Source of the DNA: a virus
Reading direction: 5' to 3' (one strand)
DNA length: 35,079 nucleotides
Virus record (IMG/VR): IMGVR_UViG_3300009151_000204
Location: 1-35,079 of that record
Below are positions 1-35,079 of this stretch, one piece after another (positions within the stretch are counted from its first letter, which is position 1; each line of letters starts with the position of its first letter). The notes beneath the pieces were generated by a model. That model searched no databases. It was not told where the DNA came from and saw only the letters and a program-made list of their open reading frames with translations. Position numbers and translations under genes: made by a program.

Positions 1-1172
1 AACTCGCCACGTAGGCTTTCAAGGTCGCCCGCAAGACGTTTGCCTGACATGGCCAAAACCATGCGTGCACAACCGTCAGCATCCAAACCGTCAATTTTGA
101 CGATTCCGTCCATACGTCCGGGACGGAGCATTCCCTTATGGATTTCTTGCAGGTGGTTCGTGGTCATGACGACCTGAATCTCAGTGCCCTTTGAGGTAAT
201 ACCGTCAAAGACGTCCAAGAGCGACTGGATAGCCGTCTTTTCAGTTGCACTTGCGAGAACGTCGATATCTTCATAGAAGACAACAGCGGGCTGATAAAGC
301 TTTGCCCGTTGCATAACGACGTCTAGGTCGTCCTTACCTGGACGGCACAAGATGTAAGTCCAGCCATTATTGGTCGCCTCTTGAGCGGTCAACATACCTG
401 TCAATGACTTACCAGTGCCATACGGACCTGCGAGGAGGACGCAACGCTTAAGGCTGATTCCACGCTCACGGGCTCTTTGAGTGAAGCGAATTGGGTTCCA
501 CAAAAGACCAGTCAATTGGTGTTCGACTGGGCGAGTGTAGATGACCTTATCGCGACTGACAGAGAATGGATCAATGAACTCAGGCATTTCAGAACCAGTG
601 ATGGCCTTGCCCTTGTAGATTGAAGCAGTTTGTAGCGTCTGTTCAATGGCGTTGAACAAGCCCTTAATAGCTTTTTCCATTTTCTTTGGAGCAGTGACAG
701 ACAGGTTAAAGATCTGACCGTACTCCTTGTCACGGTAACCACCAAGGCTCAAAGTAGCCTTGAGGTCTGGAACTTCGAGTTCGCCCCATGGGACTTCAAT
801 AGTCTCATTAGGACCGACGTTAATGCTGATTTGTTGCGGTGGGTTGGAACCGAACATTGACATTGACGCTTTGCCAAATCCTGGATATCCAAACAAATCG
901 GATAGGGTTTTGGCGGTTGCATAAGCACCGTCCCATGGGAGGTACTTAAAGGAACGAGAAAGCTGAACCGTTTGCTTTTCTTCGTTTGCTGCTGCAACAG
1001 CAATTTCAGCCATCTGAGCGTATGAACGACTTTCAGGCTTTACGTAGTAGGTATCTTCGTGATCGCGGATACCTGATGATACTGTCTCTAAACCGGCAGT
1101 GGCTTCGGAGAGAGCTTCTAGTGCTTCGTGAACCTTTTTAACCTGGTCCTTATTAGTTGATAGATACGACAT
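1..1172 (-). CDS. AAA+ ATPase, partial (C-terminus beyond the left edge)
   Basis: The reading frame is open from an ATG at 1172 to the window edge, giving 390 visible residues. It is an AAA-family ATPase: Walker A GPYGTGKS at about residues 249-256, Walker B VVFYEDID at 297-304, a TTNH sensor-1, and the arginine-finger motif RPGRMD near 350. About 215 N-terminal residues precede the ATPase core and match nothing I recognise. The motor resembles the CDC48/FtsH/Vps4 class, which remodels or unfolds proteins. The phage substrate is unknown. The start is set by the ribosome-binding site AGGAG, 5 bases upstream. The C-terminus is missing only because the window ends. Confidence 0.9.
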   Translation of the reverse strand, partial: MSYLSTNKDQVKKVHEALEALSEATAGLETVSSGIRDHEDTYYVKPESRSYAQMAEIAVAAANEEKQTVQLSRSFKYLPWDGAYATAKTLSDLFGYPGFGKASMSMFGSNPPQQISINVGPNETIEVPWGELEVPDLKATLSLGGYRDKEYGQIFNLSVTAPKKMEKAIKGLFNAIEQTLQTASIYKGKAITGSEMPEFIDPFSVSRDKVIYTRPVEHQLTGLLWNPIRFTQRARERGISLKRCVLLAGPYGTGKSLTGMLTAQEATNNGWTYILCRPGKDDLDVVMQRAKLYQPAVVFYEDIDVLASATEKTAIQSLLDVFDGITSKGTEIQVVMTTNHLQEIHKGMLRPGRMDGIVKIDGLDADGCARMVLAMSGKRLAGDLESLRGE

Positions 1173-1181
1173 TTTTGCTCC

Positions 1182-1406
1182 TTAGTTGATTTCGTCGTTG
1201 GATAATTCGGAACACGCTTCACAAGAGTAACGTGTTGAACTTGCGTGGATATGTGCTGTCGATTCGACTGCTTCGTCTCCATCAAGTTTTTGTTCGGTAA
1301 TAACTGCGTAAGCGTACTTATGCAAGTCATTTTGAATTTTTTCTATTTCTAACGCGTCTAGTTCGCTTTTGGCGCGAATGTCAACAACGATTCTTACAAC
1401 TGCCAT
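1182..1406 (-). CDS. Hypothetical protein, 74 aa
   Basis: A small protein preceded by a strong AGGAGG ribosome-binding site. It ends 9 bases before the AAA+ ATPase gene, so the two are probably co-transcribed. The N-terminal half is a beta strand followed by a helix (MAVVRIVVDI, then a charged helix). The C-terminal part contains CEAC and a histidine pair (HIH), which could bind metal. No family recognised. It lies just downstream of a strong minus-strand terminator, so it may start a new transcription unit, although I see no clear promoter. Confidence 0.75.
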   Translation of the reverse strand: MAVVRIVVDIRAKSELDALEIEKIQNDLHKYAYAVITEQKLDGDEAVESTAHIHASSTRYSCEACSELSNDEIN

Positions 1407-1440
1407 ATTGGCCTCCTATGGTCATGGCATTATGGATAAT

Positions 1441-1483
1441 AAAAAACCCCAGTAAACAGCGAGAGAGTTGCCGTCTACTGGGG
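1441..1483 (-). terminator. Intrinsic terminator, minus strand
   Basis: On the minus strand a 14-bp stem (1470-1483 with 1447-1460, two G-U pairs, 9-base loop) is followed directly by six T residues (1441-1446). It should stop transcripts coming from the gene at 1515-1745. A second perfect 7-bp hairpin (gatgggc/gcccatc, 1487-1512) lies just before it. Confidence 0.85.
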
Positions 1484-1514
1484 CTCGATGGGCATCAGGG
1501 GAGTAGCCCATCTC

Positions 1515-1745
1515 CTAGCGCTGGAAGAACGCTGGGATGATTTTTGATTTTCTTTCCGATTCTCCAAAGATAATCGGGTCTAATAGGTCGTCCTCGTCAT
1601 AAACAACTAAGTCGTCATCAAGAAAACTAAAGATATTTTCAAGTTTTTTTGACAGTGTTTTAATTCCGAAGGTTGCCAGCCCTATTAAGGAGAAAACTCC
1701 AATGCTAATTGCAATTAAAGTTTTCTTATTGGTTGAGGTAGTCAT
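1515..1745 (-). CDS. Small single-pass membrane protein, 76 aa
   Basis: Begins MTTSTNKK, followed by a hydrophobic segment of about 20 residues (roughly 9-28) and then a soluble tail rich in acidic residues (FLDDDLVVYDEDDL) ending in basic residues. This suggests one membrane helix near the N-terminus. I chose the ATG at 1745 because AGG lies just upstream; an in-frame ATG at 1760 would add five residues. It overlaps the end of the lipoprotein gene by about 20 bases. Function unknown. The pairing with a lipoprotein suggests an envelope role. Confidence 0.65.
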   Translation of the reverse strand: MTTSTNKKTLIAISIGVFSLIGLATFGIKTLSKKLENIFSFLDDDLVVYDEDDLLDPIIFGESERKSKIIPAFFQR

Positions 1746-2148
1746 ATACCTGACTTTCATACTCTGAGCACAGTGCGGTGGCAGCTGCGCCTATAACTAA
1801 CCCTGCGTACCGATATTCTTCATCCGTGGTTAAGTTTCCGTTTGTCGCCATGTATTCCACGACCATAGAAACTGTGTAACCCTGATCTAAAACATCACAT
1901 ACGTTGTGTCCTAAATTTATTAAATCTTTATTGCTAGTACCAGCGATAATAGAGTTATCAACCGAACGAACTCGGGTGATGTAATCGTCTTCTTCGGTAG
2001 ATTGAGCGCTAAAAGGCGTTTCCATAATTGTTTCTACAGGAGCGCTTTTTGGTGCACTTGTCTTGCTACTACCACAACCCGTAAGGATTGTTGTGGCAGC
2101 AATTATTCCAAGCGTAAGCATCGCAATACGCTTTTTTGTTTTTTTCAT
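1726..2148 (-). CDS. Lipoprotein with DUF732-like domain, 140 aa
   Basis: The N-terminus has a classical lipoprotein signal: a basic start (MKKTKKR), a hydrophobic stretch, and the lipobox LTGC followed by GSS. The mature part carries a DUF732-like signature around NLGHNVCDVLDQG, with a second cysteine (ALC) near the C-terminus that may form a disulphide with the first. DUF732 proteins are mainly secreted or lipidated proteins of mycobacteria and relatives. The product should sit on the outer face of the host membrane. The start at 2148 follows GAAAGGAAAG; an ATG further upstream would spoil the signal peptide. Its presence in a phage suggests superinfection exclusion or surface change, but that is inference. 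Confidence 0.75.
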   Translation of the reverse strand: MKKTKKRIAMLTLGIIAATTILTGCGSSKTSAPKSAPVETIMETPFSAQSTEEDDYITRVRSVDNSIIAGTSNKDLINLGHNVCDVLDQGYTVSMVVEYMATNGNLTTDEEYRYAGLVIGAAATALCSEYESQVYDYLNQ

Positions 2149-2168
2149 GTGCTTTCCTTTCGTATATA

Positions 2169-2208
2169 GCGTTAAAGGCACCACCTGGATAGATGATGCC
2201 CTTAACGC
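2169..2208 (-). other. Long hairpin between two genes
   Basis: A 15-bp stem (2194-2208 with 2169-2183, two G-U pairs) with a 10-base loop fills most of the gap between the gene ending at 2215 and the lipoprotein start. No T-run follows on the minus strand, so it is not a standard terminator. It may be a leader or processing structure. Confidence 0.6.
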
Positions 2209-2214
2209 GCTCCT

Positions 2215-2757
2215 TTAACTTGTTTGACTCTCGCAAAAATTGCAAGGGCAATTGTCGAATAATGTTGCCTCATATCTAGCGTCTGGATCAGGCGATTTGA
2301 TTTCGAGACATTCGATGCAGTTGCATCCACTAACAAATTGGTCTGTATCCTCGTACGGATCATAACTATCTGCACGGCTATTTGCATTTGCAACCATTGT
2401 GGGCCACCAAGCTCGCTCGATAGCCCACACTAAAACATCTTCTGGTTCCGCGTTTTTCACCCAGTTGTCGAGTGATTGTCCGAAGAATTCCTTGAGACGC
2501 TCTTTGCTGTATTCGTTGATAATTTCTGACGCCAAAAAACCAATCGCATAGTGATCGGTACTTTGAAGATCGCCAGAACGTTGTCCCCAACCGTCTATGG
2601 ACTCCGCGATTGCTTCGCAAAGACCTAAGAAAAAATTGGAACGAGTGTGAATCTTGTTTGAATAAAGTTCCTCTGCGGTGTCTACTACAGCTTTTACTGA
2701 AACAAGAGTTTTAACCTTTTTTGCAACTTTGGTTTTGGTCATAGTTGCTGTTGTCAT
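2215..2757 (-). CDS. Hypothetical protein with Cys-rich C-terminus, 180 aa
   Basis: Starts at MTTATMTKTK after AGGAGG; an earlier ATG at 2778 lies upstream of that site and is rejected. The N-terminal 20 residues are basic and threonine-rich. The middle is helical and acidic or aromatic, including VLVWAIERAWWPT. The C-terminus has two cysteine clusters, CNCIEC and CPCNFC, about 25 residues apart, which would suit a structural zinc site. No family recognised. It is the first gene after a promoter and hairpin at 2777-2854. Confidence 0.7.
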   Translation of the reverse strand: MTTATMTKTKVAKKVKTLVSVKAVVDTAEELYSNKIHTRSNFFLGLCEAIAESIDGWGQRSGDLQSTDHYAIGFLASEIINEYSKERLKEFFGQSLDNWVKNAEPEDVLVWAIERAWWPTMVANANSRADSYDPYEDTDQFVSGCNCIECLEIKSPDPDARYEATLFDNCPCNFCESQTS

Positions 2758-2776
2758 ATTGCCTCCTATATACGAC

Positions 2777-2816
2777 AAAACGACCTATTTTCTGATAGCA
2801 GAAAACAGATCGCTTT
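2777..2816 (-). terminator. Leader hairpin / terminator-like element
   Basis: An 18-bp stem (2799-2816 with 2777-2794, three G-U pairs) with a 4-base loop, followed by TTTTGTCG on the minus strand. It begins about two bases after the start site predicted from the adjacent promoter, so it would form the 5' end of that transcript. It could also terminate read-through from the 2855-5282 operon. Confidence 0.65.
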
Positions 2817-2824
2817 GTGTGATA

Positions 2825-2854
2825 AGTATAGCACAATTTATGTGTTTGTGCTAA
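2825..2854 (-). promoter_or_regulatory. Promoter with embedded palindromic operator
   Basis: Minus-strand -10 TATACT (2825-2830) and a weaker -35 TTAGCA (2849-2854) are separated by 18 bases. A perfect inverted repeat, TAGCACAA with a 9-base gap and TTGTGCTA (2829-2853), fills the spacer and touches both hexamers. This is the usual position for a repressor site. It would drive the gene at 2215-2757 and those after it. Confidence 0.6.
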
Positions 2855-3232
2855 TTAATCTTGCATAAACTTTTTAATATTTTCTTCAACAAATTTTGCT
2901 ATAAAAGTAATTGTTCTAGTAGCAAAATCCGATACTGACTCGCTTTCGCCAGAGGATTGATTGTATCCAATGACGATGACATCTCCGCAGATAATATCAT
3001 CGTTAGAAAGTCTGCTCCGACAAATTAAAGTAGCTACCATGTTTAGTGATAGCGCATTTCCTTCTGGTCCAGAAAACTTAGCTTCGTCATTTCCGAAGAA
3101 GCTTGTCGTTTCAAAAGGTTGAGGAATAGATTCAATTAGGCCGCCTACTGCTTCCTGTAAATCGTCTAGATTCCACTCTTTGTCGATTATTTCAATAGTT
3201 CCATCAGTTTTTATTAAAAGCGCTTTTTTCAT
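2855..3232 (-). CDS. DUF3846-like protein, 125 aa
   Basis: The opening resembles DUF3846 proteins common in phages and plasmids: a short strand with DGTIEIID, then LDDLQEAVGGLIESI, a conserved N-ALSLN region in the middle, and DIICGDVIVIG. The biochemical role of the family is unknown. The ATG overlaps the upstream stop (ATGA), implying translational coupling with the gene at 3229-3717. It is the last gene of the 2855-5282 operon. Confidence 0.7.
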   Translation of the reverse strand: MKKALLIKTDGTIEIIDKEWNLDDLQEAVGGLIESIPQPFETTSFFGNDEAKFSGPEGNALSLNMVATLICRSRLSNDDIICGDVIVIGYNQSSGESESVSDFATRTITFIAKFVEENIKKFMQD

Positions 3233-3717
3233 TTTATTACCGCCTTCGCATATTTTATGATTGCGTCGTGAACAGCGCCGCTGACTTCGGACTCATCTGT
3301 GTTTTTTCCAAAGAACAAAACACGTCCGTTGCGAGTTCTTGTGTAGTTATACACTTCGAACTCTTTCGTTACCAATGCTATGTTACGAAGTTCCTCTCTG
3401 TTTGGGTGAACAGATGGAGGAATTATGCTCCACAACAATTGAATTTCCTTTTCTGTAAGATTTGGTCCACCATCGCCAAAAATGTCTTCGGGATATGTCC
3501 AACCTTCTGTGCTTAGGAAAACTGCATCTGCACCTTTTGTGTCATACATTCCATTTTCGTGAAGTTTAGTCAAATAATCAATTGTTACGACTGGGTGGTC
3601 AGTAAAACTTGATATCTGAATAAATTCTCCATTCCTAATGATGTATAAAAGGTGCGGTTGATCCCACCCGTTTAAATTGAGAACTTCATCGATTTGTTGT
3701 GCTAATTTCTCGTCCAC
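3229..3717 (-). CDS. Hypothetical protein, 162 aa
   Basis: Starts with GTG at 3717, chosen because AAGGAG lies 5-6 bases upstream; no ATG fits. The N-terminus contains GWDQPHLLYII, a pattern I associate with small actinobacterial and actinophage proteins of unknown role. The remainder is mixed alpha/beta, with no cysteines or membrane segment. It overlaps the upstream gene by 32 bases and the downstream one by 4, so the unit is compact. Function unknown. Confidence 0.7.
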   Translation of the reverse strand: MDEKLAQQIDEVLNLNGWDQPHLLYIIRNGEFIQISSFTDHPVVTIDYLTKLHENGMYDTKGADAVFLSTEGWTYPEDIFGDGGPNLTEKEIQLLWSIIPPSVHPNREELRNIALVTKEFEVYNYTRTRNGRVLFFGKNTDESEVSGAVHDAIIKYAKAVIK

Positions 3718-4192
3718 TGTGCTCCTTAATATAGTAATAAGTTGATTTTCCTTCTGAGTAACTCCCTACAAGTCTGTAGCCAGGAGGAGTTATCTCAAAC
3801 ATTGCGTCAGTAAGGAGTCTCAAAAAAGCGTCTTCGTCTTTTGATGCTTCAGAATCTTCATTACTGCTTGTCATTACATAGTCCCTTGCTTTTTCTCTTA
3901 TCGAAATCGGCAAGAGACTATTGTGGGAAACTCTAACGAGAAAACCAAGAAACTTAGTCGAAAGTTCTTCGTCAGACATGGCCTCAATCTTTTCTTCATA
4001 CCAATCAACTTGTGGCCAACTGGTTTTTTCTGGTTTTAGCGATTCATAAAACATTTCCATAGCTTCACTAACGCCGCACTCAGAACATATTTCAGTTTTG
4101 TCGTCTGTCCTTGAAAGAGCTCCTGGATACATTCCGGGAGTTTCATTGTTCGGTATGTAATTAAGACACCTCGGACATATTGGCTTCTTCAC
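3686..4192 (-). CDS. Zinc-ribbon protein, 168 aa
   Basis: The first 40 residues hold two CxxC knuckles, CPRC at residue 6 and CSEC near residue 36, separated by YIPNNETPGMYPGALSR. This N-terminal ribbon recurs in actinobacterial and phage proteins of unknown function. The rest is acidic and helical, with an aromatic C-terminus (GYRLVGSYSEGKSTYYYI). It overlaps both neighbours by about 32 bases. A nucleic-acid or adaptor role is possible but not shown. Confidence 0.7.
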   Translation of the reverse strand: MKKPICPRCLNYIPNNETPGMYPGALSRTDDKTEICSECGVSEAMEMFYESLKPEKTSWPQVDWYEEKIEAMSDEELSTKFLGFLVRVSHNSLLPISIREKARDYVMTSSNEDSEASKDEDAFLRLLTDAMFEITPPGYRLVGSYSEGKSTYYYIKEHSGREISTTNR

Positions 4193-4709
4193 TTGGTTGT
4201 TCTCCTATCGTTATTTTTTTTATAGATTCTTGCATTTTTTTATAAGTAAGAATTGCGTCGTATGGTGCTGGAGTATCGAATACAAGTTTTGCTTGCTGTC
4301 GATGCATAACGCCGTTAATGACAACATCTCTCCATACTTCTCCACTTTCACCGCGCCATTCTAGGTGGTTGTATGTTTCCACATAAGGGGCAACGGCTTG
4401 AAGAAAAATATCTTCTTGCCCTGTTTTGTTGTCGTACCCAATAAGTTTTACAGTTCCCCATGGCTTATCGGTGGAGATAATTTCGTTTGTCTCCACTTCA
4501 AATCCCAAAAGTTCAAATACTTCTTTGACGCTTGTAACCGTAACGTCATAATTTTCTGGCATCCACGAGAACCAAAACTGCCGTTTTTCACCAAAGGAAC
4601 CGCCCCTCTTGATGTCATCTTGCGAGTTAATGCTCTTTAGAGCCTCAAGTACTGCTTGAGTTTCTGGAATTTCAAAATTAGAACTAACTAGATTTATGTA
4701 GTAACCCAT
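4161..4709 (-). CDS. Conserved hypothetical protein (MGYYIN-type family), 182 aa
   Basis: Begins MGYYINLVSSNFEIP, which matches a widespread family in actinobacteria and their phages. Members usually start with MGYY or GYYI and end with a GE-GEIWRW-like strand; here the region reads WRGESGEVWRDVVINGV. No biochemical function is established for the family as far as I know. The start overlaps the end of the 4684-5034 gene by 26 bases. The serine- and glutamate-rich tail may be disordered. Confidence 0.75.
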   Translation of the reverse strand: MGYYINLVSSNFEIPETQAVLEALKSINSQDDIKRGGSFGEKRQFWFSWMPENYDVTVTSVKEVFELLGFEVETNEIISTDKPWGTVKLIGYDNKTGQEDIFLQAVAPYVETYNHLEWRGESGEVWRDVVINGVMHRQQAKLVFDTPAPYDAILTYKKMQESIKKITIGEQPSEEANMSEVS

Positions 4710-5034
4710 GATGTACTCCTTCTACTGCTTTTGCTTTTTCGGTTAAACCACGAATGCGAAGGAAATCACCGATGATTCCTCGCTCCATGGAACTGATAAC
4801 TGACGCAATGGCATCCCAAGCGTCATCTGGCAGCTCACAGAGATTCTTTTCTGTGCGCATGAGCTGGATTGAAAAATTTTCAGCAACCCAAGCATCAGTT
4901 TGATCTACAGGTATGTAACAAATTTCATTTTTTGTATAGCATTTGAGACACACCGCTTTTTCTTCGTGCGACTCTCTATCAATGAAAGTTTTGTTAGTTT
5001 CTTTAGCTTCACAAACATCGCAAATCGATTTCAT
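4684..5034 (-). CDS. Zinc-ribbon protein, 116 aa
   Basis: The N-terminal 35 residues contain CDVC and CLKC, a two-knuckle zinc ribbon, followed by one further cysteine (EICY). The C-terminal 70 residues are helical (DDAWDAIASVISSMERGIIGDFLRI). Its start codon abuts the stop of the 5034-5282 gene, so translation is probably coupled. Function unknown. It is one of several small Cys-pair proteins in this operon. Confidence 0.7.
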   Translation of the reverse strand: MKSICDVCEAKETNKTFIDRESHEEKAVCLKCYTKNEICYIPVDQTDAWVAENFSIQLMRTEKNLCELPDDAWDAIASVISSMERGIIGDFLRIRGLTEKAKAVEGVHHGLLHKSS

Positions 5035-5282
5035 TATTTTTCCTCTGGTAGGGGTAATCCAAAAATGAATCCAGCGCCATTACCCTCTGGGTCACTAGAA
5101 ATTTCCAAAGTGCATTTGGTTCCGTCTGCTAGAACTACATCGAACGTAGGAAATGACTCAAACCAACCATCTGTATCTTCGCCTGGTTCCGGTTCTGACA
5201 TTCTGCAATTGACAATAGTTGCTCCAGTAAGTACTGAGTAATATTCTGACAGGTATTTATTTTCTTCAGTTGCTTTAGACAT
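5034..5282 (-). CDS. Hypothetical protein, 82 aa
   Basis: Starts at MSKATEEN, directly after AAGGAGAG. A longer form from 5309 would start inside the terminator hairpin and is rejected. The protein is acidic and predicted to be beta-rich (YYSVLTGATIVNC, FDVVLADGTKCTLEI). No known family. It is the first gene of the operon running to 2855 and lies just downstream of the tRNA and its terminator-like hairpin. Confidence 0.65.
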   Translation of the reverse strand: MSKATEENKYLSEYYSVLTGATIVNCRMSEPEPGEDTDGWFESFPTFDVVLADGTKCTLEISSDPEGNGAGFIFGLPLPEEK

Positions 5283-5296
5283 TTCTCTCCTTACAG

Positions 5297-5325
5297 AAAA
5301 AGCACACACCGATTAAAGTGTGTGC
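5297..5325 (-). terminator. Intrinsic terminator between tRNA and operon
   Basis: On the minus strand a perfect 8-bp stem (GCACACAC/GTGTGTGC, 5302-5325, 8-base loop) is followed by five T residues (5297-5301). It sits 18 bases past the end of the tRNA and 15 bases before the next start codon, so it could end the tRNA transcript or attenuate read-through. Confidence 0.8.
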
Positions 5326-5342
5326 CTGTGACATTTGCCACG

Positions 5343-5415
5343 TCTCCTCGGTTGGAATCGAACCAACGACGCACGGATTAGAAGTCCGACGCTCTATCCC
5401 CTGAGCTACGAGGAG
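5343..5415 (-). tRNA. tRNA-Arg(TCT)
   Basis: A complete 73-base cloverleaf on the minus strand. The acceptor stem CTCCTCG/CGAGGAG pairs over 7 bp, the D stem is GCTC/GAGC, and the anticodon loop CTTCTAA gives TCT (plus-strand 5380-5382). The T arm is GTTGG-TTCGATT-CCAAC. The outermost anticodon-stem pair is a T-T mismatch. CCA is not encoded. It reads AGA codons, which are frequent in the plus-strand phage genes, so it probably supplements a host with little of this tRNA. Confidence 0.95.
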
Positions 5416-5419
5416 GGGT

Positions 5420-5509
5420 GTCCAGTCGCCCTACTAGATGGGCAGTAGCGCTTACAAGGCCTGCTTGACGACGGGGGATGCGTCAGAGCACAGACACGTA
5501 GGACTGGAC
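5420..5509 (-). ncRNA. Candidate structured RNA next to the tRNA (strand uncertain)
   Basis: A 90-base segment closed by a perfect 8-bp stem (GTCCAGTC 5420-5427 with GACTGGAC 5502-5509). Inside are a 5-bp hairpin (CTACT/AGTAG, 5431-5448) and a 5-6-bp hairpin around TGACG/CGTCA (5465-5485). It contains no evident gene. It sits immediately upstream of the tRNA in the same transcription direction and has tRNA-like size, but no T arm. A processed small RNA or a decayed tRNA are both possible. The span 5416-5546 has no supported coding frame. Confidence 0.4.
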
Positions 5510-5546
5510 GTGGAGATTAGTTTAACCACATAATCTAGGTGGCTTC

Positions 5547-5912
5547 TTAATTGGATCTTAGAATTTTAACAATTTCTTTAACCTCTACTGATCCCACTTT
5601 TTCCATGAACGAGGAAAGAGCGTCTAATACTATTTTAAGCATTCTTTTATCTGTTCCTTGACCAGCATAAATAGCCCCTTCAATGATTGACTTTTCTTCA
5701 TCATTGAAATAAAGAAGAATTCCCTGTGTTCTAGTTTTTTCCTCAGAGTCAAGTATTTCTTGTATAAACGGCCCAAGGGTTGCAAGGGTTGTCTGTTTGC
5801 AGATTTTTTCAAGTGCGTGAATTGGGACATTTCTACTTTCAAATGTTTCAGGGTCTACTTCCATCGTCATGTAGATGGGGAAGGTTACCTTAGTTAGTGG
5901 TCGTGATTTCAT
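5547..5912 (-). CDS. Hypothetical protein, 121 aa
   Basis: Mixed alpha/beta: an N-terminal strand (KVTFPIYMTMEVD), then helices ending in VEVKEIVKILRSN. No cysteines or membrane segments, and no family recognised. It overlaps the gene at 5890-6090 by 23 bases, so the two are translated from one message. It is the last gene before the structured RNA and tRNA. Confidence 0.65.
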   Translation of the reverse strand: MKSRPLTKVTFPIYMTMEVDPETFESRNVPIHALEKICKQTTLATLGPFIQEILDSEEKTRTQGILLYFNDEEKSIIEGAIYAGQGTDKRMLKIVLDALSSFMEKVGSVEVKEIVKILRSN

Positions 5913-6090
5913 GCCAGCCTTCTCCAGTTATTTCCTCAACTCTTGTTACTTGAGTTGGAGGACTCCAAGATCGCCAATTTGGATCCCTAAAGGCAATAGT
6001 CGCTTCTCCAGATTCCCAAATTGTGACCAGTGCTTCTCCTCTGTTTTCTAGTTCAAACACATAGTTTTTGTGGTTGATATTTTCTGACAT
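5890..6090 (-). CDS. Small hypothetical protein, 66 aa
   Basis: Acidic and aromatic, with a beta-rich pattern (YVFELENRGEALVTIWESGEATIAFR) followed by a tryptophan-rich stretch (NWRSWSPPTQVTR). Such small proteins are common in actinophages, with no known role. Its ATG overlaps the upstream stop by one base (TAATG), which supports both this start and the short gene before it. Confidence 0.65.
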   Translation of the reverse strand: MSENINHKNYVFELENRGEALVTIWESGEATIAFRDPNWRSWSPPTQVTRVEEITGEGWHEITTTN

Positions 6091-6233
6091 TAGATACCCG
6101 CTTTAGTCTTAATTGGCGCGAGTACTTTCTTAACTGCTGGCACAGCAACGTACTTGTCAAAAACAATTCCGGCGGCAACTGTGGCTGCGACTTCAACAAC
6201 ACCAATTGCTATTTTTGCTATTACTACTGACAT
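6090..6233 (-). CDS. Tiny hydrophobic protein, 47 aa
   Basis: A 47-residue frame beginning MSVVIAKIAIGVVEVAATV, with AGGAGCAAAAAA directly before the ATG. The first 28 residues are hydrophobic and alanine/valine-rich, a likely membrane helix or amphipathic helix, followed by a basic tail (VKKVLAPIKTKAGI). Its stop overlaps the next ATG (TAATG). It is similar in size and leader to the gene at 6323-6463 and may be a distant paralogue. Function unknown. Confidence 0.7.
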   Translation of the reverse strand: MSVVIAKIAIGVVEVAATVAAGIVFDKYVAVPAVKKVLAPIKTKAGI

Positions 6234-6250
6234 TTTTTTGCTCCTATTCT

Positions 6251-6307
6251 GTTAGACGTTCGCCTAACAAGAAACCTTGCGTGAGTCAGGGTAGTACTCA
6301 CGCAAGG
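6251..6307 (-). terminator. Double-hairpin leader with terminator, upstream of 6233
   Basis: On the minus strand a perfect 12-bp stem (ACTCACGCAAGG 6296-6307 with CCTTGCGTGAGT 6275-6286) is followed by TTTCTTG. A small hairpin, GTTAGGCG/CGTCTAAC (6251-6268), comes next, then the ribosome-binding site. The first hairpin looks like an intrinsic terminator with a weak T-tract. The same order recurs before the gene at 6463. Confidence 0.7.
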
Positions 6308-6322
6308 CAACTTGATGGGCGA

Positions 6323-6463
6323 CTATGCTGCAATTGTTGTTTCGACAGTTGCTGTTTTGCGGTCGCTCAATTTCTTTTCGATTTTGTTCACCGCAATATG
6401 GCCCACGAATGCACCAGCGATGATTGAACCGTATTTGACGGCGGTGTTAACAACCTTGTTCAT
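6323..6463 (-). CDS. Tiny protein with hydrophobic centre, 46 aa
   Basis: Begins MNKVVNTAVKYGSIIAGAF after AGGAGCAAAC and ends TVETTIAA. A glycine/alanine-rich hydrophobic stretch in the first half could cross the membrane, while the second half is charged (NKIEKKLSDRK). The ribosome-binding site and the hairpins on both sides support it as a real gene. Function unknown. A membrane-acting or toxin-like role is possible but unsupported. Confidence 0.7.
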   Translation of the reverse strand: MNKVVNTAVKYGSIIAGAFVGHIAVNKIEKKLSDRKTATVETTIAA

Positions 6464-6483
6464 GTTTGCTCCTAGAACATACT

Positions 6484-6528
6484 GTTATGCAATCTGCATA
6501 ACAAGAAAGCCCACCACGAATGATGGGC
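6484..6528 (-). terminator. Double-hairpin leader with terminator, upstream of 6463
   Basis: On the minus strand an 8-bp stem capped by a TTCG tetraloop (6509-6528, one G-U pair) is followed by TTTCTTG. A perfect 7-bp hairpin, GTTATGC/GCATAAC (6484-6502), comes next, then the ribosome-binding site. The layout matches the element before 6233, including the TTTCTTGTTA junction. Confidence 0.7.
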
Positions 6529-6539
6529 CAACTTGCTAT

Positions 6540-6902
6540 TCAGCGATATTTAAGCCATTCCGCATGGCATGAATCGCACCAATAACTATCTACTCTGTTT
6601 GTGCCAGGTTTCAGTTGGCACTCACAGCAAAGTTCTAGTTTCTTTTTGTTCAGTTCTTTAACTGCTTTGAACTGAGCTTTTGTTTGTAATTCGCTTCTGT
6701 CAAAAAAGCCACTTTGTGGGTAACGTTTTTCTACCTGAATCATGATGGTAGAAGACGCAAAGAAAGCCAAAAAAAATAAAGCTGTTGTTCCAGGCATGTA
6801 CCAATCGCTTGGTGTTGACCAAACTATGGCAGCAGCTAGCGCAAGTGCAGTCGCGTGTCCAATAATGCGACCACTTTTTGTTAGAACAGTTATTGCGTTC
6901 AT
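6540..6902 (-). CDS. Two-helix membrane protein with zinc ribbon, 120 aa
   Basis: Starts MNAITVLTKSG after AAGGAGCAAAT; the longer frame from 7013 runs through a terminator and promoter and is rejected. Two hydrophobic segments (about residues 14-28 and 36-53) suggest a membrane hairpin, followed by a basic helical linker. The C-terminus has CCEC and CDSC about 20 residues apart, a likely cytosolic zinc ribbon. Function unknown. Confidence 0.7.
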   Translation of the reverse strand: MNAITVLTKSGRIIGHATALALAAAIVWSTPSDWYMPGTTALFFLAFFASSTIMIQVEKRYPQSGFFDRSELQTKAQFKAVKELNKKKLELCCECQLKPGTNRVDSYWCDSCHAEWLKYR

Positions 6903-6925
6903 ATTTGCTCCTTGTCTAGAAACGC

Positions 6926-6955
6926 AAAAACCCCACAAACAATGTGTCTGCGGGG
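6926..6955 (-). terminator. Intrinsic terminator in the 6902 leader
   Basis: On the minus strand a 10-bp stem (6946-6955 with 6931-6940, two G-U pairs, 5-base loop) is followed by five T residues. It lies between the promoter at 6998-7026 and the gene it would serve, so it could act as an attenuator. Confidence 0.8.
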
Positions 6956-6994
6956 GTATTTCGGGCAGCCATACGGGTACGACTGTTCGATGGC

Positions 6995-7177
6995 TTAAGT
7001 ATGACATAACCAACTGGTTTTGTCAACTACCGCCTTAATGTCTTCAAACTTGCGCTCAATAAGCCTATTCGCATCAGGTTTTGTCATTCCATAGATGCCT
7101 ATGGAGTATGTCATAACCGTCTGTAATTGGCATATTGCGCAAGTTTTCGTGTGCTCTACGACAGCCTCACTCTTCAT
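6995..7177 (-). CDS. Hypothetical protein, 60 aa
   Basis: Contains one CxxC (CAICQL, about residues 13-18), a hydrophobic middle (VMTYSIGIYGM) and a basic helical C-terminus. It overlaps the end of the upstream gene (7167-7397) by 11 bases. The ribosome-binding site is weak, so translation may depend on coupling. Promoter B lies within its last 30 bases. No family recognised. Confidence 0.55.
   Translation of the reverse strand: MKSEAVVEHTKTCAICQLQTVMTYSIGIYGMTKPDANRLIERKFEDIKAVVDKTSWLCHT
6998..7026 (-). promoter_or_regulatory. Sigma70-like promoter, copy B
   Basis: TTGACA (7021-7026) and CATACT (6998-7003) are separated by exactly 17 bases on the minus strand. The 15 bases TATGTCATACTTAAG around the -10 are identical to those in the promoter at 7570-7598. 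A palindrome TATGACATA (7000-7008) overlaps the -10. The promoter lies in the 3' end of the gene at 6995-7177. Confidence 0.75.
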
Positions 7178-7397
7178 TTTGAATGAGTCCAGCTCTTAGA
7201 TCCTCTGCGTGTAGAAGTCGTTCTCTCCAGAGTTTGATGTCTTCTAACAGTTCTGAAAAATCAGGTGCGTTATGTTCTAGGTTCGCCTGTCTTACGGCTT
7301 TTAGGATGTCAAGTGTGTCGTGTGCAACGGCTACTAACATGTCCAAAGACGCTTCTAATTCTTTGTCCAACCTAACGGATTGTGCTTCTTCAGCCAT
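7167..7397 (-). CDS. Helical hypothetical protein, 76 aa
   Basis: Starts MAEEAQSVRLDKELEASLD after AGGAGCAAAA; an ATG at 7418 lies upstream of the ribosome-binding site, next to the terminator, and is rejected. The protein is acidic, lacks cysteine and is predicted to be almost all helix, probably a helical hairpin. Function unknown. It follows the promoter, hairpin and terminator cluster at 7420-7598. Confidence 0.65.
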   Translation of the reverse strand: MAEEAQSVRLDKELEASLDMLVAVAHDTLDILKAVRQANLEHNAPDFSELLEDIKLWRERLLHAEDLRAGLIQNEE

Positions 7398-7419
7398 TTT
7401 TGCTCCTATTTTCGGCATG

Positions 7420-7450
7420 AAAAAATCCGACCAGATGAATTCTGACCGGA
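7420..7450 (-). terminator. Intrinsic terminator in the 7397 leader
   Basis: On the minus strand a 10-bp stem (7441-7450 with 7426-7435, one G-U pair, 5-base loop) is followed by six T residues (7420-7425). It lies downstream of promoter A and upstream of the gene, so it should attenuate that transcript unless bypassed. Confidence 0.8.
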
Positions 7451-7514
7451 TATCTATTGGCTTGTCTCTAAGTGTTTCTCACCGTGTGAGCCTTCTGAAA
7501 GAGATTTTTATAGC

Positions 7515-7564
7515 CATTGAGCTACTCGTACACGTGCGTAAGTACATGCACGAGTGGCTCAATG
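7515..7564 (-). other. Long hairpin at the predicted transcript start
   Basis: A 15-bp inverted repeat (7550-7564 with 7515-7529, one G-U pair) with a 20-base loop. It begins within a base or two of the start site expected from promoter A, so it would form the capped 5' end of that RNA. No T-run follows. The span 7451-7625 holds no gene, only this hairpin, the promoter and operator-like palindromes. Confidence 0.7.
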
Positions 7565-7569
7565 ACTTA

Positions 7570-7598
7570 AGTATGACATATGTACTACGTGTTGTCAA
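7570..7598 (-). promoter_or_regulatory. Sigma70-like promoter, copy A
   Basis: TTGACA (7593-7598) and CATACT (7570-7575) are separated by 17 bases on the minus strand. TATGACATA (7572-7580) overlaps the -10, and a second site of the same palindrome (AATATGTCATATT, core 7605-7613) lies just upstream of the -35. It drives the gene at 7167-7397. Confidence 0.75.
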
Positions 7599-7625
7599 GT
7601 CCAATATGTCATATTTTGATACTTT

Positions 7626-8066
7626 TTAGTACCAGTGATGTTCTTGCCAAAAAGCCCAAGCTTTGCAGGGTGTTCCGTATCTCTCCGAAATGTACTGGAG
7701 TCCACGGTCAATCTGTTGTTGCGTAGTAAGTTTTTTTGACAGGTGTAACATCTGGGGAATTCCATAGGCGCTGGAGTTTGGATTATCCGCTTTGTGACGC
7801 CAATTCGATTCCCGAGTCCATATCTTATTGAGGCAATTAAATTGACCCTTTAGCATAAGTGTGGATGCGTATGAACGTGCGCGAGAGGGTGACATAATTC
7901 TAGGCATTTTAGATCTAACATGAATAGCCTTTTCTTTGACTATTACAGTCGGAATTTTCTTAGATACGTAAGTATTAGACCGGGTAGCCGTAATACTTGC
8001 AATCGTCATCGTGGCTATCAAAGTGACTACAACCACAGCCAAAAATCTTTTCGCGTTCTTCATCAT
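7626..8066 (-). CDS. Secreted lytic-transglycosylase-like protein, 146 aa
   Basis: The N-terminus is a signal peptide or signal anchor (MMKNAKRF, then a hydrophobic core of about 18 residues). After a basic linker, the last 80 residues match the short SLT/Rpf-like fold of secreted actinobacterial proteins: FNCLNKIWTRESNW with a glutamate in the catalytic position, ADNPNSSAYGIPQM, and a YISERYGTPCKAWAFW end with a conserved cysteine pair. Such enzymes cleave peptidoglycan glycan strands. It is expressed from the leftward arm, away from the M23 peptidase, so a wall-remodelling or exclusion role is as likely as lysis. The start at 8066 has only a weak AAGAAAG upstream. Confidence 0.8.
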   Translation of the reverse strand: MMKNAKRFLAVVVVTLIATMTIASITATRSNTYVSKKIPTVIVKEKAIHVRSKMPRIMSPSRARSYASTLMLKGQFNCLNKIWTRESNWRHKADNPNSSAYGIPQMLHLSKKLTTQQQIDRGLQYISERYGTPCKAWAFWQEHHWY

Positions 8067-8190
8067 AACTAACTTCTTTCTTGGGCATTTGGGTATTCAA
8101 TTTCTGAATACGTTTATAACCAAAGATTTCTTTGATTAATGCAAATAGCTTTTTAATTGATTAGCTTCCTTTCTTTGTACTAAAAGAAAA

Positions 8191-8229
8191 TCCCCTTATT
8201 TGATGTGTTTTTAGGTACACCAAAGGGGA
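8191..8229 (-). terminator. Leader hairpin / terminator-like element
   Basis: The arms AAGGGGA and TCCCCTT (8223-8229, 8191-8197) close a stem with further partial pairing inside. On the minus strand it is followed by TTTTCTTTTAG. It begins about 7 bases after the predicted start of the transcript from 8243-8271. Confidence 0.6.
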
Positions 8230-8242
8230 CTTTCTAGGATTA

Positions 8243-8271
8243 AGTATACCATACATATTCTTGGTTTTCAA
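8243..8271 (-). promoter_or_regulatory. Sigma70-like promoter for the leftward arm
   Basis: TTGAAA (8266-8271) and TATACT (8243-8248) are separated by 17 bases on the minus strand, close to consensus. The transcript would start near 8236 and carry the hairpin at 8191-8229 before the gene ending at 7626. It lies beside the divergence point of the two arms. Confidence 0.75.
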
Positions 8272-8300
8272 TAAAAACAAAGGTTTTTCACACATTATTA

Positions 8301-8385
8301 TTACTAGTTACTAGTAAGAGTAACTAACTTGTAAGTATTAATTTCTATAAATATTTAATACTTTTTTAGTATTTTTCTATAGAAA
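8301..8385. promoter_or_regulatory. AT-rich palindrome cluster in the divergent region
   Basis: Four inverted repeats lie within 85 bases: TTACTAG-TTA-CTAGTAA (8301-8317), AGTATTAA/TTAATACT (8334-8362), AATACT-TTTTT-AGTATT (8357-8373) and the perfect palindrome TTTCTATAGAAA (8374-8385). They lie between the leftward promoter and the replication genes. This suits a replication origin or a shared operator region. No coding frame is supported here. Confidence 0.5.
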
Positions 8386-8498
8386 TAGATACATTTATTA
8401 AGTTTTAGGTAATACTCGCCCTATACCCAATTTTCATCGGGGTTTCCATAATCACCTTGGTAATTACTTCCACGGGGGCAACAATTGACGAACTTAAG

Positions 8499-8678
8499 TT
8501 ATGTTCGCTGTTTGGGTACAAATCCAAACAAGAGCGGGCAGATACTGAATCCCTTGGTATTATTCGTACCGGCTCTCCGTTTAGCACGAAAAGATTCAGC
8601 TCGCGGATTAAAGTGGCGCTGCACTTGCAGAAACTGTATCACACCGATTATGGTGCCGCCAGTGGCTGCGAATCCCAC
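8499..8678 (-). CDS. Possible small membrane protein, 59 aa (doubtful)
   Basis: A GTG-started frame preceded by AGGGG. It opens with a hydrophobic segment (MGFAATGGTIIGVIQFL) and continues with a basic region, as in small phage membrane proteins. Other frames in 8405-8711 are also open on both strands, and one on the minus strand (8405-8587) overlaps this one in the +1 frame. I cannot decide which is real, or whether a frameshift joins them. The remainder of 8386-8791 shows no better supported gene. Confidence 0.35.
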   Translation of the reverse strand: MGFAATGGTIIGVIQFLQVQRHFNPRAESFRAKRRAGTNNTKGFSICPLLFGFVPKQRT

Positions 8679-8791
8679 TATACCACCCCTGGTCCACGAG
8701 TCAGCGCTTAAGGATCAGGGGTGTGTCTTTCGAGAATATCGCGACACGCCGATACTTGACACTAATTAGAAAACTATGTAAAGGTACGCAC

Positions 8792-10027
8792 ATGATTCGC
8801 CCAACTGCAGAGACCCTGCTCATATCAGCAATAATCAACACCGGTGATGTATCTACCGTGTCGTTGTACAACGTAACCCCAGAGATGTTTATTGGATTTC
8901 CAAATGAATATCGCTGGGTTTTGTCATATCCAAAGGCATATGGCAGTTCTCCAACTAAGGAGACATTCCTAACTAAATTTCCAACGTTCCCTTTTGCCGA
9001 TACCTGTGACGTAGCTTTTGCTGCAGATGAGGTCAAATACGCATACACCAAGAGAGGGCTTGTAAGGGCCATTCAGGACTCCACAAGAGCCTTGACAGAA
9101 GGAGACCTAGAAGAAGCCATTATGGCCGTCTCCGGCTTTGCTATGCCGTCCTCAGTGGTTCCTTTAAAGAACACCCTAGATGATGTTTCATTTTTGGATA
9201 CTTACGAACTAGCAGAGGATATTTTAAGAATTGGATGGCCTACCCTTTTGAAATCAACAGCTGGGATTAGGCCTGGAGACTTGTGGTATTTGGCCGCCAG
9301 ACTAGGCCAGGGAAAGTCTTGGTTGCTTGGATCGCTTGCAGCAGATGCCCTTATTGCTGGAAAAAGAGTTATTTTTTATTCACTGGAGATGAGTCAACGA
9401 CAAGTCCAAACCAGAATGCACACCATTTTGGCAAAAAGACTTGGGATTAATATTCAACATTCACAACTTCACGGAAGAACGTATGACGCGCTTGCTTATC
9501 GAAGACTTGTAGGAAGAATCTCTGATGAAATCAGAGGAGAATTATTTGTAGTCGATACCTCCCTCGGTCGAGTATCTCCAGCCACAATCCAAGCCCAGTC
9601 GAACCAAGCAGATCTTGTTGTGGTTGATTATGCGGGACTACTTTCAACGCCAATGGGAAACAGAGCCATTGATGATTGGCGCTCCATGGCTTCAATTTCA
9701 AACCAACTTAAAGAAGTTTCAGTGGCGACTGGAGTGCCAATTATCTCGGCAGCTCAAATTAATCGCGATGGAGATGGAGCTGGCTGGAAGCCGCCGAAGG
9801 TAAAAAACTTAGCTCAATCAGACGCTCTGGGACAAGACGCAGACGTGGTAATCACACACAAGCGATATAGCAAATCTTCTATGGTCGCATCCATTGAAAA
9901 AAACAGACACGGAACGTCTGGAGATTATTTTTGGACTAATTTTTCTCCCGAAGAAGGAAAGTTTGATGAAATAACCAGAGATCAAGCAGATACTATTAAA
10001 GACAATGAAAGCGACGGAGACGACTAA
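8792..10027 (+). CDS. DnaB-like replicative helicase, 411 aa
   Basis: A RecA-fold hexameric helicase that unwinds the phage replication fork. The P-loop ARLGQGKSW is near residue 172, the catalytic glutamate lies in SLEMS near 198, Walker B is LVVVDYAGLL near 276-285, the DnaB-type glutamine motif is SAAQINRDG near 320, and the arginine-finger KNRHGTSG is near 370. About 150 N-terminal residues are divergent and may correspond to the DnaB N-terminal domain. I chose the ATG at 8792 because AAAGG lies 7 bases upstream; the longer frame from 8723 lacks a ribosome-binding site. The stop overlaps the next ATG (TAATG). It is the first gene of the replication module. Confidence 0.9.
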   Translation: MIRPTAETLLISAIINTGDVSTVSLYNVTPEMFIGFPNEYRWVLSYPKAYGSSPTKETFLTKFPTFPFADTCDVAFAADEVKYAYTKRGLVRAIQDSTRALTEGDLEEAIMAVSGFAMPSSVVPLKNTLDDVSFLDTYELAEDILRIGWPTLLKSTAGIRPGDLWYLAARLGQGKSWLLGSLAADALIAGKRVIFYSLEMSQRQVQTRMHTILAKRLGINIQHSQLHGRTYDALAYRRLVGRISDEIRGELFVVDTSLGRVSPATIQAQSNQADLVVVDYAGLLSTPMGNRAIDDWRSMASISNQLKEVSVATGVPIISAAQINRDGDGAGWKPPKVKNLAQSDALGQDADVVITHKRYSKSSMVASIEKNRHGTSGDYFWTNFSPEEGKFDEITRDQADTIKDNESDGDD

Positions 10028-10215
10028 TGCCAGTTTATGAATTTGAATGCGAAAAGCTCCACAAGTGGCAAGCTGGGTTAAAAATAGACGAAAGAGACAC
10101 GGAGCAAACCTGTGTTGCTTGTGGCGCAACGGGAAAGAGAATATTTTCTCCACCGGGAATCGAATTTAAATCAAAAGGATTTTATACAACCGACAACAGA
10201 AAGATAGGAAAGTGA
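10027..10215 (+). CDS. FmdB-like zinc-ribbon protein, 62 aa
   Basis: Matches the FmdB-type small zinc-ribbon family: MPVYEFEC at the start, a CVACG knuckle near residue 33, and an ending FSPPGIEFKSKGFYTTDN close to the family's GFYxTD signature. The first knuckle is degenerate: the usual CxxC reads CEKLH, so leucine replaces the second cysteine and the histidine may substitute. Such proteins are common next to phage replication genes. Their role is unclear. The start overlaps the helicase stop by one base and the stop overlaps the following GTG. Confidence 0.85.
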   Translation: MPVYEFECEKLHKWQAGLKIDERDTEQTCVACGATGKRIFSPPGIEFKSKGFYTTDNRKIGK

Positions 10216-10271
10216 CATATTTAATGTTATTTTATCTTGCAATGATTATGCTTTTAAGTCTTTCGCGATGA
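10212..10271 (+). CDS. Hydrophobic micropeptide linking two replication genes, 19 aa
   Basis: A 20-codon frame starting at GTG 10212, whose GTGA overlaps the FmdB-like stop, and ending in TGA inside the ATGA that starts the primase. The peptide reads MTYLMLFYLAMIMLLSLSR, nearly all hydrophobic and long enough for one membrane helix. AGGAAA precedes the GTG, and a second in-frame ATG lies at 10224. The primase start has no ribosome-binding site of its own, so this frame probably carries ribosomes to it. Whether the peptide itself has a function is unknown. Confidence 0.5.
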   Translation: MTYLMLFYLAMIMLLSLSR

Positions 10272-11074
10272 GTTACAAAACTTTGGCTGATGCCATGTCA
10301 AGGGGAAAAGGAAACGAAAGAAGCTTTTGCTGTCCAGTACACGGAGACAACACTGCGTCAGCAAGCGTAAACGTAGCTAAAGCGGTTTGGTATTGCTATG
10401 CGTGCGGGGCAAAGGGAAAACTAGATGGGACATATGAGATAGATCCGTTTAATCTATTAGAAGAAATTAACGAAATATCGAAGGAGCAAAAGCTATATCC
10501 AGAGGGATGGCTTGATGTGTATGACGAACCAAATGATAAATATTGGAACGAAAGATTTACAAAAGAAGCGATTGTGCAATTTCGACTCGGTCGTGACAGG
10601 TCAAAGGACGTGCCCACCTATCCCTTGCGGGACCCCTTTGGGCGCGTGCTGGGCGTGGTCGCAAGAAACATTGAAGGACCAAAATACAAATATCCGCGAG
10701 GGGTAAAAACTTCGAATCTTTTGTTTAACTACGAAATGGACAAATATGAGCCTTACCCAATTTTGGTAGAAGGCGCCATGGACGTAGTAGCGGTGTGGGA
10801 GGCTGGGTACACGGCCTACGGATGCTTCTCAGCGGCACTCTACGACGGTCAACTAGACCTCTTGGCAAAGCAGAACCCAGCAATTGTTTTTCTTGCTTAT
10901 GACATGGATAGGGCCGGGAAAGCTGCGCGAATAGAAGCCGCTAGCAAATTAGGAAAAATGGGAATTTTGACTCGTTCAATCGAATGGGATGATACATACA
11001 AAGATTTAGGCGAAATGCCGATAGACTTGCGAAAAGAATTGCTAGCGTCTATGGTACCTTCACTTACTAAATAA
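10268..11074 (+). CDS. DNA primase, CHC2 zinc finger plus TOPRIM, 268 aa
   Basis: Makes RNA primers for the phage fork. The N-terminus has the DnaG-type zinc motif (CCPVHGD at 21-27 with CYAC at 43-46). The TOPRIM domain shows VEGAMD (glutamate near 168) and the DMD triad at about 212-214 in LAYDMDRAG. At 268 residues it is far shorter than bacterial DnaG and lacks a helicase-binding C-terminal domain; the helicase is encoded separately two genes upstream. Its ATG overlaps the micropeptide stop and has no evident ribosome-binding site. Confidence 0.9.
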   Translation: MSYKTLADAMSRGKGNERSFCCPVHGDNTASASVNVAKAVWYCYACGAKGKLDGTYEIDPFNLLEEINEISKEQKLYPEGWLDVYDEPNDKYWNERFTKEAIVQFRLGRDRSKDVPTYPLRDPFGRVLGVVARNIEGPKYKYPRGVKTSNLLFNYEMDKYEPYPILVEGAMDVVAVWEAGYTAYGCFSAALYDGQLDLLAKQNPAIVFLAYDMDRAGKAARIEAASKLGKMGILTRSIEWDDTYKDLGEMPIDLRKELLASMVPSLTK

Positions 11075-11084
11075 GGAGATAAAA

Positions 11085-11576
11085 ATGGCAATGACACACG
11101 AAAACTGGAAAAACCCTTGGGGAGATTCAGAAAATAAAAAAATTAGCAAAAGGAATAACGACTTATCAGATAAAGAAACTCCAGAGGGCATAGCAAAAGA
11201 AATGTCAGAAATAAAAGATAAAATTTCAGAGTTGGAACTTAAATATCAACTTAAAAATAAAGAATTGATTTACGCTACCAAACACGATGAATATAAAGTT
11301 GTTGTATTTTTTAAACACGGAAAGCGCTTTACTGCAAAACTTGTAGAAGGAACTAGAACGGTTGTAAATGAGGACGCACTCAAAAAATTAATTCCAGCAT
11401 CTATTTGGGAAACTGTTTTAGTTAGCAAGGTTGATCAAACTAAGCTAAGTAGAGCAATTACCTCTGGTGAGATTGACGCAGAAATTGTTGCAGAAGCTGT
11501 CGCAGTTGTTCCATCCGCTCCGTATTGGAGATTTACAGACAAGGGCGAGAACGACAATGTTAAACCAATCTCCTAG
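11085..11576 (+). CDS. Hypothetical coiled-coil protein, 163 aa
   Basis: Starts at ATG 11085 after AAGGAG. The first 35 residues are polar and probably disordered. A coiled coil of about 35 residues follows (AKEMSEIKDKISELELKYQLKNKEL), then a small alpha/beta domain ending near PYWRFTDKGEND. No family recognised. Position between primase and a DNA-binding protein suggests an accessory replication role, but the sequence does not show it. Confidence 0.7.
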   Translation: MAMTHENWKNPWGDSENKKISKRNNDLSDKETPEGIAKEMSEIKDKISELELKYQLKNKELIYATKHDEYKVVVFFKHGKRFTAKLVEGTRTVVNEDALKKLIPASIWETVLVSKVDQTKLSRAITSGEIDAEIVAEAVAVVPSAPYWRFTDKGENDNVKPIS

Positions 11577-12018
11577 GGACTCATCTACAAAATTTGTTAG
11601 AAGTCTTCCAGGAAACTATTTGATGCTAAGAGAAGCTGCTGAATCTCTAAACGTTTCGCACGTAACTCTTAGAAAATTTATTAGAGACGACAATGAAAAT
11701 CTCGGTCCAAGCAAATGTGTCTTTTTTGGTAAATCTAAAATTTACTTGTATACATTGGATGACGTAACAAAAATTGCCAAATATCTTGAAGAAAGAAAAA
11801 CCGTCTTAGACAATGACGGAACCCATAAACTCTCCGCAAGGGGACGTCCAGCAATTTGGACAAAAGAAGAAAGAAAAGAACGCCAACGCAAATTTGCGAG
11901 GGCCTCTTACTACAAAAGAAAAGCTCAAAATGCTTTGGCGATTGGAACTACAGAAGAATACCTAGAAGCAACTAAAAAAGCAGAAGAAATTATAAAACAG
12001 TTGAAAGAGGAAAAATGA
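11557..12018 (+). CDS. MerR/excisionase-like DNA-binding protein, 153 aa
   Basis: Contains a winged-helix segment of MerR/excisionase type near residues 20-75: YLMLREAAESLNVSHVTLRKFI is the helix-turn-helix and KSKIYLYTLDDV the wing. A very basic region (WTKEERKERQRKFARASYYKRKAQ) and a helical tail follow. I chose ATG 11557 because the longer frame from 11467 lies inside the previous gene. The start overlaps the upstream gene by 20 bases. It could regulate transcription or assist replication or recombination. Confidence 0.75.
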   Translation: MLNQSPRDSSTKFVRSLPGNYLMLREAAESLNVSHVTLRKFIRDDNENLGPSKCVFFGKSKIYLYTLDDVTKIAKYLEERKTVLDNDGTHKLSARGRPAIWTKEERKERQRKFARASYYKRKAQNALAIGTTEEYLEATKKAEEIIKQLKEEK

Positions 12019-12233
12019 GTTTATCAGCCGGAGATAGAATAGAACTCTCCATTACTCACCAAATTGTGATTAACGGAGATAACTCTTGGGTAAAACTTGG
12101 GGTTGACAGCCAAGTCTTAAAAGACGAGAATAGCGATACCGCAATTGAACGGGTTACAAATCTGGTCAATGAAAAAATTATCAAAATAATTGAAAAAACA
12201 GTCGAAACAGTAAACAGTTATGAGGGAAAATAA
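12015..12233 (+). CDS. Hypothetical protein, 72 aa
   Basis: The ATGA overlap with the upstream stop and GAGG upstream support this start. The N-terminal half is beta-rich (DRIELSITHQIVING, WVKLGVDSQV), the C-terminal half a helix with many lysines and glutamates. Similar small proteins occur next to phage single-stranded-DNA-binding proteins, but I cannot name a family. It ends just before the ssDNA-binding protein gene. Confidence 0.65.
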   Translation: MSLSAGDRIELSITHQIVINGDNSWVKLGVDSQVLKDENSDTAIERVTNLVNEKIIKIIEKTVETVNSYEGK

Positions 12234-12234
12234 A

Positions 12235-12990
12235 ATGAAATTTGGAACAGTAAAGAAAAATGAAGTAGAAATGGTTCGCTCGGGAGACTACCTGAGGAAC
12301 TTCAAAGAAGGTCAGACTAAGATTCGCTTTTTAAATGAAACAGATGAGTTTATTATGTTTCGAGAGCACTACACCTTAGAGGGTAAATCATTTCCCTGCC
12401 TTCAAGACAGTGCAAATTGCCCAGGTTGCACGAGTGAAATTGAGTCAGTCCGAAAGTCAAGCAGAAAATATGCAGTAAACGTATTGATGGTAGACAGTGG
12501 ATACGTTAACGCTGTAAAGATGCCAGTGACGCTTGTAAACAGAATTGTTACTAGATCTGAACGCAACGGCGGAACAATTACAAATCGTGATTATGTTATT
12601 TACCGTACCGGTAAAGGGCTAGAAACTGAATATGATGTCGAGCAGGACGAAAAGTACCCAGTAGAGCTTGCCCAATACGAACCAAGCCTAAAAGATATTA
12701 ACGTAATCTTGGAAACTTCATTTGAAGAAATTTGCGGACCAGTTTCTCAATTTGAGGGTTCTGTAAAGCCAAAGGCTAAAGCCGTAATTAAAGAAGAAAA
12801 AACAGAGGATTTCCCTTCTAAATCAGCAATCAATAGCGGACATGCTGATGATGAAGAAATTGACGAGTCCGCAGTCAGAGCTATGAAAATTAACGAACTG
12901 GTTGTCTTAGCGAGTCGTGCAAATTTAGACGTATCTAAAGCAGAGACACGCGAAGAAATGGTAGAACTTCTAATTGCAGAATTGGGTTAG
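12235..12990 (+). CDS. Single-stranded-DNA-binding protein (gp32-like), 251 aa
   Basis: The first 160 residues fit the OB-fold ssDNA-binding proteins of phages. GDYLRNFKEGQTKIRFL opens the domain and a zinc-binding loop is suggested by CLQDSANCPGC. The linker (about 165-215) is charged and ends in the acidic stretch ADDEEIDE, as expected of an SSB tail. Unusually, the last 35 residues form a small helical domain of SAP/HeH type (MKINELVVLASRANLDV). The start MKFGTVKK is favoured over an ATG 15 bases upstream because GAGGG fits it. A structured RNA follows directly, before the polymerase gene. Confidence 0.8.
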   Translation: MKFGTVKKNEVEMVRSGDYLRNFKEGQTKIRFLNETDEFIMFREHYTLEGKSFPCLQDSANCPGCTSEIESVRKSSRKYAVNVLMVDSGYVNAVKMPVTLVNRIVTRSERNGGTITNRDYVIYRTGKGLETEYDVEQDEKYPVELAQYEPSLKDINVILETSFEEICGPVSQFEGSVKPKAKAVIKEEKTEDFPSKSAINSGHADDEEIDESAVRAMKINELVVLASRANLDVSKAETREEMVELLIAELG

Positions 12991-12994
12991 AATA

Positions 12995-13059
12995 TCCCTG
13001 CCCACAGGGACCCCGCTCTGGAATTTTGACCAGACGGAAGGTTTGAGACCTTCGCGGGG
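12995..13059 (+). ncRNA. Compact three-way-junction RNA upstream of the polymerase
   Basis: A perfect 6-bp hairpin with loop CCCA (12995-13010) is followed at once by a three-way junction. P1 is CCCCGC/GCGGGG (13011-13016, 13054-13059), P2 TCTGG/CCAGA (13017-13034) and P3 GAAGGT/ACCTTC (13037-13053). Only two bases are unpaired in the junction. P1 ends two bases before the GTG start and includes the only G-rich stretch that could act as ribosome-binding site. No T-run follows. It is GC-rich in AT-rich DNA and looks like a translational operator. Confidence 0.65.
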
Positions 13060-13061
13060 AC

Positions 13062-15707
13062 GTGATTAAAATAAAAAGAAAATTACCAGTTTGGAACTTA
13101 CACACTCATTCTAGATATTCTGCGAATGATGCGCTTCCAACTCCTAGAGATATTGTCAACGCCGTTGCAGATATGGGACAACCAGCAATTGGCCTTACTG
13201 ACCACGGAAATATGGCTGGGTCAATCCAGCTGTACAACGCCGCGCAATCACGCGGAATAAAGCCGTTTCCTGGAACTGAACTTTACATTGTTGACGATAG
13301 GGAAAACACGAAAGCAAAACGTCATCACATGGGAATCGTTGCCTACACAACTGAAGGCTATAAAAATTTAGTTAAAATAAGTACCCTTAGCCATAAAAAC
13401 TTCCACAACAAACCTTTATTGGACTTTTCAGATTTAGCAGGATTAAGCGAAGCTGGTCTAACGAAAGGGATTGCCGCTACTTCAGGTTGTTATTTCGGCT
13501 TTGTTTCTCAAGCTGTAGTCAAAGAAGATGAATCTGCTCTCAAAAGTTACTTGCACAGTTTTAATAACTGGTTTGATAAATTTTATGTAGAACTACAAAA
13601 TCACAACATTGAACAAAATGGTTGGACCGACGAAATGGTTTCTACCTACCTATGGGATGTCGCCAGAGAAATGGGACTTCCATGCATTCTGACACAAGAT
13701 AGCCACTATATAAAGAAAGAAGATAGAAATGTCCATGAATCACTTAAACGAATGGTCGCATACGTATCAGACGCAGAAGATGCAGTCTTTCCAGGAGACG
13801 GATACCACCTTGCCGACGAACAATGGTTTCGAGACCACCATAAACCAGCCTTATTCAATTCAGGGATCGAAGGACTCCGCGACCTCTTGGGTGCGCACGA
13901 CCTTGAAATTCCAGAGCTAGATAACTATAAATATAGAATCCCGTTTACTACGGCAGACCCAGATACAGAACTGCGTACCACTTGTATTAAAAAGTTAGAA
14001 TCGCTGGGTCTGCTCAAGGGAGAATATAAAGAAAGACTAGAAAGTGAATTTGACATTATTCTTGACACTGGAATGGCTGGATATTTACTTTTAGTAAAAG
14101 AAGTAACCGATTGGTGCAAAGATAATAAAATTTTTTATCAAGCAAGAGGGTCCGCATCGGGTTCAATTGTTTGTTGGATGCTGGGAATTACTCAAGTTGA
14201 TCCCGTCAAGTGGAAGCTGCGTTTTGAGCGCTTTATTTCTAGAGACCGAACAAAGCCTCCAGATATTGATTTGGACGTTGAGCACCTTCGCAGACAAGAA
14301 CTAATCGAATGGCTTGAAACTAGATTTTCGGTTAATCAAATTGGTACATGGCTAGAACATTCAATTACTGGAGACGATGAAGAATCTAAAGGGAGCCTCA
14401 GGGTTAGATACTACGCACGTCAAAAGATGAACGGTGTCACAAATCCAGTCCCGTGGAACAAAATTCCACAAGAAGATAGAGACATGCTAAAGCAAATCTC
14501 TCAGTTCTCTCCATACAACGCATATGGAACGCACGCTGCTGGTTTGGTTGTCACTACAACTTCTGATGAATTTAACTCACTAGTACCACTAATGATGGTC
14601 GCATCTTCCAAAACCCTGGTTTCTCAATATGACATGGGAGACGTAGAAAAACTTGGCTTAGTCAAACTTGACGTACTTGGGCTTAAAACTCTTTCTATAT
14701 TAAACAAAGCAATGATAAATTTGGATAAAGATCCGCTCGATGGTCTTGATTGGATACCTTTAGACGATTCAAAAACCTTTACTGCAATATCTAAGGGAAG
14801 AACGGAAGGCGTGTTTCAGCTGGAAGGGATATCGGCCAAGTACGGTTGTATGGAATTAAAGCCCAATAAAATTACCGATATTGTTGCAGCTATGGCTTTG
14901 TTCAGACCGGCAACTATGGATTCTGGTGCAACAAAAACTTATATTAAGCGCAAGCATAAAGAAGAAAGTATTCCTGAGATGCATCAAATCATTTCAAAAA
15001 ATACAAAAGCCACTTATGGAATTATGCTTTTTCAAGAACAAGTCATATCTATTCTTAGAGACCTCGGAATGGACGCAGATAATTTAACGTCTTTTCTCAA
15101 GGCGGTAAAATCCTCTAATTCAGACATTGGGGATGCCGGCGGAGTAATTGCTGGATACAAATCTCGCGTACAAGAAATGTCAGTTGAAAAAGGTATGAAC
15201 GAAAACGATTTTGCGTGGTTATGGGAAGCAATCGAAGGTTTTGCGGCATACGGATTTAATCAAGCACATTCGGTTGCGTATGGACTTACTGCTTATAGAT
15301 GCGCATATCTAGCGCAAAACCATCCAATTGAGTTTTTTGCCGCGGTTTTATCCGTGGCCGCCGGAACCGATAAAGAGCAAAACTACATTGCCGCTGCTAG
15401 AAAGTATGGAGTAAGAATTTTATCCTCTGACGTTCAATATTCTGGCGTCACATACACAGTGGACAAAAAAAGAAAATCAATCAGAAAAGGTTTATTATCA
15501 ATTAAAGGAGTAGGCGAAAAGGCAGCGATAGAAATTATTAATGCCAGGCCAGATGGTGGATGGAAAAATAAAGAAGATTTCGCCAGTACTGTTAGCCACA
15601 GAAAAGTTACTGGAATTAAAGCCTTAAAAGAAGGAGATTCAACAGTGGGAACAATTGGCAAACTGCACGAATCTGGAGCGTTAGAGAGTTTGTATGAAGC
15701 CGTTTGA
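13062..15707 (+). CDS. dnaE: DNA polymerase III alpha subunit, DnaE type, 881 aa
   Basis: Replicative C-family polymerase. The N-terminal PHP domain keeps its metal ligands (HTHSRYS near 14-20, LTDHGNM near 46-51, RHHMGIVAY). The palm catalytic aspartates lie in PDIDLD near residue 400 and in KLDVLGLKTL near 537. The finger region includes MLFQEQVI and AAYGFNQAHSVAYG. The C-terminus has a helix-hairpin-helix (SIKGVGEKAA). At 881 residues it is shorter than bacterial DnaE (about 1100-1200) and lacks room for the OB-fold and tau-binding domains. The start is GTG, within a possible RNA operator. It overlaps the HNH gene by 14 bases. Confidence 0.93.
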   Translation: MIKIKRKLPVWNLHTHSRYSANDALPTPRDIVNAVADMGQPAIGLTDHGNMAGSIQLYNAAQSRGIKPFPGTELYIVDDRENTKAKRHHMGIVAYTTEGYKNLVKISTLSHKNFHNKPLLDFSDLAGLSEAGLTKGIAATSGCYFGFVSQAVVKEDESALKSYLHSFNNWFDKFYVELQNHNIEQNGWTDEMVSTYLWDVAREMGLPCILTQDSHYIKKEDRNVHESLKRMVAYVSDAEDAVFPGDGYHLADEQWFRDHHKPALFNSGIEGLRDLLGAHDLEIPELDNYKYRIPFTTADPDTELRTTCIKKLESLGLLKGEYKERLESEFDIILDTGMAGYLLLVKEVTDWCKDNKIFYQARGSASGSIVCWMLGITQVDPVKWKLRFERFISRDRTKPPDIDLDVEHLRRQELIEWLETRFSVNQIGTWLEHSITGDDEESKGSLRVRYYARQKMNGVTNPVPWNKIPQEDRDMLKQISQFSPYNAYGTHAAGLVVTTTSDEFNSLVPLMMVASSKTLVSQYDMGDVEKLGLVKLDVLGLKTLSILNKAMINLDKDPLDGLDWIPLDDSKTFTAISKGRTEGVFQLEGISAKYGCMELKPNKITDIVAAMALFRPATMDSGATKTYIKRKHKEESIPEMHQIISKNTKATYGIMLFQEQVISILRDLGMDADNLTSFLKAVKSSNSDIGDAGGVIAGYKSRVQEMSVEKGMNENDFAWLWEAIEGFAAYGFNQAHSVAYGLTAYRCAYLAQNHPIEFFAAVLSVAAGTDKEQNYIAAARKYGVRILSSDVQYSGVTYTVDKKRKSIRKGLLSIKGVGEKAAIEIINARPDGGWKNKEDFASTVSHRKVTGIKALKEGDSTVGTIGKLHESGALESLYEAV

Positions 15708-16047
15708 CAGGGTAAAACTACGTTCTGAGGGCAAGTGCGAAGCCATGGTGTTCATTGAAGTAACTGGTGTTTGGACTAGATGCTGGAAGCAACCAGTTGA
15801 AGTTCACCACATGCTTACCAGGGGGCGTGGGGGAGCCGTGTTGGATAAAGCTGGGGAAATATACCATTTAATTGCTTTATGTCCGCGGTGTCACGCTGCA
15901 AGCGATGGGGGAGAGGCATATGAGGGGGACTTACTTATAGATGGATATGTAATAACAAATGAACTAGAAGAGCCAAAATATTTAGGATCAGACAAATATC
16001 TAAGAAGAAAGTATGGAGATGACAAACCCACTAAAAAAGATAATTAA
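15694..16047 (+). CDS. HNH endonuclease, 117 aa
   Basis: An HNH/zinc-finger nuclease: a CEAM...TRC pair near residues 15-30, EVHHMLTRGRGG with the histidine pair, and the second knuckle CPRCH near 73-77 followed by an acidic loop. The fold cuts DNA with one metal ion. In phages such proteins act in recombination, repair, packaging or as homing nucleases. It is embedded in the replication operon, overlapping the polymerase by 14 bases and the next gene by 35, so it is an integral gene rather than an inserted homing element. Confidence 0.85.
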   Translation: MKPFDRVKLRSEGKCEAMVFIEVTGVWTRCWKQPVEVHHMLTRGRGGAVLDKAGEIYHLIALCPRCHAASDGGEAYEGDLLIDGYVITNELEEPKYLGSDKYLRRKYGDDKPTKKDN

Positions 16048-16783
16048 TGCCGCTAGCCTTCCGGTTACCGTTAGACATTCTCGTTGGTTAGAACTAAACA
16101 GCAACACCAAATACAACGAAAAGGCACTTAAGTTTGCCGCCGATGCACTTGCTCAAGATGTTGGTGGAAATAGAAAGCGCGCAAAGCGTTTATTTAGGTC
16201 TTCCGCCATGGGGCAGTGTGATAGAAAGCGCGTCATGGCCTACGTTGGCGCTCCTGAACAAATTGTAGAAAACGCAGATCTTGCTAATATTTTTCATACG
16301 GGAAACTTCTTGCACCTGAAATGGCAAATGGCTGGTTTAACCGAAGGGTGGTTAGCTGAAGCAGAAGTTCCGGCAGAAAGCCCAACCATGTTACTAGGCG
16401 GAACTATGGACGGAATTCTTTACAACGGACACGGCCTAGAATTCAAAACTATTAACTCAAATGGGTTTAGATATGTCATGGATAGGGGTCCAGATAAAAA
16501 GCACATACTTCAAGTACATTCATACATGGCAATGACGGATATAGAACAATTTTCTATTATTTACGAAAACAAAGATACTGGCGTATGGAGAGAATTTGGA
16601 GTAAAAAAAGATGATAACATTATTAGCGAAGTTGTTAATAAAATTGATGAACTCACACAAGCTCTCGAAAGAGAGGAATTACCACCGATGCTCCCCCTCT
16701 GTCAAACCAAAGAAGGAACAGAATTCAGATACTGTCAATTTAGCGATATCTGTGGGACATCCAAGTACTCAGACTTTAAGTGA
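16013..16783 (+). CDS. Cas4/RecB-like PD-(D/E)XK nuclease, 256 aa
   Basis: A RecB-family exonuclease of the Cas4 type common in phages. The core shows GGTMDGIL with the metal-binding aspartate, then GLEFKTIN as the E-x-K motif, followed by HILQVHSYMAM, the conserved QxxxY motif. Cysteines are found early (MGQCDRKR) and late (LCQ, YCQFSDIC), as in [4Fe-4S] Cas4 proteins. It probably processes DNA ends in recombination with the SSB and the RuvC-like resolvase. ATG 16013 and ATG 16019 are both possible starts. No CRISPR array is seen, so a defence role is not implied. Confidence 0.85.
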   Translation: MEMTNPLKKIINAASLPVTVRHSRWLELNSNTKYNEKALKFAADALAQDVGGNRKRAKRLFRSSAMGQCDRKRVMAYVGAPEQIVENADLANIFHTGNFLHLKWQMAGLTEGWLAEAEVPAESPTMLLGGTMDGILYNGHGLEFKTINSNGFRYVMDRGPDKKHILQVHSYMAMTDIEQFSIIYENKDTGVWREFGVKKDDNIISEVVNKIDELTQALEREELPPMLPLCQTKEGTEFRYCQFSDICGTSKYSDFK

Positions 16784-16949
16784 GAATTTAGATGATATTG
16801 AGTATCCCGAAAGATATATACAGGAAGATGGAGAAATTGTCTGTCACCATTGCGGAAAAATCTGGAAAATTGAAGAGCTCAGAGTCCATTGTGGATCACC
16901 ATCCTGCGATTGGTTTAAGTGTGACTGTAAAAACTTCTTCAGAATATGA
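16752..16949 (+). CDS. Small zinc-ribbon protein, 65 aa (start uncertain)
   Basis: The frame ends at 16949 and encodes CHHCGK near residue 29, then HCGSPSCDWFKCDCKNFF, giving at least two Cys pairs with histidines, typical of a small zinc ribbon. The only plausible start is GTG 16752, inside the nuclease gene's last codons, with no clear ribbon-proximal ribosome-binding site. The frame from ATG 16792 is a different frame without such motifs and is rejected. Function unknown. Confidence 0.55.
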   Translation: MGHPSTQTLSENLDDIEYPERYIQEDGEIVCHHCGKIWKIEELRVHCGSPSCDWFKCDCKNFFRI

Positions 16950-16957
16950 AGCGACGC

Positions 16958-16988
16958 CGGCTCAACCTATCCTAAAGGAAGGGAGCCG
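16958..16988 (+). other. GC-rich hairpin in the gap after the replication module
   Basis: A perfect 6-bp stem CGGCTC/GAGCCG with further pairing inside (CCT/AGG), in a GC-rich patch (16951-17005) within AT-rich DNA. CGACGCCG occurs on both sides as a direct repeat. No T-run follows on either strand. It may mark a transcript boundary or processing site. The gap 16950-17085 otherwise holds only the promoter candidate at 17024-17053. Confidence 0.45.
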
Positions 16989-17023
16989 ACGCCGCGCCGC
17001 CCGCATTTCAGATAACTAATCGC

Positions 17024-17053
17024 TGGACGGCACCTAAAAGTGCTATCTATAAA
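17024..17053 (+). promoter_or_regulatory. Candidate rightward promoter
   Basis: TGGACG (17024-17029) and TATAAA (17048-17053) are separated by 18 bases, with an AT-rich stretch after the -10. It lies in the first real gap after the replication module and upstream of the lysis-type cassette. The -35 is weak, so activation may be needed. Confidence 0.45.
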
Positions 17054-17085
17054 ATAACATACTTTTCAAACCACTAGGACTATAT

Positions 17086-17484
17086 ATGGCTGTAAAAATT
17101 AAAAAGGGAGAAGAAAAACACATCCAGCTGTCCAGCAGACTCATGGATGTTCCACTCAGTCTTGGATTGCCATCGGTAGAAGATTTATGGATAGAAATAT
17201 CTACTTATGTCGACATTTTATTGGGCAGAGAAGAATCTCCCATAGACTCGCCGTACTTAGCCTTGGCAGAATGCGCTACGGCATACTATTCTCGCGCACA
17301 AGAAATAGATATGTTAATACATTCAGCGGAGCGAGAAGGAGCGGTTATGAGAGGATCTAGTTACTATAAATTCAGAACTGGTGAACTGCGTTCGTTTATT
17401 GAATTGGCAAAGAAATGTGCTGAACTTGGCTCCAGAAGATTAACCCAAGAACAGCTTCTGCAACAACAAAGATTTGAGGAATAA
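17086..17484 (+). CDS. Conserved hypothetical protein, 132 aa
   Basis: An all-helical protein with the segments EIDMLIHSAEREG, GSSYYKFRTGELRSFIELA and ELGSRRLTQEQL. This pattern recurs in actinophage proteins near packaging genes and weakly recalls the C-terminus of P27-type small terminases. A better small-terminase candidate lies at 21829-22287, so I leave this as unassigned. The start follows TAGGA. Its stop overlaps the next start (TAATG). Confidence 0.7.
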   Translation: MAVKIKKGEEKHIQLSSRLMDVPLSLGLPSVEDLWIEISTYVDILLGREESPIDSPYLALAECATAYYSRAQEIDMLIHSAEREGAVMRGSSYYKFRTGELRSFIELAKKCAELGSRRLTQEQLLQQQRFEE

Positions 17485-17669
17485 TGAAAACTGTTTATTT
17501 TTGTGTAGCGATTTCAATAGGATTAGTTATTGTTGCTATAACTCAAACAATGCCGACTAAATCAGTTCCTTCTGTAACGCAAACACCAACTGTATCTTCT
17601 ACGCAGACACTTAACATCCCAACACCTGGTCCAAAACCGGCTGGCGACGATGGTGAAAGCAATGGCTAA
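17484..17669 (+). CDS. Small signal-anchored protein, 61 aa
   Basis: A short N-terminal hydrophobic helix (YFCVAISIGLVIVAI) is followed by a proline-, serine- and threonine-rich tail ending in acidic residues. The tail is probably extracytoplasmic and disordered. It is coupled to both neighbours by overlaps of one and eight bases. Position near the endolysin gene suggests a holin-associated or spanin-like role, but I see no decisive motif. Confidence 0.6.
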   Translation: MKTVYFCVAISIGLVIVAITQTMPTKSVPSVTQTPTVSSTQTLNIPTPGPKPAGDDGESNG

Positions 17670-18027
17670 AGGGACAATGGACGCTACAATAATTTCAGCA
17701 ATTTCAGTAACATGTTTTATTTTTGGTTTTTCTTTAAGTGCCTATATGTCGTATTTATCTAAAAAAATAGAAAATAAAACTAGTGAAGAATTTGAAGTTG
17801 GAATAAGAAAAAAAGCCGCCATGGAGTTATCAATGCACGCATATTTTCAGCTTGGAGAAGTTGTAGATAAAGAACTTCTGCAAGAAATGTCATCAGAATT
17901 AATTGGCTTTAACTTAGGCTTGCACACAGCAGGTTTAATTATCAACAGCGAGCCAGGCTCACGACTATTGATAGTAGAAAAAGTAAGCGATGATGGAGAA
18001 ATTGTCTACGACGTGGAGAAAACGTGA
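17662..18027 (+). CDS. Membrane-anchored hypothetical protein, 121 aa
   Basis: Starts with a hydrophobic helix (TIISAISVTCFIFGFSLSAYM), followed by a charged, helical cytoplasmic-type domain of about 95 residues. ATG 17662 overlaps the upstream stop by 8 bases; an in-frame ATG at 17650 would add four residues. The stop overlaps the GTG of the HslV-like gene (GTGA), linking the two translationally. A holin or a membrane partner for the hydrolase are both possible. Confidence 0.6.
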   Translation: MAKGTMDATIISAISVTCFIFGFSLSAYMSYLSKKIENKTSEEFEVGIRKKAAMELSMHAYFQLGEVVDKELLQEMSSELIGFNLGLHTAGLIINSEPGSRLLIVEKVSDDGEIVYDVEKT

Positions 18028-18602
18028 CTACAATAATTGCAGTACAAGGCACTGGCTGGGCAAGCATGGGATACGATTCAGCCGTGACAGAAGCTCATAA
18101 AAAATCAATAGTAAAAAATTCTAAATATTTTAAGCGCGGTGAGTTTCACGTTGTATTTGCTGGAGACTTAAGAGCGGGACAGATTATTTCAAATGAACTA
18201 ATTTTACCGTCATCTAAAAGTATTGTCACCTACGAAGAATTTGATAAATATATTTATTCTGATTTCATTGGTTCATTAATCAATGTATTAAAGGATAATG
18301 ATGTAGAACTGACAGAAGAAAAAGGGTGGCCAATTGAAATGCTTGTCATGTGGAATGGAATTGTATGTGAAGTAAGTTCCGATCTATCTTTTGGTAGAGA
18401 AGACAGAGGAATGTACGCTCTAGGAACGGGCCAGGGATATGGCTTGGGAGCGTTATCCGCGTTGTACAGCGGAGGAACACAAAAAAGCGCTAATGAAGCA
18501 ATTAAACAAGCGCTTACAATCGCATCTGAATATGATGCTTATACAGGGCTACCAGCCAATGTAATATCAACAAAATTAAAATCCAATTGGAAGGATATAT
18601 AA
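18024..18602 (+). CDS. HslV/proteasome-like Ntn hydrolase, 192 aa
   Basis: Resembles HslV, the peptidase of the HslUV protease. The start MTTIIAVQGTG exposes a threonine nucleophile after methionine removal, as in HslV (MTTIVSV). GYDSAVTE follows, where HslV has AGDGQATL. FAGDLRAGQ, ALGTGQGYGLGAL and the helix AIKQALTIASEYDAYTG match further family positions. HslV needs an AAA+ unfoldase partner; none is beside it, though a phage AAA+ ATPase lies at 1-1172. The GTG start overlaps the upstream TGA. It might process virion or lysis proteins, or host proteins. Confidence 0.8.
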   Translation: MTTIIAVQGTGWASMGYDSAVTEAHKKSIVKNSKYFKRGEFHVVFAGDLRAGQIISNELILPSSKSIVTYEEFDKYIYSDFIGSLINVLKDNDVELTEEKGWPIEMLVMWNGIVCEVSSDLSFGREDRGMYALGTGQGYGLGALSALYSGGTQKSANEAIKQALTIASEYDAYTGLPANVISTKLKSNWKDI

Positions 18603-18603
18603 A

Positions 18604-19125
18604 ATGGCACTACCAATTAAAAACGGAAAGATAACTAATCCGTACGGAATTAAAGGTAACCTTTGGTCTTCGGGTCGTCACCAAGGAGCAGATTTTGCTA
18701 CTCCCACCGGCACTCCACTTCTATCTGTTTCTGACGGAACAGTTGTCGGTGTTGGCCAATGCTGGGGCCCAGCTTTTGGAAATCATCAAGTAATCGTTCA
18801 TTATGTAGTTAACAAGCTTAACTACTGGGCCATTTATGCGCATTGTTCGGCAGATTTTGTAAAAGTTGGTCAAAAAGTGAAGATGGGCGACAAGATTGCT
18901 CTTAGTGGGGCAGAAGGAAACGTAACTGGTCCTCACCTGCATTTTGAAGTTCACACTGTTGACCGGTGGGACAAGAAAACAGACATCAACCCACAGTTTT
19001 TGTTTGACTTAAAATCAGCTTCAAAAGAAGTCGCATTGAAGAAGGCGGCAACCGCTAAAAAGGTCACACCCACGGTAAGAGAAATAACTTCTGCTTTAAA
19101 GTCTAAAAATATTAAAAGTGAATAG
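18604..19125 (+). CDS. M23-family peptidoglycan endopeptidase (endolysin candidate), 173 aa
   Basis: A LytM/M23 zinc metallopeptidase that cuts peptide cross-links in the cell wall. The metal and catalytic residues are in place: H26 and D30 in RHQGADF, H80 in YAHCS, and H111/H113 in GPHLHFE. There is no signal peptide, so release would need a holin. The last 40 residues are basic and alanine/lysine-rich and may bind the wall. Small membrane proteins sit on both sides, forming a lysis cassette. AAGGA upstream supports the start. Confidence 0.88.
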   Translation: MALPIKNGKITNPYGIKGNLWSSGRHQGADFATPTGTPLLSVSDGTVVGVGQCWGPAFGNHQVIVHYVVNKLNYWAIYAHCSADFVKVGQKVKMGDKIALSGAEGNVTGPHLHFEVHTVDRWDKKTDINPQFLFDLKSASKEVALKKAATAKKVTPTVREITSALKSKNIKSE

Positions 19126-19182
19126 GAAGGTTTAGTAATCTTTATGTAGCCAAGCTCACAAAACTACGTAGAGAGAGCACTA

Positions 19183-19479
19183 ATGCAATTCACACTCGAC
19201 CAGATTCTTGGTTTTTTTGGAGTTCTTCTAGCTTTCTTTTATGGAATGTATAATCGCCGTGTGAGAAAGCTAGAAGATTCCATTGAAGAAATTAAAGACA
19301 TTACAATCGAAATTAGACTGGAAACTAAAAATAATCACGGTAGCTCACTGCGTGATCAAACTGACAGAATTGAAGAAAGTCAAGAAAAAACAAATGAGAG
19401 ACTTAACGGAATCTCAATAGTTTTGGCGAAACTTCAAGGCAGATTTGAACAGCACATGGAGCATACCGAGAAGGGATAA
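19183..19479 (+). CDS. Holin-like / DUF2746-like membrane protein, 98 aa
   Basis: One N-terminal membrane helix (ILGFFGVLLAFFYGMY) followed by a basic turn (NRRVRK) and about 65 residues of coiled coil, ending in histidines. This design is typical of DUF2746-type proteins that lie next to actinophage endolysins and are proposed holins. Experimental proof is lacking for most of them. It follows the M23 peptidase after a 57-base gap that holds no other gene. Confidence 0.7.
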   Translation: MQFTLDQILGFFGVLLAFFYGMYNRRVRKLEDSIEEIKDITIEIRLETKNNHGSSLRDQTDRIEESQEKTNERLNGISIVLAKLQGRFEQHMEHTEKG

Positions 19480-19481
19480 CC

Positions 19482-19730
19482 ATGAGTATTGCCGAGAGAC
19501 TCTCTGAAGTAAGAGAGGACGGTCCGCCTTGGCAAACATGTTCCGTCCACTGGGTAAAAGAAAAACTGGCAAAAGAAGAGCAAACGGCGCTTGAAACGTT
19601 AATTTTTGAAAGAACAGTATCTTTTCATGCAGTAGCTAAAATCATAAAAGAAGAAGTCGGAGTAAGCGTCAGCCCCAACGCAATTTCTAGACACTGTCGC
19701 TCCCTATGCAAATGCGAGGTGTCAAAATGA
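19482..19730 (+). CDS. Small helix-turn-helix protein, 82 aa
   Basis: The central part (FHAVAKIIKEEVGVSVSPNAISRHCR) has the spacing of a helix-turn-helix, preceded by a helical segment (EEQTALETLIFE) and a conserved-looking DGPPWQTC. Similar small proteins precede packaging or nuclease genes in actinophages. The start lies 2 bases after the upstream stop, and the stop overlaps the next ATG (ATGA). It may bind DNA. Target unknown. Confidence 0.65.
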   Translation: MSIAERLSEVREDGPPWQTCSVHWVKEKLAKEEQTALETLIFERTVSFHAVAKIIKEEVGVSVSPNAISRHCRSLCKCEVSK

Positions 19731-20917
19731 GTTTTGCCGAAAAATTGAACGATTTACGTTCTCCAGGCAACCAGCCAGATCCTAAAAAGAGCGCTCCATC
19801 TGGCTGGGAACCTGGAATTAAATACGAACCAAATGGCGAATGGACCGTCACCACAACTCCACAGCCATCTCTAAGCGATCCAGAATCATGGAAAGCGGCC
19901 GTTGAATCGCTTGGTATTGAGGTACCAGAGGGTTGGTCTGTAAGGCTTGTAGAAGCCAGATACGATCCAGCAGCGTGGCATAGAGACGAACCAGGTGAAG
20001 ATGCTTACACAAAAGCAATTTGGCGTTACAAGTTCTCAGTTCATCCATCGGTAAATATTGCCAATGTTGATGAGCTTTTGTTGTTTTTGGACAAAAGAAA
20101 AGACATAAAGCCTTTAGTGCAAACCAAAGACGATACCTATGTAGTCACCATCTCAGACATGCAATGGGGAAAGGTTGATGGGGGCGGTTCACAAGAGATT
20201 TTAGAGAATTTAATGACTTCACACGTAAAGTCACTAGAGAGATTTAAAAAACTCCGCAAAGACGAGAAAATCGACAAAGTGCTGATTCTTTTACCTGGTG
20301 ACTGCATCGAGGGAACACAAAGCGGCGGCGGTATGAGGCTCTCACGTTTAGATTTGACTCTTACTGAAATGCTAAGGCTATATCGCAGAACCACGCTCGC
20401 AATCGTGCAGGATTATTGCAACACCGCGTCATCGGTCACTGTTGTAGTGGTACCGGGAAACCATGACGAAGCAATTAGAACCGGCAACAGCCTTAACACG
20501 ACATATGACGATAGCCATGCGGTAGAGGGAGCTTCAATCGTAGCCGATACGCTTGACGCCGCTGGATATAAAAATGTGCATTTCATATTCCCACAAAAAG
20601 ACGAGCTTACTTGTGTGGTGGAAACATCTGGGGTAACCGTGGGACTCGTTCACGGACACCAAACACGAGGAAAAATGCAAAACTATCTTGCTAACCAAGC
20701 GCTTGGTAGACAATCCATTGGAACTGCAGACATTGTTGTGTCTGGGCACTATCACCATTTCCACGCTCAACAACTTGGACCAACATGTTGGTTACAGGCC
20801 CCTGCACTTGATGGCGGTAGTACGTGGTTTAGGCATTCAAACGGAGTAGAAGCACCAAAAGGCATGCTTACATTTGTAGTTGGCGGCGGATACTGGCGAG
20901 GTTTGGAAATTTTGTGA
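19727..20917 (+). CDS. Calcineurin-like metallophosphoesterase, 396 aa
   Basis: About 140 N-terminal residues are divergent. The metallophosphoesterase core follows: SDMQWG with the first metal-binding aspartate, LLPGDCIEG, VVPGNHDE, LVHGHQT and VVSGHYHHFH. These are the D, GD, GNHD, H and GHxH motifs of the family. It cleaves phosphoester bonds; in phages nuclease or nucleotidase roles are likely. ATG 19727 (ATGA overlap, GAGGT upstream) is favoured over an ATG at 19706. It overlaps the resolvase start (GTGA). Confidence 0.88.
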   Translation: MSFAEKLNDLRSPGNQPDPKKSAPSGWEPGIKYEPNGEWTVTTTPQPSLSDPESWKAAVESLGIEVPEGWSVRLVEARYDPAAWHRDEPGEDAYTKAIWRYKFSVHPSVNIANVDELLLFLDKRKDIKPLVQTKDDTYVVTISDMQWGKVDGGGSQEILENLMTSHVKSLERFKKLRKDEKIDKVLILLPGDCIEGTQSGGGMRLSRLDLTLTEMLRLYRRTTLAIVQDYCNTASSVTVVVVPGNHDEAIRTGNSLNTTYDDSHAVEGASIVADTLDAAGYKNVHFIFPQKDELTCVVETSGVTVGLVHGHQTRGKMQNYLANQALGRQSIGTADIVVSGHYHHFHAQQLGPTCWLQAPALDGGSTWFRHSNGVEAPKGMLTFVVGGGYWRGLEIL

Positions 20918-21375
20918 TTGTCTGGGGAGCAGATTTGGGAGTCAGATCAGTTTACCTGTGTAAATGGGAAGACGGAAAGGTCGACCACACCTTTTACAAT
21001 ATCAAAAAACCAAAAGATAGATGGAAAGAACTTCAAGAAATTACTCTAATGATTAAAAATACAATCAAAGGAGATTTATTATTTGTTGAAGAACCTGTGG
21101 TCGCTGGAGTAAGAAACTTAAGAACTTCACTAAAAATTGCGCAAAACGCTGGCGCGGTGTTTGCTGGAAGCGGTATTCCTGCTACATTTGTCCCAGTTTC
21201 CTCTTGGAAAAAAGAAATAGTCGGAAAAGGTAACGCTAAAAAAGAAGAAATAGCAGAGTTCTTAAAAATAAAACATAATGAAATGTGGGCAAATTGCAAT
21301 GAAGACCAAAATCTTATCGACGCCACTTGCGTTGCCTTATACGGAGTCAGTGAATGCCAGAAAAAAGATGGGTAA
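20914..21375 (+). CDS. RuvC-like Holliday-junction resolvase, 153 aa
   Basis: RNase H-fold resolvase. GADLGVRS opens the fold with an aspartate near residue 7, FVEEPV supplies the glutamate near 59-60, and NLIDATCVAL gives the C-terminal aspartate near 136. An asparagine occupies the place of the usual additional Asp/His three residues earlier. It would cut branched DNA before packaging. The GTG start overlaps the upstream TGA. Size fits RuvC (about 170 aa). Confidence 0.8.
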   Translation: MIVWGADLGVRSVYLCKWEDGKVDHTFYNIKKPKDRWKELQEITLMIKNTIKGDLLFVEEPVVAGVRNLRTSLKIAQNAGAVFAGSGIPATFVPVSSWKKEIVGKGNAKKEEIAEFLKIKHNEMWANCNEDQNLIDATCVALYGVSECQKKDG

Positions 21376-21845
21376 ACGCAGAGGAGTTTCTGCGCAATAC
21401 CAGCGATGACGATTCTGACTTTTTTGAGCCAGAAGACACGGTTGACCGAGAAGAACTCAAAGATGTCTTAACGCGATATTTAGAGCTTTTAACTCCGGAA
21501 TGGCACAAAAAAGCCGCATGCGTTGGAATGGACGACAGCATATTTTTTGGCAATAAAGACATCGAAGTAAGACCAGCGCTTACTGTTTCAGAAATTAGAT
21601 ACGCAAAATCAATTTGCCTTAGTTGCGAAGCAATTTCTGATTGCTTTAATCACGCTATCACGTCTCGAGAGCGTTATGGTATTTGGGCTGGAATATCCGG
21701 TAGAACGAGAGCTAGAATTTTTGCGCTAATTGATTCGGGACAAATTACTGAAAAAGAAATCCTTAAAGAATTTAAAGATGGAAAAATAGATAAATACGAA
21801 AAGGTAAAAACTTCAATAGTGGACATATATGACGAAGAAGAATAA
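21354..21845 (+). CDS. WhiB-family iron-sulphur regulator, 163 aa
   Basis: Carries the WhiB signature: AAC, then 31 residues, CLSC, five residues, DC, which together bind a [4Fe-4S] cluster, followed by the GIWAGISG turn. WhiB proteins occur in actinobacteria and their phages and act by binding the principal sigma factor; this is the clearest host clue in the window. An acidic extension of about 45 residues precedes the domain and a charged tail follows it. GGAG before ATG 21354 supports the start. It may redirect host transcription to late genes or block superinfection. Confidence 0.9.
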   Translation: MPEKRWVNAEEFLRNTSDDDSDFFEPEDTVDREELKDVLTRYLELLTPEWHKKAACVGMDDSIFFGNKDIEVRPALTVSEIRYAKSICLSCEAISDCFNHAITSRERYGIWAGISGRTRARIFALIDSGQITEKEILKEFKDGKIDKYEKVKTSIVDIYDEEE

Positions 21846-22287
21846 TGACGCTGAAATGGTTCCAATGTCAGAGGAGCCTACCGATCTTGAACGATCATTA
21901 GTCGCTCATAAACTACGGCTTTCTGGAATGACCTGGCAAGAAGTAGCCGATAAAGCTGGATATCCTAGCGATGCAGCAGCAAGGGTAGATGTTAGAGCAT
22001 TCCTGCAAAAAGCTTCCATGGAAATGGAACGTTCAAGCAGAATTGAGGCTTTACAATATGAAGTTGACAGACTAGATCAACTTCAAAGCGCAATTTGGGG
22101 CGCCGCAATAACTGGAGACTTGAAGACAATAGAAACTATATTAAAAATTATTTCTCTTAGATCTAAACTGATGGGACTTGATACTGCATTCGACGACCAT
22201 TCTGGCAAAACAACCACTATCGTTGTTCCAATGGATGCAGCATCATACGTAAAGACGTTAAAAAGTATCTCGGGCTATCCTGAATAG
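21829..22287 (+). CDS. Probable terminase small subunit, 152 aa
   Basis: The N-terminal half has a helix-turn-helix (LSGMTWQEVADKAGYPSDAAARVDV). The second half is a helical region with the pattern ALQYEVDRLDQLQSAIWGAA and LKIISLRSKLMGLD, common in small terminases and terminase-linked DNA-binding proteins of actinophages. It would recognise phage DNA for packaging. It overlaps WhiB by 17 bases and lies two genes before the large terminase, which supports the call. Confidence 0.7.
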   Translation: MTKKNNDAEMVPMSEEPTDLERSLVAHKLRLSGMTWQEVADKAGYPSDAAARVDVRAFLQKASMEMERSSRIEALQYEVDRLDQLQSAIWGAAITGDLKTIETILKIISLRSKLMGLDTAFDDHSGKTTTIVVPMDAASYVKTLKSISGYPE

Positions 22288-22309
22288 TCACATAAAGAAT
22301 AATAGAGTT

Positions 22310-22353
22310 GGTTAGGTCTGGCTCTTGTGGGCAAAGTCAGGCCTAACCCTTTT
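22310..22353 (+). terminator. Hairpin before the virion genes
   Basis: An 11-bp stem GGTTAGGTCTG/CAGGCCTAACC (one G-U pair, 17-base loop) followed by CTTTTAGG. It could be a weak plus-strand terminator separating the terminase small subunit from the next gene, whose ribosome-binding site AGGAG follows directly. Confidence 0.5.
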
Positions 22354-22363
22354 AGGAGTATAA

Positions 22364-23056
22364 ATGCCGAGCAATAGTACGCCTCGTATCGGCCAGCGCC
22401 CAAGCACTTCAGGCATTAGCCTTCCTGCCGGCGTTATCACATTCGTAGATGCAACAAATAATACTATTAATTTTATTACGCAAAATGGGCAATATATTTC
22501 TGGTGTAAAAGTCCTAGGAAGCAATGTCCCATATGTTATTGGACAACACATTGTCTATGCGAACGATACTGCTGGAAATACCGTTGTGCTTGGAACGTGG
22601 GACTCACAACAAAAAATAAATACTCAGTTATACGCATCCGTCTATAGAGGCACTGGAGCTACAGCACAAAACACCACTACTTCGGGTTCTGGTACTACAG
22701 TTAACTTCAATCTAGTTACCTCTGACGCATATTCCATGTGGAGCACAGCAAATAATGAATTTACCGTTCCAGTAACTGGTATTTATAATTTAAATTGTTG
22801 CGTAGCCTTCGATAGTGCTGTTAACTCAACTGGATATAGAGCGGTATATATCAATGTATCTGGAAGCAATCAGGCGCTCAATAGAGTTGCAACTGCGCCA
22901 GCGGTTGATACATATATGAATTTATCTACAACATGCAAAATGTTGGCTGGGGAAAAAGCGCATGTGTCGGCCGTAAGTTCAACGGCAGTGGTAATTCCTA
23001 TCCCAACAGGCGGAAACTTAGTAAACTTCACTATCAGTTACATCGGGCCCGCATAA
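22364..23056 (+). CDS. C1q-like fibre or decoration protein, 230 aa
   Basis: The first 85 residues are beta-rich (GVITFVDATNNTINFI, VLGSNVPYVIGQHIVYAND) and may attach to the capsid or tail. The last 140 residues have the C1q/TNF-type jelly-roll pattern, with NEFTVPVTGIYNLNCCVAF as the core strand pair and a terminal VNFTISYIGPA. Such trimeric domains form phage head fibres or receptor-binding tips. AGGAG precedes the start; the stop overlaps the terminase ATG (TAATG). Confidence 0.75.
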   Translation: MPSNSTPRIGQRPSTSGISLPAGVITFVDATNNTINFITQNGQYISGVKVLGSNVPYVIGQHIVYANDTAGNTVVLGTWDSQQKINTQLYASVYRGTGATAQNTTTSGSGTTVNFNLVTSDAYSMWSTANNEFTVPVTGIYNLNCCVAFDSAVNSTGYRAVYINVSGSNQALNRVATAPAVDTYMNLSTTCKMLAGEKAHVSAVSSTAVVIPIPTGGNLVNFTISYIGPA

Positions 23057-24567
23057 TGGCTAAGTTCGTTCTCTCGCGCCTACCAGAGACGGACGACGAG
23101 CTTTGGCACGTTGTTCACGCAATGTGGGGTGTCACAATCCCGAGACATAAGGTTTGTCCAGATCATGTAGCTCCCTTTGATGCCTTTGCGGATGCTTACT
23201 TCGGCAGGGACGGAACCATTAGCTTGTGGCACGGCAGCCGAGGACTATCCGGAAAATCATTTACTCTATCAATTCTTGGACTAACAAAAGCCTTTTTATT
23301 GGGAGCTGACTGTAACCTACTGGGAGGGTCATTAGCTCAATCTGCCAACATTCACAACGCCATGCGTGATGCGCTTGACTCAGAAAATGCCCCTAGAGAC
23401 ATGCTTACAATGGAATCTAAAACTGAGGTTAAGGTTACCAACGGGGCAAAGATTAGACCGCTAACTGCTTCACAAAAGACAGTGCGTGGCCCTCACCCTC
23501 CATTTCTGCTTCTAGATGAAATAGACGAAATGGATATTTCAATCCTCGATGCCGCTTTGGGCCAGCCAATGCCTCAAAAGAACTATCTCGGGGAAATCAT
23601 TCAACCGTACACCGTTCTATGTTCAACTTGGCAGAATCCTGTAGGAACGTTCACAGAGATAAAGAGACGCTTTGAAGAGCGTGGATTACCTGCCAAAACG
23701 TGGTGCTGGCGGGAATCAGCTAATCCCATTGATGGATGGCTCTCAATGGAAACAGTAGAACAAAAACGTCGGGAAATCCCTGCAGAAATGTGGAGAGTTG
23801 AATACGAATTAGGTGAACCATCTATTGGTAACCGTGCATTTGATTCTGACGCCATCGAAAAGACATTCTGTTTGCCACTTGAGCCTATTTACGAAAAAAC
23901 AGCCAAAGACTTCGAGGAGTACACCTTCGAAGGGCCAATGCCAGGTGGTGAGTATGTTGCAGGTGCTGACTGGGCAAAAGAGCGAGACTATACAGTCATT
24001 GCTGTCATGCGTATAGATGTTCAACCATATCGTCTTGTTTACTATATGCGAGTAAACCGAAGACCGTATCCAATGATGGTGGGGTGGTTCAATACAGCCA
24101 TTCAGATTTATAATGCTGACGCTATCCATGATGGCACTGGTCTTGGAAACGTAGTAAACGACTATCTAGATTTAAGAGCCAGATCATTCCTGATGACAGG
24201 TAAAAATAGAGATGACATGCTGTCCGAGTATGTTTCAGCAATTGAGCGTGGCGAGTTTGAGCTACCAAAGGTTCTTACCCTGTACACTGCACACAAATAC
24301 GCTCAGGTTGGAGATCTTTATCGTGGAGGACAATCATTCCATTTACCAGACGAAGTGTGTGCTCTAGCATTATGTAACAGATTGATAACTAAAAGAATTC
24401 CGGCAGTTACAATTCTTGGTGTTCCTAAAAATGGAGAGCCGAGTAAGTATGCAAAAGATTTAGATCCACCAAAAAATAATCAAAGTGATGGAATTATTAG
24501 CATGGGTGAAGGTGAAGTTCGAGTTAAAACAGATAGAGACGGAAACAGTTTCACCCTAATGGTATGA
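23056..24567 (+). CDS. Terminase large subunit, 503 aa
   Basis: The DNA-packaging motor. The ATPase has a variant Walker A GSRGLSGKS (60-68), Walker B FLLLDEIDE (150-158) and a coupling motif around CSTWQN. The C-terminal RNase H-like nuclease shows GADWAKERDYT with its first aspartate, HDGTGLG and a late QSDGI. ATG 23056 overlaps the upstream stop by one base; a longer frame from 22933 runs inside the previous gene and is rejected. The length is normal for the family. Confidence 0.92.
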   Translation: MAKFVLSRLPETDDELWHVVHAMWGVTIPRHKVCPDHVAPFDAFADAYFGRDGTISLWHGSRGLSGKSFTLSILGLTKAFLLGADCNLLGGSLAQSANIHNAMRDALDSENAPRDMLTMESKTEVKVTNGAKIRPLTASQKTVRGPHPPFLLLDEIDEMDISILDAALGQPMPQKNYLGEIIQPYTVLCSTWQNPVGTFTEIKRRFEERGLPAKTWCWRESANPIDGWLSMETVEQKRREIPAEMWRVEYELGEPSIGNRAFDSDAIEKTFCLPLEPIYEKTAKDFEEYTFEGPMPGGEYVAGADWAKERDYTVIAVMRIDVQPYRLVYYMRVNRRPYPMMVGWFNTAIQIYNADAIHDGTGLGNVVNDYLDLRARSFLMTGKNRDDMLSEYVSAIERGEFELPKVLTLYTAHKYAQVGDLYRGGQSFHLPDEVCALALCNRLITKRIPAVTILGVPKNGEPSKYAKDLDPPKNNQSDGIISMGEGEVRVKTDRDGNSFTLMV

Positions 24568-24616
24568 CACATCGTGGATAATAAGTATGAGAATGCTATG
24601 CCTATAGGAGTATTAA

Positions 24617-26251
24617 ATGTCCGTTAGCGGAGAATTTCTTGCCAATATCACGGACACAGCTCTGCCTGGAGACGGTATCCCACAGAACGTCAATCCAATG
24701 GCCGAACTCGGTATCACGGGTCTTAGACGCTTTTCCGGTTATGTTGATGAAGAATTCCTACCACAACTGCGTGGTCGTAAAGCCGTACAGGTTTACAAAG
24801 AAATGGCAGACAACGACCCAATCGTGGGAGCGTTGTTATTTGCTATTGATCGCCTTGTACGTCAAGTAGAGTGGCGCGTAGAGCCGGCATCTGGCTCCGT
24901 GGAGGCTAAAGCAGCAGCCAAGTTCGTTGAAGAGTGCATGGAAGATATGTCTCATACTTGGGACGACTTTATTGCCGAAGTAGCTACCATGAACATTTAT
25001 GGTTGGTCATGGCACGAAATCGTATATAAGCGCCGTGTAGGTATGTGGGAAACAGACCCCAAGAAGCGTTCAAGATTCTCAGATAACAAAATTGGCTGGC
25101 GCAAGATGCCTATCCGCGCACAAGAAACGTGGCTGCGCTGGGTATTTGATGAATCTGGTGGCGTAAAAGCGTTAGTACAGCTTGCCCCACCGCACTACAA
25201 ATTGGTAGTTATCCCAATCGAGAAGTCTCTTTTGTTCCGTACTACGGTAACAAAGAACAACCCAGAGGGCAGATCCCTACTGCGTAACGCTTACCGCCCG
25301 TGGTACATGAAGAAACGCCTTGAGGAAATTGAAGGTATTGGTGTAGAACGTGACCTTGCCGGTCTTCCAGTAGCAAAGGTTCCTGCCGCGTATTTGAATG
25401 CCAAACCAGGTTCTGACCAAGCAAAGATGGTTGATGCATTTCGGAAGATGGTTCGCTCTGTACGTAGAGATGAACAAGAAGGCATCATCCTCCCACAAGC
25501 ATTTGACCAAGACACCAACCAGCCGTTATTTGGATTTGAGCTCCTGACCTCGGGTGGCGGGCGCTCATTTAATACTAACGAGATTATCCAAAGATATGAG
25601 CAAAGAATGCTTATGTCTGTATTGGCCGACTTCATCATGGTAGGCCATTCGGGCACTGGTTCATATGCCCTCCATACGGACAAGACAGGCCTTTTCAGGG
25701 CCTCAATGAACTCCATCACCCGTTCTATTGCCAACACCCTAAATAGACACGCTATACCACGTCTATTCGCCATTAACGGGTGGAAGACTGACGAGCTACC
25801 TAAGTTTGTACCTGGAGACATCGATCCACCAGATTTGGGTCAATTGTCGCAGTTTATGACCTCTATGACTTCAGCCGGAGCGAACTGGTTCCCAGATGAG
25901 CAACTAGAGAAGTTCTTGCGCAATGCTGCACGCCTACCAGAGATGGGCTCGGACGAAGAAAAGGTCAAGGAAGAGATGACCCGACAGAGTCTCATTATTC
26001 AGCAGGCAAAGCAGCAGCTTGAAGCCCTACAACTACAGCAACAAGCACAACAGGGAATCATGTCTACCCAGACACAAGAACTCGGTCTGCAACAACAACA
26101 GCAGGCAGCCGCACAAACACCAGAACAACGGGCAAATCAAGCGGCAAAAGATGACGAAAACCATTCTTTGCAGTCACAAAAGCAGCAACTAGATATTGAA
26201 GCACAGAAGAAGGAAATGTCTAAGACCGCCCCTAGCGACAAGAAGAAGTAA
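24617..26251 (+). CDS. Portal protein (DUF935-like), 544 aa
   Basis: Follows the large terminase, as portals do. Family-like features include YKEMADNDPIVGALLFAIDRLV near residue 60 (split here only for description), NIYGWSWHEIVYKRR, the stem-region EIEGIGVERDLAGLPVAK, and SVLADFIMVGH. It forms the dodecameric ring through which DNA enters the head. The last 100 residues are glutamine-rich and helical (repeated QQ runs) and probably disordered or coiled. ATAGGAG precedes the ATG. Confidence 0.88.
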   Translation: MSVSGEFLANITDTALPGDGIPQNVNPMAELGITGLRRFSGYVDEEFLPQLRGRKAVQVYKEMADNDPIVGALLFAIDRLVRQVEWRVEPASGSVEAKAAAKFVEECMEDMSHTWDDFIAEVATMNIYGWSWHEIVYKRRVGMWETDPKKRSRFSDNKIGWRKMPIRAQETWLRWVFDESGGVKALVQLAPPHYKLVVIPIEKSLLFRTTVTKNNPEGRSLLRNAYRPWYMKKRLEEIEGIGVERDLAGLPVAKVPAAYLNAKPGSDQAKMVDAFRKMVRSVRRDEQEGIILPQAFDQDTNQPLFGFELLTSGGGRSFNTNEIIQRYEQRMLMSVLADFIMVGHSGTGSYALHTDKTGLFRASMNSITRSIANTLNRHAIPRLFAINGWKTDELPKFVPGDIDPPDLGQLSQFMTSMTSAGANWFPDEQLEKFLRNAARLPEMGSDEEKVKEEMTRQSLIIQQAKQQLEALQLQQQAQQGIMSTQTQELGLQQQQQAAAQTPEQRANQAAKDDENHSLQSQKQQLDIEAQKKEMSKTAPSDKKK

Positions 26252-27466
26252 ATGATTAGTGCCTTTGGGATAGAACATGGCGTAGCAATTGTAAAGGCTG
26301 AGCGTTATGACCCTAAAAAACATAAAGTACTGAAGCCTGGTTATCATTTAATGGTCGAAGATCATGGGGCCAACAAAGGGGCTAGACGCACTAAAACTGT
26401 TTTAGCGGATAATGAATTACGCAATTACAACTTAAACAGGGCCGTTAGCACTTATGAGCAAAAAATACAGCGTAAGGTTACTAAGCCTGAATTTGAAATG
26501 CTAAGACGCGAACAAATAAAGGGAATTTGGCGCCCAAATCATCATACCTCTAGGAACAGTTCTTCTACAGGTATAGACAGAGAAAACGTAAACGGAATTA
26601 ATGACACTAGCAGCAATTACGACACTAAACGTTTTTGGACCGACAAAGAAAGAATTGATAGGGATCAAAAGCTAAGAGCGGCACTTAAAACACGTCGTAA
26701 AAAGATTGTAAAGTCGTTTTTATCTGTAAACGGTCCAGACATGGGAACTTCTAAGCCAATTACGTCAATGTCTACAAACGAGCGCGCTAACTTGCGTTCG
26801 AGCCTTATAAGACAAACGGATGCACGTAAACAGAAGAAAATCTTTACCGGTCCGTTGAAAAGGCCATTTGACGCGTCTAAACGACCTAATGAAGTATCTG
26901 AACAATTTAAAAATCGTTCGCGGGTAAAACGTACAGAGGCAAGAGAACTGCATTTGTCACAAAAACCAGCAGAAGCCGTAGAGGTTCTACAAAGAGCTAA
27001 GTTTGCACCATCAAAAAGTCAAATGCTTAAAATTGGTTTGAGTTCTGCTATTGCTAGCGGAGCGGCAAGAGAACTAAAAAGGCGTCACAGCGTTTCTAAG
27101 GCTATGAACAAGAATAGAAGAGTAGACGCTGGTATCGGAGCTGCTGGAGGCGCAAGCGCCATGGTGGCGGCAAATGAAGTAGGCGGATGGGCAGCAAAAC
27201 GCTCAATTGAGTCCTATAGACATAAGAACTGGGACAACAAGGTACATAATCCAATCTGGTCAGAACACAGAAAGAAATACGGTGTTGAACAGGCAAAAAG
27301 TGGAAAAGTTCCGCTGGAGTTTTTTGAGAAGTATCCAAAGGCATTGCCTGGCAGTAAGGCAACGAGAATTCTAGCAATTAAAAACAGACCGAGCGTAGCC
27401 ACTGCAAGTATCACAAGCGCTGCAGCACTAGGAGCAGCGTTAGCTTCGAGGAGAAAAACCAAATGA
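26252..27466 (+). CDS. Virion-region protein with MISxFGxEHG N-terminus, 404 aa
   Basis: Begins MISAFGIEHGVAIVKAE, a motif shared with the next protein (MISPFGVEHGGIYKAK). The protein is highly basic and arginine/lysine-rich with low complexity. Near the C-terminus are two alanine/glycine-rich hydrophobic stretches (IGAAGGASAMVAA and SITSAAALGAALA) that could cross membranes. It lies between portal and the remaining head genes, where scaffold, protease or internal proteins usually sit. I see no protease motif. Function unknown. Confidence 0.65.
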   Translation: MISAFGIEHGVAIVKAERYDPKKHKVLKPGYHLMVEDHGANKGARRTKTVLADNELRNYNLNRAVSTYEQKIQRKVTKPEFEMLRREQIKGIWRPNHHTSRNSSSTGIDRENVNGINDTSSNYDTKRFWTDKERIDRDQKLRAALKTRRKKIVKSFLSVNGPDMGTSKPITSMSTNERANLRSSLIRQTDARKQKKIFTGPLKRPFDASKRPNEVSEQFKNRSRVKRTEARELHLSQKPAEAVEVLQRAKFAPSKSQMLKIGLSSAIASGAARELKRRHSVSKAMNKNRRVDAGIGAAGGASAMVAANEVGGWAAKRSIESYRHKNWDNKVHNPIWSEHRKKYGVEQAKSGKVPLEFFEKYPKALPGSKATRILAIKNRPSVATASITSAAALGAALASRRKTK

Positions 27467-28059
27467 TTAGTCCGTTTGGGGTAGAACACGGTGGAATATA
27501 TAAAGCCAAAGATCCATGCTGGGACGGTTACAAACAAGAAGGCATGAAGAATAAGGGCGGAAGATTAGTCCCCAATTGCATTCCAAAAACAAAGAAGGTT
27601 TCTAAATCCTGGCAAACTAAGGATGGCAAGAACCCAAAAGGTGGTCTCAACGAAAAGGGTCGCAAGTCGTACGAGCGAGAGAACCCGGGTTCAAACCTAA
27701 AGCCACCAGTAAAGGCCGGAAACAATCCTAGAAGGTCCTCATTCCTTGCCCGTATGGGTAACATGCCGGGACCAGAACATAAACCTAATGGTGAGCCTAC
27801 GAGACTCCTATTATCGTTGCAGGCATGGGGAGCTTCGTCTAAAGCAGATGCAAAAAGAAAAGCAGCAGCAATATCCAAAGGTTTTATTCCACCAGAACCA
27901 ATAAGAAAATTACCTACGCACGCAATTGTCAATGGACGTAAATTCAGAGTTTCTCACATAGAAAACGATTGGGTGTATGTACATGACGAAAATGGAGTAA
28001 TGGGGCATCATAGAAGCCGCGTTATATTTCCTAAAACAAGAAAGCCAAAACAGCCTTAA
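27463..28059 (+). CDS. DUF6321-like virion-region protein, 198 aa
   Basis: After the shared MISPFGVEHG start comes CWDGYKQEGMKNKGGRLVPNC, a short motif seen in many marine and freshwater phage proteins. Then follows a DUF6321-like stretch: PKGGLNEKGRKSYERENPGS, SFLARMGNMPGP and GEPTRLLLSLQAWG. The C-terminus is a small beta domain (RKFRVSHIENDWVYVHDENG). The DUF6321 role is unknown; the basic, packaging-region context suggests a head-internal or DNA-associated protein. The ATGA overlap links it to the preceding gene. Confidence 0.75.
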   Translation: MISPFGVEHGGIYKAKDPCWDGYKQEGMKNKGGRLVPNCIPKTKKVSKSWQTKDGKNPKGGLNEKGRKSYERENPGSNLKPPVKAGNNPRRSSFLARMGNMPGPEHKPNGEPTRLLLSLQAWGASSKADAKRKAAAISKGFIPPEPIRKLPTHAIVNGRKFRVSHIENDWVYVHDENGVMGHHRSRVIFPKTRKPKQP

Positions 28060-28112
28060 CCTGGCTAGTATTATTTGAGACAATTAGACAATAGTTGCCC
28101 ATAGGAGCAGAT

Positions 28113-31100
28113 GTGACATTCAATCCAATTTCAAGAGCTAAACTCGGCGTAGCTGCAGACGACCCATTTTTTGATGATGATGCAGCGGCAAAGATGTACC
28201 ACGAGATTAGCAAAATGGATCAAGATGAAGCCACTGTTTTGCTGCAGATGGCTGCTTTTCACGTTGCAGCAAGAGACCTTACCCGCTACGGCGAAGTCAT
28301 TGAGGCTGGATACAACAAAGAGATTGCCAAGCGCGCAGAACGCGTAAAAGGCACACTTACTCGCAATCTAATTTCAAAGGGAAAAGACCCCGCACCATAT
28401 CTTGCCTATTTAGACGAAATCTCCAAAGCCGTTGATCCAATCACTGATTGGGATATATCTAATAGAGTAAAGCGACAGTTGCGCGATCCAGGTGGACGTT
28501 TCCGCGTCATGACTCACAAAATTGAGCCAAATATTCTTGATAAACCCATCAGAGCGGGAGAAGCGCAAAAACTTGGTATCCCAAAGCCATCTAGGGCTGG
28601 AGGAACTGATAAAGGTGTGCGTCTAGACGATGCTGCCAATAAGAAGTTTCAAGGCGATTACTATCAAGTATCTAATCTTTTAAAAACCATCCAAAATGAT
28701 CCAATTACAGCTAAGGGCGCAGTCGTAACCCTTAATTACACGGATGGTACGACTGATCAATTCCTGACTACTGAGGGACAAGACAAATTAAAAGATAAGT
28801 TTGCGGGAGAGAAATACGCAACCGGCAATCGTGTAGCCTCTGTAGACTTAAGTTTCTTGCGAGAAGATAACCCTCAAATCGACCTCATGTCAGCAATGGG
28901 AGTTCCCGGTGGCGGTATGAGAAATCAAGCTATTAATTACATGTCAAACGTCAACGGTCAAGATAAAGCTTTGGTTGATTACGGCACTAGCATGAATTCA
29001 TATAGAGACACAGACGTATTAAACCCAGCAGACCGTGCCTACAGAAGACTTGGTGCGACGGCAAATCTTCTTTCTAACATACTTCCGGACTCTGCAATTA
29101 AGACTCAACTTGCTCTTAACGCTGCCAAATGGGCAGGATTTAACGCCACTGAGGTTGAACGTGTTATAGGACCGGGAGCACGTAAAGTGGCTTACCGATA
29201 CCGAGGCATCGAAAAAGCTCCTAATCCTGGGCTACAAAAAACTATTGACGCCTATATTGCTGGAACCAAGGGTAATAAGGACAAGGCTAGAGATATTCTC
29301 ATTAACGGTTCCAATGTTGAAATGGCCACAAACAATGGAGTTCGTCAAGAATTCAAGGAAAGCCCAATCATTCAGTACTTGGTTAAAGATCTTCCAAAGA
29401 AAGAATTGGTAAACCTTCAGACTAAATCGGGAGCGATGCCACCCTCACGTGGATATATTATTGATCGCAACGGAAAGATTATTACTGAAGCTGCCGGCTA
29501 CGGAGATGACCATTATCTTCCGTTTAACCTAAAAAACATCTCAAAGCTAAAAGGCGGAGAATACGTACGTACGCGTACGCTAGGTGGACCTACTACAGAA
29601 GACATCTACGCAGGCCTCATTTCTGGTGCTCGTAGCGTCACCGTTGTATCGCGCTCAGGTATCTACACCGTAGAGTTTGATGAAGCTTTCCGTGGATCGC
29701 GTCGCTATAACGATAAGGCCGCTCGTATGGTTGGCCGTTATGGAATGATTCTTGATGCCGTTAAGAGCGGAGATGTAACTCTCGAAACGGTACCTGGCGA
29801 CAGAATCGAAGAACTCAAATCTGAGGCATTCCGACTATACCCAGACGAAACCAGCGAAGGCTATGCGAGAGAACTTAATAGATTAAAGAAAGTTGAAGAA
29901 TCTAATCCTCGCATGTCGCAGACGCGTTTGGACGAGACCGCCAGAGAATTCCTTCGCACAGTAGCTTCGCGCCAGAAGACCAGAGATGGCTCTGAAATGA
30001 CCTATGACGAAATGGTTGCAGGTCTTATCAATAGAGACGTAGCAACACAGGTCGCGGAAGACACAGCATGGCTGGGTGGCATTCAAGGGGCACCTACTGG
30101 AACCATTGAAGCTAACGCTAGAGAAATGATTGCTACCAAATACAAGAACCCAGAAGCAATTATTAATACCATTGGTCTAGACGACGAATATAACAAATTC
30201 TTTGAAACCCAGATGAAAACCTATAAGGCTTCGCAAGCACCATTGCGCCTAGACGGTCCGGGATATGCTTTTGCACTTGACGCAATGAAAGAACAATTCC
30301 CTTATTACATTAAGAGCATCAAATATCGCCAGCTTAATCAGTCGGACGCTGATACTCGCAGGGACGTTGGTTATGTTAAACCTAATTTCACGCGTCCAGA
30401 AGGTGTTCAGGCTGGATACTACGATGCTTCAATTAATGGATCAAAGAAGATTAGCGCTGACCGTCTTAACTATCAAAACCTAAGAGTGGTGGGAACTTAC
30501 GATAGATCTGGCGGACAACAGCCCGTAGATTACAATCCCCCTGCAAATCGTAGAGCAGAAACGAACAACGGTAATGAGGACAAAAACGTTGGATTTGGGG
30601 ATACCAGAACACCAAACAGTAATCCGGAAACAAAAAAGAATTCAGCAAAAGACGTAAGAGAAATGTTCCAAAAACGTACTGCTACCGACAGAAACTATAA
30701 TTCTCCTAAATTTGGCGTGGTTGCTAGCGGGTCAGAACTCGATGTGCACTTCAAAGCAGCTTTTCCATTTACCTTTGGCATGACTCCTACAGAATTTGAT
30801 GAAGCTTGGGACGACAATCCAGACATGGTTGAAGCTTCAATGAAAAGAGAAATTGCTCAGTTGAGAGAGTTCTTCACTCTAGGAAACAGCGAATCTGCCA
30901 AGTTATTTGCCTTTAACAATGGTGGAAATGTGCCAATCATGAAATATGACAGACTAAACCCACCGTTGTCTGAAATTCTAAAAGGATCAAAATTTGACTT
31001 TGGCGACCCTCTGTTTATGCCTGGAATTGAATCCGACAGAATTAAAGCAAAACTTGAAACTGATCCAAATCTAGCTGGCGCCAAGGCTAAAATTGTAGGA

Positions 31101-31511
31101 GCACTAGAAGCGGCTAAAATGCCTAAAGAGATGCTTACCGAGCCAACACCAGAATTGGTAAGGGCGATTAAAGAAATAGTGAACCAACAGGTAAAAAATG
31201 TTCAAGCAATCAAAACAGACCAGGAGAGCACTGGTATGAAAGTTTACGGCCCAGAACGTTTAACGCAAGAAGCAAATTCCTTGGCCGATTTAACCAAAGT
31301 ATGGCAACTTACGGACAATTATGTCCAGTCTGTAATAACAGAGGCCAAAACTGCTCGTGAGCGTCAAATGATTGAGTCTGGGGCGGGTTCCGGTCCGCGG
31401 GTTATTGGCTTGAATGTAAATGACGAAGATGCTATGAATAAAATTATTGAAGCCTTTGGACTTCCTAAGAATAAGGTTATTGACGAAAACGGAAACTACG
31501 TAGATGTCTGA
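28113..31511 (+). CDS. Large protein of unknown function, 1132 aa
   Basis: The start is GTG 28113 with AGGAG six to seven bases upstream; a TTG at 28095 lies before that site. The protein is soluble, charged and without membrane helices or cysteine clusters. The first 150 residues are helical. A middle section (430-560) is beta-rich (SRGYIIDRNGKIITEAAG, ISGARSVTVVSRSGIYTVEF). A disordered linker rich in Asn, Pro and Arg lies near 780-850, followed by a helical C-terminus. It lies between head and fibre genes, so a structural or injected virion protein is likely. Confidence 0.7.
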   Translation: MTFNPISRAKLGVAADDPFFDDDAAAKMYHEISKMDQDEATVLLQMAAFHVAARDLTRYGEVIEAGYNKEIAKRAERVKGTLTRNLISKGKDPAPYLAYLDEISKAVDPITDWDISNRVKRQLRDPGGRFRVMTHKIEPNILDKPIRAGEAQKLGIPKPSRAGGTDKGVRLDDAANKKFQGDYYQVSNLLKTIQNDPITAKGAVVTLNYTDGTTDQFLTTEGQDKLKDKFAGEKYATGNRVASVDLSFLREDNPQIDLMSAMGVPGGGMRNQAINYMSNVNGQDKALVDYGTSMNSYRDTDVLNPADRAYRRLGATANLLSNILPDSAIKTQLALNAAKWAGFNATEVERVIGPGARKVAYRYRGIEKAPNPGLQKTIDAYIAGTKGNKDKARDILINGSNVEMATNNGVRQEFKESPIIQYLVKDLPKKELVNLQTKSGAMPPSRGYIIDRNGKIITEAAGYGDDHYLPFNLKNISKLKGGEYVRTRTLGGPTTEDIYAGLISGARSVTVVSRSGIYTVEFDEAFRGSRRYNDKAARMVGRYGMILDAVKSGDVTLETVPGDRIEELKSEAFRLYPDETSEGYARELNRLKKVEESNPRMSQTRLDETAREFLRTVASRQKTRDGSEMTYDEMVAGLINRDVATQVAEDTAWLGGIQGAPTGTIEANAREMIATKYKNPEAIINTIGLDDEYNKFFETQMKTYKASQAPLRLDGPGYAFALDAMKEQFPYYIKSIKYRQLNQSDADTRRDVGYVKPNFTRPEGVQAGYYDASINGSKKISADRLNYQNLRVVGTYDRSGGQQPVDYNPPANRRAETNNGNEDKNVGFGDTRTPNSNPETKKNSAKDVREMFQKRTATDRNYNSPKFGVVASGSELDVHFKAAFPFTFGMTPTEFDEAWDDNPDMVEASMKREIAQLREFFTLGNSESAKLFAFNNGGNVPIMKYDRLNPPLSEILKGSKFDFGDPLFMPGIESDRIKAKLETDPNLAGAKAKIVGALEAAKMPKEMLTEPTPELVRAIKEIVNQQVKNVQAIKTDQESTGMKVYGPERLTQEANSLADLTKVWQLTDNYVQSVITEAKTARERQMIESGAGSGPRVIGLNVNDEDAMNKIIEAFGLPKNKVIDENGNYVDV

Positions 31512-31863
31512 TATTAAGGTATATAACGTTAGATTCGCTAAAGGTGCTACTTGGAAGCTTGCCTTTACATGGTATGACAAAAACGCAACAACTGGGGTAA
31601 AGACGGCAAAGAACCTAACTGGATACACTGCAAAACTGCAAATTAGACGTTCTGGTACAGCCATTTTAACGACCAGTACAGCGCTTAACACTATTACCCT
31701 AGGTGGAACTGCTGGAACGGTAGTTTCAATCGCTTCAGCAACCCTTACAGGGGCTTGTGACGCAGGTTCTGCGGAGTGGGCTATTGAACTAACCTCCAGC
31801 GGAGGTGAAGTTACAGAGGTGCTTCGTGGTCAAGCAATGATTGAACCGGAGATTGTAGTTTGA
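31504..31863 (+). CDS. BppU-like N-terminal-domain protein, 119 aa
   Basis: The pattern FAKGATWKLAFTWYD, LTGYTAKLQIRRSG, then SIASATLTGACDAGSAEWAIELT and VLRGQAMIEPEIVV matches the beta-sandwich found at the N-terminus of baseplate upper proteins and many fibre-associated proteins. It probably attaches the following collagen-like fibre to the virion. It overlaps the upstream gene by 8 bases and the next start (TTGA) by 4. Confidence 0.7.
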   Translation: MSDIKVYNVRFAKGATWKLAFTWYDKNATTGVKTAKNLTGYTAKLQIRRSGTAILTTSTALNTITLGGTAGTVVSIASATLTGACDAGSAEWAIELTSSGGEVTEVLRGQAMIEPEIVV

Positions 31864-33782
31864 TTGAAGTAATCGAGATTGAGGTAAACCCTACTGTCGT
31901 AGAGGTAATAGGAACAAATTCTTCTGTAGAGATTACAGAAGAGATGTTTGTAATCGAGACCTCTGGTGTTGGCATTCAGGGTATTGATGGACCACAGGGT
32001 GCAACGGGTTCGTCAGGTCCTGCTAACACTTTATCTGTTGGTACCGTCACTGTGGGTGCGGCGGCGGCAAGTATTACTGGCACTGCTCCGACACAAACTT
32101 TAAATCTTGTTTTGCAGACTGGTCCGCAAGGAACTAATGGTTCTCAGGGTGCACAAGGCGCACAGGGCGCACAAGGTGCACAGGGCGCAACAGGTTCAAC
32201 AGGTGCAACAGGTGTTGGATATTCTGGGGTTGTTTCAACTAGCGCAATCACCATTGGAACGGGAATCAAAACTTTCAGCTTGACGGGTGGAAATGCTGGC
32301 GCGTTCATTACTGGCCAACGAATCCGCGCGATTCATAGTGAGACACCAACTTATTGGATGGAAGGTTACGCCAATTACATTGGTGGTGGAACTTTAATTC
32401 TGACAGTTGATGTGATTGCAGGTAGTGGTTCACACAACAACTGGAACTTTGGCATCGCTGGCCAGGTTGGTTCACAAGGTGCAACTGGGCCACAAGGTGC
32501 ACAAGGTGCACAGGGTAGTCAGGGTGCGGCTTCTACTGTTGCAGGTCCACAGGGTGCACAGGGTTCCGCTGGCGCACAAGGTGCTGCTGGAACGAACGGC
32601 ACTAATGGTTCTCAAGGTGCACAAGGTGCACAGGGCTCTGCGGGCACTAACGGAACTAACGGTTCTCAAGGTTTCCAAGGTGCTCAAGGGTCTCAAGGTA
32701 ATCAAGGCGCACAAGGCGCACAAGGTGCTACTCCTGCTCTAGGTTCCGCTACACCATTGGCTGTCAGCACAGCCGCCGTTGGTACTGCAACAAATGCTTC
32801 GCATGAAGACCACATTCACCCAACAACTAACTTGGCGCTACTTAACGCGGCTAATGCGTTCACTGTTGGCGGTCATGTAATCCCTGCGGAAAATACTTCA
32901 ACAGTGAACTTGATTTTGAAACTCAACGGCGCAGTTGGCAGTGGCATTGACCCGCTTCGGATTCAAACTAGCGGTGGAACAACACTTGGTTACATCAACA
33001 ACTATGGTGGTTTTTACGGAGCAGCATTTGGACCCGCTAATCAAACTGGCGGATTCATTACAACTGCCAACTCGTCAACCGTTTCCATAGCAACAAATGT
33101 GACAACCACTGTTCCGCTTACCGTCAAGGGTGCAGCGTCTCAGACAGCCAATTTGCAATCTTGGACAAACTCCGCGGGAACAGTTCTTGCCTACATTGAC
33201 TCGGCTGGCAACACAAACTTCAGCGGCTCAGGTTCATGGGTTCAATCATCCACAGGTAAAGCCGCTTTTATTGTAAACTCTGCCACAGCAATTCCTCTCA
33301 CCGCCAAAGGTGCGTCTGGTCAATCCGCCAACTTGCAAGAATGGCAAAATAGTGCTGGAACAGTGCTGGCTTATATTGACTCGGCTGGTGTTCAATATGT
33401 TCAATCAGGTTTGTATGTTGGTTTGTATCCCGCTGGAACCCGCGCCGCTATCACTACTGGTTCGGCAGCAACCATCGGACTCATAGTTCGTGGTGTTGTG
33501 TCCCAGACGGCTAACTTGCAAGAATGGCAAAACTCTAGCGGAACTGTGCTTACCTCTGTAAATGCTTACGGTTCCGTAGGTATTGTTGGAACCGCGTTTA
33601 CATCTAGCGCACAGTTATTTATTCGTACTGGAGCAGCGTCATATGTTGGTGCTGCTATTAGAGGTGAAGTCTCTCAAACAGGCGACTTGCAACAATGGCA
33701 AAATAGTGGTGGAACTGTGTTGGCAAAGGTAGACTCTGCGGGTGCTTTTCAAGCAGTAACCATTGACGGCGGAAGCGCCTAA
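31860..33782 (+). CDS. Collagen-like fibre protein with C-terminal repeats, 640 aa
   Basis: Begins with TTG, whose TTGA overlaps the upstream stop; no ATG fits. Three collagen-like blocks of Gly-X-Y triplets, mostly GAQ, GSQ and GPQ, flank a beta domain (about 115-200). The C-terminal 250 residues hold four copies of a repeat built on SQTANLQEWQNSAGTVLAYI, typical of phage fibres. Glutamine replaces proline in the Y position, so stability would come from glutamine contacts rather than hydroxyproline. Likely receptor-binding or side fibre. Confidence 0.82.
   Translation: MIEVIEIEVNPTVVEVIGTNSSVEITEEMFVIETSGVGIQGIDGPQGATGSSGPANTLSVGTVTVGAAAASITGTAPTQTLNLVLQTGPQGTNGSQGAQGAQGAQGAQGATGSTGATGVGYSGVVSTSAITIGTGIKTFSLTGGNAGAFITGQRIRAIHSETPTYWMEGYANYIGGGTLILTVDVIAGSGSHNNWNFGIAGQVGSQGATGPQGAQGAQGSQGAASTVAGPQGAQGSAGAQGAAGTNGTNGSQGAQGAQGSAGTNGTNGSQGFQGAQGSQGNQGAQGAQGATPALGSATPLAVSTAAVGTATNASHEDHIHPTTNLALLNAANAFTVGGHVIPAENTSTVNLILKLNGAVGSGIDPLRIQTSGGTTLGYINNYGGFYGAAFGPANQTGGFITTANSSTVSIATNVTTTVPLTVKGAASQTANLQSWTNSAGTVLAYIDSAGNTNFSGSGSWVQSSTGKAAFIVNSATAIPLTAKGASGQSANLQEWQNSAGTVLAYIDSAGVQYVQSGLYVGLYPAGTRAAITTGSAATIGLIVRGVVSQTANLQEWQNSSGTVLTSVNAYGSVGIVGTAFTSSAQLFIRTGAASYVGAAIRGEVSQTGDLQQWQNSGGTVLAKVDSAGAFQAVTIDGGSA
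32116..32736 (+). repeat. Collagen-like triplet repeat, first fibre gene
   Basis: The 9-base unit GGTGCACAA and its variants are repeated in tandem in two main blocks (about 32116-32210 and 32450-32736). The repeats encode Gly-Ala-Gln and Gly-Ser-Gln triplets. The repeated DNA also appears in the second fibre gene and could support recombination or length change. Confidence 0.8.
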
Positions 33783-33800
33783 TAACCTTAAGGAAAAATA

Positions 33801-34028
33801 ATGGCAATTGATTTCTCAACCCTATTAACAACTGAGCAAAAGCGTTCCGTACTTACTGCCCGTGTAGAGCAGTTTGCTAATGAAGGCTACCAGCACACCC
33901 TCAACAAACAAATCTCTGAATCTGTTGGAGATGCCGAAGGTGTGGCTGCTTCTGACGCCGCTATTGCAACCATCTCAGCAGCGATTGAAATCCATCAGGC
34001 AGAACTCGCTGCCCTACCAGCGGAGTAA
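33801..34028 (+). CDS. Small fibre-region protein, 75 aa
   Basis: Starts MAIDFSTLLTTEQKRSVL after AAGGAAAAA. It is all-helical (VLTARVEQFANEGYQHTLN, AIATISAAIEIHQAELAAL), acidic and cysteine-free. Similar short helical proteins lie between fibre genes in actinophages. A fibre-assembly or chaperone role is plausible but unproven. Confidence 0.65.
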   Translation: MAIDFSTLLTTEQKRSVLTARVEQFANEGYQHTLNKQISESVGDAEGVAASDAAIATISAAIEIHQAELAALPAE

Positions 34029-34032
34029 TTAA

Positions 34033-35079
34033 ATGGCAGTCAAGACGACCATCCAGACACGTAGAGATACCGCTGCCAACTGGACTTCAACCAACCCCAC
34101 ATTAGCGGCTGGTGAAATTGGCTACGAGACAGATACCCACACTTTTAAGATCGGTACTGGCTCTACGGCGTGGACTTCTTTGGCTTATCAAAATACGACT
34201 GGTGCTCAAGGTCCACAGGGTTATCAGGGTGCTACTGGTGCTCAAGGACCACAAGGCTATCAAGGTTCTATTGGAAATCAAGGTTCTCAGGGATTTCAAG
34301 GCTACCAAGGTTCGACCGGCACCAATGGTGCACAAGGTTCACAAGGTTCACAAGGTTCACAAGGTGCACAAGGCGCACAGGGTTTTCAAGGTGCTCAAGG
34401 TTTTCAAGGTTCAACAGGAACTGGATCACAGGGCGCACAAGGCGCACAAGGTTCAGCTGGTACCAACGGAACCAACGGAACCAACGGTGCGCAAGGTGCA
34501 CAAGGTTCTCAAGGTTCTCAAGGTTCTCAAGGTTACAAATCAGGCTTGCGTTATGCTTGGCAAACGCAAGCAGACTACAGTTCAAACGCTGGTGTTTATG
34601 CTGGTGGGTACATTGCTCCGAGTAGTGATGCCAGTTGGGCTGCAATCACAAGCCTTCTTATTGGTCGAGAAGACCAGTTTGCAAACAATCAAGCCGCTTA
34701 CATTCAACTTTTCAACAGTGTTGTCGGTCCCAAAAAGGGACAGATTGTTCTCAAAGGTGATTCAAACTCCAGCACATCGTGGGCTTCGTTCAATGTCACT
34801 GGAACAATAACTCAAGACTCAGATGGCTATGTGATTTGGTATGTAGTACCTGTCACCTATGTCAGTTCAGGATCAACTTTCTCGTCAGCCAACAAAGTTC
34901 AAATAGATTTCATGCTGGCTGGCGACAATGGCGCAAGTCTTCTTTACGCCAATAGGTCGCAGCGTTACTACCCTGTACAAAACTGGGGTGCTCTTGCAGG
35001 TTCAACTCAGGCTCTTGCCGCTGACCGAATGGTCGCTGTTCCGTTCTTGACAGGAAACGCATCACTAAGCATTGACAGA
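34033..35079 (+). CDS. Collagen-like tail fibre, partial (C-terminus beyond the right edge)
   Basis: The frame is open from ATG 34033 to the window end, 349 visible residues. The first 55 residues match a phage fibre attachment domain: IQTRRDTAANWTS, LAAGEIGYETDT and FKIGTGSTAWTSL. About 35-40 Gly-X-Gln-type triplets follow, then a beta-rich head beginning near SGLRYAWQTQADYSSNAG. It is a second adhesin beside the 31860 fibre. GGAG precedes the start. Overlapping frames here rich in KVHKVH are shadows of the repeat. Confidence 0.85.
   Translation, partial: MAVKTTIQTRRDTAANWTSTNPTLAAGEIGYETDTHTFKIGTGSTAWTSLAYQNTTGAQGPQGYQGATGAQGPQGYQGSIGNQGSQGFQGYQGSTGTNGAQGSQGSQGSQGAQGAQGFQGAQGFQGSTGTGSQGAQGAQGSAGTNGTNGTNGAQGAQGSQGSQGSQGYKSGLRYAWQTQADYSSNAGVYAGGYIAPSSDASWAAITSLLIGREDQFANNQAAYIQLFNSVVGPKKGQIVLKGDSNSSTSWASFNVTGTITQDSDGYVIWYVVPVTYVSSGSTFSSANKVQIDFMLAGDNGASLLYANRSQRYYPVQNWGALAGSTQALAADRMVAVPFLTGNASLSIDR
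34200..34540 (+). repeat. Collagen-like triplet repeat, second fibre gene
   Basis: Tandem 9-base units (GGTTCACAA, GGTGCACAA, GGTTTTCAA and variants) encode Gly-Ser-Gln, Gly-Ala-Gln, Gly-Phe-Gln and Gly-Tyr-Gln. The aromatic X residues (F and Y) distinguish this block from the one in the first fibre gene. Confidence 0.8.

Follow-up and report, generated by a model that had tools for sequence, protein, structure and literature searches.

The DNA analysed here is a viral stretch of 35,079 nt (IMG/VR record IMGVR_UViG_3300009151_000204, positions 1 to 35,079), hereafter called the window. On its plus strand, a gene for a single-strand DNA-binding protein (ssb, 12235-12990), assigned through the PHROG ssDNA-binding families, is followed by dnaE (13062-15707), which encodes a DNA polymerase III alpha of 881 residues (Pfam and PHROGs). 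Two in-frame ATG codons could open ssb, and the one at 12235, which has the better (good) Shine-Dalgarno energy, is probably the start rather than that of the longer frame at 12220. Between the ssb stop codon (TAG, 12988-12990) and the GTG of dnaE lie 71 nt that hold a hairpin and a three-way junction. The GTG at 13062 is a credible start codon, since the residues that follow it match the N-terminus of relatives, (M/V)(K/I)IK(K/R).., whose upstream sequence is unrelated.

A DNA-level search among cultured phages returned no relative of the window, and a scan of the genome collection gave only distant dnaE genes (29-38% identity), located on bacterial contigs. By dnaE and portal, the nearest cultured phages are those of Brevibacterium, Gordonia and Arthrobacter; since these relatives infect Actinobacteria, the host is probably an actinobacterium. 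Elsewhere in the window, between portal-side and tail-fibre-like genes, a 1138-aa open frame (28095-31511, plus strand) has no PHROG match and may encode a structural protein, perhaps a tape measure.

Structure of the element

The hairpin, on the plus strand like the rest of the element, consists of 6 bp closing a 4-nt loop (12995-13000 with 13005-13010). The three-way junction (13011-13059) ends two bases before the dnaE GTG. Its stem P1 pairs CCCCGC (13011-13016) with GCGGGG (13054-13059) over 6 bp; P2 is a single interior arm of 5 bp, with TCTGG (13017-13021) and CCAGA (13030-13034) on either side of 8 nt; and P3 is formed by GAAGG (13037-13041) and CCTTC (13049-13053), which close the 7-nt loop TTTGAGA with 5 bp, lengthened to 7 bp by RNAfold. 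Only two junction bases, C13035 and G13036, are unpaired. The minimum-energy and centroid folds agree (-34 kcal/mol), and for 12991-13061 the z-score is -4.64, with none of 200 shuffles folding as well. The positions and pairing of the hairpin and junction given in the original prediction thus hold. Its placement of the element on the ribosome-binding site of the polymerase gene does not: this site is weak, the best anti-Shine-Dalgarno pairing upstream of the GTG being -2.7 kcal/mol, against a median of -6.1 kcal/mol for 45 candidate genes of the window. With its GTG and this weak pairing, dnaE resembles the leaderless genes of Actinobacteria, which combine an RTG start with no Shine-Dalgarno sequence.

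Two of the three junction stems read as the acceptor stem (P1) and the T-arm (P3) of a tRNA, followed by A-C and then by the start codon. The T-arm displays the signature T54, R57 and A58 with the closing pair G53-C61; position 56 is a T, not a C, which fits the missing D-arm. The A-C at 13060-13061 corresponds to the discriminator (position 73) and position 74, and is read as a tRNA 3' end because C directly follows the discriminator in all 13 bona fide tRNAs found in phage records. The place of the D and anticodon arms is occupied by the one interior arm (13017-13034) with its 8-nt loop, so that the D-arm and an anticodon arm with a 7-nt anticodon loop are both missing; the acceptor/T stack is 11 bp (vs 12 bp), with a C at +1. 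These departures, together with the T at position 56, may affect how well the element would serve as a substrate of RNase P and RNase Z. ARAGORN does not call the element as a tRNA, and Rfam gives nothing at the site at gathering score, the tRNA model included. That the element is a minimal tRNA-like unit and not a tRNA is well supported; a T4-like operator or a riboswitch is not its best reading.

The tRNAs that the scan picked up in the phage contigs L233, L234, L237, L243, L244, L245 and L249 all encode C74, mostly without a full CCA. The window also carries a tRNA-Arg(TCT) on the minus strand (5342-5415), without encoded CCA and followed by A-C-GTG. We rejected it as a second abutting case: the frame opened by this GTG is only 16 codons long and passes through a hairpin that, with its T run, resembles a terminator, and the arrangement is probably a coincidence.

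The element in relatives

Relatives were compared upstream of dnaE, with a scan for T-arm plus acceptor stem that left the loop letters free. In L002, L007-L009, L011, L027 and L043/L044, dnaE is preceded by these two stems at the same spacing as in the window. Counting L047/L048, whose abutting element is probable and whose acceptor pairing is ambiguous, a tRNA-like unit directly abuts the coding sequence (A-C-GTG, 13060-13064 in the window) in seven lineages, one of them weak. The tail has the form acceptor-A-C-GTG, or G-C-ATG in L011; the abutting starts are all GTG or ATG, and N-C-RTG at the dnaE start ends six of the eight elements. In L012 and L221 the element stands farther off, at 29 and 40 nt from the start, and no leaderless message would result there.

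The window, L002 and L043 each have one arm as their interior, a part that varies in length and sequence among relatives, which do not conserve P2. L007/L008 have a degenerate four-arm unit matched over its full length by the Rfam tRNA model (21.7 bits, E 5e-4), and in L027 an intact tRNA-Leu(CAA) gene fills the site. True tRNAs lie 30-140 nt upstream of dnaE in L014, L023 and L032. When the elements are folded alone, acceptor stem and T-arm belong to the minimum-energy fold in seven of eight cases, and lie 1.6 kcal/mol above the minimum in L002. Hairpins 0-2 nt upstream of the acceptor are also found in L007, L011, L012 and L221, and in neither L002 nor L043. Shine-Dalgarno sequences are weak or missing at most element-bearing starts, the best pairing being -0.9 kcal/mol in L007, -1.5 in L011 and +0.4 in L027; the G-rich acceptor 3' strands of L002 and L047 offer a possible weak one (-3.6 and -4.8 kcal/mol).

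Of the 25 relatives searched, 23 have an ssb homologue no more than about 2 kb upstream of dnaE. In L002, L012, L221, L027 and L047, other sequence stands between the two genes and the element remains near dnaE; it appears to belong to the dnaE start and not to the upstream gene. A T-arm and acceptor stem ending two bases before an RTG was found at 5 of 10 dnaE starts. Among the other RTG triplets in these records, about 23,095 in number, 16 have it, one of them behind the tRNA-Arg of the window.

Evidence for selection on the paired stems

Covariation was assessed on a gap-free alignment of acceptor stem and T-arm from eight lineages. In this set, which was assembled by structure and so itself favours pairing, 88 of 88 cells are paired, 36 of them changed on both sides, and 10 of the 11 pairs show such both-sided changes; the covariation score is 1.21, vs 0.25 after shuffling and at most 0.23 with the partner slid. 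None of the eight elements departs from the pair G53-C61 or from C74, though neither feature was used to choose them. For that reason this invariance weighs more as evidence than the pairing, and it is what would be expected of a tRNA. The original prediction had proposed compensatory change in P1-P3 among homologues as its own test: P1 and P3 pass it, while P2 varies in length and sequence. The prediction is thus partly supported: the element is an RNA structure under selection and linked to the polymerase start.

Relatives without the element

Several dnaE relatives lack any such element. In L004, L005 and L003 the upstream gene overlaps dnaE or lies close to it, mostly with a good Shine-Dalgarno sequence. 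In many others (L013, L014, L017-L019, L026 and L029) a hairpin of 12-19 bp stands between ssb and dnaE, in some followed by a T run. Because element-free relatives either overlap or adjoin dnaE or carry hairpins, the ssb-dnaE junction seems to need segmentation, the tRNA-like element being one way to achieve it. Among the cultured dnaE relatives (Cantare, GMA6, DalanDe and ChisanaKitsune), coding sequence abuts or overlaps dnaE and leaves no room for the element. On the dnaE tree the element is scattered over a divergent clade, with absences, a distribution compatible with a single gain and losses or with repeated capture.

Discussion

We consider it fairly probable that the tRNA-like element is a processing signal between ssb and dnaE, a case of tRNA punctuation. 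In the proposed scheme, host RNase P would cut between 13010 and 13011, giving an ssb mRNA with the hairpin 12995-13010 as its 3' end. A host tRNA 3' endonuclease, either RNase Z or an actinobacterial activity that cuts CCA between its Cs, would then cut after A13060 or C13061. Cleavage after A-C would let the dnaE mRNA begin exactly with 5'-GUG; RNase Z cutting in its standard way, after position 73, would give C-GUG. We infer that the dnaE message would be leaderless after this processing and translated as such. Initiation on the uncut message looks poor, because only two bases separate a stem from the GTG and anti-Shine-Dalgarno pairing is weak. From one transcript, abundant SSB could thereby be separated from scarce polymerase, and polymerase synthesis would be made dependent on tRNA-type processing. 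Actinobacteria translate leaderless mRNAs well. Terminator and promoter readings of the element were rejected: the scan of 12100-13200 found no intrinsic terminator (GC-rich hairpin and T run), and no promoter-like site lies where it would start transcription at the GTG. That a phage lineage has arrived independently at punctuation of the mitochondrial type, or has re-made it repeatedly from tRNA genes, with host tRNA-maturation enzymes cutting a leaderless polymerase mRNA free, is in our estimate about as likely as not.

In mitochondria, tRNAs are cut out of transcripts by RNase P and RNase Z, and the mRNAs so freed are leaderless. The phage arrangement shares with this system a tRNA or degenerate tRNA that abuts the start codon, forms that lack the D-arm, and a start codon that coincides with the predicted 3' cut or adjoins it. 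It differs in belonging to a DNA phage of bacteria, in serving not a whole genome but a single junction, the one before dnaE, in being mostly no functional tRNA, and in that cleavage is here predicted. tRNA-like structures cleaved by RNase P within bacterial mRNAs or phage RNAs have been described for the his operon, M3 RNA and C4 RNA (PMC11143913); these too are tRNA-like substrates inside an mRNA or phage RNA, whereas the phage element also positions its 3' end, exactly at the start codon. As in actinobacterial leaderless mRNAs, the RTG of dnaE is predicted to form the 5' end or to lie one base from it, with no Shine-Dalgarno sequence. For the known leaderless mRNAs of Actinobacteria, the reported origin is transcription that starts at the RTG itself (PMC4633059), in contrast to dnaE, whose 5' end would arise by processing. 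Cleavage of encoded CCA ends between the two Cs has been reported in Streptomyces coelicolor and Propionibacterium acnes (PMC4681348, PMC3848588). The open-licence papers searched yielded no phage case of such an element, which does not by itself prove absence.

The salivarius-1 RNA of Rfam (RF03030) aligns over its full length with window positions 13009-13063 at 24.9 bits (E 0.002). It is likewise a three-way junction, of 56 nt, with a similar UUUGAG loop, but it occurs in prophage regions of Ligilactobacillus salivarius and does not abut a start codon. Membership was rejected, as the score is half the gathering score of 50 and the model finds no match in the relatives. The salivarius-1 copies in prophage regions of L228/L229 also fold into a three-way junction whose loop is of the UUUGAG type, and salivarius-1 might itself be tRNA-like.

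Other readings of the locus have to be weighed against tRNA punctuation with a leaderless dnaE message. The element might only segment the transcript and protect the end of the upstream mRNA, abutment being a by-product of a compact genome and dnaE being read from whichever 5' end is there. The elements that stand 29 and 40 nt from the start agree with this, as do the hairpins of element-free relatives, in which segmentation seems wanted; yet six of the eight elements end exactly in N-C-RTG, with little Shine-Dalgarno sequence there, and we regard this reading as unlikely. The original prediction favoured an operator or ligand-sensing leader, in which initiation would be blocked once the junction is bound by polymerase, SSB or a small molecule. 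The stable fold and its site at the polymerase start suit that idea, and in phage T4 the genes for gp43 and gp32 carry translational operators, RNA structures at the start of replication genes. Unlike those, the element displays no conserved operator loop sequence shared among relatives. Its interior arm and loops vary, except for the T-loop, the only conserved loop, with its tRNA-type positions. Moreover, L027 has a true tRNA gene at this site, and an obligatory autoregulatory operator would not predict its absence from several dnaE relatives. These observations speak against the operator or sensor, which we hold to be very improbable.

What is kept matches what tRNA-processing enzymes read, since no loop other than the T-loop is conserved and P2 and the interior vary. 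If the punctuation reading is true, a tRNA could shrink to acceptor stem and T-arm, retaining only the parts that these enzymes read. The units might instead be decaying phage tRNA genes, lying before dnaE by chance and without present function: phage tRNA genes are common, an intact one occupies the site in L027, and true tRNAs lie a little upstream in three further relatives. Decay would erode the acceptor stem and T-arm too, whereas these have kept every pair through compensatory changes even where the interior has gone, and the exact spacing to the RTG is retained; we give this account very little credence. Least plausible, in our view, is a tRNA mimic that stays uncut and itself brings in the ribosome, in the manner of a small internal ribosome entry site. 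The tRNA-like shape, lying immediately 5' of a start codon that has little Shine-Dalgarno sequence, would suit it, but the interior is not conserved, and a stem two bases before the start should clash with the mRNA channel of the ribosome unless removed.

For annotation, the element shows that a tRNA-like unit can end one base before a coding sequence, and it is a candidate natural minimal substrate of RNase P and RNase Z. If the punctuation reading is true, tRNA punctuation, known from mitochondria, would also operate in bacterial viruses, and leaderless mRNAs would be made in bacteria by tRNA-type processing and not by promoter position. The phage would in this way obtain much SSB and little polymerase from one transcript.
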